From positions 372,001 through 436,000 of the forward strand of contig NZ_PJBB01000003.1 in assembly GCF_002836595.1 (NCBI RefSeq): a DNA stretch of 64,000 bases, given 5' to 3'. A program made the translations under genes and the position numbers. The notes beneath the pieces were generated by a model that searched no databases, had not been told where the DNA came from, and saw nothing but the letters and a program-made list of their open reading frames with translations. How positions within the stretch are numbered: position 1 is the stretch's first letter; every line of letters starts with the position of its first letter. This stretch comes from Tenacibaculum sp. Bg11-29 (GTDB lineage: Bacteria > Bacteroidota > Bacteroidia > Flavobacteriales > Flavobacteriaceae). Positions 1 to 64,000 of this stretch are shown here, in pieces.

Positions 1-381
1 AAAGAGGTGTCTTTTAATAACTCATTAATTATAGGTATTTCACAAGCTATTGCAATGCTCCCTGGTATTTCTCGTTCTGGAGCAACTATTTCTACCTCTG
101 TTTTACTGGGTATTGATCGTAGTAAAGCTGCTCGTTTTTCTTTTTTAATGGTAGTACCTCTTATTTTTGGAAAAATAGCAAAAGATTTTCTAGGAGGAGA
201 TATTAACTTTCAGCCTTCTGAAATCGTTCCAATATCAGCAGGGTTTATAGCTGCTTTTCTTGCAGGCTTAGTTGCTTGTAACTGGATGATTGCTTTGGTT
301 AAAAAAAGCAAATTATCATACTTTTCTATTTACTGTGCAATTGTAGGTTTAATTGCTATCGGATACTCTTTATTAAACTAA
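1..381 (+). CDS. uppP: Undecaprenyl-diphosphatase, C-terminal part
   Basis: The reading frame is open from the window edge, so this is the 3' part of a longer gene. The protein recycles undecaprenyl diphosphate to the monophosphate carrier for peptidoglycan and other surface polymers, in the inner membrane. The visible part carries the family motif GISRSGATIS (the catalytic Arg/Ser region) near its start, followed by hydrophobic segments and a Lys-rich loop before the last membrane helix. It ends one base before truB, so the two are probably co-transcribed. Function is known from the BacA/UppP family; the truncation is only the window edge. Confidence 0.93.
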   Translation, partial: KEVSFNNSLIIGISQAIAMLPGISRSGATISTSVLLGIDRSKAARFSFLMVVPLIFGKIAKDFLGGDINFQPSEIVPISAGFIAAFLAGLVACNWMIALVKKSKLSYFSIYCAIVGLIAIGYSLLN

Positions 382-382
382 T

Positions 383-1078
383 ATGAAAACTGAAGAAGAT
401 TACAAAAACGGACAAGTTTTATTGATTGATAAACCACTAGAATGGACTTCTTTTCAAGTAGTTAACAAACTACGTTGGCACATTCGTAAACGTTTTGATA
501 TTAAAAAAATAAAAGTAGGTCATGCAGGAACTTTAGATCCTTTAGCAACTGGTTTATTAATTATTTGTACTGGTAAAAAAACTAAGATTATTGACACATA
601 TCAAGGTCAAATAAAAGAATACACAGGTACTATTACTTTAGGAGGAACAACACCTAGTTACGATTTAGAAACAGCGGTAAACGAAACTTTTTCTACAGAA
701 CATATTACCGAAGAATTAATTCATGAAACGACTAAACAATTTACAGGTGTAATTCAACAAAAACCACCTATTTTTTCTGCTATTAAAAAAGAAGGGAAGC
801 GACTATACGAATTAGCTAGAAAAGGTGAAACTACCGAAATAAAATCGAGAGAAGTTACCATTCCTATTTTTGAAATCACAAAAATAAACGCTAATGATAT
901 TGATTTTAGAGTGGTTTGCAGTAAAGGAACTTATATTCGTTCATTAGCATACGATTTTGGTGTTGCTTTAAATTCAGGAGCTCATTTATCAGCTTTAAGA
1001 AGAACTAAAATTGGTGACTTTCATGTTGACAACGCACAAAGTGTAGATGAATTTATAAACTCTTTAGAAGTGGAATAG
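383..1078 (+). CDS. truB: tRNA pseudouridine-55 synthase
   Basis: TruB makes pseudouridine 55 in the T-loop of tRNAs. The 231-residue protein has the family landmarks: LIDKPLEWTS near the N-terminus, the catalytic Asp in GHAGTLDPLATGLL at about residues 47-60, and KGTYIRSLAYDFG at about 180-192. It lacks the extra C-terminal PUA part of longer homologues, which is common in Bacteroidota. It follows uppP with one base between, so it is probably in the same transcript. Confidence 0.96.
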   Translation: MKTEEDYKNGQVLLIDKPLEWTSFQVVNKLRWHIRKRFDIKKIKVGHAGTLDPLATGLLIICTGKKTKIIDTYQGQIKEYTGTITLGGTTPSYDLETAVNETFSTEHITEELIHETTKQFTGVIQQKPPIFSAIKKEGKRLYELARKGETTEIKSREVTIPIFEITKINANDIDFRVVCSKGTYIRSLAYDFGVALNSGAHLSALRRTKIGDFHVDNAQSVDEFINSLEVE

Positions 1079-1109
1079 TTTTTGATTAAAAACCTCAAAA
1101 ATCACTACT

Positions 1110-1643
1110 TTGAAAAATTTATTCCTTTTTACTTTATTCATTATTATAAGTATAACTGTTAATGCACAGAGTGATAGCCATCCTTATTTTACAGGATCTA
1201 TAAACACTACTTTTGGTATTAACCAAAACTATAAACTAGATGAAGAAGGAAATGGCCCTCTTATAACACCTAAGTCAATATTACTAAGAACTGGATTTGG
1301 ATATCAATTTAATAAACGCTGGGCTTCAAGTATTAATATTGGGTATGACCATCATTTTTCTTACTCAATCAATTCGATACCAACATACGCTAGTTTACGA
1401 TATAACTTTATTAAAAAAAGTAGCAGTGCTTATTTTATAGAAAGTAGTTATGGCCAAATGTTTCGTTTATCTAATAAATTTTCTAACGGTAATTATTATA
1501 AAATAGGAGTAGGTATTCTTTCATTAAGTAGTAATAGATGGAATGGCATGATACGTTTAGACTTTCATCAAAAGAAAATAGCACAGTTTGAAAGTGGAAA
1601 CCTAAACAGCATCTCGTTAGGAATTGGTTTTACTTTTCTTTAA
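1110..1643 (+). CDS. Small outer-membrane beta-barrel-like protein
   Basis: Begins at TTG with a clear signal peptide (MKNLFLFTLFIIISITVNAQ, ending in the usual flavobacterial NAQ cleavage region). The remaining ~155 residues alternate aromatic and polar residues (for example GFGYQFNKRWASSINIGYDH) and end in a Gly/aromatic strand with terminal Leu, as in small barrels of the OmpW/porin-like type. No specific family is recognised. It starts 31 bases after truB, and its 3' end overlaps the convergent next gene by 27 bases. The role is unknown; an envelope location is the only secure inference. Confidence 0.72.
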   Translation: MKNLFLFTLFIIISITVNAQSDSHPYFTGSINTTFGINQNYKLDEEGNGPLITPKSILLRTGFGYQFNKRWASSINIGYDHHFSYSINSIPTYASLRYNFIKKSSSAYFIESSYGQMFRLSNKFSNGNYYKIGVGILSLSSNRWNGMIRLDFHQKKIAQFESGNLNSISLGIGFTFL

Positions 1644-2117
1644 AAAACGACTATACCAGCTTTCAGAAATTGGTACTTCCCAATGATTTTCTAATTCTAA
1701 CTTCGTTTCAACTAAGTTATCAAAAACAATAGTTTTTTCTGTTACCGCTTTGTTTTTAATCAACTTTTTAAAATCTTTTAACTCTTTATACTGGGTGTAT
1801 TCACCTTGTTTAAAACAAACATTCATTCTATCTAACAATTCAACTTCATATACTTCTTGTAATTGTAAAACAAAACCTACCAATTTATCTATATCTGCAT
1901 TTAATAATGCTGAATTTCCCTCACCAGAAAAAATAATAAAACGATTGTATCGTAATTCTACTGAAGCTTTAAAATCGTCATCATCTTGTTTCCATACCTC
2001 AACAAATGCTTTTAACTTCTCTTTTAAACCTTCAATTTCTTGCGGATAAAATTTTCTATTAGATGGATAAATCCAAACCTTAGCCTCTTCTGATAATGTA
2101 TTGAAATCTACTAACAT
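1617..2117 (-). CDS. Conserved flavobacterial protein of unknown function
   Basis: A soluble 166-residue acidic protein without signal peptide or membrane segment. Homologues in flavobacteria are often labelled ABC transporter ATPase, but no Walker A (GxxxxGKS/T), signature or Walker B motif is visible, so I do not accept that label. Pattern: VWIYPSNRKFYPQEI near the N-terminus, a central YNRFIIFSGEGN segment and a Lys-rich C-terminus. It has its own -7 box just upstream and converges on the barrel gene with a 27-base overlap. Confidence 0.75.
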   Translation of the reverse strand: MLVDFNTLSEEAKVWIYPSNRKFYPQEIEGLKEKLKAFVEVWKQDDDDFKASVELRYNRFIIFSGEGNSALLNADIDKLVGFVLQLQEVYEVELLDRMNVCFKQGEYTQYKELKDFKKLIKNKAVTEKTIVFDNLVETKLELENHWEVPISESWYSRFLKKSKTNS

Positions 2118-2136
2118 AATTATTCTTTCTATCTGG

Positions 2137-2144
2137 CAAAGATA
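2137..2144 (-). promoter_or_regulatory. -7 promoter box of the 1617-2117 gene
   Basis: TATCTTTG read on the minus strand fits the Bacteroidota -7 consensus TAnnTTTG, with a TTG about 20 bases further upstream. It lies 20 bases before the ATG. Confidence 0.55.
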
Positions 2145-2152
2145 CAGAAAAC

Positions 2153-2189
2153 AAAAACCCTTTTTTAAGAATAAAAAAGGGTTTTTTTT
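2153..2189 (-). terminator. Intrinsic terminator after the thioredoxin-like gene
   Basis: Arms AAAAACCCTTTTTT and AAAAAAGGGTTTTT enclose a 6-base loop, with T runs on both sides. It sits 18 bases after the stop of the minus-strand thioredoxin-like gene. Confidence 0.7.
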
Positions 2190-2206
2190 TATAAAAAAGT
2201 AAGTAA

Positions 2207-2797
2207 TTATTTTAATAACGAGGTAATATTTTCTTGAACATTTTCTCCTTTATTTTTATTATACCAAACTTGTAAGTCTTTTTTAAATTCAGCATCTAAA
2301 CTGCCATGTTCTGCCTTATAATCTGCAACCATTTTTGTAGCCACTACAGGTCTTGGCCCCCAAGTATTAATTACTTTATTGTCTTTATCTAATGCTATTA
2401 ATTTAGGAATTGATCTTCCTCCGTTCGTTAAAAATCCATCCATAAGCTCTAAATTCTCATCTCTAAGTACTAGTTTTAACTTTATATTAGAATTTTCTTC
2501 TGCAATTTTATTAATTACAGGTAGGTTTTGAGCTGCATCACCACACCAACCTTCAGTTAATACTAACCAAGTTTGAGGTTCTTTTACATCTTTAAGTTTT
2601 GCTATAGTTTCTTCTGAAACTTTTATAGTTTTATCTAAACGTTTCATTCGCTTATCATTTAATAAACTATAATTTAATAAGTCATCAGATTGACTTAAAC
2701 CTGTTGATTTACCTTCATCTAACAACTCTTTTACAAGAATTCTATATTCTGAATATGAAATTGCTTTTTGTAAACTGTTTTCAATAATTTCTTTCAT
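2207..2797 (-). CDS. Thioredoxin-family protein (WCGDA type)
   Basis: A soluble 196-residue thioredoxin-fold protein. The active-site region reads TEGWCGDAAQNLP: only one Cys of a CxxC is present (Cys-Gly-Asp-Ala), as in the bacterial Thioredoxin_9-type family, so a classical disulfide exchange cannot be assumed. A cis-Pro context (GGRSIPKLIALD) is present. I start at the second Met (MKEIIENS). The longer frame starts with TTG inside a TACATTTG promoter box (2816-2823), so it could not be transcribed whole. Monocistronic, with its own terminator. Confidence 0.85.
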   Translation of the reverse strand: MKEIIENSLQKAISYSEYRILVKELLDEGKSTGLSQSDDLLNYSLLNDKRMKRLDKTIKVSEETIAKLKDVKEPQTWLVLTEGWCGDAAQNLPVINKIAEENSNIKLKLVLRDENLELMDGFLTNGGRSIPKLIALDKDNKVINTWGPRPVVATKMVADYKAEHGSLDAEFKKDLQVWYNKNKGENVQENITSLLK

Positions 2798-2815
2798 CTT
2801 AATAATCTTATTATA

Positions 2816-2823
2816 CAAATGTA
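2816..2823 (-). promoter_or_regulatory. -7 box that decides the thioredoxin-like start
   Basis: TACATTTG on the minus strand fits TAnnTTTG and lies 19 bases before the chosen ATG; it excludes the longer start that overlaps it. Confidence 0.55.
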
Positions 2824-2913
2824 TTTCTTCTCTTTTACATTTAAAGTAACCTAAGTTACAATATCTAAAGAGATAGTATAGACGTCGTAAAATTTAAAAA
2901 CTTACAATACTAT

Positions 2914-3861
2914 TTACAACTTACTTTTTAGATTAGTAATAATGTCTTTTGTCATAGAAGTTAAATCAAATTCGTGCTGCCATCCCCAATCTTGTCTTGC
3001 ATGAGAATCGTCAATAATTTGAGGCCAACTATCAGCAATATCTTGTCTAAAGTCTGGATTGTAGGCAATTGTAAAATCAGGAATATACTTTTTAATCTCA
3101 TTAGCAATTTCTTTAGGCGTAAAACTCATAGCTGCTAAATTATAAGAAGTTCTTGTTTTTATCTTATCTGCATCCGCTTGCATAATTTGAATTGTAGCAT
3201 TAATTGCATCATCCATATACATCATAGGTAAACGTGTATTTTCAGACAAAAAACATTCAAAAGTTCCTTTTTTTAAGGCATCAAAATAAATGTCAACTGC
3301 ATAATCTGTTGTTCCTCCACCAGGTAACGTTTTCCAACTAATAATACCAGGATAACGAATACTACGTACATCTACCCCATATTTTTCATGATAATAATTA
3401 CACCAATGCTCACCAGCAACTTTACTAATTCCATAAACTGTTGAAGGCTCCATTATTGTTTGCTGTGGCGTATTAATTTTTGGAGATGTAGGACCGAATG
3501 AAGCCATAGAACTTGGCCAATACACTTTTTTAATATGTTTTTCTCTCGCTATTTCTAAAACAGCTAATAAAGAGGTCATATTCAAATCCCATCCTTTTAA
3601 CGGATATTTTTCAGCTGTAGCAGATAACATTGCTGCCATTAAATACACTTGAGTTACTTCATATTTTTTCACGACCTCTAAAATTCTTTCTTTGCTAGTA
3701 GCATCAATAATCTCAAAAGGGCCAGAACTCAGCATTTCCTCTCCTCCTTCTCTAATATCGGAAGCTATTACATTATTACTCCCATATAGAATACGTAGTT
3801 TTTGAGTTAGTTCTATTCCTATTTGCCCGCAAGCACCTAAAATTAATACAGTATCATTCAT
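2914..3861 (-). CDS. NAD-dependent epimerase/dehydratase, L-threonine dehydrogenase-like
   Basis: Short-chain dehydrogenase of the extended (epimerase) type. The N-terminal Rossmann motif is GACGQIG, an Asp (ASDIR) sits at the end of beta-2 for NAD binding, and the catalytic YGISK (YxxxK) follows. Overall it resembles the UDP-galactose-epimerase-like L-threonine 3-dehydrogenases known from Flavobacterium, which oxidise threonine to 2-amino-3-ketobutyrate. A sugar epimerase is the alternative; AMSFTPKEIANEIKKY near the C-terminus favours the threonine enzyme. I start at MNDTVLILG, because the longer frame starts inside the promoter box at 3889-3896. Confidence 0.85.
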   Translation of the reverse strand: MNDTVLILGACGQIGIELTQKLRILYGSNNVIASDIREGGEEMLSSGPFEIIDATSKERILEVVKKYEVTQVYLMAAMLSATAEKYPLKGWDLNMTSLLAVLEIAREKHIKKVYWPSSMASFGPTSPKINTPQQTIMEPSTVYGISKVAGEHWCNYYHEKYGVDVRSIRYPGIISWKTLPGGGTTDYAVDIYFDALKKGTFECFLSENTRLPMMYMDDAINATIQIMQADADKIKTRTSYNLAAMSFTPKEIANEIKKYIPDFTIAYNPDFRQDIADSWPQIIDDSHARQDWGWQHEFDLTSMTKDIITNLKSKL

Positions 3862-3888
3862 TCTTAAAAGTTCAAAAATATAGTGTTG

Positions 3889-3896
3889 CAAAGTTA
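3889..3896 (-). promoter_or_regulatory. -7 box of the epimerase gene
   Basis: TAACTTTG (minus strand) fits TAnnTTTG and lies 27 bases before the chosen ATG at 3861; an upstream alternative start falls within it. Confidence 0.55.
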
Positions 3897-3979
3897 TAAA
3901 ATTTCATAATTCGTAAAAAACATTTCTACTTTTTTAATTATCAACAAAACAGATAGATAAATGACTGATTACAAACTAA

Positions 3980-3987
3980 TACTTTTG
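3980..3987 (+). promoter_or_regulatory. -7 box of the 4043 lipoprotein gene
   Basis: TACTTTTG fits TAnnTTTG; it is 55 bases before the preferred ATG and 25 bases before an alternative upstream ATG. Confidence 0.45.
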
Positions 3988-4042
3988 TTCTTATCTGTAA
4001 ACCAAGTAAAATATGTATTTTTATACCTTCAATTTTTTACTA

Positions 4043-4567
4043 ATGAGACACATTTTATTCATTTTCTTTTCCTTTGTATTAATAGCTTCTTCTTGTAAGA
4101 ACAAAAATGTAAAAAGAGACGCTCCTGTTAAAAAAACAGGAATGAACACTGCTATTAAACATTCTAAAAATACACCTTTAAATGAAACTCCAACTAAAGA
4201 AATAAAAAATTGGAAAGAGTATTTTATATTAAAAGATTTTATACAACTACTTAAAAACACCTCTCCTACTGAAGCGCTAAACAATGCACTAGAACTAAAA
4301 AAATTAACTAAACACCTTAAAGATAGTTTAAATATAGAAACACTTAAAACACCTGCTTTTAAAGCTCGTATGAATGTTTTTGAGAACGAAGTATTAAGGT
4401 TAACAGATATGACATACATCCCTTCAATTACTTCAAAAGAAATAAATAATCAAGTAAATAAGGTACTTGATCTTTATGGAGGTATGAATGATAAGATAAA
4501 TACTGTTTATATTAAAAAAAGATTTGACAAGGAGATAAAACTAGATAGTATTTTTAAATTTGAATAG
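4043..4567 (+). CDS. Small lipoprotein of unknown function
   Basis: Starts MRHILFIFFSFVLIASSC: a lipoprotein signal peptide with lipobox I-A-S-S-C, followed by a Lys-rich linker. The mature part is mostly helical and charged (LNNALELKKLTKHLKDSLN and similar), with no recognised domain. An ATG 30 bases upstream (4013) would add a hydrophobic MYFYTFNFLL with no positive charge, so the inner start is preferred. The last 14 bases overlap the convergent recX. Probably anchored in the outer or inner membrane facing the periplasm. Confidence 0.75.
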   Translation: MRHILFIFFSFVLIASSCKNKNVKRDAPVKKTGMNTAIKHSKNTPLNETPTKEIKNWKEYFILKDFIQLLKNTSPTEALNNALELKKLTKHLKDSLNIETLKTPAFKARMNVFENEVLRLTDMTYIPSITSKEINNQVNKVLDLYGGMNDKINTVYIKKRFDKEIKLDSIFKFE

Positions 4568-5024
4568 CATTAATTGCCTCATATATTAAGTTACTTTCAA
4601 AGCCTCTATACAAAAGGTAATCAGCTATTTTCTTTTTTCGTTTAAATATATTTTCTTCTTTTACTAATTTATCTTTTTTCGCAACTAACTCATATAGCGT
4701 AGTAATATATTCTTGCTCGTTTATTTCTTTTAAAGCTGTATTTATATTGTATGTTGATATATTTCTAAATTTTAATTCTCTTACAATTCGTTGTTTCCCC
4801 CATTTTTTTATACGAAATTTCCCTCTTGCAAAACTTTTAGAAAACCGCTCTTCATTTAAAAAATTATCTTTCATAAGACTTAGAAGAATCATTTCTCTAG
4901 CTTGTGGAATTAAATTATATTCCTTTATTTTATTTTCAACTTCTTTATGGCAACGATCTTGATACGCACAATAATGCTCTATTTTTCTTTTAATTTCAGA
5001 TACAGTAAAAACCTTTTTTGCCAT
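4554..5024 (-). CDS. recX: RecX family regulatory protein
   Basis: RecX binds RecA filaments and modulates recombination. The 156-residue helical protein shows the repeated three-helix pattern: YCAYQDRCHKEVENKI, the ERFSKSFARGKFRIKKWG segment (the RecX 'FA..F..k.wG' signature) and RQRIVRELKFRNIS-type repeats. I start at MAKKVFTVSEIKRK; an upstream extension overlaps a TATTTTTG -7 box (5029-5036), which sits so close to the ATG that the mRNA leader must be very short. Tail-to-tail with the lipoprotein gene. Confidence 0.9.
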   Translation of the reverse strand: MAKKVFTVSEIKRKIEHYCAYQDRCHKEVENKIKEYNLIPQAREMILLSLMKDNFLNEERFSKSFARGKFRIKKWGKQRIVRELKFRNISTYNINTALKEINEQEYITTLYELVAKKDKLVKEENIFKRKKKIADYLLYRGFESNLIYEAINAIQI

Positions 5025-5028
5025 TCTG

Positions 5029-5036
5029 CAAAAATA
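5029..5036 (-). promoter_or_regulatory. -7 box just upstream of recX
   Basis: TATTTTTG (minus strand) fits TAnnTTTG and ends 5 bases from the recX ATG, implying a nearly leaderless transcript if used. Confidence 0.4.
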
Positions 5037-5042
5037 CAAATA

Positions 5043-5756
5043 CTACTTCCATTTGTTTAAAAAAGAATTTACCTTTTCTTTATAACTCGCCCCTATTGGT
5101 ATTTCAACTGAATTCACCTCAATATCACTCATTGTAAATGCTGATATTTTACTTGTATTAACAATATAAGACCGATGAATTCTTAAGAATTTTTTATCTA
5201 TTAGCTCCCTCTCTATTTCCCCTATCTTGTATTTAGCTACAATTCGTTTATCACTTGTTGTATGTATCTTTATATAGTCCTTTAAAGACTCTATAAAAAT
5301 TATCTCTTCTATTCTTATTTTATGATGTTTATTTCCAGATTTAACAAGTAAAAAATCTTCTGTACTTTTTTTCTCTGTACTAACATTAGCAGACGCTTCT
5401 TTCTTTTCCCTTAAAAAACGATCTATAGACTTAAAAAAGCGCTCAAAAGTTATTGGTTTTAATAAATAATCTACCACCTCTAAATCATAACTTTCTATCG
5501 CATAATCTCTATACGCTGTTGTAAAAATAGTTTTTGGTGGGTTTTTTAATGTTTTTAAAAAATCTATCCCTGTAATATTCGGCATTTTTATATCTAAAAA
5601 CATCAAATCAATCTGTTGTGTGTTAATTATTTCAAATGCTTTTAATGCATTATTACAGGTAGCTACCACCTCTAAAGCATCTATTTTAGAGATATGGTTT
5701 TCAATTAATTTAATAGCCAAAGGCTCATCATCTACTAACAAACATTTTATCTTCAT
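5043..5756 (-). CDS. LytTR-type response regulator
   Basis: Response regulator with an N-terminal receiver domain (LLVDDEPLAIKL, acceptor Asp in LMFLDIKMPN, KPITFERF near the end) and a C-terminal LytTR DNA-binding domain from about residue 135 (FLRIHRSYIVN is the typical core). It acts with the kinase encoded directly upstream; the two are separated by 3 bases. Such pairs often control a neighbouring envelope gene, so the divergent barrel protein at 7043 is a possible target (inference). Confidence 0.94.
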   Translation of the reverse strand: MKIKCLLVDDEPLAIKLIENHISKIDALEVVATCNNALKAFEIINTQQIDLMFLDIKMPNITGIDFLKTLKNPPKTIFTTAYRDYAIESYDLEVVDYLLKPITFERFFKSIDRFLREKKEASANVSTEKKSTEDFLLVKSGNKHHKIRIEEIIFIESLKDYIKIHTTSDKRIVAKYKIGEIERELIDKKFLRIHRSYIVNTSKISAFTMSDIEVNSVEIPIGASYKEKVNSFLNKWK

Positions 5757-5759
5757 AAA

Positions 5760-6833
5760 TTAAATTTGTTTTATTATCAGCACTACTCTAAATACCCCTT
5801 TTGAACAATTTATACCTAAACTATAACCTTCTTGGTAAATTAAGTTAAGCTGTTTTCTGATATTAGTAAGCCCTATGTTTTCCTGATTACCAACTTTATA
5901 TTCTTTCGAAATAGTATTTGATATATTAAATATAAACTCTTTTTGATTATTTACTATATGAATATCAATTTTAGGAGAACCACTGTCTTCACCAGCACCA
6001 TGTTTAAAAGCATTTTCTACTAATGATAATAAAACTAACGGTGGTATTTCAGTATCATTTTCAATCTCAGTTATAAATGAAACTTGCAACCTATCATCAT
6101 AACGCAACTTCTCTAATTCAATATAATTTCTAAGCAATTCAATTTCACTTGAAAGTATTACAAATTTACTATTACATCGGTATAATACATGATCTAAAAT
6201 TTCAGATAACTTCTCTATAGAAGCAGATGTTTTAGGAGAATTACCAACCGATAATGAATAAATATTATTTAGTGTATTGAATAAAAAATGTGGATTTAAC
6301 TGTGCTTTTAATGTTTTTAATTCATTTTCCATCTTTTCTTTTCCCAAAACCAAACCTTCCTCCTTCATTCTTTTATACCCCATAAGATACTTTACAGATA
6401 AAAAAATTAACGACATCGAATAAAGGTTTGGTATATAATAAAAAAATATTTTTTTCCAATCACTAAAAATCTCTAAAATAGGCTCTTGTATAAACACCCC
6501 TTTTCTAACTAAAGTTTCACCAACATGAACAACTAATATTCTATTAAATACTGCCAATAAATAAGTTCCCACTATAAACAAACCAGCAGCTTTTACATAT
6601 CTTTTCTGCAATAAAAACTCTGGTATCACATAATAAGCTAAAAAATAGGATGTAATAATTTGCGGAATTATATGGCACAAAGACATTACAAAAGTTTCGG
6701 AAAAAGCAAATTCATTTTGATACCTAAGAGAGTCTTTCGGAAAATCTAATGCAAAAAACACACACCAAAACAAAATATGCTCCAATGCTCTATTTTTTTG
6801 AAAAAACGCAATAAGGGTTGTTATTTTAATCAT
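5760..6833 (-). CDS. LytS/YehU-type sensor histidine kinase
   Basis: Membrane sensor kinase of the His_kinase (LytS) family. About four hydrophobic segments occupy residues 10-165. The phosphoacceptor box is LKAQLNPHFLFNTLNNIYSL at about 182-201, and the ATP-binding domain has the N box LSLVENAFKHG and NIGLTNIRKQL. No extra sensory domain is visible, so the signal is probably sensed in the membrane. Forms an operon with the response regulator. Confidence 0.94.
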   Translation of the reverse strand: MIKITTLIAFFQKNRALEHILFWCVFFALDFPKDSLRYQNEFAFSETFVMSLCHIIPQIITSYFLAYYVIPEFLLQKRYVKAAGLFIVGTYLLAVFNRILVVHVGETLVRKGVFIQEPILEIFSDWKKIFFYYIPNLYSMSLIFLSVKYLMGYKRMKEEGLVLGKEKMENELKTLKAQLNPHFLFNTLNNIYSLSVGNSPKTSASIEKLSEILDHVLYRCNSKFVILSSEIELLRNYIELEKLRYDDRLQVSFITEIENDTEIPPLVLLSLVENAFKHGAGEDSGSPKIDIHIVNNQKEFIFNISNTISKEYKVGNQENIGLTNIRKQLNLIYQEGYSLGINCSKGVFRVVLIIKQI

Positions 6834-7042
6834 GATTGTAAATATATAAATAGCTCTCTTAAAATCAATCCTTAATCGACAAATCGACTTTCTTTACCCT
6901 TATTTATAACTTTTCACCCCATAGAACTAGCTTTTTAATCCAAAAACTTCAAACGTCGATTTTATCCTCACATTCGTCTATTATCTAAATATTGCTTTAC
7001 AATCCAACTCATATTTGCTTGATAATTCAAAAAACAAACAAA

Positions 7043-9370
7043 ATGAAAAACATATTATTCATTCTTTTACTCTTTAACGCTATTCTTTTATCCGCCCAAA
7101 TCAATATTACAGGTAAAGTTGTTGAAGGGAACACAAAACAACCTCTAGAGTTTGCTACTATAATTTTAACAAACCCAACTACAGGTAAGCTTATTATTGG
7201 AGAAACTACAAATAATAAAGGTGAGTTTTCTATCAACACTAAAAAAGGGAATTATAATATTAAAATTGAATTTATTGGGTTCAAAAATCATTTAATAAAT
7301 AACATTTCAATAACAAAAAATCATTCATTTCAAACTATCTTTTTAAAAGAAAACGCTCAAGCATTAGATGAAATAGAAATTATTGCAGAAAAATCTACTA
7401 CCGAATACAAATTAGACAAACGTGTTTTTAACGTAGGAAAAGATTTAATTTCAAAAGGAGGTTCTGTTAATGACATATTAAATAGTGTACCGTCTGTTAA
7501 CGTAGACATAGAAGGAGCTGTAAGCTTACGAGGAAACACCAATGTTCGTATATTAATTAACGGTAAGCCTTCTGTTTTAGCAGCTAACAACGGATTACAA
7601 TCAATCCCTTCAGAAAGTATAGAAAAGGTAGAAGTAATTACTAATCCGTCTGCGAAATATGATGCTGAAGGTACTGGAGGAATCATCAATATTATTTTAA
7701 AACGAAATAAAAACGGTGGTTTTGGAAGCTCTTTACAATTAACAACAGGAATCCCTGATAACCATAGTATAAACTACAATATAAATTACAAAAAAGAGAA
7801 GTTTAATTTATTTTCTAATGTTTCATATCGCTATAGATCTTTTGATGGGAATGGTTATTTAAACAGAACTAACTACGTTAATAATGCGATTACTTCTTTT
7901 TCAAACAGAACAACAAACATAACTAGAAGCCGTCGTACTTTTAACTTGTACTTTGGAAGTGATTACTATATAAACGATAAAAACACACTAACATTAAGTT
8001 ACTACCTTAGAAATAACACAAGTAAAAACACTGTTAATTACACTTTTAATTTCTTAGATAATTTAAAACAGATAGATAATGTTCTTACTTCAAAAGAATC
8101 TTACAGAGAACCACAAGTTGCCAATCAAATTGAGTTAAACTATGTGAAAACATTTGCTAAAAAAGGGCGAAAATTTACAGCTAATTTTCAGTATGACTTT
8201 TGGAATGATGACGAAAATGAATCTGTAGAAGAACAAGAACTCCTCCCTACAACCTCAGCAATAAACTTATTAAAAAGTAGAGATGTAGAAAGCAGTAAAG
8301 ATTTTTTATTTCAATCTGACTTTAAATTACCTATCACCAAAAAGTCGCATATTGAAATGGGTATAAAAGGTGAAATTAGAAATATTGATAGTGATTATAA
8401 GGTTTGGGACAATACTGTTTTAATAGATAGCTTAGATAACTTATTAAAATACAATGAGCGCATTTACGGTGCCTATATTCAATATGGAAACAGAGAACAC
8501 AAATTACAATATTTATTAGGCCTGCGTGCTGAATATGCCAATACAGGAAGCACTGACAGAAAGAATAAATTTAAAACAGCAAAGAGTTATACTGATTTAT
8601 TTCCTACAGCACATTTTACCTATAATTTTAACGGCGCAACAAATATCCAGTTAAGCTACAGTAGAAGAATTAGACGACCTAGCTTTTGGCATTTAAACCC
8701 TTTTGGAGGTATTTCTGATCGACGTAATATTCGTGTTGGTAATCCTAATTTAAACCCAATGTACACAAACTCTTTCGAGTTAGGTTTCTTAAAACGTTGG
8801 AGTAAATTCACCTTTAATCCATCTGTTTATTACCAGAAAACAACAAATGTATTCGAAACATTAGTAACTCCAAACGCAGATGGCGCATTAATTTCAAAAC
8901 CTATTAATTCTGGAACTGAAAATAGATTTGGTACTGAATTAGCTATCCGATATTCTCCTTATAAATGGTGGCGTTTATCAAGTGAATTCAACTATTATTC
9001 TTTTAACCAAAGAGGTATTTATACTATTGATGATAGCACATGGTCTACTCGTTTAAACTCTAGAATGAAATTTTCTAAACTAACACTTCAATCAAGCTTT
9101 AATTATAATGGAGAAAGACAAAGCGGTCAAATATTCACAGAAGCTCAATATAGAGTGAACTTAGGTATTAGTAAAGATATTTTGAATGATAAAGCAACCG
9201 TTACCTTAAACATGAACAACATCTTAGATTCAAGGGTTCGTAAACAACTAATTACGGGTAATGATTATACTATAAATAGTTATAATAGACCTATTGGTAG
9301 ATTTACATCAGTAACTTTTACCTACCGATTTAACAGAACTAAAAAAGACAGAGATCGTTTACCTGATTAA
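7043..9370 (+). CDS. TonB-receptor-like outer-membrane beta-barrel protein
   Basis: A 775-residue outer-membrane protein: signal peptide MKNILFILLLFNAILLSAQ, a CarboxypepD_reg-like domain (ITGKVVEGNTKQPLEFATI), a plug-like region (VNDILNSVPSVNVDIEGAVSLRGN, the SIEKVEVITNPSAKYDAEGTGG signature) and a C-terminal barrel of the OMP_b-brl_3 type. The family binds ligands at the surface but usually lacks an obvious substrate signature. The start is the Met directly before the signal peptide. It is divergent from the LytTR/LytS pair, whose regulon it may belong to. A strong hairpin ends the transcript. Confidence 0.9.
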   Translation: MKNILFILLLFNAILLSAQINITGKVVEGNTKQPLEFATIILTNPTTGKLIIGETTNNKGEFSINTKKGNYNIKIEFIGFKNHLINNISITKNHSFQTIFLKENAQALDEIEIIAEKSTTEYKLDKRVFNVGKDLISKGGSVNDILNSVPSVNVDIEGAVSLRGNTNVRILINGKPSVLAANNGLQSIPSESIEKVEVITNPSAKYDAEGTGGIINIILKRNKNGGFGSSLQLTTGIPDNHSINYNINYKKEKFNLFSNVSYRYRSFDGNGYLNRTNYVNNAITSFSNRTTNITRSRRTFNLYFGSDYYINDKNTLTLSYYLRNNTSKNTVNYTFNFLDNLKQIDNVLTSKESYREPQVANQIELNYVKTFAKKGRKFTANFQYDFWNDDENESVEEQELLPTTSAINLLKSRDVESSKDFLFQSDFKLPITKKSHIEMGIKGEIRNIDSDYKVWDNTVLIDSLDNLLKYNERIYGAYIQYGNREHKLQYLLGLRAEYANTGSTDRKNKFKTAKSYTDLFPTAHFTYNFNGATNIQLSYSRRIRRPSFWHLNPFGGISDRRNIRVGNPNLNPMYTNSFELGFLKRWSKFTFNPSVYYQKTTNVFETLVTPNADGALISKPINSGTENRFGTELAIRYSPYKWWRLSSEFNYYSFNQRGIYTIDDSTWSTRLNSRMKFSKLTLQSSFNYNGERQSGQIFTEAQYRVNLGISKDILNDKATVTLNMNNILDSRVRKQLITGNDYTINSYNRPIGRFTSVTFTYRFNRTKKDRDRLPD

Positions 9371-9424
9371 TTAATTTGAATAAATAAAAAGATTACTTCG
9401 TGATTCGAAATGACGAGGTAAATT

Positions 9425-9475
9425 TAACTGAAAAGAGGATTGAAAGTATAAAACTTTCAATCCTCTTTTCAGTTA
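9425..9475. terminator. Bidirectional hairpin, 23-bp perfect stem
   Basis: Arms 9425-9447 and 9453-9475 are perfect reverse complements around a 5-base loop (ATAAA). It lies between the convergent barrel and RND genes and most simply ends both transcripts. The stem is unusually long for a terminator, and no long T run follows it. Confidence 0.7.
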
Positions 9476-9509
9476 ACAAAATATTTTTAAAAAAAGTATT
9501 TCCAATGCA

Positions 9510-12500
9510 TTAAGCCATTTTAGCTCGCAACCACATTTTAAACCTTGTGATTAAGTAAAATAATATTGGCACTACTATTAAAGTTAAGAACGTTGCGATT
9601 AACAATCCGTAAATTACAGTCCATGCTAATGGCCCCCAGAACACTACGTTATCTCCTCCAAAATAAATATGAGGATTCAACTCACTAAACAATGTGAAAA
9701 AGTTAATATTTAAACCTATTGCTAGTGGTATTAATCCTAAAATAGTAGTTATTGCCGTTAATAAAACAGGACGTAAACGTGCTCTACCCGCTTTAACAAT
9801 ACTTTCAAATAAATGCTCTTTACTTAAATAATCATTTTCAGCAACACCTTCTGCTATCTTTTTTCTATCTATTAACAACTCTGCATAATCCAATAATACA
9901 ACTCCGTTATTTACCACAATACCTGCGAGAGATATAATCCCCATCATGGTCATCATAATTACAAATGAAGCTCCTGAAATTACCAATCCACCAAATACTC
10001 CAATAAAACTTAAGAATATTGCCAACATAATAATTCCTGGTTTTGAAATTGAATTAAACTGAAAAATTAAAATAAAGAATATTAACCCAAGCCCTGTAAA
10101 AAAAGCACCAACTAAGAATTTCATTTGCTTATTTTGCTCTTCAATTTGCCCCGTATAATCAATATTAATTCCTTTAGGTAAATTCTTGAAATTTTTCATT
10201 TCATTTCTAATCTGATTTACAATTGCACCTGCATCAGTATAACCTGGTGCTAATGCAGAATATATAGTAACAACTCGCTTAACAGCTTTATGTTTAATAG
10301 CACTAAACCCAGAACTATTAGTTTGTTTTGCTATTGCAGATACAGGTACTTCTTTCGTTTTACCAGTTGACTGATCTTTAAACGTAATTCGCTGATTAAA
10401 AATAGCACTTGTATTATACCTATCTTCTTTATTAAAACGAACATAAATATCATAATCTTCACCATTTTCTTTATAAACCCCTGCTTTTGCTCCAAAGATT
10501 GAGTTACGCAACTGCTGCCCTACTTGCCCAGCGCTTACCATTAACTCTCCTGCTTTTTTACGATCAACGACCACTTGCATTCCTGGCTTATCACGATTTA
10601 CATCAATTTTTAACTCATCAATACCTGCAATACTTCTTGTATTAATAAAATCTCGCATTCTTTCAGAAGTCGCAATTAACTCTCTATAGTCATCTCCTTG
10701 AATTTCAATATTAATTGGAGAACCCGCTGGTGGCCCATTTGCATCTTTTTCTACTGAAATTAAAACACCTGGATAAATACCAACTAAAGCTCTTTGAACT
10801 TTCTGACGAAGTTCTTCACTATCCTCTCCTCTTCTATATTTAAACTCACGCATAGAAGCGGTAATTTTCCCTTTGTGTGGCATTTCTGCTGAAGATCCAC
10901 CATCTGTTTGTGGGTTTCCTGCTCCTGCTCCTACTTGAGAAACGGTGCTTTCCACTAAGAAATTATGGTCACCATCCATGTAGGTATCTTCATTTAAAAC
11001 AGTAAACACTTTTTCTTCTATCTGTTTTGTAATTGCATTTGTTTTTTCGATATCTGTTCCTTGTGGATATTCGATATATACAATAATCTGATTTGGCTTA
11101 TTTGCTGGAAAAAACTCAACTTTTGTTCTTTGAGTAGCTAACGATGCTACAAAAACTCCAATAGCAAGAAAAAGCAAAATCACTGTACCAAAAGTTAAAA
11201 TCAATGGCTTCCAACCTGACAATGCTTTTGTTAACATTCTTTCGTACCAAGCTTCTAAACGTGGTAATGTCTTATTTTGAAAAGAGTTTGCCCAGTTTCT
11301 TAAAAACAATCTATATGCCCACAACATAATTGCTGTAAAAATCATTAAGGTTCCTAAAGCGCTATAAGCTCCACCAAAAAGAACAACCAATAATCCTAAA
11401 ACAACCATAACACTTGTCATTATAACAATTTGCTTCATTGGCATGTTTTTATCTTCAGTATTCATGTATTGAGATACTAAAACCGAATTAAAGAAAATAG
11501 CGACGAATAATGACGACCCTAATACTGTTGATAATGTTATAGGTAAAATAATCATAAACTGCCCCATAACTCCTGGCCACAATCCTAAAGGAATAAACGC
11601 AGCAACTGTTGTTGCAGTAGAAATTATAATAGGAAATGCAATTTCACCAATCCCTTTTTTAGCAGCTTCAACCCTAGTCATACCTTCTTCATCCATCAAA
11701 CGATAAACGTTTTCAACAACTACAATTCCGTTATCAACCAACATTCCGAGCCCCATAATAAGACCAAAAAGAATCATCGTATTTAATGTATAACCTAATA
11801 AGTTTAAAATCATTAAAGACATAAACATAGACATTGGAATTGCAAACCCTACAAAAATAGCATTCTTAAAACCAAGGAAAAACATTAGGACAACCACTAC
11901 TAAAATAACTCCAAAAATGATATTATTTACTAAATCATCTACCTGCCCAATAGTCTTTGAAGATTGATCATTGGCTATCGTTACTTTTAAATCTGACGGA
12001 AAAACATCTGCTTTAGCTTTCTTAACAATTTCAATTGCTTGGTTTGCGGCATCTACCATGTTTTTACCAGCACGTTTCTTAACATCAAGCATCACTACTT
12101 CATGTCCGAACTCTCTGGCATAAGTTGTTTTATCTTTGTCTTTAAACGAAATTTTTGCAACATCCCTCAAATAAATAGAGTTCCCTTTCTCTGCTTTTAC
12201 AACAAAATCACCTAGTTCTGAAGGTGTTTTTATTTCACCAATAATTCTAATGGTACGTCTTTGTCCGCTTGATATTAAATTACCTGCAGACATGGTCATA
12301 TTTCCATTCTGGATTGCCTGAGTAATGTCATTAAAACTTACCTGAGCAGCCATCATTTTATAAATATCTACAGCAACCTCAACTTCTTTATCTTGCGCAC
12401 CACGAATGTCTACTTTCTTAATTTCATTTAAATCTTCAATTTCATCTTGCAAATACTCTCCAAACTCTTTTAACTTATAAACAGGGTAATCTCCAGAAAT

Positions 12501-12980
12501 ATTAATATTAAGAATTGGCACTTCTTCTGACATACTCAATTCAAAAATATTTGGCTCAACTTTCGCCCCATTAAATGTTGGCCAATCTTCACCAGATGTT
12601 TTAGAATCTACTTCGTCTTTTACTTTTTGCTTTGCTTGTTCTACGGTAATACTTTCATCAAACTCTATAATTACCATAGAGTAATCTTCTTGAGATGTTG
12701 ATGTAATCTTTACCAAATTACTTACCGTTTTTAACTTATCTTCTAACGGGTCGGTAATTAACTTCTCTATATCTTCGGCAGTGTTTCCTGGGTATACCGA
12801 ACTAATATAAATCTTCGTCTCTTTAATTTCTGGAAAATTTTCTCGAGGCATGTTAAAATAGGCTGAAATACCTAAAAAGAATATCATTACCATTATTACA
12901 TAAATGGTAGTTTTATTATTAATTGCCCACGATGACATTCCAAATTCTTTATCGACTTGCTTTTTTTGTTTGTCAGTCAT
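9510..12980 (-). CDS. RND efflux permease (AcrB/CusA-like superfamily)
   Basis: Proton-driven inner-membrane RND pump of 1156 residues. It shows the N-terminal helix after a short cytoplasmic lead, two large periplasmic loops and two membrane blocks; TM4 carries LVDNGIVVVENV with a single Asp where many HAE1 pumps have two. Between the two halves there is an additional hydrophobic stretch (about residues 505-555, TSVMVVLGLLVVLFGG then YSALGTLMIFTAIMLWAY), which lengthens the protein over typical 1030-residue pumps. Third gene of the tetR-tolC-MFP-RND operon; the substrate is not predictable. Confidence 0.93.
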   Translation of the reverse strand: MTDKQKKQVDKEFGMSSWAINNKTTIYVIMVMIFFLGISAYFNMPRENFPEIKETKIYISSVYPGNTAEDIEKLITDPLEDKLKTVSNLVKITSTSQEDYSMVIIEFDESITVEQAKQKVKDEVDSKTSGEDWPTFNGAKVEPNIFELSMSEEVPILNINISGDYPVYKLKEFGEYLQDEIEDLNEIKKVDIRGAQDKEVEVAVDIYKMMAAQVSFNDITQAIQNGNMTMSAGNLISSGQRRTIRIIGEIKTPSELGDFVVKAEKGNSIYLRDVAKISFKDKDKTTYAREFGHEVVMLDVKKRAGKNMVDAANQAIEIVKKAKADVFPSDLKVTIANDQSSKTIGQVDDLVNNIIFGVILVVVVLMFFLGFKNAIFVGFAIPMSMFMSLMILNLLGYTLNTMILFGLIMGLGMLVDNGIVVVENVYRLMDEEGMTRVEAAKKGIGEIAFPIIISTATTVAAFIPLGLWPGVMGQFMIILPITLSTVLGSSLFVAIFFNSVLVSQYMNTEDKNMPMKQIVIMTSVMVVLGLLVVLFGGAYSALGTLMIFTAIMLWAYRLFLRNWANSFQNKTLPRLEAWYERMLTKALSGWKPLILTFGTVILLFLAIGVFVASLATQRTKVEFFPANKPNQIIVYIEYPQGTDIEKTNAITKQIEEKVFTVLNEDTYMDGDHNFLVESTVSQVGAGAGNPQTDGGSSAEMPHKGKITASMREFKYRRGEDSEELRQKVQRALVGIYPGVLISVEKDANGPPAGSPINIEIQGDDYRELIATSERMRDFINTRSIAGIDELKIDVNRDKPGMQVVVDRKKAGELMVSAGQVGQQLRNSIFGAKAGVYKENGEDYDIYVRFNKEDRYNTSAIFNQRITFKDQSTGKTKEVPVSAIAKQTNSSGFSAIKHKAVKRVVTIYSALAPGYTDAGAIVNQIRNEMKNFKNLPKGINIDYTGQIEEQNKQMKFLVGAFFTGLGLIFFILIFQFNSISKPGIIMLAIFLSFIGVFGGLVISGASFVIMMTMMGIISLAGIVVNNGVVLLDYAELLIDRKKIAEGVAENDYLSKEHLFESIVKAGRARLRPVLLTAITTILGLIPLAIGLNINFFTLFSELNPHIYFGGDNVVFWGPLAWTVIYGLLIATFLTLIVVPILFYLITRFKMWLRAKMA

Positions 12981-13065
12981 TTTTATTTATTTTTTCGTTT
13001 TCATAAAACAGAAGACGATATTTTTATTGAGTGAAATTTCTTTGTTATAAGAATAGCAGTGTTTT

Positions 13066-14283
13066 TTAATTTTTAATTTCTACTTTCTGCCCATCATTCA
13101 CACTACGTGCCCCTTCACTAACAACTTCAAAACCTGCACTCATCGGCTTTAATAACACTTCAGATACACCATTATTTTTAGCAATTGTCTTTGTATTTAA
13201 AACCTCAATAACATCACCTTGAGTTTTACCTGTTTCGATAATCGTTTTATTTGCAGTTGCATATTTATTTTCTTTTTTATCTCCTATCAAATACACATAC
13301 TGTTCACCTTCAGCATTTTCAGAAACAATACTTTGTGGTATTAAAATTGCTTTTTCACTCGTATAATCGTTAATTTTTAATCGAGCTGTTAAGTTTGGTT
13401 TTATATCACCTGATTTATTTGGTACATAAATTTCAATTTTAAAAGCCCTATTACTTGGATTGATAAAATTACCTACTTGACGAATTTTTGCTTCAACTGT
13501 TTTTCCTAGTACAGGAAAGAATACTTCTACCTTTTTTCCTTTTGTTACATTTTTAATATAACTTTCTGGAACTTCTGCTTCAATATACATGTTGTTTAAG
13601 TTTACAACTCTAAATATTTCAGAACCTTGCCCTGGCGCTAAAACCGTACCTGGTTCTTTCATAACATCATCAATAACTCCTGAAAATGGTGCTCTAACTA
13701 CCGATTTTCCTTGCTGACGTCTTAATTGTTTTACAGTATTTGTTTGCGCTTCATACGATGCTTTTGCTTGTAAAAATTGAATTTCAGAACCTATTTTCTG
13801 GTCCCATAATCGTTTTTGACGCTCGTAGGTTGTTTTAGCTAATTGTTCTTGTATTTTTAATTGCGCTATTTGTTGACTTAATCCACCATCATCAATCGTT
13901 GCTAACAACTGTCCTTTAACAACACGTTGTCCTTCTTTTACATATACTCTTCTTAATATACCAGGCATTTCTGGATATACTAAAACATTTTGTTTTGTTT
14001 TTACGTTTCCTTGAAGCTCTAAGTAATGGTTAAAAACCTCTTCTTTAGTAACTATAGTTGTTATTAATGGTAACTTTTTAACAGTATCTAATCTCGAAAT
14101 TGCATCATTTACAGCTTTTAAATCAATATTTATAGCTTCTAAATTAGTTGTAATTTCAGTTTTTCTTGTTCTTAATTCTTTAATAGTTCCTTCTGAAACT
14201 AATTCCTCTACAGAAACTGCTTCTTTTTTTCCACAGGAAAGAAGAATTAAACTTACGGTTAATAGTGTATATATTTTTTTCAT
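13066..14283 (-). CDS. RND periplasmic adaptor (membrane fusion protein), lipoprotein
   Basis: Links the RND pump to the TolC channel. It begins with a lipoprotein signal (MKKIYTLLTVSLILLSCGKK, Cys at about 17) and a short coiled region. The split biotinyl-lipoyl domain follows (GILRRVYVKEGQRVVKGQLLA and VRAPFSGVIDDVM) around a helical hairpin, then the beta-barrel domain (VNLNNMYIEAEVPESY). At 405 residues it has normal length. It lies 85 bases before the pump and 13 bases after tolC in the same operon. Confidence 0.93.
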   Translation of the reverse strand: MKKIYTLLTVSLILLSCGKKEAVSVEELVSEGTIKELRTRKTEITTNLEAINIDLKAVNDAISRLDTVKKLPLITTIVTKEEVFNHYLELQGNVKTKQNVLVYPEMPGILRRVYVKEGQRVVKGQLLATIDDGGLSQQIAQLKIQEQLAKTTYERQKRLWDQKIGSEIQFLQAKASYEAQTNTVKQLRRQQGKSVVRAPFSGVIDDVMKEPGTVLAPGQGSEIFRVVNLNNMYIEAEVPESYIKNVTKGKKVEVFFPVLGKTVEAKIRQVGNFINPSNRAFKIEIYVPNKSGDIKPNLTARLKINDYTSEKAILIPQSIVSENAEGEQYVYLIGDKKENKYATANKTIIETGKTQGDVIEVLNTKTIAKNNGVSEVLLKPMSAGFEVVSEGARSVNDGQKVEIKN

Positions 14284-14296
14284 TTCTAGTTGATTT

Positions 14297-15646
14297 TTAT
14301 TTAATTGGTATGTTTAATGCGTTTTCTAATGTAGCCTTACTTGCAATAATATTTAACATAGATTGTATGTAATTATTTTGCTGCGTATACAGTTGATTTT
14401 GTGCTTGTAACAAATCGAAACTTGTAGTAATTCCTTCATTAAATTTTATTTGTTGTTTCTTTTCAATTCTTTCAGATAAATTAAGGTTTCTTTTTGCTGT
14501 TTGATATGTATCAATACTTAATTGATAATCACTTTTAGCATTCTCAGCCTGTAATTTTAATTTTAATTTTATTTCCTCTAAACGAATATCGGCCGTTTCT
14601 AAGGCAATTTTTGCTTGTTTAGTTTTAGACCTTCTTTTAAAACTACTAAAAATCGGAATATTTAAACTCACTCCTAAAAGTGAAGAATCAAACCACTGTT
14701 GCTCACTATCTAAAAAAGTAAATGTATTTGAATTTCCTACCTGACCATAGTTTACAAAAGCGCTTAAGCTTGGCAAAGCTTTACTTTGTTCAAGTCGCAT
14801 TAATAAACGCTTACTTTCTCTATCGTTTTGGGCAATCTTAAAATCGATATGGCTATTTAAATTGAAATCTTGAGAAACCAAACTTAAATCGGTATTCGAA
14901 AGCACTAAACTATCTAAATCATCAGTTAAAGTTAATTTTGTACTTATATCGTTACCTAAAGTAATATTTAACATTTTATAAGCAATAATTTTTAATCGAT
15001 TTGCAGATCTAATATTGTTATCAATATTCCCTTTAGTAATCTCAAACTGCTCAACCTGTTCCTCTTCTGCCAAACCATTATCAAAAGCAATTTTTGCTTC
15101 TCTTAAAAGGCCATCGTTTACTTTTTTATTTCTCAATAATATTTCAATACTTTTCTCTGTAACTAAAACATTTCCGTAAGCATTAATAACAGCCTCTCTT
15201 GTACCTAACTCTGTTTTTTGTTTAGCTTGTTTAGAAATTTGTAAATATGTCTTTGCAGATTGTAACCCTACAAGATATGAACCATCAAAAAGTAATTGCT
15301 TTAATGTAATTGTTGCGTTTAAATTTTGTTTCGTACCAAAAGTAACTGGAGCAAAAGCGTCTGCTGGTGCAGTTGGATCAAACAATTTTGCAGGCAACAA
15401 AGAAACCTGTTGCTTTAACCAATTTTGATAATCTACTTTCGCATCTATTTGTGGTAAACCTATTGTAGTCGTTTCCCATTTTTTTTGCTTTGCAGCATCA
15501 ATATTTTTGACTGCAACTCTATTTTCGTAACTATTTTTCAAAGCATAATCAATGGCTTCATTCATTGAAAATTCTATTTGTTTTTCTTGAGAACTCATAG
15601 TTCCCACAACAAAGAATATATATAAAATATGCAGGTGCCTTTTCAT
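14297..15646 (-). CDS. TolC-family outer-membrane efflux channel
   Basis: A 449-residue outer-membrane factor with a signal peptide ending near TMSSQEK and two internally similar helical halves: the early EQVEQFEITKGNIDNNI repeat and the late TSFDLLQAQNQLYTQQNNYIQ repeat. Forms the exit duct of the RND system. It starts 5 bases after the regulator stop, so translation is probably coupled. Confidence 0.92.
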   Translation of the reverse strand: MKRHLHILYIFFVVGTMSSQEKQIEFSMNEAIDYALKNSYENRVAVKNIDAAKQKKWETTTIGLPQIDAKVDYQNWLKQQVSLLPAKLFDPTAPADAFAPVTFGTKQNLNATITLKQLLFDGSYLVGLQSAKTYLQISKQAKQKTELGTREAVINAYGNVLVTEKSIEILLRNKKVNDGLLREAKIAFDNGLAEEEQVEQFEITKGNIDNNIRSANRLKIIAYKMLNITLGNDISTKLTLTDDLDSLVLSNTDLSLVSQDFNLNSHIDFKIAQNDRESKRLLMRLEQSKALPSLSAFVNYGQVGNSNTFTFLDSEQQWFDSSLLGVSLNIPIFSSFKRRSKTKQAKIALETADIRLEEIKLKLKLQAENAKSDYQLSIDTYQTAKRNLNLSERIEKKQQIKFNEGITTSFDLLQAQNQLYTQQNNYIQSMLNIIASKATLENALNIPIK

Positions 15647-15651
15647 TTATT

Positions 15652-16263
15652 TTAATTATTTTTATTTATTATTTTTAATTGTTTTTCTAATTCTTGCAGT
15701 CCTTTTTCAGTTGCAATAGCTCTTATATGATATTCTAAAATCTTATATTCAACCTTTATTAATTCTTGCATTTCACTACCATACATTTCACTTTCAAAAA
15801 CACCAAAAAGTAATGTAAAATAAAAATTAACGATTAAATCTATTTCTAAATCTTTTCGATAAAGCCCTTGTGCTATCCCACTTTTAAGATTATCTATATT
15901 ACAATCTCTAAACATACAGACTTCGCGCTCCATTAACTTGGTATACGTTTCTGGGTAGTATTTTTTTAGTTGATACATTGGTGATGTTTTCGCATTTTTA
16001 AACATCTCTTTAAAAATGGCTTTTACAGTAAACTCTTCCTCAATAGCATTGTATTTTTGTTCTTTAATGTTAATAATTGTTTCATTTATGGTATTATGAA
16101 CTGCCTCTGTACTTGCATCTACTAATTCAGTTTTCTTTGAAAAATGCTTGTATAAGGTTTTTTTTGATATTCCAAGCTCTCTTGCTATATCATCCATTGT
16201 AATACTTTTAAACCCTAAGTTTAAAAACATTTCACCTGCCTTATCTATAATTCTGTCTCTCAT
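15652..16263 (-). CDS. TetR/AcrR-family repressor of the efflux operon
   Basis: 203-residue TetR regulator: N-terminal helix-turn-helix ITMDDIARELGISKKTLYKHFSKKTEL (positions about 20-45 span the fold), then a ligand-binding helical domain with no specific family match. It is the first gene of the operon, and a perfect 11-bp inverted repeat lies over its promoter, so autoregulation together with the pump genes is likely. Confidence 0.93.
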   Translation of the reverse strand: MRDRIIDKAGEMFLNLGFKSITMDDIARELGISKKTLYKHFSKKTELVDASTEAVHNTINETIINIKEQKYNAIEEEFTVKAIFKEMFKNAKTSPMYQLKKYYPETYTKLMEREVCMFRDCNIDNLKSGIAQGLYRKDLEIDLIVNFYFTLLFGVFESEMYGSEMQELIKVEYKILEYHIRAIATEKGLQELEKQLKIINKNN

Positions 16264-16271
16264 AATTCGGG

Positions 16272-16314
16272 CAAATGTACGGTAGGAAACTTTAGAAACA
16301 AAAAAAGTTTCCTA
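16272..16314 (-). promoter_or_regulatory. Promoter plus TetR operator of the efflux operon
   Basis: The -7 box TACATTTG (minus strand, 16279-16272) lies 8 bases before the tetR ATG. Directly upstream are perfect 11-bp inverted arms TAGGAAACTTT (16283-16293) and AAAGTTTCCTA (16304-16314), 10 bases apart, covering the -33 region. That geometry suits repression by the adjacent TetR protein. Confidence 0.65.
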
Positions 16315-16388
16315 AGTTTTAATGTTTTTTTAACATTCTCTTCTTTCTAAAATTTTTGTTTAACGTATTTTTACAAAAATTTTAAGAT

Positions 16389-17360
16389 TTGGACATACTA
16401 AAATATCAGTCAGACTTTTTATCTTACTTAGATTCTAATAAAATTATAAAGGAACCTAAAAACCTTTATGAACCTATTGATTACATTCTTCAAATAGGTG
16501 GAAAAAGAATTAGACCTGTTTTAACACTTATTGCTTCTGATATTTTTTCTGGAAGCTACACCAAAGCAATGCCTGCTGCGTTAGCAGTAGAAGTTTTTCA
16601 TAATTTCACACTGGTTCATGATGATATAATGGACGATGCTCCTTTACGAAGAGGTAACCAAACAGTTCATGAAAAATGGGATCTTAATAGAGGAATTTTA
16701 TCTGGTGATGCTATGTTAATTTTAGCGTATCAGTATTTTGAAAATTACAGTCCTACTGTTTTTCAAAAACTAGCACAATTATTTAGTAAAACGGCTCTTC
16801 AGGTTTGCGATGGTCAGCAATTAGATGTTGATTTTGAAACTAGAAATGATGTTACTATTGATGAGTATATTAAAATGATCACGCTAAAAACATCTGTTTT
16901 AGTGGCAGCTGCCTTAAAAATGGGTGCAATTGTAGCAGAAGCGACAGAAGATCAGGCACAACATTTATATAATTATGGTTTAAATCTTGGTATTGCTTTT
17001 CAATTACAAGATGATTATTTAGATACTTTCGGTAATCCTGAAACTTTTGGGAAGCAAATTGGAGGAGATATTATCGAAAACAAGAAAACTTTTCTTTATT
17101 TAAAAGCTTTAGAGGTAGCAAATGATGCTGATAAAGAAAAATTACATACGCTTTACAATGAAGATCAAAAAAATATTTCAGAAAAAATAAATACTGTTTC
17201 TACTATTTTTTCTGCGAATAAAATACCTAGCCATACACACGAACTTATTGAGTACTACACAAATAAGGCTTTTGAAAGCTTAACTCCTTTAAACATTAAT
17301 GAAACAGCTAAAAAAGGGCTTCGTTTATTCGGTGAAAACTTAATGAGTAGAAAAGTGTAA
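16389..17360 (+). CDS. Polyprenyl diphosphate synthase
   Basis: Trans-isoprenyl diphosphate synthase of the IspB/octaprenyl type, which makes the isoprenoid side chain of menaquinone. The first Asp-rich motif is VHDDIMDDAPLRRG (about residues 77-90), the second is LQDDYLDTFG, and a conserved GGKRIRP lies near residue 36. The start is TTG (no ATG precedes the conserved N-terminus in frame). 323 residues is normal. The chain length made cannot be read with certainty. Confidence 0.93.
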   Translation: MDILKYQSDFLSYLDSNKIIKEPKNLYEPIDYILQIGGKRIRPVLTLIASDIFSGSYTKAMPAALAVEVFHNFTLVHDDIMDDAPLRRGNQTVHEKWDLNRGILSGDAMLILAYQYFENYSPTVFQKLAQLFSKTALQVCDGQQLDVDFETRNDVTIDEYIKMITLKTSVLVAAALKMGAIVAEATEDQAQHLYNYGLNLGIAFQLQDDYLDTFGNPETFGKQIGGDIIENKKTFLYLKALEVANDADKEKLHTLYNEDQKNISEKINTVSTIFSANKIPSHTHELIEYYTNKAFESLTPLNINETAKKGLRLFGENLMSRKV

Positions 17361-17388
17361 AAAAACTTTTTTATTCTAAAAAAAGTAC

Positions 17389-17396
17389 TATTTTTG
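17389..17396 (+). promoter_or_regulatory. -7 box of the CAT tRNA
   Basis: TATTTTTG fits TAnnTTTG and ends 15 bases before the mature tRNA 5' end. Confidence 0.5.
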
Positions 17397-17411
17397 CAGT
17401 CCTAATTTAAC

Positions 17412-17485
17412 GGTCCTATAGCTCAGTTGGTTAGAGCACCTGACTCATAATCAGGTGGTCCCAGGTTCGAGTCCTGGTGGGACCA
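17412..17485 (+). tRNA. tRNA with anticodon CAT (Met elongator or Ile2)
   Basis: A complete cloverleaf of 74 bases. The acceptor GGTCCTA pairs with TGGGACC plus discriminator A; the anticodon stem CCTGA/TCAGG encloses loop CTCATAA; the T arm CCAGG/CCTGG has loop TTCGAGT. Anticodon CAT could be elongator Met or the lysidine-modified Ile2; I cannot separate these by eye. Its last 43 bases plus one following base are the left attachment repeat of the island. Confidence 0.95.
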
Positions 17486-17486
17486 C
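17443..17486 (+). repeat. attL: left attachment repeat of the island
   Basis: 44 bases from the anticodon loop to one base past the tRNA end, identical to 47922-47965. Sequence identity stops at both ends of this interval, which is the pattern left by integrase-mediated insertion into a tRNA 3' end. Confidence 0.9.
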
Positions 17487-17489
17487 GAA

Positions 17490-17519
17490 AAGCTTTACTA
17501 GAAATAGTAAGGCTTTTTT
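17490..17519 (+). terminator. Terminator after the tRNA (island side)
   Basis: Stem AAGCTTTACTA/TAGTAAGGCTT with GAAA tetraloop followed by T6. It lies inside the island, replacing the original chromosomal terminator that now follows attR. Confidence 0.75.
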
Positions 17520-17639
17520 GTTGTTAAAAACCAAAACACAGTACTAGTAATCAATTAGTTACATACACCGAACACACTTCTCAACACCATTGAAAACAAT
17601 TTTTAAATAGGTTTTTTAACATTAAACGAAAGATATTTC

Positions 17640-17647
17640 TAACTTTG
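17640..17647 (+). promoter_or_regulatory. Candidate -7 box of the left integrase
   Basis: TAACTTTG fits TAnnTTTG, 79 bases before the integrase ATG; the remaining space between the tRNA and the gene is AT-rich and holds no ORF. Confidence 0.4.
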
Positions 17648-17726
17648 TGTAAAGCGAAATAAGGTGAAATAAAGAGTTATAAAGCTATATTTTACAAAAT
17701 TTTTACGAATTTTTTAAGCTACTTTT

Positions 17727-19187
17727 ATGCAAGGCAAGATATTTTTAAATACCAGAAGTGGGCAACAGTTAAAAAATGGGGCTTATCCTTTAATATGTGA
17801 ATTGACAGCTAACGGACAACAAAAACCATTTTCTTTAAAAATGAAGTTCCATATTGAAGATTGGGATTTTAATAAACAAGAACCTAAGAAAGATAAAACA
17901 AGACAATTTTTAATCCGTAAGAAAAAAAGCCTTTTAGATAGCTTATTGCTAAAAGCATTAGATGACAATAGCATAACAATAAATTACATAAAAAGTGCCT
18001 TAAACGGTAAACTAGAACTCAACGAAACTGGAAAAGTTGATTTTATAAATTTTGGTTTTGAATTATCTAAAGAAAAGAAAGAAATAGTTTCGTCTAAAGG
18101 AATTAAAAAAGAAGGAAATGCTGAATCTTATATAACAGCACTAAATCAGTTAAAAAAATTCAAAAGCCAAATAGATATTTCAGAAGTTGATTATAATTTA
18201 CTTACAGAGTTTAAGAACCAGAAACTTAAACTAGGTAATAAAAAAAATACGGTAGCTGCCTACATGAGGGCATTAAGAGCAATTTATAACGAATGTACCA
18301 GGCGACATAAAATAAAGCCCGAACACAATCCTTTTGAAGGCGTATTTTCGGGAATATCTGTAAAAAAAAATAGAACAAAAAAAAGAAACCTTTCGGCAGA
18401 ATCAATTAAGCTATTAGAAAGTTTTGAAGGCAACTTAGTTAAAGGACAACAATTAGCAATCGATTTATTTTTACTTCAATTTTATTTTGGAGGTCAAGAT
18501 TTAACAGACATTTATCACTTAGAAAAAAAACAACTTTCAAAAAACGGGAGAGTATATTTTACTCGTGGTAAATTAGATGAAGGTGGCTATGAATTTGATT
18601 TAAAAATCTTCAACAAAACCAATATCCTATTAAACAAATTCATTAGCAGAGACAACTTTCTTATTCCTGGGAGAAAAGATTATACCGGTTATAAAAATTA
18701 TAGAAGTAGAGTTAATAACAATTTAGATAAAACACAAAAAAGATACAACGAGCATATACAATTAATTGAATCTCTTACAGGAAAGGAATATCATAAATTA
18801 GAACTCTTACCCCTGGGCGGTAAAATTACAACCAAAGTTGCTAGACACACTTTTTCTACTATTGCAAACAGAAAATATATTGAACCTGATTTACTACGTG
18901 CCTTAATGGGGCATGAAAGAGATGATGTTGATACCATATACAAAGATGTGTACCCAGAAGAAGAAAGAGATAAATTTCATAGTGAAATTATAGCTACATC
19001 AAATATAAAACTCGAGACAAAGCTTGTGTATCAATTAGAGTACTTTAACGAAAAAAATACAAGAAGCTGGAAATATAAATATTTTGATAAACAACCGAGT
19101 TTAAAAGAAATCACAGACCAAACAACTTTAAAAAAATATTCTCAACCTCGGTATTTTAAAAAGATCTATCTTTTAAAAAAACAGTAA
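17727..19187 (+). CDS. Tyrosine-type site-specific recombinase (island integrase)
   Basis: A 486-residue integrase with an N-terminal arm-binding region (QPFSLKMKFHIEDWDFNKQEPK type), a SAM-like core-binding domain (about 110-215) and a C-terminal catalytic domain. Visible catalytic features are ARHTFST (box II Arg-His), LMGHERDDVDTIYKDVYP (His and the nucleophilic Tyr). The usual box I Arg is not at its expected place: the equivalent segment reads FYFGGQDLTDIYHL. About 100 residues follow the Tyr, longer than usual. Position next to attL and direction away from the tRNA fit the integrase of this island. Confidence 0.9.
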   Translation: MQGKIFLNTRSGQQLKNGAYPLICELTANGQQKPFSLKMKFHIEDWDFNKQEPKKDKTRQFLIRKKKSLLDSLLLKALDDNSITINYIKSALNGKLELNETGKVDFINFGFELSKEKKEIVSSKGIKKEGNAESYITALNQLKKFKSQIDISEVDYNLLTEFKNQKLKLGNKKNTVAAYMRALRAIYNECTRRHKIKPEHNPFEGVFSGISVKKNRTKKRNLSAESIKLLESFEGNLVKGQQLAIDLFLLQFYFGGQDLTDIYHLEKKQLSKNGRVYFTRGKLDEGGYEFDLKIFNKTNILLNKFISRDNFLIPGRKDYTGYKNYRSRVNNNLDKTQKRYNEHIQLIESLTGKEYHKLELLPLGGKITTKVARHTFSTIANRKYIEPDLLRALMGHERDDVDTIYKDVYPEEERDKFHSEIIATSNIKLETKLVYQLEYFNEKNTRSWKYKYFDKQPSLKEITDQTTLKKYSQPRYFKKIYLLKKQ

Positions 19188-19196
19188 AAACATACT

Positions 19197-19230
19197 ACAA
19201 AACAACACTCACAAGGTGTTGTTTTTTTAT
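19197..19230 (+). terminator. Integrase terminator (first copy)
   Basis: ACAACAC and its partner GTGTTGT form the stem, followed by T7; ten bases after the integrase stop. A near copy lies at 23978-24011, flanking the cassette array on the other side. Confidence 0.7.
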
Positions 19231-19541
19231 ACTCAAAATATTATTAATCCTTCGTTTACTCTATTAATTAAACATTAACTATTCCGCTAGGTAAATAAAA
19301 CGATAAAAAGTTACTTTGACATAATTAAGGTAAATATAGTTAACCGAATATTCGGTTAGCCAATAAATAGGTATGACTTTTTAATTTGTATTTACCATGT
19401 TAGAAAGCTATTAAAACTAAGAAAATCTGTTGATATATAAAATATTTCGCAACTTAAAATTAATTAGTAAGTTTGGAAAAAGAAATAGATATGTAGTTAA
19501 TATTAACTATATATCTTTGTTACCTGCAAGCGTAAAAAACA
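19231..19541 (+). other. Intergenic leader of the cassette array
   Basis: No gene seen. It holds an 18-base perfect palindrome TAACCGAATATTCGGTTA (19341-19358) that runs into a GTTAGCC core-like site (19354-19360, followed by AATAAAT), then a candidate attC (19447-19527). TATCTTTG at 19513-19520 is a possible -7 box for the first cassette gene. Confidence 0.5.
19447..19527 (+). repeat. Candidate attC site preceding the first cassette
   Basis: Begins with a degenerate R'' (TCGCAAC) followed by TTAAAATTAATTAG, which resembles the block after R'' in the site at 21724, and ends at R' GTTACCTGC (19519-19527), the 5' end of the DUF2310 cassette. The stem pairing is imperfect. Confidence 0.5.
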
Positions 19542-20309
19542 ATGTACACTCAAAGAATATCAATAGAAATAAATACAAAAGTTAACAAAGACGAACTTAT
19601 TGATGAGTTTGGTTTACTTATGTCTTTCTACCGTAGTAATGGACAGACACAAGGTCGAATTGAATCTCAATATATTGAAAACGATAAAATAGTTTGTTTA
19701 CCTTTTACTCTTGAAAAACATTCTTTAGAGAAAAAAAATAATAACTATTATGTAAACAAGCAAACTGAAAAAATTGAAAACCTTTGTAATTCTAAACTAA
19801 CATTTAAAACAGTAGGAAAATCTTATGATAGTTACAAAACACCTTGTGAATGCGAAAAATCTGATTTTTATATTTTAATTACTAATTATATTACGATTGA
19901 GTCTCCAGTAACTTGTGGAACTTGTAACAAGTCTGTACCACTTTATAGATTTCCTATTTATCATGATTATGGTTATTTGCCAATACTAAGTTGGGAAACC
20001 AATTATGTCTCTTGCGATAGCTTACAGATGAATTGTGAAGTCGGCGAACGATGGGCTTTAAATCAAATGCAAAAAATAAATTCACAACTCTCTAAACAAG
20101 GACTTGAAATATGCAGAAAAATTGCAGAATTAACTTTAGTTCCGACCTTTTACTATTTACATAATTATAAAAAAGTTAAAGAAGACCAATCAGAAAGACA
20201 TTGTCCAAATTGTAATGAGAAGTGGGATTTAAAAAAACAAATACATGATTGTTATGACTTTAAATGTGATAACTGTAATATAATATCGACAATATCACCA
20301 AACACCTGA
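19542..20309 (+). CDS. Zn-ribbon protein, DUF2310-like (cassette gene)
   Basis: 255 residues, soluble. The middle has TCGTCNKSVPLYRFP and the C-terminus has two CxxC pairs (HCPNCNEKW and FKCDNCN), as in the DUF2310 family of possible nucleic-acid-binding zinc-ribbon proteins. The family function is unknown. It fills one integron-type cassette: the cassette begins at G/TTACCTGC (19519) and its 3' attC begins with the reverse complement GCAGGTAAC (20320). Confidence 0.75.
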   Translation: MYTQRISIEINTKVNKDELIDEFGLLMSFYRSNGQTQGRIESQYIENDKIVCLPFTLEKHSLEKKNNNYYVNKQTEKIENLCNSKLTFKTVGKSYDSYKTPCECEKSDFYILITNYITIESPVTCGTCNKSVPLYRFPIYHDYGYLPILSWETNYVSCDSLQMNCEVGERWALNQMQKINSQLSKQGLEICRKIAELTLVPTFYYLHNYKKVKEDQSERHCPNCNEKWDLKKQIHDCYDFKCDNCNIISTISPNT

Positions 20310-20319
20310 AATAATGCCA

Positions 20320-20515
20320 GCAGGTAACAATGTCTAAAAAATATAGGCCGTTTGTGCTAAACCGATAGATCTGTGAATATTTACAAAGTACGCTAAATAT
20401 AAAATTTAGCATTTAACCGAAATATAAAAGCAAAATATTTATATTTAGCTAAGTAAAAAACCGAAACGAAGTGCTTTTTAACTGCCCTGCGCTTCTTATA
20501 CTGAGACGTAATGTG
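20320..20515 (+). repeat. attC-like recombination site 1
   Basis: Starts with GCAGGTAAC, the exact reverse complement of the core at the 5' end of the same cassette (GTTACCTGC, 19519-19527), and ends near CGTAATGTG (20507-20515). Internal blocks (ATATAGGCCGTTTGTGC, GCTAAATATAAAATTTAGC, ATATTTAGCTAAGTAA) are shared with the sites at 22892 and 36224. Confidence 0.7.
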
Positions 20516-20583
20516 AAATAACAAAAAATAATGTCTGTTGATATAGAAATTAAGTTCAATTCATACTATTAAAAAAATCCATT

Positions 20584-20982
20584 ATGAAATGGAAAATAAT
20601 TAAAGAACATAAAAGAGAATATGCTGATACAGCATATTATTTAAAGGCTGAAAGAGACGTAACAGATGGAACTCTTGTCCTAGAGATTAGCTGGGTTGAA
20701 AATTTCATGTATGATTTATCAGTTGATTTATACACAAAAAACACAGGTCTGAAATCTATTTTCAAAAAGATATCGAAGAATTATATTTATGGCCATTTAG
20801 TTTTTCCTAGTGATCGAATTGAAAAATACGGACACCAACTAATGAGAATTATAGATGACTCGCCTATGAAAAAACTCAAGAGATTAGACGAACTTCAAGG
20901 AGACAGTGTCCTAAATCACAATTTATCTAATAAGCATGACATAGAGATTAAAACATTACTCCCTGAGAAAGTTTATAATTAG
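20584..20982 (+). CDS. Cassette protein of unknown function
   Basis: 132 residues, no signal peptide, mixed alpha/beta composition with acidic and basic patches (VLEISWVENFMYDLSVDLYT; FPSDRIEKYGHQLMRIIDD). No family recognised. It is alone in its cassette, whose 5' core (GTAATGTG) and R'' (CACATAAC, 20994-21001) are reverse complements with one mismatch. Confidence 0.65.
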   Translation: MKWKIIKEHKREYADTAYYLKAERDVTDGTLVLEISWVENFMYDLSVDLYTKNTGLKSIFKKISKNYIYGHLVFPSDRIEKYGHQLMRIIDDSPMKKLKRLDELQGDSVLNHNLSNKHDIEIKTLLPEKVYN

Positions 20983-20993
20983 AGAGTAAAAAG

Positions 20994-21015
20994 CACATAA
21001 CACGGTATATAAAAC
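20994..21015 (+). repeat. Truncated attC-like site 2
   Basis: CACATAACACGGTATATAAA has the R'' core and the GTATA box seen in the other sites, but the rest is missing: the next ATG is 30 bases after the core. A deletion has fused two cassettes here. Confidence 0.6.
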
Positions 21016-21030
21016 ATTTACCAAAAAACT

Positions 21031-21717
21031 ATGAAAAATAAATTTGTACGATTTCTTTTGATTATTAATGGAATACTAATACCTATTTTCATTCTTTTTG
21101 TATTAGGAAATCATTTTAAAAATAAATTTAATTCGAATGATGAATTTAATGAGCTTAAAGTTGTAGAAACTGAATATGAAATAAAACAAAGTTCTCTAAT
21201 CGGAATCCCTAATTCAGAAAATTATTTGGTTGCAGAATATGCTAAAATAATAGATGATTCAGAATTTGTAGTTGAGGAAATTGAAGAAATAAATTTACCA
21301 TATGAAGTTCCAAAAAACACAGTGAACCTTATTTTTCTTGACAAAAACTTCAATCAAAAAAGAAGATTATTAAAGGAAAATGCTTCAATCAAAAGTATGT
21401 TTATTTCAAACGCTTATTCTCATAACAAGGATATGATTAGAAAAATAACTCATTTGTCTTTTTATATTGCTGTAGAAGATTCAAACGGTGACGGAAAAAT
21501 TGACAGAAGAGACCAACATTATGTTTATGTATCAGATTTAAACGGAGAAAACCTAATCAAAGTTTCTGACCGAAAAATAAAACAATATGAATGGGTAAAT
21601 AAAAATAAAGAACTTTTATTAAACTTTAAAACCGAAAGTTCTAAACCTAAATACGGACTTTACAATATTGAAAATAAAATATTGTCAGAAACGGAAAATA
21701 TAACAACAAATAAATAA
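21031..21717 (+). CDS. Membrane-anchored protein with EF-hand-like loop
   Basis: 228 residues with one N-terminal membrane anchor (FLLIINGILIPIFILFVLG); the rest is outside the cytoplasm if the positive-inside rule holds. A calcium-loop-like DSNGDGKIDRRD is at about 150-161, followed by VYVSDLNGENLIKVSDRKIKQYEW, a propeller-like repeat fragment. Unknown function. It sits in a cassette that lost its 5' core by deletion (see the truncated site before it); its 3' attC is intact. Confidence 0.65.
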   Translation: MKNKFVRFLLIINGILIPIFILFVLGNHFKNKFNSNDEFNELKVVETEYEIKQSSLIGIPNSENYLVAEYAKIIDDSEFVVEEIEEINLPYEVPKNTVNLIFLDKNFNQKRRLLKENASIKSMFISNAYSHNKDMIRKITHLSFYIAVEDSNGDGKIDRRDQHYVYVSDLNGENLIKVSDRKIKQYEWVNKNKELLLNFKTESSKPKYGLYNIENKILSETENITTNK

Positions 21718-21723
21718 AAACAT

Positions 21724-21858
21724 TTTACAACATCGTATAAAATTAATTGCTAGGACAAGCTTACTTACGAAAATCCTCGCAGATTTTCTATTACGTTTGT
21801 ATTTACTAAATTAGATACTTAAACAACGCAACTAACCTTATACAAACTCGTTAGCCGC
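21724..21858 (+). repeat. attC-like recombination site 3
   Basis: R'' TTTACAAC with ATCGTATAA, and at the other end TTATACAAACTCGTTAGCC: GTATAA and TTATAC are complementary inner boxes, AAC and GTT complementary outer cores. A central TTTACTAAAT/ATTTTCT region forms the variable loop. The block AAATTAATTGCTAG and TACGAAA(A/G)TCCTCGC are shared with the minus-strand site at 44688-44856. Confidence 0.72.
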
Positions 21859-21866
21859 AATAAAAA

Positions 21867-22193
21867 ATGAGACCGCTAAAACAAATAGAACTTAAATTAT
21901 TACAAAGACTTACCAATAGTCAATTTGATATTCCTCAAATGGTGAGGGAAATAAATGATGAAGGAATGGGTTCAATATCATTTGACTTAGAAGGTTCACA
22001 ATCACGTAAAAGACAAATAGTATCAGCAGAATACATTGATAAAGATGGCGTTTTAATTGATATCGAATTAACTTGCGACAATAATGATAAGCTTTTTGAA
22101 TTAGACTTTTGGAAAGTTGACTTTAGTCCGTTAATCTCTTTTCCAACATTTAAAAGCTTGAAAATTAAAACTCCCAATAATGAAAATACCTAG
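21867..22193 (+). CDS. Small cassette protein, DUF6984-like
   Basis: 108 residues: MRPLKQIELKLLQRLTN helix, then an acidic beta-rich part (DKDGVLIDIELTCDNND, LFELDFWKVDFSPL). The layout resembles short DUF6984-type proteins, but I am not sure. Overlaps the next gene by 14 bases, so the two are translated together from one two-gene cassette. Confidence 0.6.
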   Translation: MRPLKQIELKLLQRLTNSQFDIPQMVREINDEGMGSISFDLEGSQSRKRQIVSAEYIDKDGVLIDIELTCDNNDKLFELDFWKVDFSPLISFPTFKSLKIKTPNNENT

Positions 22194-22899
22194 AATAAAA
22201 GGAGTAATAGACCGAAGAATTTTAATCAACTATCAAGTTGATAAAGAAGTATTGGAAAACTATTTACCAAAACCTTTTAAACCTAAATTAGTAAACGGAA
22301 AAGGGATTGCTGGAATTTGCCTAATCAGATTAAAAGAAATTAGACCGAAAGGGTTACCAAAACAAATTGGAATCTCATCTGAAAACGGAGCACATAGAAT
22401 CGCGGTTGAATGGACTGAAAATGGAGTGCAAAAAGAAGGAGTTTATATTCCAAGAAGAGATACTTCTTCAAAATTAAATTCATTAGCTGGTGGAACTATA
22501 TTCCCTGGAATTCATCATTTAGCAGACTTTACAGTAAATGAGAGTAATGGTAATTATGAGGTTGGATTTGTAAGCGCTGACAAAACTTCTCTGTCAATTA
22601 GAGCAAAAGAAACTAATACTTGGAATGACGAAAGTGTATTTAAAAACCTTCAATGTCTGTCTGATTTCTTTGAAGATGGTTCTATTGGATATTCGCCTGA
22701 CAAAAATGATTATGATGGACTTGAATTGAAAGCTTATAATTGGAAAGTATCGCTTTTAAATGTTGACTTTGTAAAATCGAGCTTTTTTGAAAATGAAGAT
22801 ATTTTCCCAAAAGGTTCTATTAAATTTGACAATGCACTTTTAATGAAAGACATTGAACACGAATGGATAGGGTTGAAGAAAATAAAAAACTGCACCTAA
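22180..22899 (+). CDS. DUF2071 (YqjF-like) protein
   Basis: 239 residues of the DUF2071 family, which shares the acetoacetate-decarboxylase fold. Seen: RRILINYQVDKEVLENYLPKPFKP at the N-terminus and GAHRIAVEW...GVYIPRRDT in the middle, both typical. Catalytic function is not established for the family. The stop codon lies inside the R'' core of the following attC (CCTAAC), as often in compact cassettes. Confidence 0.78.
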   Translation: MKIPRIKGVIDRRILINYQVDKEVLENYLPKPFKPKLVNGKGIAGICLIRLKEIRPKGLPKQIGISSENGAHRIAVEWTENGVQKEGVYIPRRDTSSKLNSLAGGTIFPGIHHLADFTVNESNGNYEVGFVSADKTSLSIRAKETNTWNDESVFKNLQCLSDFFEDGSIGYSPDKNDYDGLELKAYNWKVSLLNVDFVKSSFFENEDIFPKGSIKFDNALLMKDIEHEWIGLKKIKNCT

Positions 22900-23091
22900 C
22901 AAGGTATAAAAAACATAGGGCGTTTGTGCTAAACCGAAAGGTTTGTGAGTATTAACAAAGTCTGCTAAATATAAAATTTGGCATTTATAGTAGTAAAGAT
23001 AAAAGCAAAATATTTATATTTAGCTAAGTAATAAACCGAAACAATAGTGCTTATCACCTGCCCTACGTTCCTATACTAAACGTTCTAAAAC
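22892..23091 (+). repeat. attC-like recombination site 4
   Basis: R'' ACCTAAC (exact RYYYAAC) followed by AAGGTATA, and at the far end TATACTAAACGTTCTAAAAC: TAAC/GTT and GTATA/TATAC are complementary in order. Inner CATAGGGC pairs with GCCCTACG. It shares its internal blocks with the sites at 20320 and 36224. Confidence 0.75.
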
Positions 23092-23095
23092 ATTT

Positions 23096-23749
23096 ATGAA
23101 AAAAATAGTATTATTGATAATTATTTTTCTTGCCTTTATTATAAATATCCAAGCTCAATTTGAATATAAACCTGATACAACGAACTTACATTGCATCAGC
23201 CAATTTGAAAAAGCTAAGGAAGACTTTAGTAATAAAACTTTTGTTTTAAAATTTCAAAAATCATATGATTACACTAAAACGCATAAAAAAATAATTGAAA
23301 ACTATGGCATTCAAATTGAAGCTTCAAGAATTTACATTAATAATTGTTATGATTATAAAATTATAGAGTTACTGAATGAAAAACATGGTTTTAACTTCAT
23401 TGAACATACTAAAAATGAAGCCAAAGAACTAGATAAAAATAGTAGTGAAAGTAATTTAGCAGTTTCTAATACAAAAGAGAAAGATTCTATCTCAGACCCG
23501 ATTGGTTATATAAAAAAGGAAAGCATTGGGGGGAAACTTGATTATGGTAAAATATTGATCGGATATGGAGCTCATAATGCTCAATATAAGGCATACCTTT
23601 ATTCTATTTGGATCTGGACATCTCATGTTAAGGAATTAGGGATTACTAGACGAAAAAAAATAATTAAACTTTGGGAAGAAATTCATGAACGCAAAATGAC
23701 AACGGATGAAAAGAATGTAATTAAATACGGAATAAAAATAAAAAAATAA
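23096..23749 (+). CDS. Secreted cassette protein of unknown function
   Basis: 217 residues with signal peptide MKKIVLLIIIFLAFIINIQAQ. The first half includes a charged region with LHCISQFEKAKEDF and NCYDYK Cys residues; the second half is basic (GYGAHNAQYKAYLYSIWIWTSHVKELGITRRKKIIKLW). No family recognised. Cassette ends match: GTTCTAAAAC at the 5' end (23082) against GTTTTACAAC (23783), 9 of 10 complementary. Confidence 0.65.
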   Translation: MKKIVLLIIIFLAFIINIQAQFEYKPDTTNLHCISQFEKAKEDFSNKTFVLKFQKSYDYTKTHKKIIENYGIQIEASRIYINNCYDYKIIELLNEKHGFNFIEHTKNEAKELDKNSSESNLAVSNTKEKDSISDPIGYIKKESIGGKLDYGKILIGYGAHNAQYKAYLYSIWIWTSHVKELGITRRKKIIKLWEEIHERKMTTDEKNVIKYGIKIKK

Positions 23750-23782
23750 CCGTGTATTCTTACTCTAAAAAGACAAAAAAAC

Positions 23783-23959
23783 GTTTTACAACAAAAGCTA
23801 TAATTAAAACGGGGTTGGTGCTTTTTAATAATGTCCGTCAAATCTTTTGATTTGACTTTAATATTGAAAAAGGTAAAACAAAATAAAAAAATTAGCTAAG
23901 TAATTAACCCAAAGTTTACTACTTTTAAACCCCTTACTAACAATAGCCAAACGTTAGCC
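23783..23959 (+). repeat. attC-like recombination site 5 (array end)
   Basis: R'' GTTTTACAAC, then AAAAGCTAT and GGGG; at the other end CCCC, then AATAGCCAAACGTTAGCC. CTAT/ATAG, GGGG/CCCC and AAC/GTT pair in order. It closes the array: 19 bases beyond it begins the second copy of the integrase terminator. Confidence 0.7.
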
Positions 23960-23977
23960 AATAAAAAATTACTTACC

Positions 23978-24011
23978 ACAAAACAACACTCAGCAAGTAT
24001 TGTTTTTTTAT
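23978..24011 (+). terminator. Second copy of the integrase terminator
   Basis: Same 34-base layout as 19197-19230 (ACAAAACAACACTC...TTGTTTTTTTAT) with a few changes that weaken the stem. Flanks the cassette array on its right. Confidence 0.6.
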
Positions 24012-24203
24012 CTAAAACTTAAAACGTTAAATAAATGTTAACGCTTTAAGGGTTGCCCCTATTTACAACTAGGGGTACTAGGTATTGTACATTAAAAAAA
24101 AAGTGCGTTTATTTGTTGTAAAATTGCAAACGCCTAATACATAACACTTAAGGATAATAACTTTATTTTTGCTTTAAAATATTAATTTTAAATAAAAGTA
24201 AAA
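24012..24203 (+). promoter_or_regulatory. Leader with hairpins and -7 box
   Basis: Holds CGTTAA/TTAACG (24025-24043) and CCCCTA/TAGGGG (24056-24075) inverted repeats, then TATTTTTG (24164-24171) as -7 box 32 bases before the small lipoprotein gene. The hairpins could be integrase or repressor sites (inference). Confidence 0.45.
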
Positions 24204-24359
24204 ATGAAAAAAGTATTTATAGTATTAGTAATGTTTAGTGTAGTATTTTTATCAAGCTGTACAGATAACACTGACGAAAATTTAGTAGAAGAAAAAGATG
24301 AAATTCAACTTATAGATAAAGATGATATTGAAGAACCTAATGACAGGGATAACGATTAA
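24204..24359 (+). CDS. 51-residue lipoprotein
   Basis: MKKVFIVLVMFSVVFLSSC is a complete lipoprotein signal with Cys at 19, followed by about 32 strongly acidic residues (DNTDENLVEEKDEI... ending DRDND). No domain. It follows a good -7 box and overlaps the next gene. Function unknown; an acidic surface tail is all that can be said. Confidence 0.65.
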   Translation: MKKVFIVLVMFSVVFLSSCTDNTDENLVEEKDEIQLIDKDDIEEPNDRDND

Positions 24360-24954
24360 TAAAGTAAAGATTTCTGCTGCAATTCTAGTAATAGGAGCTG
24401 TGCTTGCTTGTTCAGCTCCATTTGTTCACATAATGTTCCCTAACACAAAAAACACTCAATTAGAACAGGTTAAAAAAGATTACAAACTGGGTAAACTAGA
24501 AAGAAAGGAATATATAACCAGAAAAAGAGAAGTAACTTATTTTGGCTATACAAACTTAAGGAAATTCTGGTATTCAACAGGAAAACCTATTAGTATGCTG
24601 TATTTTTCTATATTAATTCTTTATTCTTCTTTTTATATTAACGTTAAAGAAATAAAAAATGCATTAAGAATCGCAAGCACCTTAGCTATATTGATTTCTT
24701 TCTATTTTATAATCTGGGCATTTTGGTATCGAGCTGATTTTCCAGAAGAATTATATTATCTAGTAATTGGGATTGTCTCTATATTATCTACAGTAGTAAG
24801 TTATAATATGATAAAGTCTAGAAACCAAATTTTAAATAAAATCAAATTATTAACAAATCATATTGTTTTAAAAGGGAAAAACCATGTTCCAAATGAAAAC
24901 AAGAAAGAATACGTTAAAGATTATTTAAAAACATTTGAGAAGTTAGTCGATTAA
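24340..24954 (+). CDS. Integral membrane protein, about four helices
   Basis: 204 residues from MTGITINKVKIS; a possible earlier ATG at 24322 would add six residues. Hydrophobic segments: ISAAILVIGAVLACSAPFVHIMF, ISMLYFSILILYSSFYI, LAILISFYFIIWAFWY and LYYLVIGIVSILSTVVSY, with a basic cytoplasmic tail. The start lies within the end of the lipoprotein gene (20-base overlap). Unknown function. Confidence 0.6.
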   Translation: MTGITINKVKISAAILVIGAVLACSAPFVHIMFPNTKNTQLEQVKKDYKLGKLERKEYITRKREVTYFGYTNLRKFWYSTGKPISMLYFSILILYSSFYINVKEIKNALRIASTLAILISFYFIIWAFWYRADFPEELYYLVIGIVSILSTVVSYNMIKSRNQILNKIKLLTNHIVLKGKNHVPNENKKEYVKDYLKTFEKLVD

Positions 24955-24971
24955 AGAAAATAAAAAATGTT

Positions 24972-25196
24972 ATGATCTATAATAATGACATAAGAGCTGA
25001 AGAGCTAAGAAAGCTTAAAAATGCTAATTACTTTGATGAAGAAACAATCAAAGAGATTAGAGCTGACTTAGATATATTGAGTGATGAAGAGCTTGAAAAA
25101 AATAAAATAAAAATCGAAAAAAGCACAAAATTAATAATTGAAACAATATCAATTGATAATTATAATTGCCATAAATCAGGATTAGCTTTTAATTAG
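24972..25196 (+). CDS. Small helical acidic protein
   Basis: 74 residues, predicted helical (EELRKLKNANYFDEETIKEIRADLDILSDEELEK). No family recognised. It follows the membrane protein by 17 bases and overlaps the convergent repressor gene by 4 bases. Confidence 0.5.
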   Translation: MIYNNDIRAEELRKLKNANYFDEETIKEIRADLDILSDEELEKNKIKIEKSTKLIIETISIDNYNCHKSGLAFN

Positions 25197-25636
25197 TTTT
25201 CTTTTGTTTTTTTATATTCTAATATTAATTTTTCTTGATATTTTATTATAGCCTTATCTTCTATAGACTCTAAGTACTTTTTATATCTAGGGTTTCTATT
25301 AAATTTCTCCTCATTTAATAAAATTGTATCTACAATAACATCAACATCTATCTTATTTCCTTTAGAGTAAGATATATAATTTAAATCTTCATTTGTTTCT
25401 TTTTCAACATTAACAATTGCCTCACCTAAACCATTAACTAGCCATTCATAACTAATTTCGGTAAATGTTTCAGTAATTTTTTTTGCTAAATTTTCTGAGA
25501 TACCATTTCTTCCACCAATTATGTGGTTAAATTTACTTCCATTAGCTTCACCAATAGCAACGCCTAAAGCATTTCTAGAAAGTTTAAGATAGTTTAATAA
25601 AAACTCAATTCTTTCTTTATCAGTTTTAATATTCAT
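25193..25636 (-). CDS. XRE-like repressor of the island
   Basis: 147 residues with an N-terminal helix-turn-helix: RIEFLLNYLKLSRNALGVAIG then a recognition region up to SENLAKKITETF and the closing WLVNGLGE, typical of Bacteroidota phage and island repressors. The C-terminal half is a Lys/Glu-rich helix, probably for oligomerisation; no protease-type (LexA-like) domain is seen. Start taken at MNIKTDKERI; an in-frame Met six codons upstream is possible. Divergent from the 25779 gene across an operator-rich gap, so it probably holds the island silent. Confidence 0.78.
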   Translation of the reverse strand: MNIKTDKERIEFLLNYLKLSRNALGVAIGEANGSKFNHIIGGRNGISENLAKKITETFTEISYEWLVNGLGEAIVNVEKETNEDLNYISYSKGNKIDVDVIVDTILLNEEKFNRNPRYKKYLESIEDKAIIKYQEKLILEYKKTKEN

Positions 25637-25660
25637 TTCTTTATTTTTAAACACAAAAAA

Positions 25661-25760
25661 AACATTTACACATAAAAGTGTTTAAATGTTTTCATATGTA
25701 TTTATTTCTATCTACATTTGTACTCAACAAAACAAATATAACAAATAACTTGTTATAACA
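25661..25760. promoter_or_regulatory. Operator/promoter region of the island switch
   Basis: Between the divergent repressor and activator-type genes. It holds an imperfect inverted repeat AACATTTACAC / GTGTTTAAATGTT (25661-25690), a plus-strand -7 box TACATTTG (25713-25720) and a perfect 10-base palindrome TGTTATAACA (25751-25760). The layout suits repressor control of the rightward genes. Confidence 0.55.
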
Positions 25761-25778
25761 GGGCTAATATAAATACAA

Positions 25779-26174
25779 GTGATACAACAAACGAACATAA
25801 AAACAGTAATGCAGCACTTTGGTAATTTAACGACCGAAGATAGAAATCTGTTTTTACAAGTTGTTGCTCCTACCCTAATTAACAAACAAGAATTACTAAT
25901 AAATAACGACGAAAAAGGGTTAATTATTTTAAAGAAATCAGATTTAGAAGAGATGTTAACCAACGTAAGTATTAGTAACAGAATAGATAATAGGAAAAAA
26001 TATGTTTCTCATAAAGAAGCAATAATAATGTACAACATTACTGATTATTGGCTTAAAAATCAAAGAGAAGATCCTAATTCTAAAATCATTTGCATTCCTG
26101 GAGAGCATAACAATACTTCATGGAAATATAAGATTGAATCTATTCAGCATGAATTAGACAGATTAGCTGTTTAA
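25779..26174 (+). CDS. Excisionase/activator-type DNA-binding protein
   Basis: 131 residues. The C-terminal half has KYVSHKEAIIMYNITDYWLKNQRED, a winged-helix pattern like MerR/excisionase proteins (helix-turn-helix then basic wing WKYKIESIQHELDRL). The N-terminal half is helical. It is the first gene rightward from the island switch, a usual place for an excisionase or transcription activator. Which of the two it is cannot be told. Confidence 0.6.
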   Translation: MIQQTNIKTVMQHFGNLTTEDRNLFLQVVAPTLINKQELLINNDEKGLIILKKSDLEEMLTNVSISNRIDNRKKYVSHKEAIIMYNITDYWLKNQREDPNSKIICIPGEHNNTSWKYKIESIQHELDRLAV

Positions 26175-26219
26175 AGAACCATAATAAAAAGACAAAAAAT
26201 AAATTAAAAAGTGCTAAAA

Positions 26220-26347
26220 AGGTCAGTTTTATAGCTAGTAAACAATGCCAAGGGGATAAGGAAAGCTTATCTACTCAGTAACTCACAACGAATGTTACCA
26301 GATAACAACTTTAGATACTGACCTATTTAAAATAAGTTGTGAGTTAC
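26220..26347 (+). other. Interleaved inverted repeats: candidate origin or structured RNA
   Basis: Two inverted repeats interleave: AGGTCAGT (26220-26227) with ACTGACCT (26317-26324), and GTAACTCACAAC (26278-26289) with GTTGTGAGTTAC (26336-26347), both perfect. Formed together they would make a pseudoknot. The 13-mer CCAAGGGGATAAG at 26248-26260 recurs inside the replication-type gene at 27895-27907. No ORF covers this 200-base gap. Confidence 0.5.
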
Positions 26348-26375
26348 TTTCTTTAAATTAATAAATACGTAAGCA

Positions 26376-26684
26376 ATGAAAAAAGGTCAGATCACTCAGC
26401 AGAATTGCACTATCAAATCACAAAACAGCATTCAAGTATTTTTCTCAGAAAAACTACAACTTTTTTATGTAAAAGAGAAAGATAGCCACGCACCCAACAA
26501 TCAATTTAAATCATTAATTACCTGTAATAATACGGTTTTTAACGAGTTTTTAAAATTCTTAGAAAAGTTTAAACCTTCCGAATCTTTAACCTTCTACAAA
26601 AGTAGCGACCTAGAAAATAAATTAAATGAGTTCTTAATAAAGAGGGCTGGGAATTGTAAAGTACTAATAGACAAAGTAGCCTAA
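26376..26684 (+). CDS. Small island protein of unknown function
   Basis: 102 residues without signal or membrane segment: beta-rich N-terminal half (QNCTIKSQNSIQVFFSEKLQLFYVKEKD) and helical C-terminal half (FNEFLKFLEKFKPSESL). Precedes the replication-type protein by 60 bases and lies directly after the structured region. Unknown. Confidence 0.55.
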   Translation: MKKGQITQQNCTIKSQNSIQVFFSEKLQLFYVKEKDSHAPNNQFKSLITCNNTVFNEFLKFLEKFKPSESLTFYKSSDLENKLNEFLIKRAGNCKVLIDKVA

Positions 26685-26744
26685 AACTAAAGAAAGTGGT
26701 TAGAAATTTCGAAGCCTCTACCACTCTCTACCAAAGAAATAAGT

Positions 26745-28685
26745 ATGATCAAATCAATCTTAAAAAGATTGGTAAAAACACCTTGTTTTCCTATGAACAA
26801 AAATACAGATAATAACACAAATAAAGCGCAAAAAAGTAATATAATATTTAGCGCTATTGGTCTTTACAACCAAGCTGTTAAAGATGGTTTAAATACGCGA
26901 AAACCTGACCCGATACTTCAGCATACCATCAAAAATTTTATTGATACTGCGTATCGAAATAAACTTACAAACACGCAATACAATAAAGCGGTAGCGGTAT
27001 TTAATACTGCACATGGTTTATTACTCCTTAAAAGAGGAAATGAACGAGAGAACGAACAAAAGCAATATGCTTATATAAACTATCCTTATTTAGATCGTCA
27101 AGCTGTTAAAGGCACCATGGACAAGTACAGACAGTACGTATTCAATTACAACGAGAAAACGGATGTAGAGAACGACGATATTAGAAAATACAACAATACG
27201 GTTGTTGCGCAACATTTTCAGCTTTCAGAAACGCAAAAAAAGCGCAAAGCTGCATTTCATACGCAAAACAAAAAGGAGTTTGCAAGAGACTACAACGAAT
27301 TAGTTATTCAAGAGAATAAAGGAAACGCAATTATTCCAAAGAGAGCTATCCAAAAAATAAAATATTCTAGTGAGTTGGTTTTTCATGTTTTGGTAGGTTT
27401 TTACGTGTCGCAATTAAGAACACGTAATGCCTACCTATTAGAAATGAAAAAAAGTCCCCGTACTTTAAAAAATTCATTGCCTAAGCTAAAAATAGATCAC
27501 AGGAAATTAGCCACTCATAAAATAGCGGACATCCCAAGGCTTTCTATTTGTAAGAAGACTGCACAAAACCATATTAAAAGACTTCGAGAGGCTGATATTC
27601 TAACCAACTACCTCCGTATTAATCAAAACAAGCCTGTTTCTGTAAATTTTAATCCTCTGATTATTGAAGTTTTAGAGGGGAATCCTCCAAAACCCCAACC
27701 TGCTCAAAACAAATCGTTTACCCTCCTAATCGAGAAGAACTTGCACGATAGTAATGAGACTACTAGAACTAAAATATTAAAAGAAAAAGAAATAAAAGAC
27801 TGTGCAAATAGCACAGCCTTGATGAAATCTGGTTCGATGCCGGAACAGGACAACGAAAGTTACTCCGAACGCCTTGCAGGCGGCTACAGGAACACCAAGG
27901 GGATAAGAAATGAAAAACAAAATTCTTTCGGCGGCGCAAATAAAATAAATCTGTCCGATTTTTTGAATACTACTTCAAAACCAATGAAAACCACCAATCA
28001 ATTAACCCAGAATTTTTTAAATAAACTGGAGGATGATCAAACATTGGCTAAAAAACTAGCTGCTGGTGAATATGACCATTACAAAGGCGAACGGTATGAT
28101 TATTTATTGAAAATTGTACAGTATGGGTTGCTTTCTACAGAAGATTTTAAGCATGTCATACTCCAAGATTTTATAAAGTCGTCTGCTAAAATTTGGAAGA
28201 AACACAACGTATACGTCGGGGACTGGAAGAACACCATTAACCGATTAAAGGGGCAGATGTTTGTCAATATGGTGAATAAAGAAACCGTGATCGCAAAACT
28301 AAAAGAGTATCGTTGGAAATTAGAGTTTGCAAGAAACTGGTTTCTAAAAAAGGAAGAGGTGAATGCCTTGTTTCCTTTTGCATACTTCGATAAAACAAGA
28401 ACAAAGTCAAATGAACTCGGGTTTTACGGATTGCATTCTATTTGGAAAAGTCATTTGAAGTACCTGGAGAAAAAAGAAATAAACGGTAAAAAGGAAATTC
28501 AAGATTCGAACATAAGAAAACGCCGATTATCAGCTCAAAAGAAACTTACCAGGGCAATTAGTAAATATGAATTAGGCACATACAACCAGGAACAATTATT
28601 CAATTATGTACAGGATAATTTACCGCATGAGTATTTGCTCTTATTACCCAATTTAATTAAAAACCAAAATACAAACCTAGCATAA
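26745..28685 (+). CDS. Large winged-helix protein, putative replication initiator
   Basis: 646 basic residues. The middle (about 205-305) has ELVFHVLVGFYVSQLRTR and a winged-helix stretch IADIPRLSICKKTAQNHIKRLREADILTNYLRIN, the pattern of helix-turn-helix proteins in Bacteroidota mobile elements. The C-terminal third (from about 425) is helical and Lys-rich with WFLKKEEVNALFPFAYFD. No HUH, primase, Walker or Toprim motif is visible, so a replication role is inferred only from position, size and the winged helix. The central Asn/Ser-rich linker (about 310-400) contains a copy of the 13-mer found in the upstream structured region. Confidence 0.6.
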   Translation: MIKSILKRLVKTPCFPMNKNTDNNTNKAQKSNIIFSAIGLYNQAVKDGLNTRKPDPILQHTIKNFIDTAYRNKLTNTQYNKAVAVFNTAHGLLLLKRGNERENEQKQYAYINYPYLDRQAVKGTMDKYRQYVFNYNEKTDVENDDIRKYNNTVVAQHFQLSETQKKRKAAFHTQNKKEFARDYNELVIQENKGNAIIPKRAIQKIKYSSELVFHVLVGFYVSQLRTRNAYLLEMKKSPRTLKNSLPKLKIDHRKLATHKIADIPRLSICKKTAQNHIKRLREADILTNYLRINQNKPVSVNFNPLIIEVLEGNPPKPQPAQNKSFTLLIEKNLHDSNETTRTKILKEKEIKDCANSTALMKSGSMPEQDNESYSERLAGGYRNTKGIRNEKQNSFGGANKINLSDFLNTTSKPMKTTNQLTQNFLNKLEDDQTLAKKLAAGEYDHYKGERYDYLLKIVQYGLLSTEDFKHVILQDFIKSSAKIWKKHNVYVGDWKNTINRLKGQMFVNMVNKETVIAKLKEYRWKLEFARNWFLKKEEVNALFPFAYFDKTRTKSNELGFYGLHSIWKSHLKYLEKKEINGKKEIQDSNIRKRRLSAQKKLTRAISKYELGTYNQEQLFNYVQDNLPHEYLLLLPNLIKNQNTNLA

Positions 28686-28698
28686 AAACAACAAAAAC

Positions 28699-29010
28699 AT
28701 GAGCCAAGAAAACCAATCTAAAAAATGTACCTGTGGTGCTAATAATAAAATTACCTGTCCTAATTGTAGTGAATTAAAAATGGTCATTCTTTTAAAAAAT
28801 GGGAATAATGATTTGAAAATTTCAGGTTCCGGTGGTAGAAAAATAAATCCTGTTTGGTACAACCATTTAAGCAAAAACAAAAAGGATCCAAATGTATTGG
28901 TAAACGCAATGTATAGACGGTTCCAAGAGTCAAAATATGCGGGCTTTGCTAATAAAATAAATTTTTACAGCAATACAAGTGGTCAATTAGTAACAAGTGT
29001 ACCTGTTTAA
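28699..29010 (+). CDS. Small zinc-ribbon-like protein
   Basis: 103 residues with CTCGANNKITCPNCSEL at the N-terminus: two CxC/CxxC pairs that could bind zinc. The rest (ISGSGGRKINPVWYNHLSKNKKDPNVLVNAMYRRFQESKY) is basic and could bind nucleic acid. No family recognised. Follows the large winged-helix gene by 13 bases and is almost contiguous with the next gene, so part of one operon. Confidence 0.62.
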   Translation: MSQENQSKKCTCGANNKITCPNCSELKMVILLKNGNNDLKISGSGGRKINPVWYNHLSKNKKDPNVLVNAMYRRFQESKYAGFANKINFYSNTSGQLVTSVPV

Positions 29011-29012
29011 TT

Positions 29013-29351
29013 ATGAAAGTCAAATTAAGTATAAAAATTAACGAGCTGATCTCTCTTCACAAAATCACAAGCAAGTTGTATGATTTAAACTTTTCATTGC
29101 TTGAGAAAGAGGAAAAGATTGCGGTATCAATCGGTTTGATTTTAGCCGATAAGTTTGATAAGAGATACAAGACGATTCAAAAGAAACTTGATCTGTTTGA
29201 AGCTAAAAAACCAATCTCATTCACGTTAGATTTTCATGAGGCTTGGGCTTTAAAAAAATTGTGTTTTGAACTATATGGTATTGGAGAGAATCATTTTGAA
29301 AAATTCGGTATTCAAAACGTACTAAATAAACTGGATCATGAAGGATGCTAA
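29013..29351 (+). CDS. Small helical island protein
   Basis: 112 residues, helical, charged, no signal: LSIKINELISLHKITSKLYDLNFSLLEKEEKIA and FHEAWALKKLCFELYGIGENHFE. No family recognised. Two bases after the stop of the zinc-ribbon-like gene; same transcript. Confidence 0.6.
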   Translation: MKVKLSIKINELISLHKITSKLYDLNFSLLEKEEKIAVSIGLILADKFDKRYKTIQKKLDLFEAKKPISFTLDFHEAWALKKLCFELYGIGENHFEKFGIQNVLNKLDHEGC

Positions 29352-29378
29352 ACAACTTATTTTTAAAAACAGGTTTAA

Positions 29379-29966
29379 ATGAATTATACACTAGAGGATA
29401 AAATGACCAGTTTAAGAGCGGTTTCGATTGCTGTTATACTCTACATAGTAGGTTATGCTTTAAAGCTTTCTGTTTTGCTATTTGAAATACTAACGCCAAT
29501 AATTACCAGCGATATATTTAGACTGATTGCTGCGGGTGTTTCAGGTACTGCTTTATCAACAGGGCTGCTTATTATTTCATTGAATGATTCTAATAAATTG
29601 ACTCCTTATGCTATTGCGCTTATGGATGGCTTTATGCTTTTAATGGTGTTCGATGTGTTCAATGCTCCATCTTTAAACGATGCTATAAAATCAGGTTTCA
29701 TTAGTTTTTTTATGGCTTTTATTGGCTACCAATTGATCACCGTTTTTGCAGCGAAGTTTGAGCAGAGTAAAAGCGAAATGAAGCGAACGATTAGCGAAAT
29801 TAATTTGGAGTGTACCCAAAAGCAGCTAGTACTTGACAACCTAAAGCAAGTGCTTAGCGAAATTGAGCAAATCACTTGCGAATATTGTGAAAAGGAATAC
29901 AAATCTGTCAATGCTTTGAATGCACATAAAGGGAGATGTAAAAATAAACCAACTTCAGTAAACTAG
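29379..29966 (+). CDS. Membrane protein with coiled coil and C-terminal zinc finger
   Basis: 195 residues. Four hydrophobic segments lie between about 14 and 125 (VSIAVILYIVGYALKLSVLLF, LIAAGVSGTALSTGLLIISL, YAIALMDGFMLLMVFDVF, GFISFFMAFIGYQLITVFA). A coiled coil (FEQSKSEMKRTISEINLEC... to about 165) and a CEYCEKEYKSVNALNAHKGRC finger (C2HC/C2H2 type) follow. The zinc finger would face the cytoplasm if the coiled coil does, suggesting a membrane tether for DNA or protein. Unknown family. Confidence 0.65.
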   Translation: MNYTLEDKMTSLRAVSIAVILYIVGYALKLSVLLFEILTPIITSDIFRLIAAGVSGTALSTGLLIISLNDSNKLTPYAIALMDGFMLLMVFDVFNAPSLNDAIKSGFISFFMAFIGYQLITVFAAKFEQSKSEMKRTISEINLECTQKQLVLDNLKQVLSEIEQITCEYCEKEYKSVNALNAHKGRCKNKPTSVN

Positions 29967-29973
29967 ATTCAAG

Positions 29974-31116
29974 ATGATAGAAGAAAAGAAGTACCTAAAA
30001 AGAATGATTGCATGTATTCCTATCGTGTTCAACTCAAAACATCGTTGGATTCAAATGAAAGACTTGGCGGATGGTTCTTATTTTGTCTCTAGTTGTGGTA
30101 AGATAATGAGGTTTAATAACCAGGGAATTTTCCATGAAATAAAACAAGCTTATTTCTGTAATTCGTATTACGTAACTATAGAATATACAACCGGACTTCG
30201 AAAAACATTCTCAAGGAAACGTGTTGGTAAATTGGTTTTAAAATATTTTGTGGGTGGTGCTACCGGAAGAAGGCGATACACGCATCTTAATGGAAATACA
30301 AGTGATAATAGCTTATTAAATTTAAAATGGAATAAAGGCAGTGATTTTGATTTTGAGCGAATACATAAAAGATTAAAAACGCAACGTCATGTAAATTTCA
30401 TTGTGTTCAATCCGTGTGAAAGATGGAAACAGATGAAAGATCTCGCAGATGGTTCTTATTACGTTTCTGATTTAGGCAGGGTATTGCGGTTTAATAATCA
30501 AGGGATTTTAAAAGAAATTACCAATAGCATTGTGAAAGGGCATATGTCTGTTTATTTTCATAAACAATCTTATAGAGTCGGTAAATTAATTCTAAAATAT
30601 TTTACGGATAGCCAAACGTGTGATAATAGAGTCTATGTTTATATTGATAAGAACCCGCACAATTGCACTTTAAAAAACATCCGTTGGAGAAAAGGTTTCA
30701 TTGGTGCTATTGATCTTGAATATTTAGGGAAGTTACCGGTAAACAGCTTATCCGAAGAGAGTTTAATCGTTCGAGATTTTTTAATAACGAACGATGCGAA
30801 AGATATTTTTGCGCTCGTAGAGCGGTATAAAAAATTGATTACTTATTTAGATTATGCGAATAAGACTGATTACCTAAGATATAATGATTTCATGTCTTTC
30901 TGCTTACTGATAATAGACAAACTACAGGCTGGAGAGTTTAAACCAAACCTAAGTGAAAAAGAGTTTATTTCTTTTGAAAAGTTTGTCCAAAATTCCTTTT
31001 TAAAGGTCTCTTATCAGTATCTAAATACCAGGGAATTTAATCATAACGAGTATGTCAAAGAGGTGGTTGTTTTACCTGAATTTATCCAGGCTAATTACAA
31101 CGATGTGTACTTCTAA
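29974..31116 (+). CDS. Tandem NUMOD4/HNH-like protein
   Basis: 380 residues. Two repeated units: RWIQMKDLADGSYFVSSCGK (about 27-46) with YTHLNGNTSDNSLLNLKW (about 109-126), and RWKQMKDLADGSYYVSDLGR (about 150-169) with YVYIDKNPHNCTLKNIRW. This is the NUMOD4 plus HNH_3 layout of homing-type endonucleases. Unit 1 keeps a His in THLNGN; unit 2 has lost it, so cleavage is doubtful and DNA binding more likely. The C-terminal 140 residues (GAIDLEYLGKLPVNSLSEES onward) are a separate domain that is duplicated at 32504-32932. Confidence 0.7.
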   Translation: MIEEKKYLKRMIACIPIVFNSKHRWIQMKDLADGSYFVSSCGKIMRFNNQGIFHEIKQAYFCNSYYVTIEYTTGLRKTFSRKRVGKLVLKYFVGGATGRRRYTHLNGNTSDNSLLNLKWNKGSDFDFERIHKRLKTQRHVNFIVFNPCERWKQMKDLADGSYYVSDLGRVLRFNNQGILKEITNSIVKGHMSVYFHKQSYRVGKLILKYFTDSQTCDNRVYVYIDKNPHNCTLKNIRWRKGFIGAIDLEYLGKLPVNSLSEESLIVRDFLITNDAKDIFALVERYKKLITYLDYANKTDYLRYNDFMSFCLLIIDKLQAGEFKPNLSEKEFISFEKFVQNSFLKVSYQYLNTREFNHNEYVKEVVVLPEFIQANYNDVYF

Positions 31117-31152
31117 TCAACAAAGAATAATACTATTATAAAAATAAATAAT

Positions 31153-31362
31153 ATGGAGCATCAAATAGCGTACCCACCTATGATGAGTACAAAAAAAGAA
31201 TTATCAAATCATTATTGGAAATTATCTACCCGATTTCTTAAAGAAACAATTAATCGAATAATTTCTGAATCTAGAAGTATTGATATAGAAATAGCGAAAT
31301 ACAAAAGATCTATTACACCTAAAGAATTTCGCCTGTTTGTAGAAGAGGTTGACGGTATCTAA
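31153..31362 (+). CDS. 69-residue paralogous protein, copy A1
   Basis: MEHQIAYPPMMSTKKELSNH starts a basic helical protein with TINRIISESR and TPKEFRLFVEEVDG. Not in any family I know. Three further copies or remnants exist: A2 (31368), the chimera B (32969) and a decayed D (42826). It follows the NUMOD/HNH-like gene by 36 bases. Confidence 0.6.
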   Translation: MEHQIAYPPMMSTKKELSNHYWKLSTRFLKETINRIISESRSIDIEIAKYKRSITPKEFRLFVEEVDGI

Positions 31363-31367
31363 AAAAT

Positions 31368-31577
31368 ATGGAGTCTCAAATGCAATATCCTCCTATGATG
31401 GGAACAAAAAAAGAATTATCAAATCATTATTGGAGGTTGTCAACTCGGTTTTTCAGGAGTACTATTAACAGGATAATTTCAGAATCAAGGAATATCGAAT
31501 TAAAAGAAGCCAAGAATTTAAAAACGATCACCCCAAAAGAGTTTAAATTATTTGTTGCTGAAGTCGAAGGTGATTAA
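31368..31577 (+). CDS. 69-residue paralogous protein, copy A2
   Basis: MESQMQYPPMMGTKKELSNH with RFFRSTINRIISESRNIEL and TPKEFKLFVAEVEGD. Tandem paralogue of A1, five bases after it. The shared run around TKKELSNHYW is nearly identical at the DNA level and served as a crossover point in copy B. Confidence 0.6.
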   Translation: MESQMQYPPMMGTKKELSNHYWRLSTRFFRSTINRIISESRNIELKEAKNLKTITPKEFKLFVAEVEGD

Positions 31578-32174
31578 ATCGTTTTACGCTATTTATTCAG
31601 GAAGTCTAAATTAAGGTACAAAAGAAATTGTTATTCAATATGATTTCGAATTTATTGGTATTGATTTTTAAAAAACTTCCTGTTTTTTTGTTGCAACAAC
31701 TGTTGCAACAATTGTTGCAAATCTGTTGCAGTTCTGTTGCAACAGTTGTTTATTTAAGACTAAAATAAACTACAACCTCAGTAAAATGGGGTTTTTTAAT
31801 GCTTTTTTCTTGTTGCAACAATTGTTGCAGATCTGTTGCAACAGTGTAGATTCTTGTTGCAACAAAATTGCTTTTCTGTTGCAACAGCTGTTTTATTTAA
31901 GATTAAAACAAACGACAACCTCAGTAAAATGGGGTTTTTTAATGCTTTTTTCTTGTTGCAACAATTGTTGCAGATCTGTTGCAACAGTGTAGATTCTTGT
32001 TGCAACAAAATTGCTTTTCTGTTGCAACAATGTTGTTGTTCTGTTGCAATAGTTGTTTCTTTAAGATTAAAACAAACGACAACCTCAGTAAAATGGGGTT
32101 TTTTAATGCTTTTTTCTTGTTGCAACAATTGTTGCAGATCTGTTGCAACAACTATTTAGAACCATTCAGATAAG
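31578..32174 (+). repeat. GTTGCAAC palindrome/terminator repeat region
   Basis: Non-coding. It starts with long-range inverted arms CAGGAAGT (about 31610) and ACTTCCTG (about 31675) followed by T7. Then come at least twelve exact GTTGCAAC octamers between 31690 and 32149, often 12 bases apart and extended to TTGTTGCAACAA, interleaved with three copies of a unit whose AACCTCA/TGGGGTT stem plus T6 is a terminator. Unit spacing is about 143 and 164 bases. Short frames reading CCN/LQQ are artefacts of the repeat. Confidence 0.8.
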
Positions 32175-32518
32175 TTAAATCAGAACATAAAACTTTGTAT
32201 AAATATTTCTATTAGCTTCTGAATCATTCCATCCAATATAGTAACCGTTAATTAATACTTCTTCCTCTGTTTCTCCAAAACCACGTGAAAAAAGAGTAGT
32301 TAATAGTCCAAAATACAATATGATATTTGAGTGCTTCATAATAATGGCTAACGTCAGCTTCTCTAAAAACCGAGATTTATTTTTTTATATTTCAATAATT
32401 ATTTTCTTTTTAATTAAAAAAACGCTAATCGTTTGTAACGGTTATAAACAATTAATACTTCACTCTATTTTGTTCTTACCCCATATATATATTCGCACTT
32501 TGTATGCTTTTTTATATA
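32150..32518 (+). repeat. Direct repeat of about 365 bases, copy 1
   Basis: Runs from TATTTAGAACCATTCAGAT through the truncated lipoprotein gene to GCACTTTGTATGCTTTTTTATAT. The second copy is at 35850-36215, in the same orientation and about 90 percent alike by eye. The first part (ACCATTCAGATAA...) also begins the sequence after the GTTGCAAC repeat at 43190. Confidence 0.75.
32175..32339 (-). pseudogene. Truncated lipoprotein gene, copy 1 (lipobox Cys lost)
   Basis: The frame reads MKHSNIILYFGLLTTLFSRGF... for 54 residues and then stops at the repeat junction. A near-identical copy at 35875-36039 has LFSCGF, so the first copy has changed the lipobox Cys to Arg. On the minus strand the start follows GTTAGCC (plus 32346-32352), a core-like cassette boundary, so it looks like the 5' part of an inverted integron cassette. 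Confidence 0.6.
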
Positions 32519-32932
32519 GGTGCTATTGATCTTGAATATTTAGGAAAGTTACCGGTAAACAGCTTATCCGAAGAGAGTTTAATCGTTCGGGATTTTTTAG
32601 TAACGAACGATGCGAAAGATATTTTTGCGCTCGTAGAGCGGTATAAAAAATTGATTGCTTATTTAGATTATGCTAATAAGACTGATTACCTAAGATATAA
32701 TGATTTCATGTCTTTCTGCTTACTGATAATAGACAAATTACAGGCTGGAGAGTTTAAATCAAACCTAAGTGAAAAAGAGTTTATTTCTTTTGAAAAGTTT
32801 GTCCAAAATTCCTTTTTAAAGGCCTCTTATCAGTATCTAAATACCAGGGAATTTAATCATAACGAGTATGCCAAAGAGATTGCTATTTTACCTGATTTTA
32901 CCCAGGCTAATTACAACGATGTGTACTTCTAA
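32504..32932 (+). pseudogene. Duplicated C-terminal domain of the NUMOD/HNH-like protein (copy B)
   Basis: From 32519 the DNA repeats 30703 onward almost base for base (GAIDLEYLGKLPVNSLSEES... to ANYNDVYF*). The N-terminal DNA-binding units are missing; an ATG in unrelated flanking sequence supplies a possible start (MLFYIGAIDLEYL). It may be expressed as a stand-alone domain, but the sharp breakpoint marks it as a duplication fragment. Confidence 0.65.
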
Positions 32933-32968
32933 TCAACAAAGAATAATACTATTATAAAAATAAATAAT

Positions 32969-33178
32969 ATGGAGCATCAAATAGCGTACCCACCTATGAT
33001 GAGTACAAAAAAAGAATTATCAAATCATTATTGGAGGTTATCAACTCGGTTTTTCAGGAGTACTATTAACAGGATAATTTCAGAATCTAGGAATATCGAA
33101 TTAAAAGAAGCCAAGAATCTAAAAACGATCACCCCAAAAGAGTTTAAATTATTTGTTGCTGAAGTCGATGGTGATTAA
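32969..33178 (+). CDS. 69-residue paralogous protein, chimeric copy B
   Basis: The N-terminal 22 residues match A1 (MEHQIAYPPMMSTKKELSNH), the rest matches A2 (RLSTRFFRSTINRIISES... EVDGD). At the DNA level the switch falls in a run of about 29 identical bases encoding KKELSNHYW. The tandem pair has therefore been collapsed into one hybrid gene by recombination. Confidence 0.65.
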   Translation: MEHQIAYPPMMSTKKELSNHYWRLSTRFFRSTINRIISESRNIELKEAKNLKTITPKEFKLFVAEVDGD

Positions 33179-33530
33179 ATCGTTTTACGCTATTTATTCA
33201 GGAAGTTTGAATTAAAGTACATATGAAATTGTTATTCAAGATGATTTCGAATTTATTGGTATTGATTTTTAAAAGACTTCCTGTTTTTTTGTTGCAACAA
33301 CTGTTGGTTATTGTTGCAACAATTATTTAAAACCATTCAGTTAATCATTAAAATAATTGTAGGTTTTCAGCCCCTAAAAACTGAAAAATTCATTGACATA
33401 ATTGTGGTAAGAAAAAAAGCTGTACTTTTAAACACCTTTATTCCGCAGTCCCCTCTCATTAGATCTGTATATATGGAGTAAAAGTACTTATATAAACAAG
33501 TTAGCTGCAATTTTAAATAAACATTCGAAT
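33179..33530 (+). other. Copy B tail and cargo junction
   Basis: Repeats the tail of copy A (CAGGAAGT, later ACTTCCTG with T7), then only two GTTGCAAC octamers (33290 and 33313 area), then TTTAAAACCATTCAGTTAA as the junction block. The last 60 bases before the next gene contain GTTAGCTGC (33500-33508), similar to cassette cores. No gene seen. Confidence 0.6.
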
Positions 33531-34658
33531 ATGAAAGCAAACATTTTGACAACACTTCTATTATTGTTAAATTTTATTGTTTATAGTCAAAACCATAAGA
33601 CAATTGAAATAGATCCTATTACAGATATGGCTAAAGAAAGTTTACCATTCGATCAAGGTTTTGTTTTAAAAAAAACTTACTCAAACAAAATACGAATTCT
33701 TGGTATTGGGTATTATGAAATAAAGCAATCTGAAAGAAAAGAATATTTTAGTTCGGCAAGAACTACGGAATTGAATCTATTGTTTAAGTTTGAACAGAAT
33801 AAAGAGAATAAATATGACCTACATATTTTTGTTCCACCATTAAAGCCTCAAAGATTTTACGATTTTTTAATCGTTCACTTAATTAAAAGAGATGACCCAC
33901 TAATCACCAAATACCTTGCTTTATTTAAAGCGATTACTGAAAATAATCCTACATTACAAACTAATATTCTTGATGAAATTAATAAAAGTAAAAAGAAAAC
34001 ACTAGACCCTTTAGAACATATAGATTTGGATACAGGAATAAATAATATTTCAGAACTATCATCTTTCTATAAATCAAATCTCGAGATTATATACAAAGAC
34101 AAAGGCATAAGTGAAAAAGAAAAAAGAAGTCTTTTAATTTCCAAAATAGTTGATAACGATTTATTTTCCAGGGGTTATTGGGTGAGTTCAACTTCTGAAA
34201 TTTTCAGTTTTGAAACAAGAGCAAAGTTTAGAATTACACCTGATTTTGGATATGTCAGTTATGGTTTTCAAAAAGATTTTAACGGATTCACACCGTATAT
34301 AGGTTTTCAAATAGAGTTTCGTTATTTTGATAAAAGCATACCATTTAAATTAATACCAAATAAAACTATATGGCATCGCCTTTCATTCAATACAGGTATA
34401 ACTCTTGCCTCCCTTAAAAAAGATGAACAAAGAGAGGATCTGTTCGATAACAAATCTCTACTAATGGGGTTTGGTTTTCGTCTATCTAATGCTTTAAGAT
34501 TAACAGGAGGTGTAATTCTTTTCAATAGAGAAGACCCAAATCTACTCATTGATAATAAACGACTTGGAGCAACTCCTTTCATTGGCTTATCAATCGACTT
34601 GAGTTTAAAACAATTCTTCAATGATATGTCTGGTTTAATTCCATTAAATAGAAATTAA
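33531..34658 (+). CDS. Outer-membrane barrel-like protein (cargo)
   Basis: 375 residues with a signal peptide (MKANILTTLLLLLNFIVYSQ). The C-terminal 170 residues look like beta strands of a barrel (RGYWVSSTSEIFSFETRAKF, FGYVSYGFQKDFNGFTPYIGFQIEF, LLMGFGFRLSNALRLTGGVILF); the middle is helical and charged. No named family. First of three closely spaced genes (1-5 base gaps) that lie as cargo between duplicated modules B and C. Confidence 0.65.
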   Translation: MKANILTTLLLLLNFIVYSQNHKTIEIDPITDMAKESLPFDQGFVLKKTYSNKIRILGIGYYEIKQSERKEYFSSARTTELNLLFKFEQNKENKYDLHIFVPPLKPQRFYDFLIVHLIKRDDPLITKYLALFKAITENNPTLQTNILDEINKSKKKTLDPLEHIDLDTGINNISELSSFYKSNLEIIYKDKGISEKEKRSLLISKIVDNDLFSRGYWVSSTSEIFSFETRAKFRITPDFGYVSYGFQKDFNGFTPYIGFQIEFRYFDKSIPFKLIPNKTIWHRLSFNTGITLASLKKDEQREDLFDNKSLLMGFGFRLSNALRLTGGVILFNREDPNLLIDNKRLGATPFIGLSIDLSLKQFFNDMSGLIPLNRN

Positions 34659-34659
34659 T

Positions 34660-35382
34660 ATGAAAAAAAAAATATTTATATTTTTAATTATAATAACAAT
34701 ATTTTCTTGTTATAAAGAAGATGACTACTTGTTAAGTAAAATTGATGATAGTTTTGTTTTAATATCTGTTAAAAACAATAAAATTTATGCTGACGGAGTT
34801 TCATCAACAGAAGTAATCGTTGAAATTCCATATAATACTAAAAAAGAGTTTACTAAAATAACTTTAAAAACATCGAGCGGTAAATTTAAAAATGACAAAC
34901 AAGAGATTGAAGCAAACATTTCAAAAGTTGTGATTGATGGAAAAGATAAAAAGATAGCAAAAGCTAAATTAATAACATCTCAAACCGTTGGAGAAATTAC
35001 AATAGAAGCACGAATTAGCGACATAACGAAAAGTATCGGAGTTATTTTTGATAGAGCATATCCAGAAAAAATTATAACTGATTTACCGTCATTAGAAATT
35101 AGTAATGGTAATCAAACAATAACTCTCACAACAAAATTAACCCGAAATATAGGAAAGCCTTCTTTACTAACTACTGCAAAAGTATTTGCCATTGATTCTA
35201 AAGGAAATCTAGTTGGACAGTTCCTCAATTATTCTGAATCTGCAGATAAAGATGGAATTTTGAAAAATCAATTTTCACTCGGTACAACAAATTGTAATTG
35301 CCCAAATATTTTCATTATATCTGAAACAAATAATTCAGAAAATTCTGTCATTCGTGACACAATAAGTCTAATTGTAAAATAA
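34660..35382 (+). CDS. Lipoprotein with Ig-like domain (cargo)
   Basis: 240 residues; the signal MKKKIFIFLIIITIFSC has Cys at 17. The following region (SVKNNKIYADGVSSTEVIVEIP...) has the pattern of bacterial Ig-like (invasin/BIg_1) domains in which ADG-S-T-V-V is conserved. Probably surface-exposed. One base after the barrel gene, so co-translated; likely partner of it. Confidence 0.68.
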   Translation: MKKKIFIFLIIITIFSCYKEDDYLLSKIDDSFVLISVKNNKIYADGVSSTEVIVEIPYNTKKEFTKITLKTSSGKFKNDKQEIEANISKVVIDGKDKKIAKAKLITSQTVGEITIEARISDITKSIGVIFDRAYPEKIITDLPSLEISNGNQTITLTTKLTRNIGKPSLLTTAKVFAIDSKGNLVGQFLNYSESADKDGILKNQFSLGTTNCNCPNIFIISETNNSENSVIRDTISLIVK

Positions 35383-35387
35383 AATAT

Positions 35388-35600
35388 ATGAAAGACGTAA
35401 AACAAAAAACAATCAAGGTTTCAAATGACCTTATGAATGAACTTAATCAAGTTTTGAAAAAATATGATTTAGGAAATGTTCATATAGAATCAATTAGACT
35501 TAAAAAAGGTGCATTTCAAAACTGCAGAAGAGTATGTAAACTTTGGACAAACCCAAAGACAGGCGAAAGAAAAGTAATATGTAAAATGGTTTGTGATTAG
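35388..35600 (+). CDS. Small Cys-rich protein (cargo)
   Basis: 70 residues without signal: a helix (KVSNDLMNELNQVLKKYDLG) and a C-terminal Cys cluster FQNCRRVCKLW...RKVICKMVCD (four Cys). The Lys-rich N-terminus and Cys pairs could bind metal. Five bases after the lipoprotein gene. Unknown; could be a secreted or surface-delivered peptide, but no leader motif proves this. Confidence 0.55.
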   Translation: MKDVKQKTIKVSNDLMNELNQVLKKYDLGNVHIESIRLKKGAFQNCRRVCKLWTNPKTGERKVICKMVCD

Positions 35601-35874
35601 AAAAACAGCCCATAAAAAAGTACTGTGGTAAAAAAAAAGTAAAAATCATTTAATTTTTGACTGAAACACTTCTATAGCTATCATCATATATCAATCTTGT
35701 TTTAATAGATTATTACAAATCACTATTAATAAAACTGTTACCCAAATTTATTGATATTGATTTTTAGAAAGCTTCATGTTTTTTTGTTGTAACGTTTGTT
35801 GATTTTTGTTGCAACATGATTGATTCTTGTTGCAACATACTGTTGCAACAAATATTTAGAACCATTCAGATAAG
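35601..35874 (+). repeat. Copy C remnant: module tail and GTTGCAAC repeats
   Basis: No gene. ATTGATATTGATTTTTAGAA and CTTCATGTTTTTTTGTTG match the tail of copies A and B, followed by three degenerate GTTGCAAC palindromes and the junction block ATTTAGAACCATTCAGATAA. Confidence 0.65.
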
Positions 35875-36039
35875 TTAAATCAGAGCATAAAGCTTTGTAT
35901 AAATATTTCTATTAGCTTCTGAATCATTCCATCCAATATAGTAACCGTTAATTAATGCCTCTTCCTCTGTTTCTTCAAAACCACATGAAAAAAGAGTAGT
36001 TAATAGTCCAAAATACAATATGATGTTTGAGTACTTCAT
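35875..36039 (-). pseudogene. Truncated lipoprotein gene, copy 2
   Basis: 54 residues MKYSNIILYFGLLTTLFSCG... with intact lipobox, cut at the junction block. Preceded on the minus strand by GTTAGCC (plus 36046-36052), a cassette-core-like site. Second copy of 32175-32339. Confidence 0.6.
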
Positions 36040-36385
36040 AATAATGGCTAACGTCAGTTTGTCTAAAAACCGAGATTTAATTTTTTATATTTCAATAATT
36101 ATTTTCTTTTTAATTAAAAAAATGCTAACCGTTTATAACGGCTACAAACGACTAATACTTCACTCTATTTTGTCCTTACCTCTTATGTCTTGGCACTTTG
36201 TATGCTTTTTTATATATTATAAAGCACATAACAATATAAAAAACATAGGGCATTTGTGCTAAGTCAAATGTTCTGTACATATTAACAAAATCTACTAAAT
36301 ATAAAATTTAGCATTCCTTGTAATACATATAAATTTAAGATTGGTTCTTGTGCTTTATTAAGCTTACCTAATTTATTCATTTCAA
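36040..36385 (+). other. End of the 365-base repeat and an attC-like remnant
   Basis: Non-coding. 36224-36350 repeats the beginning of the array sites: GCACATAAC core, then ATATAAAAAACATAGGGC, ATTTGTGCTAA and CTAAATATAAAATTTAGC. It lacks the 3' half, being cut just before the end of the HNH gene. Confidence 0.55.
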
Positions 36386-37375
36386 TTATTTAAATTGCTC
36401 TATAAAATCCTCGTCTTTAAGAATAGCTTCCATAATTGGAACCTTAAGGAATTTTTTATCTAAATAGATATCATTGTCCTCTTGATATTCGTTAATAAAA
36501 TATTTACAAGTTTCTTCAATAGTTTCATTTCTTGCCCTGTTACGTCTTTTTAATCTTCTCAGAAAAGACGGCTTAATTTGATTACTAACATTCCTGTATC
36601 TTGTTGTCATCGAAAAAACCTTATCCCATGTTTTTATTTTTTCAATATCATCTCCTGATAATCTTAACTCCCTAATCGGATTTTCAATATCATCATCCAA
36701 TTCTATTGTTACATTTACATTATTATTCTTCCCTTCAAAAGGGTAAAAACAAATTTTTTTATCTTTAATTGGATTTGTATCCGATTTATAAGTTCTATTA
36801 CACTTATGACAGAGAGGTACTAGATTATTATAATTAACACTAGCAAAAGGAATTACACTCTTTGGCAAATAATGATCAAAATCTTCTCTTTTTCCACTTT
36901 CCTCAGGCTCAAAAACATCTAAACAGCAACAAGGGCAATCGACAAATCTATTTTCTTCATATAACTTGTTATAATAATCTGCTTTTGAACCATAAACTAA
37001 TTTTAAAGTTTTCCTTTCAGAATATTCTTCATAAAGGTCAACGAAAAAAGGTTTCATTTTCACCTCAACAACATATGATAGTGGTTTTACAAAAAGAGTA
37101 ACATTTCCATTACATAAGTTTTCTATGTCATTATGATTTTTAAACGCATTTACAATATCGTTGCGCTCAACATCACTCAATTCACGACACAAATCGTAAA
37201 TATCAAGAAGCCTTCCTCTAAATACAGGAAGTTTATAAAAGAAGTCTGTAAATCGATCATCAAATAAAAGGGAACTACCTTTCCTAGCATTGCACCAGTA
37301 ATCACAAACAATATAATTGACTAATTCATCTATGGTTAGTATGGTATGTGATATTGATTTATATGTTCTTAGCAC
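36386..37375 (-). CDS. HNH endonuclease, PtuB-like
   Basis: 329 residues, soluble. The HNH core is CPCCCLDVFEPEE...DFDHYLPKSVIPFASVNYNNLVPLCHKCNRTYK (about 149-200): two Cys pairs for zinc, the catalytic His of DHYLPKS and the Asn of CN. This arrangement is that of PtuB-type HNH nucleases of Septu systems, which pair with an ATPase. Last gene of the hsdM-hsdS-ATPase-HNH operon; its start overlaps the ATPase stop by 17 bases. Probably the effector that cuts DNA (inference). Confidence 0.85.
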   Translation of the reverse strand: MLRTYKSISHTILTIDELVNYIVCDYWCNARKGSSLLFDDRFTDFFYKLPVFRGRLLDIYDLCRELSDVERNDIVNAFKNHNDIENLCNGNVTLFVKPLSYVVEVKMKPFFVDLYEEYSERKTLKLVYGSKADYYNKLYEENRFVDCPCCCLDVFEPEESGKREDFDHYLPKSVIPFASVNYNNLVPLCHKCNRTYKSDTNPIKDKKICFYPFEGKNNNVNVTIELDDDIENPIRELRLSGDDIEKIKTWDKVFSMTTRYRNVSNQIKPSFLRRLKRRNRARNETIEETCKYFINEYQEDNDIYLDKKFLKVPIMEAILKDEDFIEQFK

Positions 37376-39113
37376 TCGTCAATTCCCTTTTAATTCTATT
37401 CAATTTAGCAAATACTATATCTTTTGTTAAAGAATCACCCATATCACGTAATTCCCATTTAATTCTATCAATATCGTCTGTTTTTCTTATACTACTATAA
37501 TCAATTTTATCAAACCTCTCTTTTGAATACTCTCCAATGAAGTCTCCTTTATCAAAAATATTCTCCATAATAATATCAATATCTGTTCCAAAAGTTTTAA
37601 ATTTTTTCTTTTTAGCATTTATTGCAATCACATCTTTAGTCTTTTTATCTCTTTCAAATACAATAACCTTATCAGGATAGCAATCCGAAATAATAAATGG
37701 AGAGTGAGAGGTAATCAAAACATCACGCATTAAATTATTACTTCCACTAGCATCCAAAGACTTTTTTAAGACACTAATAAACTTAGAACGCCAATCTGGA
37801 TTAAAATGAGTTTCTGGCTCATCCAATAACAATAATGCATTTCGATTTCTTAACATCAAACAAATCCCTAATGTATGCAAAAACTGTTGTTCTCCATCAG
37901 AAAGATTTTTAAGTAATAATTCCACCGTTTCATCCTTTCCTTTAATTTTCTTCTCTATATAATAATCAAGAAAGTAGAAAACTTTATCCTCAGGAGCAGG
38001 AGTTGGAATTTTACCATCCGTGTAGTATCCCTTCGAATTGTACACATCGCTTTTAATGTACTGAGGTATTGAAATGTAATTTAAGGTATACAATAATTGA
38101 AAAGCTTGGAAAAGTTCATATATGGTTTTAAAATTATCTTTAAAAGCTATTTTAGTGTTTTCATCAACCCAAAAATCAAGGATTAAATGATCCTCTTTAT
38201 CATAATAGCAAGTAGCACAATTCTTAAACTTATCTATTATTTTATCTTCATTATCCTGAGTGTTTTTTTCCTTTATAAGTTGATCTAAAATTCTATTTGA
38301 AGTCCCTTCTACTTGTTTTATATTTAGGTTCATCCTAAATCTTTTAATATCTAAAACCCCTAGCTCTTCTTTTAGAGATTTTAAAATATTTTTCTCTTTT
38401 AGAGCTTCCTCGTCATGAAAAATTAAATTAGACAGTAACACAGCTTGACTCATTTCATAATCTATATAAACCAAACTGTTCTCAGGTTCCTTGTAAAATC
38501 TATTATGAATTAAAAACTCTTGATACTCATCAAAACTTAATAACTGTGACTTTAAAAAAGGAATACTTAAAATTTCATTCTCCCCAGAAGAATAACCTAT
38601 TATTAGATTAGGTAAATATGCTTTAGCTGGAGCAGAATATCCTTCTTTTCTTTCTGTTTCAGTTGGAAGCATTCTGAATGAGTCCTCATCTGCTATGTTC
38701 TCAAAAGGGTAAGAAAAAGCTTCTAACTTAGGCAGTTCATTTTCTTTTTTTGTAATTACTACTTTAAATAAACTTTCTATTATGTATTCTTTGTTAGTGA
38801 TATATTCATTTTGAAACTTAGGAACAATATAATATTCTAATTCGTATGCATTTGGTTTATTAGCTCCATTATTAGGATGGAAATTTTTAGGGTGATTTAC
38901 ATTTACACAATTTTCTAAATGATAGAATATATGAGAAAGCGCTTCTAATATATTAGACTTTCCACTTCCATTTAATCCAGCAAAGCAATAAGGATGAAAC
39001 TGAGACCAATCGTTTTCTGGGCTTTCTTTTTTATAAGGAGCTCTAAATTCAAGTTCAAATCCTGAACTTAAACTATTAAAATCACTATTTAGTTTAAGTC
39101 GGGATAATTTCAT
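37359..39113 (-). CDS. AAA/ABC-type ATPase associated with a restriction system
   Basis: 584 residues of the SMC/OLD-like ATPase group. Walker A is GLNGSGKS at about 46-53, the ABC signature LSDGEQQFLHTLG lies at about 408, Walker B LLLLDEPETHFNPDW at about 430 and an H-loop-type LITSHSPFI after it. This matches proteins named restriction-system-associated AAA family ATPase and resembles PtuA of Septu. It overlaps hsdS by 20 bases and the HNH gene by 17, so all are translationally coupled. No TOPRIM nuclease is present. Confidence 0.88.
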   Translation of the reverse strand: MKLSRLKLNSDFNSLSSGFELEFRAPYKKESPENDWSQFHPYCFAGLNGSGKSNILEALSHIFYHLENCVNVNHPKNFHPNNGANKPNAYELEYYIVPKFQNEYITNKEYIIESLFKVVITKKENELPKLEAFSYPFENIADEDSFRMLPTETERKEGYSAPAKAYLPNLIIGYSSGENEILSIPFLKSQLLSFDEYQEFLIHNRFYKEPENSLVYIDYEMSQAVLLSNLIFHDEEALKEKNILKSLKEELGVLDIKRFRMNLNIKQVEGTSNRILDQLIKEKNTQDNEDKIIDKFKNCATCYYDKEDHLILDFWVDENTKIAFKDNFKTIYELFQAFQLLYTLNYISIPQYIKSDVYNSKGYYTDGKIPTPAPEDKVFYFLDYYIEKKIKGKDETVELLLKNLSDGEQQFLHTLGICLMLRNRNALLLLDEPETHFNPDWRSKFISVLKKSLDASGSNNLMRDVLITSHSPFIISDCYPDKVIVFERDKKTKDVIAINAKKKKFKTFGTDIDIIMENIFDKGDFIGEYSKERFDKIDYSSIRKTDDIDRIKWELRDMGDSLTKDIVFAKLNRIKRELTSAKNI

Positions 39114-40497
39114 CGTTATTGTCTATATATTTTTTTTGAGTCTGCAATACTATTTTCTTGCCAACAAAGGTTTGCAAAATTCCTTTTCGGGAGTTTTTGT
39201 GTTCTTTTTTAGTTCTATTTAAAACCTGAAAAAGTTTTTTCACTTCATCGTCATAAGTTTCAGAGCTTGAATATTCGTGGCTATTAAGAGAGTTTATCAA
39301 ATTCTCTATAAGTATATCGTCTTCTATTAAAAGGTTTATTTCATCTTTTTTAGTTTTATCAGCGATTTCATTAAAGGTTTTATATATTAAAGTCTGAAAT
39401 AGTTCTTCCAACAAATCTAATGACTGATTGCTTCTAATTTTCTGTAGCTCAATATTTTTTTTAATCCATAAAAACTTATTTTGAATACTTATTTCAGGTA
39501 ATGGTATTTCTAGATTCTTAACAATCTTCAGGTTTAAGCCTTTCATTGCGATTCCTCTAGCAGAGTTCACAACTTTCTTCCTATAAGGAGAATGTTGAAA
39601 TAAAAATTGAAAATACTCTGACTTAATCTTCTTTTGATTAAAGGAAATTTTCATTAACCTTGGATTAATAATACCTTCCTCAAAATTACTTGGAATAACT
39701 GCTACCTTACCAACAACCCCCATTAAAGTTATAAGAACATCTTTTGACTCTACTTTATAATTTATTAATTCATTGTATTTATCTAAACTGATAAAGTAGT
39801 TTCCATAATCAAGACCATTCACTACTTGTTCCTGACCATAAACTTTATAACCTTTTGGTGTATAAAATTCTTTTTTCAATGTAGAACCAAAAGGTCCAGA
39901 TTTAATGGAATTATTCTTTTCAAGTTTTAGATTATCAATTTTTGCTATAGCGTGATTTTTATTATTCAAAATTGGATCTCCACATGTTTTAATAAATGTA
40001 CTAAGAAGAAATTCATCTAATAATGAAAGAAATTCGGATTTTCGATTTATTAAATTTTGGATTTTGTCAAATCTATTTATGTATCTCTTTTGATCTTCAA
40101 TAGCATATTTTGGAATTTCAATTTTGTTGATGTAAGTCTTAGATATATTTTTTAATCCTACACCTTTAAATCCATTTGCAAGTATATGAATATTCCCAAA
40201 TAGATAATAGTAAACAAATTTAGTTTCAAATTCATTTATCATATCATCTTTTAGCCTTACAACAAAGCAATGAGAAGTAGTAGAAAAAGCTCTACCCTCA
40301 TAATGAATATTAGGAACTCCACCGTTTCCAATTATTATAGATTCTTCAAAATACTCTGGAGACTCAGTATACTTTCTTTGTTTTGGGCTTGATGTATAAA
40401 ATGAAAAACTTCCTTCGTCAAAGCCTTCACTGGCTTTTAATTTGGATTTAGCTTGAAAATCAAAAATATTTTTAAATAAAATTTTATCTACCTCCAT
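39094..40497 (-). CDS. hsdS: Type I restriction specificity subunit
   Basis: 467 residues with two target-recognition halves: the first near 60-150 (GGVPNIHYEGRAFSTTSHCFVVRL, GVGLKNISKTYINKIEIP), the second near 180-350 (IKSGPFGSTLKKEFYTPKGYKVYGQEQV, ARGIAMKGLNLKIVKNLEIPLPEI), each followed by a helical spacer. It would set the DNA sequence methylated by HsdM. The C-terminal 90 residues are extra charged helices, possibly a dock for the ATPase encoded next (inference). Three bases separate it from hsdM. Confidence 0.88.
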   Translation of the reverse strand: MEVDKILFKNIFDFQAKSKLKASEGFDEGSFSFYTSSPKQRKYTESPEYFEESIIIGNGGVPNIHYEGRAFSTTSHCFVVRLKDDMINEFETKFVYYYLFGNIHILANGFKGVGLKNISKTYINKIEIPKYAIEDQKRYINRFDKIQNLINRKSEFLSLLDEFLLSTFIKTCGDPILNNKNHAIAKIDNLKLEKNNSIKSGPFGSTLKKEFYTPKGYKVYGQEQVVNGLDYGNYFISLDKYNELINYKVESKDVLITLMGVVGKVAVIPSNFEEGIINPRLMKISFNQKKIKSEYFQFLFQHSPYRKKVVNSARGIAMKGLNLKIVKNLEIPLPEISIQNKFLWIKKNIELQKIRSNQSLDLLEELFQTLIYKTFNEIADKTKKDEINLLIEDDILIENLINSLNSHEYSSSETYDDEVKKLFQVLNRTKKEHKNSRKGILQTFVGKKIVLQTQKKYIDNNDEIIPT

Positions 40498-40500
40498 ATT

Positions 40501-42042
40501 CTAAAAATTATCATCACTAAGCTCTTCCAAACCTCTAAATATTTCACTCTCTAACTCTCTAAGTTGCTTAAGAATAATATTAGGAGTTCTATAATTTTCG
40601 GGCTTATAAATAAAGTCTTGATATAAATTAAAATTTAACTCAAATCCATTATCTTCTATTTCATTATAAGGGATAGCAAAATGTTGTAACTTCTTATTCT
40701 TTTGATTTTTTTTATTTCTTGATTCCCACTCTTCAATAACTATTGGTAAAGGATTGATTTTAAGTTTATTTCTGTTAGCATCTAAGGAGTAACCATCCGA
40801 ATTCATACCATAAAACCAAATATCCATTTCTTGAGGAGATTCAGTATTACTTTTACGCTTTTCGAAAAACAAAATAGACGTTTTAACCCCTGTGTAAGGT
40901 TGAAATACTCCTTCGGGCAAAGAAATTACACCTTGTAAATCACAACAATTCATTAGCATTTTCCTAGTTTCTTTATATGCCTTCCCTCCATTAAAAACTA
41001 CACCTTCTGGCACAATGACTGCTGCACGACCTCCTTCTTCTAGCATGTAAATTATTCGTTCTAAAAACAATAACTCTGACTGCACAGGTTGGGATATTCT
41101 ATTTCCTTTTTTATCATTTTTAGGATGATAAACTCTATCTAAATTTTCACTTATAGTCTTGCTATTAATTTTCCCAGTAAAGGGTGGGTTAGCTAGTATA
41201 TATTTATACTTTAACGTATTATTTTCAGTTTCAAAATTTTCGTATTCAGGAGAAAGAGTATCTAAGTGTATAATTTTAGGACTATCTATACCATGCATCA
41301 TTAGATTCATCATACCTATTCTAACCATTGTTTGATCAATATCAAAACCGTAAAAAGTATTATTCTTTAATATGCTTTTATTTTTTTCATTCAACTTCTG
41401 TCCATCTAACCCCTTACTTAAACCGTTAATATCAATAGTTGTTTTTTTAGAATACTTAGTTATAATATATTGATGAGCTGCAACTAAAAACCCTCCAGAT
41501 CCACAGGCTAAATCGCTAATCTTTCCATCAATATCTGGATCTAACATTTCAACCATCATTTGAATGATATGACGTGGAGTTCTAAATTGCCCATTCTTAC
41601 CACCTTCACTAGTTTGTTTTAGTAAATGTTCATAAAGATCACCTTGAATATCTTGAAAGTATTGCTCATCTTCTTTTTCTTGCTTTTCTATTTCAATATA
41701 AATTTCATCTATTATTTCTATAGACTCTTCTATCAATGTTGGTTTCTTTATACTAAAATTAGCCTGTCTCATTGCCTTAAAAAAAGGAGATTCTTCTTCC
41801 GTTAAATCATTTTTAATATAAAAAAACACTAAATCTAGATGTGAAACCAGTTTCTTACTATCTCTTTTGTGATATACGCTCCACTTATACTCGTCAATAA
41901 CATCTGGTTTAAAGACTTCTAATCTTTTCATGAATAACAGATATGAGATTTGTTCTATAGCTGTTATAGGATTAGAATGCCCTCCTGACCATAATAATGT
42001 CCAGAGTGAATGTACTTTAGTTCTGATTTTTGACGTTAGCAT
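40501..42042 (-). CDS. hsdM: Type I N6-adenine DNA methyltransferase subunit
   Basis: 513 residues. N-terminal HsdM helical domain (LTSKIRTKVHSLWTLLWSGG, ISYLLFMKRLE); GQFRTPRHI at 151-159; SAM-binding DLACGSGG at 177-184; catalytic NPPF at 285-288 in LANPPFTG. All methyltransferase motifs are intact. No hsdR gene follows or precedes; instead the operon continues with hsdS, an ATPase and an HNH nuclease. Confidence 0.94.
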   Translation of the reverse strand: MLTSKIRTKVHSLWTLLWSGGHSNPITAIEQISYLLFMKRLEVFKPDVIDEYKWSVYHKRDSKKLVSHLDLVFFYIKNDLTEEESPFFKAMRQANFSIKKPTLIEESIEIIDEIYIEIEKQEKEDEQYFQDIQGDLYEHLLKQTSEGGKNGQFRTPRHIIQMMVEMLDPDIDGKISDLACGSGGFLVAAHQYIITKYSKKTTIDINGLSKGLDGQKLNEKNKSILKNNTFYGFDIDQTMVRIGMMNLMMHGIDSPKIIHLDTLSPEYENFETENNTLKYKYILANPPFTGKINSKTISENLDRVYHPKNDKKGNRISQPVQSELLFLERIIYMLEEGGRAAVIVPEGVVFNGGKAYKETRKMLMNCCDLQGVISLPEGVFQPYTGVKTSILFFEKRKSNTESPQEMDIWFYGMNSDGYSLDANRNKLKINPLPIVIEEWESRNKKNQKNKKLQHFAIPYNEIEDNGFELNFNLYQDFIYKPENYRTPNIILKQLRELESEIFRGLEELSDDNF

Positions 42043-42144
42043 TTATATTTTTTTATTAAAAAACAATGAGTAATTATTAATTATAAAACTATAAATAATA
42101 ACTGAAGTACTAAAGAAGTATTTTAACTTTCTCAAAAGGTAAAG

Positions 42145-42447
42145 TTACCTACCTAACCGTTGCTTACACATTCTAATTTCTTCTTTAGAAAACAAGAGGG
42201 TATATTCAGGTTGTACGACTAAATTCTCTATGGATAAATCTACTCGTCCTTCCAAAAGTAATTTAGTAAATCCTTCTGTGTTCTCAGGTTTAGTAATTAG
42301 TTTTTTAGCAGCAATATAATATCCTTCCTCTGCGGCAAGATTAATTAAATATTGAGGGCGATATACATCTTTTATACATAGTTGAACCTTGTAGCTCAAG
42401 TTCCTTTCGAACTCATTTTTTAATTCTTCATCTATCATGTTAGTCAT
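42145..42447 (-). CDS. Small protein upstream of the restriction operon
   Basis: 100 residues, helical, no signal: LKNEFERNLSYKVQLCIKDVYRPQYLINLAAEEGYYIAAKKLI. No family recognised. It is 102 bases upstream of hsdM in the same direction, where small regulators of restriction systems often lie, but no helix-turn-helix is evident. Confidence 0.6.
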   Translation of the reverse strand: MTNMIDEELKNEFERNLSYKVQLCIKDVYRPQYLINLAAEEGYYIAAKKLITKPENTEGFTKLLLEGRVDLSIENLVVQPEYTLLFSKEEIRMCKQRLGR

Positions 42448-42825
42448 TTTTGACTACTAATATAATCAATGCTTTTTATATTTTAGAAGTTCAATTCGAC
42501 CTTCTAAATACCATACTTAATCTACTCTAAAATAAGAGATTATAAATCACTCTTTTTTAATAGGTAACGATTTCAGCACCTAAAAATTAACAACACTTTC
42601 CAAAGCATCGTCAAAACTGCATAATTATAAAGTTTTTTGTCTTTTATTAATTGAGCCCTGAAAAAACAAACATTATTGGTCTTTATTTTGAATCAGAATT
42701 CACAGTTCAAAAGGATGCTATAGATAAAAAACCTGGAGAATAATATTTTGTGAATAATTATTTTCATGACTGAGGATAAAATTTAGAAAAAAAGCGAGTT
42801 AGCATGGCATCTCTGCTGGATAGAA
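42448..42825 (+). other. Gene-poor stretch with a coding relic
   Basis: No complete gene. 42657-42743 reads in frame PEKTNIIGLYFESEFTVQKDAIDKK...GE then stop, which looks like the tail of a lost gene (low confidence). The rest is AT-rich filler before module copy D. Confidence 0.35.
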
Positions 42826-42993
42826 AAAGAATTAGCAAATCATTATTGGAGGTTATCAACTCGGTTTTTCAGAAGTACTATCAACAGGATAATTTCAGAA
42901 TCAAGGAATATCGAATTAAAAGAATCTAAGAAACGAAAAACGACCACCCCAAAAGAGTTTAAATTATTTGTAGCTGAAGTCGATGGTGTTTAA
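42826..42993 (+). pseudogene. Decayed 69-residue gene, copy D
   Basis: In frame KELANHYWRLSTRFFRSTIN... to FKLFVAEVDGV and stop, clearly the same gene as copies A2 and B, but the first 13 codons including the start are replaced by unrelated sequence. Confidence 0.7.
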
Positions 42994-43244
42994 GTCGTTT
43001 TACACTATTTATTCAAGTAATTTGAATTAAAATGCTAATAATAAAGAAACCCGAATTTATTGATATTTATTTTTAAAAGTGTGTAAATCCTTTAAAGAGA
43101 TACAGTATTTAGATTTATCAATTATCTTTTAGAAAACTTCCTGTTTTTTTGTTGCAACATCGTGGATTCTTGTTGCAACAATTATTTAGAACCATTCAGA
43201 TAAATTAAATCAGAATATAAAGGTATTGTAGTTTTTTTTAAAAA
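42994..43244 (+). repeat. Copy D tail with two GTTGCAAC palindromes
   Basis: Repeats the module tail (ACTTCCTGTTTTTTTGTTGC) and the junction block ATTTAGAACCATTCAGATAA (about 43188-43206). Only two octamers remain. After it the sequence changes to the inverted integron cassettes. Confidence 0.65.
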
Positions 43245-43359
43245 ACAACCACACAACAGTCTATAAACTATTGTATAGTTTAGATTAGAAAAATAATAGT
43301 ATATGTTTTTAGTGAATGACTAAACTGTTTATTTTCTATCTCAGTTTTTTGTTGGGCTT
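43245..43359 (-). repeat. attC-like site of the ATPase cassette (minus strand)
   Basis: Begins (minus strand) at AAGCCCAAC, plus 43351-43359, which is the exact reverse complement of the cassette 5' core GTTGGGCTT (plus 44688-44696 read in reverse). The distal end is uncertain, probably at GTTGTGTGG near 43245-43260. Confidence 0.65.
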
Positions 43360-43363
43360 AGTT

Positions 43364-44677
43364 TTATAAATTCTCAATATAAAATTCATAATCTTCATTA
43401 ATGTCATTTTCAATAATATTCAATAGTCTTTCTATTACTTTTAAATCTTTTCTTTTTGGTGCAACATCTAATTCATCTTTTTCATCTTTAAAAGTTAGAA
43501 AAGCAAAGTTTTTTAGAAATAGGTTATTAAACCTATACTTATTAGAATTAATATCATAGGTAAAAAACTCTCCTCTTTTTAGAGTACACAATTCATTAAT
43601 GATTTTTTCTGATTTAACTGAATTTTCTCTAATTAATTTAGAATTTATTAAATCATCGAAGCTAAAAAATTCTTTCTTTAAGTTTAAAGCTTGTTTAATT
43701 ATTTCTTTGGGTAAATTTAAAATTGAGCCATTTGAAATTTTTACTGCTTTATCAAATGTTGAAGTTAATGTATCTGTCTTTTCTTCTAAATACTTTTCTA
43801 AGGCTAAATCTAAATGAGTAGTATCAAAGAAAATTTTCTTTTTTGATGTTTGATAAACTAATTCATTAAAGCAAATGTTAAGACATATTTGATGACAAAT
43901 TGTAGGAGAACCGCATGAATATTTAATTATTTTGTCTTTTGTTTCTTTTGAAAAATGAATATTTAAAAGTTTTTCTCCTTTATTTATTATTTTCTCAATT
44001 TCATCATTATCCATAATGGGTACCTTTATCTCGCTTACTCTTCCAGATAGTTCATTGTCATATTCTACAACTTGTCTTGCTGTTGAAACTGCACCAATTG
44101 CTATTATTTTTAACTCATCATAATTTATGGACATATCCATAAATACTTTCATTAATTGAGCGATTTTTGTTTTATTTTCTCCGGTTATTTTATGAAAATC
44201 TTCTAAAACCCAACAAGAATTAGATTCTCCAAAAAAATGACCTAATCTTTGTGGTGTTAATTGAGGTGGTAATACTGATATGTTGTTTTTTGTTTTAGTT
44301 TTATTTATTTCAAATAAGGAAATTGAAGATTTGATCTCGTTATATTGGAGAGTAATTTTAGGATTTATTTTTAAACCTTTTGAAGAAGAAGATTCCTCAT
44401 AAAAATTATCTAATTGATCAAAGCCATCTAAAATTACATTTTCAAATGTCATTCCTTTCATACATCGAGTTATGATATAGTTTTCATAAGTTTGATTCAA
44501 TTTATTAAGAACTAAAGTAGTTTTTCCACAACCTGAATGTCCAAAAACGACAATTTGTTTTCCTGGTGTATTTAGTGCATCAACAAGTTGGTTGTTTATT
44601 TTCCAATCTCTTTCAACGAAAATTAATGTTGAAGGTTTGGATGGTGTAAATACTTGATTGGTTTTTTTTGTTTTCAT
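43364..44677 (-). CDS. AAA/STAND-like ATP-binding protein (cassette gene)
   Basis: 437 residues. The N-terminal STLIFVERDWKINNQLVDAL precedes Walker A FGHSGCGKTT (about 45-54); Walker B-like CWVLEDFHKI is near 160; a sensor region IAIGAVSTARQVVEYDNEL and a winged-helix-like tail follow. Similar single-ATPase proteins occur in phage-defence islands, but the target is unknown. The ATG lies 11 bases inside a cassette whose 5' core GTTGGGC fits GTTRRRY exactly. A TTG start inside the core is possible but unlikely. Confidence 0.75.
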   Translation of the reverse strand: MKTKKTNQVFTPSKPSTLIFVERDWKINNQLVDALNTPGKQIVVFGHSGCGKTTLVLNKLNQTYENYIITRCMKGMTFENVILDGFDQLDNFYEESSSSKGLKINPKITLQYNEIKSSISLFEINKTKTKNNISVLPPQLTPQRLGHFFGESNSCWVLEDFHKITGENKTKIAQLMKVFMDMSINYDELKIIAIGAVSTARQVVEYDNELSGRVSEIKVPIMDNDEIEKIINKGEKLLNIHFSKETKDKIIKYSCGSPTICHQICLNICFNELVYQTSKKKIFFDTTHLDLALEKYLEEKTDTLTSTFDKAVKISNGSILNLPKEIIKQALNLKKEFFSFDDLINSKLIRENSVKSEKIINELCTLKRGEFFTYDINSNKYRFNNLFLKNFAFLTFKDEKDELDVAPKRKDLKVIERLLNIIENDINEDYEFYIENL

Positions 44678-44687
44678 TTTTTTAATT

Positions 44688-44856
44688 AAGCCCAACGTGT
44701 TTCTTTAGTTTGTATTAAATATCTTTAGATAGAAAAAGAAGAGAACTATAACGTGTTTTAAGTACTAAATTTAGCAAATAAATCACAGATAGAAAGCCGC
44801 GAGGACTTTCGTAAATATGCTAGAACTAGCAATTAATTTTATAAGGTGTTGTGCTT
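44688..44856 (-). repeat. attC-like site between two inverted cassettes
   Basis: On the minus strand it starts AAGCACAACACCTTATAA and ends ACACGTTGGGCTT. AAATTAATTGCTAG and ACGAAAGTCCTCGC are shared with the plus-strand site at 21724-21858, so these are one family. Its R'' AAGCACAAC exactly complements the 5' core of the 44864 cassette. Confidence 0.72.
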
Positions 44857-44863
44857 AGTGCTT

Positions 44864-45931
44864 TTAAATTTTATTTATTAATTTCTCTAACTCAGTCAAT
44901 TGCCCTTTGTATTGTTTGATAATACTTTCTAAATTTTTTGACATATAGTCTTTTTCCAATTCTATGCCTTTTATTGCATTTAATCCTTTAGTCATTGCAC
45001 TAGCAATCCCTTTAGTTCTTGGGTCGAGTCTAAGATGAGCCATAATTTCTACTAACGGTAGAAAAAATTCTCTTCTCAAAACAAATGGATTAAAGTTCCC
45101 CGCTCTCAGATAAGGCATTATTTGAGCAGAATGTAAATCAGCAATTGGTATATATCTTGGATCATTCAAAGGGTCGGAGTTCGATTCCTTTTCAAGTTCA
45201 ACACCGTAATCTTTAAATGCACTACTAAACTCTTGTAGACTTAAACTTAACGAAGTGGTGTGTTTTGAAGTTCCTGATAAGTATCTATTAAATTTTTCTC
45301 TCAAGGTTTCATAAAGATGTTCCAAAATACTAACATAGCCGTTTGTGCTATTCGAAATTTTCACAATTTCTTCAAATACCTTTTTTTTATTGTTAAGTTC
45401 GATGTATATAATTAACTCATTCTTGTCAAGAGATTTGAAAACTTCTCCGCTTAGTGAAGAATACAATTCCAAGTTTCGAATTTTAAAGTCTTCTTTTTTG
45501 AGTTCTTCGGAATATTCATCAAGCGACTGAATTTGCTTTTTAATGGGTTCTTCCAAGCTACGCAACTCCGCAATCCAACGTTCTCCAGATTTTATGATTT
45601 TCTTTTTATCCGAACGCTTTTCAATTATTCCCTTTACCCAAATACCTAAAAGCAATGTCAATATTGGTAACAAATATTTCAGCCAATCAACTTTAGTCTT
45701 TTCCTTTACCATTACGACTTTAGTTAAGTTGTCTTTAGATATAGGGATTGTCAACTCATTTTTAAAGTTGAGTGTTATCGTGTCAACTTTTTGAGAACTT
45801 CTCTTGATTATTGTATCTGATTGGATTAGTTTTTTCTCATTTGTTAAAGAATCAACTTTGAGTCCTATTGAATCTTGACTATAAAGATTAATTGAGATGA
45901 AAATTAGTAATATATTTAGAAATTTGTTCAT
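44864..45931 (-). CDS. Membrane protein with signal and long helical domain (cassette gene)
   Basis: 355 residues: N-terminal signal (MNKFLNILLIFISINLYSQ), a short outside segment, one membrane helix (WLKYLLPILTLLLGIWVKGII) at about 85-105 and a helical cytoplasmic region of 245 residues with coiled-coil character. No family recognised. Fills one cassette with exact 9-base complementary ends (45943-45951 and 44848-44856). Confidence 0.7.
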   Translation of the reverse strand: MNKFLNILLIFISINLYSQDSIGLKVDSLTNEKKLIQSDTIIKRSSQKVDTITLNFKNELTIPISKDNLTKVVMVKEKTKVDWLKYLLPILTLLLGIWVKGIIEKRSDKKKIIKSGERWIAELRSLEEPIKKQIQSLDEYSEELKKEDFKIRNLELYSSLSGEVFKSLDKNELIIYIELNNKKKVFEEIVKISNSTNGYVSILEHLYETLREKFNRYLSGTSKHTTSLSLSLQEFSSAFKDYGVELEKESNSDPLNDPRYIPIADLHSAQIMPYLRAGNFNPFVLRREFFLPLVEIMAHLRLDPRTKGIASAMTKGLNAIKGIELEKDYMSKNLESIIKQYKGQLTELEKLINKI

Positions 45932-45942
45932 TTTTTCGTGTT

Positions 45943-45951
45943 AAGCACAAC
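45943..45951 (-). other. Cassette 5' core (R')
   Basis: GTTGTGCTT on the minus strand, 11 bases before the ATG; complementary over all nine bases to the R'' at 44848-44856. Confidence 0.6.
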
Positions 45952-46030
45952 TAGTTACATAAGGAATAAAGTTCTCGTTTATCAAAAATTAAAAGTAGCG
46001 TATCAACAATAAAAAAGACACTAAAAAACC

Positions 46031-46065
46031 GTACAATAAGTAAGGTTTTACCTTACTTATTGTAC
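46031..46065. terminator. 16-bp perfect inverted repeat after the second integrase
   Basis: Arms GTACAATAAGTAAGGT (46031-46046) and ACCTTACTTATTGTAC (46050-46065) with 3-base spacer. No T run of terminator type follows, so a protein-binding or recombination-related site is also possible. Confidence 0.5.
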
Positions 46066-46185
46066 AAATTTGATCTAATAATAAAGTGATCTATAAAAAA
46101 GAGTTATGAAAGCTTATTATTTGAGCATAAGCGAAAGATATATCAGCATGAAAGAGGTTTTTAATATAAAAAAAAGAATAGTAAT

Positions 46186-47466
46186 TTATAACATTTTATA
46201 ATCGTAATTACCTGACCAATCTTCAGGTAGCTGCCCTCCTATTTCTCTTAAATATTTTCTAGTTGTACTTTCGTCAACATGTCGCATAATCTCTTGTATT
46301 TTTAATACTGCTTGATACTCGCTTAACTTCTCTTTTTTTATAAACTGATAATATAAGCTTAATGCGCTGGTATGTCGAAAGGAGTAAATACCATAGTCTT
46401 CTGACAAATTAAAATGATCTTTAATTTTTTTAAATCTCCGACCAAACCAATCCTCTCTTGATTTTTCTTTTTTTGTTTCCCAATAAGTAATTTTTTTTTC
46501 TTTAGTAAAAATCAACATATCACTATCAAAAGTATTCAACTCTAAACTAGAAAAATAGAAATGTAGAGGTTTTACTAACCTAATATAAACTCTATCTTCA
46601 GTTTTGCTTTCAATTTCAATAGTATTATCTACTAAATCAATATTTTCAACTTTTAATCTAATAATCTCAATTGGCCGTAAAAAAGAATACCACATAACCT
46701 TAATGTATCTATATAAATACGGGTCATGTTCTTCGGTATATTTTAAAATATTATCAAGTTGTTGGTGATTAAAAGGTTTATTTTTTTTTGCTTTACTTTT
46801 TAGAGCTGCAATTTTAGAAATAAAATTATATTTAATAATTTCTTTCTCTTCTAACTCAGTGAATAATCCAGATAATAATCTTTTATGATTATTTCGACTA
46901 GTATTACCCATCCTTTTTGTCAAATCTCCTAGATAAAAAGAAATGTGTTTTTTTGTTAAATATTCGATGGGTTTTTTATCTAGTTTTTTTTCTTCTAACC
47001 ATTTAATGAAAGAATTTAAATAAACCGTGTTTACATCTGTTGATGATTCTTTCCAGCTATTCTCCCTATGGTTAAAAGCTATATTAAGAGCTTCAGTAGT
47101 GGTATATGCCTCAGTATTTACATCAACCTCTTTTCCTCTTTCTTTAAATGGACTATATCCATCTTGTAAATATCTTTTTAATGCTTTCTGTAAATTCTTG
47201 GCAGCTTCCTCTCTACTCGCTAAAGTTTTTAATCTATTTATACCTTTTCTTTCTGTAAATTTTTCCATCAATCCAGTGAACGGATTTCTATAATAGTAGT
47301 AAACGTGCCAAAATTTATTTAAGGTAATAACTCTTTTTCCGTCTATTTCTTCCTTTGGTCTGTATATTTTTGGTTCCGAATACAATTTTTTTAGTATATT
47401 AAATCTTGAATTAAGAGACAAAGATACAGGTTCATTTACAGGTTCACTAATGTATATTTTTGGCAT
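46186..47466 (-). CDS. Second tyrosine-type recombinase
   Basis: 426 residues: N-terminal arm/SAM-like domain (ALNIAFNHRENSWKESSTDV... to about 225), then the catalytic domain with FLRPIEIIRL (box I Arg), YSFRHTSALSLYY (box II Arg-His) and IMRHVDESTTRKYLREI (His and nucleophilic Tyr). Box I is complete, unlike in the left integrase. It lies directly after a tRNA-Leu gene in the same direction, the usual place for an integrase that uses that tRNA. Confidence 0.9.
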   Translation of the reverse strand: MPKIYISEPVNEPVSLSLNSRFNILKKLYSEPKIYRPKEEIDGKRVITLNKFWHVYYYYRNPFTGLMEKFTERKGINRLKTLASREEAAKNLQKALKRYLQDGYSPFKERGKEVDVNTEAYTTTEALNIAFNHRENSWKESSTDVNTVYLNSFIKWLEEKKLDKKPIEYLTKKHISFYLGDLTKRMGNTSRNNHKRLLSGLFTELEEKEIIKYNFISKIAALKSKAKKNKPFNHQQLDNILKYTEEHDPYLYRYIKVMWYSFLRPIEIIRLKVENIDLVDNTIEIESKTEDRVYIRLVKPLHFYFSSLELNTFDSDMLIFTKEKKITYWETKKEKSREDWFGRRFKKIKDHFNLSEDYGIYSFRHTSALSLYYQFIKKEKLSEYQAVLKIQEIMRHVDESTTRKYLREIGGQLPEDWSGNYDYKML

Positions 47467-47504
47467 AAAAAAAATGCTTTAAAAAGAATAAACCTTTTAA
47501 AGCA
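47467..47504 (-). terminator. Terminator of tRNA-Leu abutting the integrase start
   Basis: TGCTTTAAAA and TTTTAAAGCA stem (47475-47504) with a T run on the minus strand (47474-47467) that ends at the base before the integrase ATG. The integrase therefore has no room for a separate promoter other than one overlapping this hairpin. Confidence 0.65.
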
Positions 47505-47522
47505 CTAATATCATTGAATTTG

Positions 47523-47604
47523 TACGGGCAAAGAGACTCGAACTCTCACACCTTGCGGCACTAGATCCTAAGTCTAGCGTGTCTATCAATTCCACCACAT
47601 CCGC
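47523..47604 (-). tRNA. tRNA-Leu (anticodon TAG), acceptor stem poorly paired
   Basis: Leu-type with long variable arm: anticodon loop CTTAGGA within TAGA/TCTA, T arm AGAG-TTCGAGT-CTCT. The 5' acceptor GCGGATG pairs badly with the 3' TGCCCGT (three Watson-Crick pairs of seven). The 3' half may derive from another element, so charging is doubtful. Confidence 0.75.
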
Positions 47605-47747
47605 ATACAAATTTAATTGTGGCTGCAAATATTTAAATACACAAACTTCTTAAATCAAGATATTTTACTGTTTTCAATCTTAGTGTGCAATTCTTTAAAA
47701 CAAAAAAACTTGACTCTTCACAAATTAAAGTTTTAGTAATTTACGAA

Positions 47748-47796
47748 GTACAGGGAAAGGGACTCACATATCTTGTGCCACTAGATCCTAATATTA
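47748..47796 (-). pseudogene. Decayed tRNA-Leu 3' fragment
   Basis: On the minus strand AATATTAGGATCTAGTGGCA and the following CAAGATATGTGAGT / CCCTTTCCCTGTAC align with the tRNA-Leu from its anticodon loop to the 3' end, with a loss in the T loop. It is what an old attachment-site copy would look like. Confidence 0.6.
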
Positions 47797-47921
47797 TTAC
47801 ATGTGTGTATTCTTCGCTAATGGAAAAACTCAATAATTGTTACAAATTTTTCACAAATTACCACGAGCCATAAAACATCAAACAATTAAATATAAGATAC
47901 TTAAGCCGACTAATAAAAACT

Positions 47922-47965
47922 ACTCATAATCAGGTGGTCCCAGGTTCGAGTCCTGGTGGGACCAC
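47922..47965 (+). repeat. attR: right attachment repeat of the island
   Basis: Exact copy of 17443-17486. It lacks the 5' half of the tRNA and is followed by the original chromosomal terminator. Confidence 0.9.
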
Positions 47966-47970
47966 CATTA

Positions 47971-47998
47971 AAGCATCAACTTTTGTTGATGCTTTTTT
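47971..47998 (+). terminator. Original terminator of the CAT tRNA
   Basis: AAGCATCAAC/GTTGATGCTT stem with TTTT loop and T6, directly after attR. Before island insertion this ended the tRNA transcript. Confidence 0.75.
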
Positions 47999-48403
47999 GT
48001 TTTCACAACCTTACACACAACACACTCCTCCTTAAACAACCTCTAAAAAAGATGATTTTTGATAACCCAAAACTTATCTGTAAACTTTAAAACAGACAAA
48101 AATATTTCATTCAAAATTACCTTATTAGTATCTAAAAAAATTGAGAAACTTATTTATAAAATGCAATAATGTATGTAAAACATATATTATTGCATGTATT
48201 CTTCAGAATACCTCCATAACACCTATCATTATTGAGCCAACATTAAAACCAGACGAATCAACTGCGTATCAACACTCTAGACTAAATAATTAATAACACT
48301 CAGTAAACTTTAACATTTTAAAGACTCATTTTTTAAATATATATATTCTTTATTAACTGAATAAATAATACTTTCGCGATCTATTTTTATTAAATCTAAA
48401 TAA
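47999..48403 (+). promoter_or_regulatory. Leader of the SusC operon
   Basis: About 400 bases without a gene. TACTTTCG (48370 area) is a near -7 box. TTTATTAAATCTAAATAAA (48386-48404) overlaps the ATG of susC and resembles the palindromic sites before the AraC gene (57123, 57194), so common control, perhaps by iron, is possible. Confidence 0.4.
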
Positions 48404-51400
48404 ATGAACAAAGTATTTTCTTTTATATTATTGTTTATTACAATTAATATTACAGCGCAAAAATTGATTACAGGTAAGGTAATTGACGCTTACAATAAAG
48501 AACCTTTAATTGGCGTAACCATTGTTAACGGACAAAAAAAAACGGGTGCATATACAGACTTAAATGGTAATTTTAAACTAATAGCTACATCTAAATTAAC
48601 TTTTAGTTATATAGGTTACAAAACAAAAATACTTAACCTTCCTAATAGCAACAAAACTTTAACCGTAACCTTAGAACCATTAGCTGAATTATTAAATGAA
48701 GTTGAAATAATTGCTAAGAAAAACATTAACGATATCGATTTACGTAAAGCTACAGGTGCTATTACTACAATTAAATCGCAAAAATTAATAAATAAACCTA
48801 CTATTAATGCATTACAACCTTTACAAGGCCAAGTAGCAGGTTTAACAATAAGAGCTAGTGGTGAATTAGGCAAACCTTTAAAAATTAGAATTAGAGGTAC
48901 TTCTACACTCCCAATAAAAACACCAACAAATAGCAAATTAACCGATGAACAGCGTGAATTGTTAGACAATAAAGCCAATCAACCTTTATTTGTATTGGAC
49001 GGTCAAATAATATCTGCTGATGCTTTTGCTACTTTAAATGTGAATGATATTGATGAAATAAAAGTATTAAAAGACGCTAGTGCTAATGCGCTATACGGAG
49101 TAAAGGCATCTAATGGAGTTATAGAAATTACTAGTAAACGTGGTATTAATGGCGAAACTCAATATGCTTTTTCTTTTCAACAAGGAATAACATTTAAAGG
49201 GAAACCAAATAGATCTATGATGGCAACCGAAGAAAAATTAGCTTTTGAGCGTTTGTCTAAAAATAAAGCAACCCCTGGATATTATTTATCTGAAGAATTT
49301 ATAAGAAAAACATTTAGCGGCGATCCTAATATTGAAGAGCTAGTTGTTAATGGAAAACAAAAGCTTGATTCAATAAAAAATATTAACACAAATTGGTTTA
49401 ATGAACTGGCTCGTATTAGCACCTATCAATCTTACAATATTAGTACACGTGGAGGTAATGACAATAGTAAGTTTTATGTCTCTGGTAATTTTTCTAATCA
49501 CGGAGGTAAATTTGACGGTAATGAAATTAACCGATTTACGGGTAGGTTAAATTACGAATACAACGTTTCAAAAAACATATACTCCATGTTTAATGCTGGT
49601 TTTGGTTTTTCTGAAAGCAAAACGCCTCATGGTTCCAACCACTCACCTACTAATTTGATTTACGAATTAAACCCTTATGAACAAAAAAATGCTGGAAAGT
49701 TAATTTCTTACAATGGTTACACCTTTAAAGAATTAATTAACCAATACAATAAAACTTCAAACGATAATCGTTTTAATTTTTCAGCTAATATAACTGCCAA
49801 ACTAGCCAAAAATTTAAACATCGCTACTGTAATTGGTATCGATTATTTAGTGAATGAAAGTTTATCTATAATACCTCCTACTGCTTATTCAGAAATAATA
49901 AAAGGAACCACTATAAATGAACGAGGACAAGCTTCTAAAACAAAAGTAGTAAATACTAATTTAAACACTAATACACGTTTAAATTACAATTTAAATTTTG
50001 GTAAACATAATCTTTCTTTTAGTACTAATATGGATTACTATAAATCTACCAATGATTTTATTGGAATTAGTGGGCATGGTTTACCAAGTAAATTACTTTC
50101 TGGTGCTGGGATTAACAATAGCTTAACTGGAGCTACTAGAGCAAAAACTTCTTCTTCTAAAATACAAGAAGCTACATTAGGTTTTGGTTTTTCTACTTTA
50201 TATGACTGGAATGATAAAATAGATGTTTATGGTAGTTACAAAAGAGACGCTTCTTCCCTGTTACCTAGCGATAAACGTTGGAACACCTTTTGGGCAACAG
50301 GTATTGGTTATACTTTAAGTAATGAATCATTCTTAAAAAATAATTCGTGGTTAAATAGATTAAAATTTCGCACTAGTTATGGTATTACAGCTAGTTTGGC
50401 GGGTATTTCTCCTTCCTTAGCTATTCCGACCTTCAGTTATACAACCAGTAGTTACCTAGGGATTCGTGATTTCTCATTACTAAATTTGTTTAATAAATAT
50501 TTACGCCCAGAGGAAAACACCTCTATAAATTTTGGAGTCGACTTACAATTATTTAATGCTTTTAATTTAACCGCAGAAGTATATCACAGAAGAACAAAAG
50601 ATATGTTACTAACTGTATCTATTCCTCCTTCTAATGGTTTTACACAGCAATTAAAAAATGTAGGAGTTATGGATAACCAAGGATTAGAGATATCATTAAA
50701 TACTTCGCTTATAAAAAACAATGCTTTTCACTGGAACACTTCGGCTACCTTTTCTTACAATAGAAATAAAGTGGTGGATCTATATGACGGGCCAACACTT
50801 AATGTAACAAATAAAGAAGATGGTTATTCATATCCAGATTATCAAGAAGGACAACCAACAGATATTATTTACGGCTTAGTTTCTTTAGGAATCAATCCAG
50901 CAGATGGGCACCCTTTATTCCAAAGAAAAAATGGGAATAGCTTTGATGGAAACACAGAAAAACCAAACAAAGAAGATTTTATTGTTTTAGGTAGAGCTAC
51001 ACCTCCATTTACGGGTGGATGGTTTCATAATTTAAGTTATAAAAATTGGCAATTAGGCCTTGATATTTATTACAGTTTTGGTGGTAAAGCAGTACACACT
51101 AATAGAAGTAAAGTCTATAGTGAAGAAGATGTACATAAAAATCTTAATGCAGGGCAATTAAATCAAACTTGGTTTACCATTGGAGATGTAAATAAAACAT
51201 ACCCAACATTAAATTTACACACCAATCAATTTGGCGGGTTAAACAACTTAGCCAATACTCAAAATATTAGTAGTACAGATTTCATTAGACTTAACAACAT
51301 AATGCTACGATACAATTTTGACAATAAAATGCTTCAAAAAATAAGCAAAGGTTTCATCAAAAACTGGGGAATCTATACTCAGGTAAGCAATGTTTATACA

Positions 51401-51493
51401 TGGACTAATTTTGGTGGAGGTGATCCAGAATCAGGAAACCTACAGGGCTCTTCACAGCCTATTCTAACTTTTGGTACCAACATTACCTTTTAA
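48404..51493 (+). CDS. SusC/RagA-type TonB-linked outer-membrane transporter
   Basis: 1029 residues: signal peptide (MNKVFSFILLFITINITAQ), CarboxypepD_reg-like domain, plug with the SusC signature VLKDASANALYGVKASNGVI, then the barrel ending in a strand with terminal Phe. It imports a nutrient together with the SusD lipoprotein encoded 18 bases downstream, using TonB energy. The peptidase two genes on suggests peptide or protein substrates (inference). Confidence 0.95.
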   Translation: MNKVFSFILLFITINITAQKLITGKVIDAYNKEPLIGVTIVNGQKKTGAYTDLNGNFKLIATSKLTFSYIGYKTKILNLPNSNKTLTVTLEPLAELLNEVEIIAKKNINDIDLRKATGAITTIKSQKLINKPTINALQPLQGQVAGLTIRASGELGKPLKIRIRGTSTLPIKTPTNSKLTDEQRELLDNKANQPLFVLDGQIISADAFATLNVNDIDEIKVLKDASANALYGVKASNGVIEITSKRGINGETQYAFSFQQGITFKGKPNRSMMATEEKLAFERLSKNKATPGYYLSEEFIRKTFSGDPNIEELVVNGKQKLDSIKNINTNWFNELARISTYQSYNISTRGGNDNSKFYVSGNFSNHGGKFDGNEINRFTGRLNYEYNVSKNIYSMFNAGFGFSESKTPHGSNHSPTNLIYELNPYEQKNAGKLISYNGYTFKELINQYNKTSNDNRFNFSANITAKLAKNLNIATVIGIDYLVNESLSIIPPTAYSEIIKGTTINERGQASKTKVVNTNLNTNTRLNYNLNFGKHNLSFSTNMDYYKSTNDFIGISGHGLPSKLLSGAGINNSLTGATRAKTSSSKIQEATLGFGFSTLYDWNDKIDVYGSYKRDASSLLPSDKRWNTFWATGIGYTLSNESFLKNNSWLNRLKFRTSYGITASLAGISPSLAIPTFSYTTSSYLGIRDFSLLNLFNKYLRPEENTSINFGVDLQLFNAFNLTAEVYHRRTKDMLLTVSIPPSNGFTQQLKNVGVMDNQGLEISLNTSLIKNNAFHWNTSATFSYNRNKVVDLYDGPTLNVTNKEDGYSYPDYQEGQPTDIIYGLVSLGINPADGHPLFQRKNGNSFDGNTEKPNKEDFIVLGRATPPFTGGWFHNLSYKNWQLGLDIYYSFGGKAVHTNRSKVYSEEDVHKNLNAGQLNQTWFTIGDVNKTYPTLNLHTNQFGGLNNLANTQNISSTDFIRLNNIMLRYNFDNKMLQKISKGFIKNWGIYTQVSNVYTWTNFGGGDPESGNLQGSSQPILTFGTNITF

Positions 51494-51511
51494 GATCTAA
51501 ATAAGATAACA

Positions 51512-52870
51512 ATGAAAAAAATAATTTATTTATTACTATTTATAGTAAACATATCGTGTAGTTTAGATTTGCCTGTAGAAGATCAAATTACTGGCTTAGA
51601 TGCTATAGACAATGTAGCAACAGCTAACGAAAGTTTATCTGGTATTTACAATGCTTTCCCTAAAGAAAGAGTGATTTTCTCAAAATTAGCAGACGATTTA
51701 TATCCAAACCACACCATAGACGACAACTTATATAGCTACAATTTATATAAATGGAGCGCAAAAGAATTGGTTCTTTTATCAAATTCATTATGGACTGCTT
51801 ATTATGATGTAAATACAAAATCGAACGTATTACTTAGTCAAATTCCTTTTGTAGAAACGACCAATACTGAAGATTCTAATCAGCTAAAATACATTGAAGC
51901 ACAAGCTTTATGCTTAAAAGCCTATGCTTATTTTGAACTTATACAATTATACTGCTCAAACTACAATTCAAATGGTTTAGGAATTGTATTAAAAGACAAA
52001 CTAGCTTCTGCCGAACTTCCAAGAAGGACACAGCAAACTAGTTATTTGGCTATTGAAGAATTACTACTGAAAGCAATTAATTTATTTCCAGAAGAGAATA
52101 ATACAAATTTACGTTTTTCAAAAAACAGTGCGAAAGCCTTATTAGCCAAACTTTATTTTAACTGGGGAGCGTATCAAAAAGCTATTGATTTAAGTTCTCA
52201 AGTAATTACCAACTTACCTTTAAAAACTGATGATTTAGATACCGTTTGGCTAACTCCAAATAACAATAACGAAGCTTTATTAACTTTTGATGGAGAATCT
52301 TTTTATTACAATGCTATTTATGATGACACTAAACACAACGATGAATTTTACGTAAAACCCTCAATTACCTACAATACTAACGATACTCGTTTAGCTAATA
52401 GTTTTATCAATAAAGACTTTATAATGATTGATAACTCAATTATCAAGGCTAATTTTTTAAAGAAATATAGAAACAAAACGGTTGAAAAAACTAATGCACC
52501 AATTATTATGCTTAGAACAGCTGAGTTATATTATGTAAAAGCTCAAAGTTTAGTAGCCCTAAATAAAGAAATTGAAGCAAAAGAAACTATAAATAATCTT
52601 TTAACAATCCGAAAAGCAAACTCTATAATAAGCACCGGAGCTGTTTTTCTGAACGAATTATTAAAAGACAAACAAAAAGAATTTGTAGGTGAGGGTAATC
52701 GTTATTTCGATTTAAAACAACAATCGTTAAAACTCCCGAGAGTAAATGACACCAACAATAACTATTTATTTACGATACAACCTGACGATTACAGATGGTT
52801 ATTACCAGTCCCTCAAAGTGAAATATCGAATAACAAAGCCATTCAAAATCAACAAAACCTGAATTGGTAA
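51512..52870 (+). CDS. SusD/RagB-type surface lipoprotein
   Basis: 452 residues; lipoprotein signal MKKIIYLLLFIVNISC with Cys at 16. SusD features: EDQITGLDAIDNVATANESL near the start, a TPR-like AYFELIQLYC and YLAIEELLLKAINLFP, and near the C-terminus LNELLKDKQKEFVGEGNRYFDLK with LLPVPQSEI. Acts as the lid and ligand-binding partner of the SusC transporter. Confidence 0.94.
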   Translation: MKKIIYLLLFIVNISCSLDLPVEDQITGLDAIDNVATANESLSGIYNAFPKERVIFSKLADDLYPNHTIDDNLYSYNLYKWSAKELVLLSNSLWTAYYDVNTKSNVLLSQIPFVETTNTEDSNQLKYIEAQALCLKAYAYFELIQLYCSNYNSNGLGIVLKDKLASAELPRRTQQTSYLAIEELLLKAINLFPEENNTNLRFSKNSAKALLAKLYFNWGAYQKAIDLSSQVITNLPLKTDDLDTVWLTPNNNNEALLTFDGESFYYNAIYDDTKHNDEFYVKPSITYNTNDTRLANSFINKDFIMIDNSIIKANFLKKYRNKTVEKTNAPIIMLRTAELYYVKAQSLVALNKEIEAKETINNLLTIRKANSIISTGAVFLNELLKDKQKEFVGEGNRYFDLKQQSLKLPRVNDTNNNYLFTIQPDDYRWLLPVPQSEISNNKAIQNQQNLNW

Positions 52871-52898
52871 TTAATAAACAAAGTAAAATTAAATAAAC

Positions 52899-54134
52899 AT
52901 GAGAATTTTTAAATCACTATTTTTTGTACTTATAGTAAGTACCATATTAACATCTTGTAGTGAAGACGATGTTATACCTACTTTTTCGGGGGACGTAAGT
53001 GTAACTTTAATAAATAAAGGATCTACTGAAGTAATAGAAGGAGAAGCGGCTACTTTTATATACGACATAGTGCTAAGTAGCACTTTTAAACAAGATATTA
53101 CTATTAATTTTGACCTAGAGGAACTGGTAAATTACCCTAATTTATTAAGTATTGACCCAGTTATTATTACTAAAAATCAAACTAAAGGAACCTTAACTGT
53201 AACTGCTGTAAAAAAGCCAGATGCTGAAAATGTATTAGCTGATAATTTAAACTTAACGTTTGCTATAAAAGATTATAAAGGAGTAACTAATAAATTATAT
53301 TTAGCAGATAATTATGTAATAAAAGTAAAAGCTGAAGAAGGAATCACTCCTCTAACTGCTGATCAACAAGATTTAATTAAACATTATCAATCACAAGGAA
53401 TTGATATTTCTATGTGGATTGGTAAAATCCCAGTACAAGTTGAAGTAGTTACTGCTCCAAACGGTTTATTTGCACCTTTTGAAACATCACAAACATTAAA
53501 TTATACTGGTGTTACTTATATTACTCTAAGTAAAAATGCAACAAAAGACAAACCTTTATTAGTAATGTCTAAAAATGCTTTAGGAATGTCTGAATATTTA
53601 CAATATGTATTTAGGAATGAAACTATTTTAAATACTACTGACTGGAACGAACCGTCTCAAGCAGCTATGCAAGGAGTTTTAAAAGCATTAGGAGATGAGA
53701 GAATTATAAAATGGAAAAATAAAGAATATGCTTTTAATGTAAAAGTAGACGATTTAGAATTTAAAACTGGAGGAACAATAGATTATGTTCGTGAAAACAA
53801 TACTTATGAAATTGGTTCTGACTTTTTAGACCCTAATTCGACTAAAACTTTAGCAGCGGTAGATTTCCAATATGAATTTCCTTTATGGGATGAACTAGCG
53901 ATATTAGCTAATGGAAATGATTCTTTAAAAGAGCATATTATAACTGGAGGTTCTATACACCCTAATTTCTATATTGGTTATAGTACAATTATAACAGATG
54001 ATTGGTATGAAGGTAATTGGATTACTCCTACTAGCTCATATAACGAAACAGAAATGAACTTTAAGTTTAACACGGATCATGAAAACTCGGGCTCTTATGA
54101 TATCGTAACTGTTAAGTTTACACAACCTAACTAA
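52899..54134 (+). CDS. Surface lipoprotein of a SusCD operon (DUF4929-like)
   Basis: 411 residues; signal MRIFKSLFFVLIVSTILTSC with Cys at 20. An N-terminal Ig-like region (VSVTLINKGSTEVIEGEAATF) precedes a C-terminal domain with ITGGSIHPNFYIGYSTIITDDWYEGNW. It resembles DUF4929-type lipoproteins found between SusD and a peptidase gene; I am not certain of the family. Probably an additional ligand-binding surface subunit. Confidence 0.7.
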   Translation: MRIFKSLFFVLIVSTILTSCSEDDVIPTFSGDVSVTLINKGSTEVIEGEAATFIYDIVLSSTFKQDITINFDLEELVNYPNLLSIDPVIITKNQTKGTLTVTAVKKPDAENVLADNLNLTFAIKDYKGVTNKLYLADNYVIKVKAEEGITPLTADQQDLIKHYQSQGIDISMWIGKIPVQVEVVTAPNGLFAPFETSQTLNYTGVTYITLSKNATKDKPLLVMSKNALGMSEYLQYVFRNETILNTTDWNEPSQAAMQGVLKALGDERIIKWKNKEYAFNVKVDDLEFKTGGTIDYVRENNTYEIGSDFLDPNSTKTLAAVDFQYEFPLWDELAILANGNDSLKEHIITGGSIHPNFYIGYSTIITDDWYEGNWITPTSSYNETEMNFKFNTDHENSGSYDIVTVKFTQPN

Positions 54135-54165
54135 AACATCTAATAACAAAAAATTATTTTTTAAG

Positions 54166-56907
54166 ATGAGCACTTCTAGCCAATCAGCCAAACTACTACT
54201 AATATTCATAGAAGTGTTCATCTTCTTATGCTTTACAAGTATAAAAACATACGCTTTCCAAAAAAAAGAGAGCATTTTACTTTCCAATAAGTTAAAAAAT
54301 GGAATGGAGTACACCATTCAAAAAAACAAAAATGTTAATGAAACACTTTTCTACTTTTTAGTAAAAACAGGTTCAATTAATGAAACTGATAAACAATTAG
54401 GCTATGCCCATTTTTTAGAACATATGGCTTTTAATGGAGGCAAACGCTTTATAAACGATTCTTTTGTTCAGTTTTTAAAATCTGAAGGATTACAAATAGG
54501 GATAAATTTTAATGCTACAACAAATTACAACTACACCTTATACGAAATTAACTTCCCTAAAGTTGTTTCAATAACCACTATTAAAAAAACACTTCATTTT
54601 TTTGCTGATATTTTAAACGATTTATCTTTAAATAAAAAAGATATTTATACACAGCAAAAAATTGTTTTGGCAGAAAAAGAAGCTGCCATCAAAGCTGATT
54701 CTTTATTTTTATTTAAACTTGGGCAATCTAGATATCTTAAAAGATTAGCCATTGGTACTTCTAAAAGCATAAATGAAATTACCACAAAAAAGCTAAAAAA
54801 ATTCTATAAAAAATGGTACCAACCTCATGCTTCTAGCTTATTTATTATCGGTGATATCTCTATCAATAAATCAAAAAAAGCAATAGAAACTACATTCTCT
54901 AATATTAAAAACACTCACAGAAATTCTGTCTCAAAAAACCTTTTTAAAGACTTAAATACTACTGTAACTTTAAATATATCCGAAAAAATTAAAAAACCTC
55001 AACTTATTATAAATTTAGCTGAAAAACACACTCCTAAATCTAAAAAAGAAGTACAGATAAAAAATATTCTAACTAAGGTTATTTCTAAACGCTTAGACAC
55101 TACACTTTCTTCAAAAACAAACCCGATTGTTCGTAGTAATTACTTTCTTGGAGACGTACACTATACCTCTATTGAATGCAATTTAACTTCAACTCCTTTA
55201 ATTAATTTAGCTAAAATATTTACCGAATTAAAACGATTAGCTCTTTATGGCATTACCAATGAAGAATTAAAAAATTACCTTAAAAAAAATATTACTAGAA
55301 GAGTTTCAAAAACCAATAATTTTTACGCCAACGAATGGTTCGAAATTCAATTAGGTATAAAAAGGAAATCTCTAATTTCAACCAAAGAAATTACACCTAT
55401 TGCTATAAAAGAAGTTGCTAAAAAGTTATGGGAAACATCTATTAAAAGAGTTTATATAACCGATTCTTTAAAAAGTAAAAAGAGTATTACTACAAAGGAT
55501 TTAAAAAACACTATAATAAAAATAAACCAACTATTATTAAAAGATTATAGCTATAAAACACCTATAAAAAAAAGTAAAAAACAAAAAAAGACACCTATTT
55601 TAAAAACAGGTAAACTATTTCCCAAAAGCCCTATTAGAAAAAAAGAACACAAAAACTTAGGGATTTTAGAAGTTGAATATAAAAATGGAATAAAAGTATT
55701 CTTAAAACCTATAAATACAACTACCGATGAAACTCGCATACTTGGCTTTGCCAATAAAGGAACATCAAATATTCCCGATGATCTTTATTATCAGCTAGAA
55801 TCTACAGTTTCATATATGGATTTAGGCGGTATTGGCAACCTAAACTATGAAAAATTAGAAGCATTCATGGAACATAAAAAAATAGGAATTTCTCAAATTA
55901 TCACTGAAAAAAACAGCGCTATTTATGGCTTCTCTGCTCCAGAAGACATAAATCATTTTTTTAAATTTCTATATTTAAAAATGACAGCTGCACGTTCTAA
56001 TAAGAAAGAATTTAAATCAGTTGTTTCAGATGAGATTAAAAGTTTATCCTCAACATACGAAAGCCCTTTTTCTATAAAATCTGATTTTAAAATTGCTGAA
56101 CTTTCAGGAATGCATTACCCAAATAGAAAAAGTGCTGCTACTGAAAAAGAATTCAAAAAGCTAGACATAAGTCAAATGAAAAAATGGTATAACTCATGTT
56201 TCGCTTTTGCTAACAATTGGCAATTTATTGTAACAGGTAATTTTAAAAATGAAGAAATACTACCTTTAATCAATACTTATTTTGGGAACCTTAAAAGAAA
56301 CCCAAAATCAATAGTAAACAAGTCTTTATTTAAACTTAAAACTACTGATAGTACTTATACTTACAATAAAAAAAGTACTATTACCAATACTGATATTACT
56401 CAGATTTATTATTCACCTTATAAAGCTAATTTAAAAAATAGTTTACTACTCTCTCTAAGTGAACGTATGTTACGTGATAAAACAACTACTTTATTAAGAG
56501 AAAATTTAGGTTTTGTATACACACCTCTTGTAAGTATTGAAAAAGATATTTTAAATCAACAAGCTATTTTAAAGATAAGCTGGCAATGCAACCCTTCTGT
56601 TCTTAAACGTTCTAAAGACAAACTAAAACAGATGTTATCTTCTATTGCTAACACAACATTATCTGAGCACGATTTTAATAGCTACAAACAACAATTAATC
56701 CTAAAATACAATACTATTATTAATAGTACCAGTACTCATACATGGGGATTTAGTCTACACAAAAGCTTATCTAACAACATTTCTATACATGAATTAAATA
56801 ACTATAAAAAAACTTTACATACTTTAACTATAAAAAATCTTCAAAATTTTTTAAAGTCTTATTTTAAAGAATCTAAGAAAAACACAGTCCAAGTTATCAG
56901 TCAATAA
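54166..56907 (+). CDS. M16-family (insulinase-like) zinc peptidase
   Basis: 913 residues with an N-terminal hydrophobic segment (LLLIFIEVFIFLCFTSIKTYA) serving as signal or anchor. The first M16 domain has the inverted zinc motif HFLEHMAFNGG (HxxEH) at about 82-92 and the downstream Glu in AEKEAAIK; the second half (from about 500) is the inactive domain. Family members of the PqqL type degrade peptides in the periplasm. Last gene of the SusCD operon (31 bases after the lipoprotein). Confidence 0.9.
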   Translation: MSTSSQSAKLLLIFIEVFIFLCFTSIKTYAFQKKESILLSNKLKNGMEYTIQKNKNVNETLFYFLVKTGSINETDKQLGYAHFLEHMAFNGGKRFINDSFVQFLKSEGLQIGINFNATTNYNYTLYEINFPKVVSITTIKKTLHFFADILNDLSLNKKDIYTQQKIVLAEKEAAIKADSLFLFKLGQSRYLKRLAIGTSKSINEITTKKLKKFYKKWYQPHASSLFIIGDISINKSKKAIETTFSNIKNTHRNSVSKNLFKDLNTTVTLNISEKIKKPQLIINLAEKHTPKSKKEVQIKNILTKVISKRLDTTLSSKTNPIVRSNYFLGDVHYTSIECNLTSTPLINLAKIFTELKRLALYGITNEELKNYLKKNITRRVSKTNNFYANEWFEIQLGIKRKSLISTKEITPIAIKEVAKKLWETSIKRVYITDSLKSKKSITTKDLKNTIIKINQLLLKDYSYKTPIKKSKKQKKTPILKTGKLFPKSPIRKKEHKNLGILEVEYKNGIKVFLKPINTTTDETRILGFANKGTSNIPDDLYYQLESTVSYMDLGGIGNLNYEKLEAFMEHKKIGISQIITEKNSAIYGFSAPEDINHFFKFLYLKMTAARSNKKEFKSVVSDEIKSLSSTYESPFSIKSDFKIAELSGMHYPNRKSAATEKEFKKLDISQMKKWYNSCFAFANNWQFIVTGNFKNEEILPLINTYFGNLKRNPKSIVNKSLFKLKTTDSTYTYNKKSTITNTDITQIYYSPYKANLKNSLLLSLSERMLRDKTTTLLRENLGFVYTPLVSIEKDILNQQAILKISWQCNPSVLKRSKDKLKQMLSSIANTTLSEHDFNSYKQQLILKYNTIINSTSTHTWGFSLHKSLSNNISIHELNNYKKTLHTLTIKNLQNFLKSYFKESKKNTVQVISQ

Positions 56908-57382
56908 ACATAAAGAATTATTTTTCTGTATTTACTATATAAAAAGAATATAAGACTTTTTTTTACCTCTTCCGGTACAGTATAATTATTTTCACTAGCT
57001 GCAAAACTGAGAATAACATATTTTTTAAATAGAATCTAATTTTAAAATAGCACTGTATCAACATATTATATTGTTGCAAATTTAAAAAACCCTCTGTTTT
57101 TTTTGAGAACATCAACAATTCTTTATTTAAAATTAATCTAAATAAGTTTTTTAATTAACTTATCTCTAGATATATTTGCTTCTTATTAATTTCTATTTAA
57201 TCTAAATAAATTTAATTATTTTTTAAGGCAACGATAATATGATTTAAAATTAAACCGCAACCAAAAATGCAAAACGTTTTACAAAAAAGACACAGTAAAT
57301 CATTATTAATTATTAATACTAACAAGTGGAATAAAGGTTAAAACTCATGGTTTAATACCTGTTTCCACAGTCCCCCAAGCTT
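56908..57382 (+). promoter_or_regulatory. Operator-rich leader of the AraC gene
   Basis: 475 bases without a gene. Two palindromic sites: TTATTTA-N9-TAAATAA (57123-57145) and TATTTAATCTAAATA (57194-57208, TATTTA/TAAATA arms). Both contain AATCTAAATAA, which also overlaps the susC start. They suit a dimeric regulator; iron control is a guess from the neighbouring siderophore genes. Confidence 0.45.
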
Positions 57383-58348
57383 ATGGAAATTGTTATAGTA
57401 AACAACAAAGAAACACCGTTACAAAAAATACTTCAGCTACAAAATAAAAGTGTAGACTGCGGTATTAAAACCTCTGTATATGCAATTAACTCTAGTTATG
57501 GTAAAGGTTCTATAACGAACTATTACTTTGATGGTTTACTAATTAATATAAATAATGGCAGATTTAAAGAAGATGTAATTTTCACCTCAAAACAAAATTT
57601 AAATGCGCTAGAACTCTCAATTTTAATAGAAGGTGAAAAAATAATTAGAGTATCCAGTTTTAAAAGCGACCTAGTTCTTGAAAAAAATGAAAGCTACTTC
57701 ATATACGATGATAATCAGACTAAGCAAATAATTTTTCATAAAGAGAAGCCTATCAAAGAGGTTAAAATTAGAATGTATGATGATTTTATAAGAAAGCACA
57801 AAATGCAAACTCTTTTATCTAAAGACAAAATACTTTGCTTAAAAAAAACAAACAGAAACTTTACACGACAGTTAACTACTAAAATGGAAGAAATAGTAAC
57901 CGAAATACTCATTAATTCTCAAAAAGGCTTGCTAAAACGTATTTTCCTTGAATCTAAAACCTTGGAATTATTACATCTAGAATTAGATTTTCAAACTAAA
58001 AAAAAATACAATTCTGATAATATTTTAAAAAAAGCATACAAAGTAGAAAACATAATTCAAACCAATTTACACGAACAAATATCAATAGAGCAATTAGCTC
58101 GTAGGGTATTGTTAAATCAGAATATTTTAAAAAACGAGTTTAAAAAATTATTTGGTGATACTATTTTTAATTACACCAAAAAATTAAGGATGAATAAAGC
58201 TAAAAAACTGCTTACTCACACTCAGAAACCTATTTACGAAATAGCAGATATAGTTGGATATAAAAACCCAACACATTTTACGGCTGCTTTTAAGAAAACA
58301 GAACAAAAAACACCAAAAAAATATAGAAAAACACAAATTGGATTATAA
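57383..58348 (+). CDS. AraC-family transcription regulator
   Basis: 321 residues. The C-terminal 100 residues carry the double helix-turn-helix (ISIEQLARRVLLNQNILKNEFKKLFG and IYEIADIVGYKNPTHFTAAFKK). The N-terminal 200 residues are unlike a cupin sensor, closer to PchR-type regulators of siderophore genes. It lies between the SusCD/peptidase operon and the siderophore-linked genes and may regulate either. Confidence 0.88.
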   Translation: MEIVIVNNKETPLQKILQLQNKSVDCGIKTSVYAINSSYGKGSITNYYFDGLLININNGRFKEDVIFTSKQNLNALELSILIEGEKIIRVSSFKSDLVLEKNESYFIYDDNQTKQIIFHKEKPIKEVKIRMYDDFIRKHKMQTLLSKDKILCLKKTNRNFTRQLTTKMEEIVTEILINSQKGLLKRIFLESKTLELLHLELDFQTKKKYNSDNILKKAYKVENIIQTNLHEQISIEQLARRVLLNQNILKNEFKKLFGDTIFNYTKKLRMNKAKKLLTHTQKPIYEIADIVGYKNPTHFTAAFKKTEQKTPKKYRKTQIGL

Positions 58349-58382
58349 AAACCCTCATAAACGAGGCTTTTTTATGTGCTAA

Positions 58383-59288
58383 CTAACTCCGCTCTAATCG
58401 AGCCTTATCTCTATATTCTTTTGCCATTATACCTCCATCCATATGGTTCCATCCGGGCGGCATAAAAACATATTTTATCTTATCTGAAAAAGTAGGTGCG
58501 TTTTTAACATCGACCCATAACTCTTTCCACATCAAAAACTGTACATCTGAGAAACTCTCACTATTCAATTTATCATGCATTATTCCATACATTATTTTCT
58601 CATTATCTAACTCTTTTTGAAAGGTTTTAAAAATGCGATCCCAAATACTAAAAGTTTCTCCATAGTTTCTATCTAAATAAATATGATTTTTTGCATGATG
58701 CACTCTATGAATAGAAGGTGTTATTAATATTTTATCTAACCATTTTTCTTTCCCGATTACTTTTTCATTTATATGGGTTAAAGTGGCATATAATCTTGCA
58801 ATTGGTTCAATTACAAAAATCATAAAAGGATGAAACCCTAAAATAGGCAACCAAATAAAATTAAAAGGAGTAAGAAAAATATCGAAAATAGATCCTCTGG
58901 CAACTACTGTTAAATTCATGTCTTCAGCTGTATGATGCACTCCATGAATACACCACAAAAATCTAACACTATGCCCCAAATAATGTACGAAGAACACGGT
59001 AAAATCATATAATATGTATCCCAAAATCCACATATACCATTGAAAACCTATGTCAAAAAATCTATTTTCATATAACAGAAACATCGTTCCTACAATCAAC
59101 ACTTTTGATAATAAAAAATAAGGAATACTTTGTAGTAAATAAGACACAATACTAACAACCCCTTCTTTTTTCCGTTCTACATAATTTGTTACAATCAATA
59201 TTCCCCATTCAACAATCATTAATGCTAGTACAATTACACTCATGTGTTGCAATTGTCCCATTATTTCTTCAATTGATGCTATATTCAT
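58383..59288 (-). CDS. Sterol desaturase/fatty acid hydroxylase-family protein
   Basis: 301 residues with about four membrane segments. Histidine clusters for the di-iron site: HYLGH, HGVHHT and HRVHHAKNH, as in the FA_hydroxylase family. Substrate unknown, probably a lipid. Last gene of the minus-strand run, 19 bases after the crotonase gene. Confidence 0.9.
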   Translation of the reverse strand: MNIASIEEIMGQLQHMSVIVLALMIVEWGILIVTNYVERKKEGVVSIVSYLLQSIPYFLLSKVLIVGTMFLLYENRFFDIGFQWYMWILGYILYDFTVFFVHYLGHSVRFLWCIHGVHHTAEDMNLTVVARGSIFDIFLTPFNFIWLPILGFHPFMIFVIEPIARLYATLTHINEKVIGKEKWLDKILITPSIHRVHHAKNHIYLDRNYGETFSIWDRIFKTFQKELDNEKIMYGIMHDKLNSESFSDVQFLMWKELWVDVKNAPTFSDKIKYVFMPPGWNHMDGGIMAKEYRDKARLERS

Positions 59289-59307
59289 AATGCTATTTTT
59301 ATACTAT

Positions 59308-60123
59308 TTATAATGCTTTTCTTAACTGCGCATTAATAATTAGTTCCATTCTTCTCAAACTATCCTTTTCCATATCCATACACGCATCTACCCACATATT
59401 TGTTATATCAAATAATTCCTTTTTCTGTAACGGAAACACTCTTTTCAAACACTTATAATGGTTATACATAAAATTGAAACTATTCTTTTCTATGTAATCC
59501 GTTAGCGCTTTAAATCCAGATTTCTTATTAAAAGTAGTATTGATCAACCCTTTTTGCTCTAGGTTTTTTGCATCGTAAACATTTCCGCTATACAGAATTT
59601 CTATAGCAGATGTTAAGTTTATCTTTCTACATAAAAAACTATAAGCTCCCATACCAGGAAAAAGATTGAATTTATTTTCAGGCAAACAAAACTTAGCTGA
59701 ATCTTTTGCTAAAATAATATCATGAGCCATCGCGCACTCAAACCCTCCACCATAAGCGTTTCCTTCTACCAAAGCAATACTTAATACAGGTAAACTAAAT
59801 GAATTATGAATATTATATATAGCTTCAAAACATAAATTAGCATATTCTAAAAGTCTTTTTTTATTTTTCGTTTGAATATTTTTATAAAAATAGGGTAAAT
59901 CTCCCCCCATATTATAGACATCATCATGTGACGAAGCTGATACAATGTACTTTAATGGGTATTTCTTATCTGAAAACATCATATACAAATCTTCATAAAA
60001 CAGTTTAAATTCTTTTAATCCTTCTAATGAGAAATTAGGAATTCCAGTCGTTTTTATTCTCCATAAAACCATTTCATGTTCTGGATAATAAGCTACTTCA
60101 AAGTTTTTATAATTCTTTTTCAT
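59308..60123 (-). CDS. Crotonase-family protein, RpfF (DSF synthase)-like
   Basis: 271 residues. Enoyl-CoA hydratase fold with SIALVEGNAYGGGFECAMAHD and LPENKFNLFPGMGAYSFL. The last is the hallmark of RpfF, which makes diffusible signal factor (cis-2-unsaturated fatty acid) from acyl-ACP. The two catalytic Glu (GGGFE and LPE) are present. It overlaps the esterase gene by 17 bases. Whether it makes a signal or supplies an acyl group to the neighbouring pathway is open. Confidence 0.83.
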   Translation of the reverse strand: MKKNYKNFEVAYYPEHEMVLWRIKTTGIPNFSLEGLKEFKLFYEDLYMMFSDKKYPLKYIVSASSHDDVYNMGGDLPYFYKNIQTKNKKRLLEYANLCFEAIYNIHNSFSLPVLSIALVEGNAYGGGFECAMAHDIILAKDSAKFCLPENKFNLFPGMGAYSFLCRKINLTSAIEILYSGNVYDAKNLEQKGLINTTFNKKSGFKALTDYIEKNSFNFMYNHYKCLKRVFPLQKKELFDITNMWVDACMDMEKDSLRRMELIINAQLRKAL

Positions 60124-61156
60124 CTGATTTTTTTTCTTTTTTATAACTTTCTTTTAAAAAGTTACATATTTGCTCTAAAGCAGCTTTCGATGCAAAAGTT
60201 TCTCGTAATGGGTTTAACATTAAAAAATCATGTATCGTACCTCCATATCTAGTTGAAACCACTGGTACTTTTGCCATTCTTAATTTTTTAGCATATGCTT
60301 CACCTTCATCCCTTAACACATCATACTCAGCAGTAATTAAAAGTGTTTTGGGTAGGTTTTTAAGATCATTTAAACTCGCTTTTAACGGAGCCACGGTTGC
60401 TAATGAATGTATATCTTTATTAGGTGCATATACTTCCCAAAACCACTTCATAGTACTTCGGGTAAGGTAATGCCCTTTAGAAAATCGTTCATACGATGGG
60501 GTATTCAAATTCGTATCTGTAACCGGATATAATAGTATTTGGGCTTTTAATTTGGGAAAACCATTTTGTTTGGCCATCATAGCAACTGCTGTTGCCATAT
60601 TTCCACCAGCACTATCACCACCAACCACAATATTAGTTGAATCTAATCCATATTTTTTTCCGTATTTCGATATAAATGATGCGACTAAGTACCCTTCTTC
60701 ATTTGCTACTGGATAACTAGCTTCTGGCGCTCTTGAAAACTCAACAAAAACTACCGCTACCTCAGCTTTTAACGCAATATCTCTCATTAATCGTTTGTGC
60801 GTTTCAAAGCCATTAAATACCCATCCTCCACCGTGAAAATAAATAAACGTAGGTATTATTTTCTTTGCTCCTTTAGGCTTCACAACTACAACACTTACTT
60901 CTTTACTTTTCTCTTTAAATTTTATTTTCGTAAAGTTTACTTTATCATAAGTTAATGTAGAGTCTTTCTGAAGATTTTCCATTGCAGCCCTTCCTACATC
61001 AAGTGGTAACTCTTGTAATGGTGGCCCATTATATGAATGTATAACTTCTAAAAATTCTTGAACTGCTGGATCTAATCCATAACTACCTGCAAGCTTTACT
61101 TGTGCGTAGTTATTTATTCCTAAAAACAAGCATAATACAATAAGTATATGTTTCAT
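60107..61156 (-). CDS. Secreted alpha/beta hydrolase (HSL-type esterase)
   Basis: 349 residues; signal MKHILIVLCLFLGINNYAQ. The oxyanion motif is HGGGW, the nucleophile is in GGDSAGGN, the acid is in AEYDVLRDEG and the His is in GTIHDFLML. Member of the hormone-sensitive-lipase esterase family. Four bases after the acyltransferase-like gene, so in the same operon. Confidence 0.9.
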   Translation of the reverse strand: MKHILIVLCLFLGINNYAQVKLAGSYGLDPAVQEFLEVIHSYNGPPLQELPLDVGRAAMENLQKDSTLTYDKVNFTKIKFKEKSKEVSVVVVKPKGAKKIIPTFIYFHGGGWVFNGFETHKRLMRDIALKAEVAVVFVEFSRAPEASYPVANEEGYLVASFISKYGKKYGLDSTNIVVGGDSAGGNMATAVAMMAKQNGFPKLKAQILLYPVTDTNLNTPSYERFSKGHYLTRSTMKWFWEVYAPNKDIHSLATVAPLKASLNDLKNLPKTLLITAEYDVLRDEGEAYAKKLRMAKVPVVSTRYGGTIHDFLMLNPLRETFASKAALEQICNFLKESYKKEKKSDEKEL

Positions 61157-61159
61157 AAA

Positions 61160-62266
61160 TTACGTTGTTGCTTCTTTAATAATTTTTGGTGAAACTTTCT
61201 TGTTTTTATTAAATAAGAGAACCCCCTTTTCTTTTAACCAAAGAATACCAAAAGTTAATAATGTAATTCCAATAATAATTAAGAGTAATTTTACTTGACT
61301 CGTTTGAGATCCAAATCCAAAAAGCAACACTCCCCAGTATACTAATACCCATTGAATTAAATAAAAAGAGGTTACATTTTTACTTGAGTAATAAAAAACA
61401 GAAAACAATTTATATTTTGGAAAGTGTTTGACAGTGATATGCCCTAACCAAACAATTAATAAATTAATACCCATTAAAATAATAGTACCTCCAGGACCTA
61501 AATGGTAATAATCTCCAAAATTATATTCATAATTATAGTAACATAATCCTGCCCCTATAAATAAAAACGCGATACCAAAAGGTAACATTTTACCAAACAT
61601 AAATCGAATATCATTGCCACGTTCTTGGTACCACATTCCAAAAAACAATCCTATTAGAATAAACGACATCCATGGAAATATTGGAAAGTACACATTGTAG
61701 GTTTTCCCCCACAATAAATCACATGCATAATCTAAGCCAACAATACCAGGTCTAAACCCGCTCAACTCTCTTGAGAAGAAAACAATTAACATTGCTGAAA
61801 TTAATGCTGCATATTTATTTTTAATAAACTTGATAATAATTCCCATTATAATTAACGAGAACCCTGCTAACTGAAGTATATCTCCTAACAAGGTGAAAAA
61901 TAGTAAATTATATGAATCACCTGGAGTTAACCCATTTCCTTCAATAAATGCTCTTGGAAAACCTCCAAAGAAAATCATAGGAACTACAAACCGAAGAATA
62001 TTTAAACCATAACCTTTAGCTAATACACTTAATCCTCGTTTAATAATGTTTTTCATACTCAATCGACTAGAAAACACAAATGAAAGTCCCATCACAACCA
62101 AAAACATTGGGGTTCCTTTTTCTAATACTTGCGCTATTTTACCTAATAAAGTATTGTTCCATGTGTCCATAGTCGAATACACAATCATAGAGTGTACAGG
62201 AATCATTAACAATACACTAATTCCCCTAACAAAATCTATAGCGTCTACTCTTTTATTTACTTTCAT
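61160..62266 (-). CDS. Multi-pass membrane acyltransferase-like protein (DUF1624/HGSNAT type)
   Basis: 368 residues with about ten membrane helices. The N-terminus RVDAIDFVRGISVLLMIPVHSM has the R-x-x-x-x-D-x-x-R-G-x-x pattern and conserved His of the heparan-glucosaminide acetyltransferase/DUF1624 family. It probably transfers an acyl group across the membrane; the acceptor is unknown. Five bases separate it from the nitroreductase. Confidence 0.82.
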   Translation of the reverse strand: MKVNKRVDAIDFVRGISVLLMIPVHSMIVYSTMDTWNNTLLGKIAQVLEKGTPMFLVVMGLSFVFSSRLSMKNIIKRGLSVLAKGYGLNILRFVVPMIFFGGFPRAFIEGNGLTPGDSYNLLFFTLLGDILQLAGFSLIIMGIIIKFIKNKYAALISAMLIVFFSRELSGFRPGIVGLDYACDLLWGKTYNVYFPIFPWMSFILIGLFFGMWYQERGNDIRFMFGKMLPFGIAFLFIGAGLCYYNYEYNFGDYYHLGPGGTIILMGINLLIVWLGHITVKHFPKYKLFSVFYYSSKNVTSFYLIQWVLVYWGVLLFGFGSQTSQVKLLLIIIGITLLTFGILWLKEKGVLLFNKNKKVSPKIIKEATT

Positions 62267-62270
62267 TTTT

Positions 62271-62855
62271 TTACTCTTTAAAGTTCCAACTTAATTTTTT
62301 AGACAACGCTTTTCTCTTCCTTTTAACTTGTAGTACATCTTCTTTTATATGCCCCATAAAGAAAAACCCTAAAAATTGTTCTTCCTTGCTTAAACTAATA
62401 TGTTGTTTTCCATATGCTATCGTTGCTAAAGAAGAATCCCAGTAGCTTCCTAAATTTAATGATGTGCAGCTTAACCACATATTTTGTACTGCACAAGAAA
62501 CTGCAGCTAACTCTTCCCATTCTGGTAGTTTAGCTTTCTTATTTGGTGCAAAAACAATGGCTATTAATGTGGCATTATTAGCATACGTTTTAGTTTTTTC
62601 ATAGCGTTCTTTAGAAAATTGTTTTTCAGTATACATTTTTCGATAATATGCTGCCATAAACTCACTTAAATCTTCCTGATGTTTTCCATCTAATACTTCA
62701 AATCGCCATGGTTGTGTAACCATGTGTGTTGGGGCCCACAATGCGTTAGTTACGATGTTTTCTATTGTTTTTTTATCAATTTTCTTATTGATATAATCAT
62801 ATGCATAAGTACTTTTACGCCCCTGTATAACTTGTGTTATTTCTTCAAAATTCAT
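62271..62855 (-). CDS. Nitroreductase-family flavoprotein
   Basis: 194 residues with RKSTYAYD, TNALWAPTHMVTQPWRFEVL and a conserved AVQNMWLSCTSLNLGSYW, typical of FMN-dependent nitroreductases. It lies 10 bases after the siderophore synthetase gene and may act in that pathway or in redox of iron chelates (inference). Confidence 0.9.
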   Translation of the reverse strand: MNFEEITQVIQGRKSTYAYDYINKKIDKKTIENIVTNALWAPTHMVTQPWRFEVLDGKHQEDLSEFMAAYYRKMYTEKQFSKERYEKTKTYANNATLIAIVFAPNKKAKLPEWEELAAVSCAVQNMWLSCTSLNLGSYWDSSLATIAYGKQHISLSKEEQFLGFFFMGHIKEDVLQVKRKRKALSKKLSWNFKE

Positions 62856-62865
62856 GTTAAAAAAC

Positions 62866-64000
62866 TTATACAGTTACGTTTTCTATTGTTATTTTTTTGA
62901 ATTGTGCCAATGGATTCTCTAAAGTTCCTTCTAATTTTAAACTTTCAATAGGATCAGCCAAACTTAACATTTGCTTCGTGTTTTCTAATTGCAATCTATT
63001 TAAACAACAACGATCAAACTCATTTGCAAATAAATCATAGCGCTCATACTTTTCTGAGAATTCTGGATGTTGTTCTTGATATTCATACACACATTCTGCA
63101 ACTAGTTTCCAAAAATCATATTCACAAAAACTTGCATAACTATCTAACTGCTGCCCCATAAAACGGAAGAAACAATCGAAAACATCTGTAAAAATTGATA
63201 GTATCTTCATGTTATCAGATGTTTTCGTAAACAACCTGTCAGCATGTTCAGGTAAATACATTGTTTCGTTAAAGACAATTACCTCTTCTGTTATATCTTT
63301 CATTAACACATATACTGGAGTATTTTCTTCTAATACCATAATTAGATTTTCTCCATGTGGCATGAATACAAATTCATATTTATAGAAACAATGCAATAAC
63401 GGAGCTAAATATGCTTTCAAATAACGTTGTACCCAAGTTGCTGCTCCATAAGGTGAAGCTTCTATTAATGAAGCTAATAACGAGTTATCTTTATAATCTA
63501 CATGTAATAAAGCTGCCATTGTAAACACTCGTTGATTTGACGATATTTTGGTAAATGGGCTTTCTCTCCACAATGCAGATAACATTTTATTATGTGGATT
63601 TGTTTTTCCTAATACTTCATAATAATGATTATTATATCCTACAGTAGCGATTTCACCTAACATAGTAAACCCATTATCTAGTAAATATGAGTCTTCTGCT
63701 AATAATTCAGTTATCCATTTAGTTATATAGGGTGTACTTTGCATGTAATATGGAGACAACCCACGCATAAAGCCCATATTTAAAATAGATAAGGCTGTTT
63801 TAGTATATAATTTTTCTGGATGTGAAGCATTAAATAAAGTTCTAATAGATTGTTGTGCCGAAAAATAATCATCACTTTCTCCTAGTAACAAAATATTTTT
63901 TTGAGCTATATCAGCACCAAAAACCCCTATTATTTTATTCTTCCATTGCCAAGGATGTACAGGCATAAAAACATAATCTTCAGGAGAAACCTTATTTTCA
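62866..64000 (-). CDS. IucA/IucC-family siderophore synthetase, partial
   Basis: The frame runs off the right edge, so the N-terminal part is missing. The visible 378 residues begin before the conserved HPWQW motif (MPVHPWQW) and include SIRTLFNASHP, GFMRGLSPYY, a FMPHGENL region and a C-terminal FhuF-type part. These NRPS-independent synthetases join carboxylic acids and amines or hydroxylamines in siderophores. First visible gene of the minus-strand operon. Confidence 0.93.
   Translation of the reverse strand, partial: ENKVSPEDYVFMPVHPWQWKNKIIGVFGADIAQKNILLLGESDDYFSAQQSIRTLFNASHPEKLYTKTALSILNMGFMRGLSPYYMQSTPYITKWITELLAEDSYLLDNGFTMLGEIATVGYNNHYYEVLGKTNPHNKMLSALWRESPFTKISSNQRVFTMAALLHVDYKDNSLLASLIEASPYGAATWVQRYLKAYLAPLLHCFYKYEFVFMPHGENLIMVLEENTPVYVLMKDITEEVIVFNETMYLPEHADRLFTKTSDNMKILSIFTDVFDCFFRFMGQQLDSYASFCEYDFWKLVAECVYEYQEQHPEFSEKYERYDLFANEFDRCCLNRLQLENTKQMLSLADPIESLKLEGTLENPLAQFKKITIENVTV

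What the first reader, a model, noticed from the sequence alone, without database searches (positions are those of the whole stretch)
19354..23959. Integron-type cassette array without an integron integrase, with base-matched cassette ends
Five genes or gene pairs are each followed by a related 110-200 base imperfect palindrome. The test of a cassette is that the core at its 5' end complements the R'' of its own 3' site. That holds here: GTTACCTGC (19519) vs GCAGGTAAC (20320), 9/9; GTAATGTG (20508) vs CACATAAC (20994), 7/8; GTTCTAAAAC (23082) vs GTTTTACAAC (23783), 9/10; GTTAGCCGC (21850) vs GCACCTAAC (22892), 7/9. ACCTAAC at 22894 fits RYYYAAC. No IntI is present. Such IntI-less arrays (CALINs) are known in Proteobacteria; a Bacteroidota array inside a tRNA island would be unusual.
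Basis: partly seen in the sequence, partly recalled or inferred. Interest (0 to 1): 0.85.

Follow-up and report, generated by a model that had tools for sequence, protein, structure and literature searches.

The report
Second integron system in Bacteroidia bacteria
Many bacteria of the class Bacteroidia seem to capture and store genes with an integron-like system of their own, run by a recombinase that is not the known integron integrase, and the flagged region is one of its gene arrays; if it works as it looks, standard integron searches have probably missed it.

Summary
The flagged repeats are real cassette sites. Four full attC-like palindromes and one half site separate the genes; an attI-like leader (19345-19518) and a terminator trailer (23953-24012) bound the array. 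The genome has no canonical IntI over cut-off but encodes, 1.7 Mb away, a 376-aa Xer/IntI-type recombinase followed by an attI-like site and a cassette with 10/10 matched ends. Relatives occur in 128 of 247 Bacteroidia genomes, canonical IntI in 1 of 247. Elsewhere this gene heads arrays of up to 24 sites. Cassette ends match at >=5 of 6 variable positions in 242 of 275 cases, against 21 of 324 within a site. Stems favour bottom-strand folding in 306 of 330 sites, the top in 9, the canonical attC preference. But the recombinase lacks the IntI-specific insert (91-96 against 133 residues), forms its own clade, and its sites miss the RYYYAAC/GTTRRRY consensus (both in 2 of 330). It looks as if it works like an integron but is not an IntI integron: a new variant, not found described in nine literature searches. 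No recombination was observed.

The parts
17412..17486 (+). tRNA-Met; probable attachment target of the island (inference)
   Evidence: ARAGORN and Rfam; in the 6 genus relatives fetched the upstream synthetase gene and a tRNA-Met near it are kept, while none of the window ORFs of >=90 aa from 17.7 to 36.5 kb match in the 18-19 kb read
17727..19187 (+). tyrosine recombinase with arm-binding domain (CTnDOT-like, label recalled), probable island integrase; not matched by the integron-type family
   Evidence: Pfam Arm-DNA-bind_5, Phage_int_SAM_5; no TIGR02249 match
19190..19230 (+). 41-bp terminator-like trailer copy, 85% identical to 23971-24011
19345..19518 (+). leader with attI-like core; palindrome AGATATGTAGTTAATATTAACTATATATCT at 19487-19516, insertion point GTT at 19519; related copies in the genome at 1988055, 1989454 and 4463285, core only or partial at 2072089 and 2701881
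19519..20328 (+). cassette 1: ORF 19542-20309 (DUF2310), own ends GTTACCTGC/GCAGGTAAC 9/9
20320..20515 (+). attC-like site 1 (core GTA instead of GTT)
20508..21001 (+). cassette 2: ORF 20584-20982, ends GTAATGTG/CACATAAC 7/8; its attC is a left half only
21031..21717 (+). ORF of a cassette that seems to have lost its 5' end (next to the half site)
21723..21858 (+). attC-like site, 94 bits to a model built from other genomes
21850..22900 (+). cassette 4: ORFs 21867-22193 (DUF6984) and 22180-22899 (DUF2071-like), ends 7/9; the second gene occurs in three other genera, in two of them with fully matched cassette ends
22892..23091 (+). attC-like site
23082..23792 (+). cassette 5: ORF 23096-23749, ends 9/10
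23783..23962 (+). attC-like site, last of the array
23953..24012 (+). trailer: R' GTTAGCCAATAA plus terminator-like hairpin; relatives follow sites elsewhere in this genome (L072, L073, L066)
44743..45951 (-). second platform: attI-like end TATGTAACTA|GTTGTGCTTA (core 45942-45951), cassette with ORF 44864-45931, attC-like site 44743-44857 (score 42.5); own ends match 10/10
46186..47466 (-). tyrosine recombinase beside tRNA-Leu (47522-47604), directly upstream of the second platform; role unknown

Best explanation
The region is an integron-like cassette array of a system found in Bacteroidia. A Xer/IntI-type tyrosine recombinase (here the 376-aa protein at G000:C3:2090134-2091264) is proposed to recognise the folded bottom strand of attC-like sites, cut at G|TTR, excise cassettes as circles, and insert them next to an attI-like site (often an inverted repeat 1-7 nt before GTTR). 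In the circle the two cassette ends would form a near-perfect R box of 9-10 bp, a cassette-specific barcode. The integrase can sit in cis at a large array, as in other genera, or act in trans on dispersed attI-like leaders, as proposed for the window array. Shown by sequence: cassette anatomy, end matching, strand-biased folding, linkage of attI and cassettes to the recombinase family, and one cassette gene recurring with different matched ends. Inferred: that the recombinase catalyses the reaction, that the bottom strand is the substrate, the cut position, and trans action.
For: Cassette ends: 242 of 275 adjacent pairs match at >=5 of 6 variable positions, against 21 of 324 within a site, 15 of 243 two sites on and 214 of 5000 random (43 loci); own genome 10 of 16. 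Strand bias: 751 bottom-favouring against 118 top-favouring stem mismatches; 306 sites against 9, 15 neither; DNA folding better for the bottom strand in 307 of 330. Covariation: 12 of 21 stem pairs have changes on both sides that keep the pair, in 30 sites. Linkage: attI plus first cassette in 44 of 60 Bacteroidota family loci examined, 25 of 445 shuffles, 2 of 29 outside homologues. No sites upstream in any locus, and on the other strand in 1 of 39 and 1 of 56 loci; upstream sequence was only about 1-3 kb, up to 8 kb. Cassette exchange: the DUF2071 gene in 4 of 199 family genomes including its own, with ends GTTAGTGGC/GCCACTAAC in G079 and GTTGGGCTTA/TAAGCCCAAC in G040. Of 239 cassettes with >=9/10 matched ends, 200 have the longest ORF in array direction, 7 opposite, 32 no ORF >=50 aa.
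Against: No recombination has been observed. The recombinase lacks the IntI-specific insert that canonical integrases use on attC (recalled). In the integrated array the two R boxes of one site match little beyond GTTR. 16 of the 60 family loci showed no attI plus cassette with my test, G144 (L137) has the recombinase and no array in 16.8 kb, and Mesonia, a Flammeovirgaceae MAG and a Dokdonia MAG also gave none; a few of the 44 positives (L114, L120, L143, L211, L217) look like chance or wrong picks. The window array is 1.7 Mb from the recombinase and partly decayed (a half site, a mutated core, a 7/9 match). Single-site folds are only modestly better than shuffles. Sites are related to each other, so the counts are not independent events.
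Confidence: 0.86

Rival explanations
1. Canonical CALIN: cassettes of ordinary IntI integrons acquired by transfer and left without an integrase.
For: Same architecture and orientation (R''-L''...L'-R', gene before attC); CALINs are common elsewhere (PMC9024848, passages).
Against: R-box consensus met on both sides in 2 of 330 sites; canonical IntI in 1 of 247 Bacteroidia genomes; arrays start at an attI-like site beside another recombinase.
Confidence: 0.05
2. Dispersed repeats (MITE- or REP-like) between genes, with no cassette movement.
For: One 200-bp subtype is scattered over the chromosome.
Against: Variable ends match across the enclosed gene, not across the repeat; linkage to one recombinase family; same gene with different matched ends in other genera.
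Confidence: 0.03
3. RNA hairpins: terminators or mRNA stabilisers downstream of genes.
For: Stems after genes; compensatory changes.
Against: Wobble bias favours the bottom strand, the opposite of what an RNA copy of the top strand needs; no run of five T in the 10-nt closing R' box in 330 sites (sequence further on was not checked); terminator-like hairpins appear separately in the trailers.
Confidence: 0.02
4. The cassettes are moved by XerC/XerD or by the tRNA-island recombinases rather than by the 376-aa family.
For: In the window and at 3.97 Mb, arrays lie just downstream of phage-type recombinases.
Against: Those recombinases and two others of the genome are 21-25% identical where they align at all; in other genera the array starts at the family gene; XerC and XerD loci show no sites in the 1.2 kb of downstream sequence held.
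Confidence: 0.06

Closest known systems
Integrons (IntI, attI, attC; sedentary chromosomal integrons and CALINs)
   Same: Tyrosine recombinase gene, adjacent attI-like site, arrays of mostly one-gene cassettes each with a palindromic site, GTT core, cassette own ends complementary, bottom-strand fold favoured, mostly unknown cargo in the small sample scanned.
   Different: Recombinase lacks the IntI-specific insert and scores below the TIGR02249 cut-off (198.6 against 265 bits); R boxes are cassette-specific barcodes of about 10 bp, not GTTRRRY/RYYYAAC; the integrase gene points the same way as the array; Bacteroidia distribution.
XerA / NF040815 tyrosine recombinases (5HXY, 4A8E)
   Same: Best NCBIfam match (234.6 bits over a cut-off of 220) and best Foldseek match (5hxy, E 1.9e-16; IntI 2a3v follows at 6.1e-16).
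   Different: XerA resolves chromosome dimers (recalled); here most members have an about 100-aa N-terminal domain and a cassette array; homologues outside Bacteroidota show no attI plus cassette above chance (2 of 29).
XerC/XerD of the same genome
   Same: Tyrosine recombinase catalytic domain.
   Different: Separate genes in this genome; far away in the tree.

Membership tests
Integron (canonical) | IntI with the IntI-specific additional domain near patch III | tested here: not met
   TIGR02249 198.6 bits under the cut-off of 265, matching in two pieces with profile positions 180-238 unmatched; distance from first arginine motif to HxxR 91-96 in 22 of 22 family members, 133 in 8 of 10 IntI rows (motif not found in the other two), 98 in XerD, 91-92 in two archaeal/Patescibacteria homologues
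Integron (canonical) | attI site adjacent to the integrase gene | tested here: met
   attI-like site plus matched first cassette in 22 of 25 near-clade and 22 of 35 other family loci; 25 of 445 shuffles; 2 of 29 outside homologues; inverted repeat score >=8 in 18 of 29 hand-listed sites (26 family loci, 2 leaders, 1 plasmid) against 1.8% of shuffles
Integron (canonical) | Array of cassettes, each a gene plus attC, ends complementary | tested here: met
Integron (canonical) | attC consensus R'' RYYYAAC and R' GTTRRRY | tested here: not met
   R' 9, R'' 13, both 2 of 330 sites
Integron (canonical) | attC folds and recombines as single-stranded bottom strand | tested here: inconclusive
   folding bias met; recombination itself cannot be tested here
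Integron (canonical) | Recombination activity attC x attI | not testable with these tools
   needs a cell assay
IntI clade | Recombinase groups with IntI in a tree | tested here: inconclusive
   separate clades, IntI apart from the Bacteroidia family across a 95/82 branch, but the AU test does not reject a joint clade, p 0.19
CALIN | Cluster of attC-type sites with no integrase of the family nearby | tested here: met
   no family member in the window; at least 53 model matches in clusters over the chromosome, one family member at E <= 1e-75

The most novel reading that the evidence does not exclude
The Bacteroidia system is a second, independently evolved integron: a XerA-type recombinase without the IntI domain came to use folded single-stranded cassette sites, spread through about half of the class, works in trans on many attI-like platforms in one genome, and supplied cassettes, possibly including tet(X3), to other bacteria.
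Probability: 0.4. Interest if true: 0.95.

Novelty: new variant of a known kind. Interest (0 to 1): 0.88.

Why it matters
Bacteroidia are held to be almost free of integrons: IntegronFinder 2.0 reports, for Bacteroidetes proper, In0 elements and one complete integron in Salinibacter ruber (PMC9024848, passages read). If these are working integrons, a gene-capture system in about half of Bacteroidia genomes has been overlooked, plausibly because both the integrase model and the site consensus exclude it (IntegronFinder itself was not run here). It would make an open question testable: whether the IntI-specific domain is needed to recombine folded cassette sites. It also offers a source for mobile genes of Bacteroidota origin: the recombinase gene beside tet(X3) in the two plasmid records I looked at is a truncated relative of this integrase.

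Tried and rejected
First scanner was too strict and missed the window sites; replaced by the motif-plus-stem scanner. The scanner's threshold was 38, where shuffles give 1 hit in 768 kb. Folding single window sites gave modest z-scores (-1.54, -0.81, -3.21, -1.75), so single folds were not used as proof. The reverse-strand count is no control, because the cassette pattern reads the same on both strands; shuffles gave 20 hits in 559 kb there, so single hits of that test mean little. The idea that the 486-aa island recombinase moves the cassettes: not the main reading, see rivals. AU test for one origin with IntI: not rejected, so independent origin stays open. Pfam on cassette proteins: of 8 real cassette ORFs given, 2 had a family; the ninth entry was a stretch I chose wrongly, not an ORF. 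In one search I left ten loci out of the lists (L204, L206, L210, L224, L238, L247, L254, and the IntI-like L258, L261, L263). The structure of the N-terminal domain alone could not be run. A second structural aligner was not available.
Full report
OBSERVATION. Four full palindromic sites and one left-half site lie between the genes. A scanner made from sites elsewhere in the genome scores three of the four above anything in 12 shuffled 64-kb strands; the fourth has a mutated core. A covariance model made only from other genomes finds at least 53 sites at E <= 0.01 in this 4.54-Mb genome, mostly in clusters, one of them at window 21722-21859 with 94 bits (150 of 7894 candidates scored).

THE CASSETTE TEST. 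If a site belongs to the gene before it, the variable part of R'' should match the start of that gene's cassette, that is the R' of the previous site. In 43 loci of other genomes (36 fetched around the recombinase, plus 7 in which one search had shown arrays) 242 of 275 adjacent pairs match at 5 or 6 of the 6 variable positions, 180 of them fully; the two ends of one site do so in 21 of 324, sites two apart in 15 of 243, random pairs in 214 of 5000. In the own genome 10 of 16 pairs do, and four of the window's cassettes give 9/9, 7/8, 9/10 and 7/9. The scanner requires AAC and GTT, so the first three positions match by construction; the six counted positions were not used to find sites.

STRAND BIAS. 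Among 330 distinct sites, mismatched stem columns that become G.T wobbles on the bottom strand number 751, those that become wobbles on the top strand 118; 306 sites lean to the bottom, 9 to the top, 15 neither; DNA folding energy favours the bottom strand in 307 and the top in 22 of 330. The stem score used to find sites treats both kinds alike, although the short motif part may carry some bias, and the sites are related. 12 of 21 stem pairs show changes on both sides that keep the pair in 30 sites. This is the strand preference known for canonical attC sites (PMC2727003, abstract read) and the opposite of what an RNA hairpin would need.

THE RECOMBINASE. The genome has no TIGR02249 match over its cut-off. 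The best match is a 376-aa protein at C3:2090134-2091264(-): 198.6 bits to TIGR02249 (cut-off 265) and 234.6 to NF040815, 'site-specific tyrosine recombinase/integron integrase' (cut-off 220). 42 bp after its stop lies GTTGTAAAAC behind the palindrome ATATATGTACCAGTACATATAT, and the next site's R'' is GTTTTACAAC, a 10/10 match. In 149 family genomes, 90 have a match at E <= 1e-60, falling roughly into a near clade (53-62% identity over the full length) and a farther set. In loci whose contig continues, arrays mostly follow directly: 24 sites in G059, 18 in G075, 15 each in G117 and G128 within the stretch read. An attI-like site plus matched first cassette was found in 22 of 25 near-clade and 22 of 35 other Bacteroidota loci with at least 900 nt downstream, in 25 of 445 shuffled downstreams and in 2 of 29 homologues outside Bacteroidota; 6 of 31 near-clade, 9 of 44 other and 3 of 32 outside loci in the lists were not examined, for short downstream sequence or because the gene was not recovered. 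Some positives there are probably chance or wrong picks (L114, L120, L143, L211, L217), and 16 of 60 gave none.

DISTRIBUTION. Canonical IntI over cut-off: 57 of 198 genomes of the GTDB phylum, but 1 of 247 in the class. The new family at E <= 1e-75: 128 of 247 genomes and 81 of 135 genera of the class. Named loci with arrays or an attI plus cassette include Winogradskyella, Seonamhaeicola, Algibacter, Rufibacter, Algoriphagus, Aquiflexum and a Sphingobacteriales MAG; Mesonia, a Flammeovirgaceae MAG and a Dokdonia MAG gave none. The own family is Flavobacteriaceae, since G164 of that family carries a protein identical to that of Algibacter onchidii.

RELATION TO INTI. The distance from the first catalytic arginine motif to HxxR is 91-96 residues in 22 of 22 family members and 133 in 8 of 10 IntI rows (no clear motif in the other two); XerD has 98, two other homologues 91 and 92. 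So the family resembles Xer proteins in this respect. A quick tree puts 60 rows in one clade, all named as Bacteroidota but one unassigned MAG, and IntI in another; in the careful 50-row tree they lie apart across a 95/82 branch. The AU test does not reject a joint clade (p 0.19). The model of the recombinase (mean pLDDT 86.8, pTM 0.56) matches XerA and IntI (2a3v) about equally. The N-terminal 100 residues have no Pfam match.

THE WINDOW ARRAY. It starts with a leader (19345-19518) whose 30-bp attI-like palindrome ends 2 nt before GTTACCTGC; related leaders stand at 1988055, 1989454 and 4463285, the last with ATAAACACACCAGTGTGTTTAT, the palindrome type seen beside the integrase in other genera, although its core reads GTC instead of GTT. 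It ends with a trailer (GTTAGCCAATAA plus terminator-like hairpin) whose relatives follow sites elsewhere in this genome. So the genome has several platforms without an integrase that a single integrase could serve in trans; that is inference. In the six genus relatives fetched (of seven searched) the neighbouring synthetase gene and a tRNA-Met are kept, none of the window ORFs of >=90 aa from 17.7 to 36.5 kb match, and one weak site (score 39.2, G001) was seen. The DUF2071 gene of cassette 4 occurs in 4 of 199 family genomes, its own included: in G079 with ends GTTAGTGGC/GCCACTAAC, in G040 with GTTGGGCTTA/TAAGCCCAAC and a full palindrome; in G029 the cassette starts with GTTAGGTGT, which fits the window's R'' GCACCTAAC (8/9) better than the window's own start does (7/9). 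Both ends change together, as the cassette reading predicts.

LITERATURE. Nine searches on the system and one on tet(X3) surroundings of the held open-access library; in the listings I saw no description of this system. Passages read: PMC9024848, PMC8618304, PMC9668308, PMC8138268, PMC2426708, PMC8352920, PMC7494873; abstract and outline: PMC2727003. PMC9024848 reports In0 and one Salinibacter integron for Bacteroidetes proper. PMC9668308 names the IntI-specific domain among the defining traits of IntI. PMC7494873 describes the arrangement xerD-tet(X3)-res-orf1-ISVsa3 and does not use the words integrase, recombinase or integron. Preprints and most subscription journals were not searchable, so prior description cannot be excluded.

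VERDICT. A real cassette system that works like an integron by the sequence tests available, but fails two defining features of the IntI family. Recombination itself is untested.

Noticed in passing
window 44743-47604 (-): A second cassette platform beside tRNA-Leu: phage-type recombinase, attI-like end, one cassette (355-aa ORF) with ends matching 10/10.
   Followed up: partly
L303 (G000:C3:3960001-3979000): A large cluster of sites (about 3950-3973 kb) also follows a 400-aa phage-type recombinase; whether island recombinases and cassette platforms go together is unexplained.
   Followed up: partly
L300 4986-7007 and L302 (Acinetobacter indicus plasmid and pHH1107): The recombinase gene (TnpF) before tet(X3) is a truncated relative of this integrase (58% identity over query 164-376); an attI-like palindrome lies between it and tet(X3), and a half-site-like sequence follows tet(X3) (7/10 end match; my formal test found no site). 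50 of 85 plasmid records hit were Acinetobacter; only these two were looked at.
   Followed up: partly
L301 (Chryseobacterium plasmid): Family integrase on a 66-kb plasmid with two sites downstream and a group II intron reverse transcriptase nearby: a possible mobile form.
   Followed up: partly
L297 2220-3370: In G029 the DUF6984/DUF2071 cassette is followed by other sequence before the next site; it resembles group II intron ends (recalled, not tested).
   Followed up: no
L137 (G144): Family recombinase with no array in 16.8 kb downstream.
   Followed up: no
recombinase residues 1-100: Conserved N-terminal domain, predicted beta-beta-alpha-beta-beta-alpha, without a Pfam match; L135, at 305 aa, seems to lack it.
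   Followed up: partly
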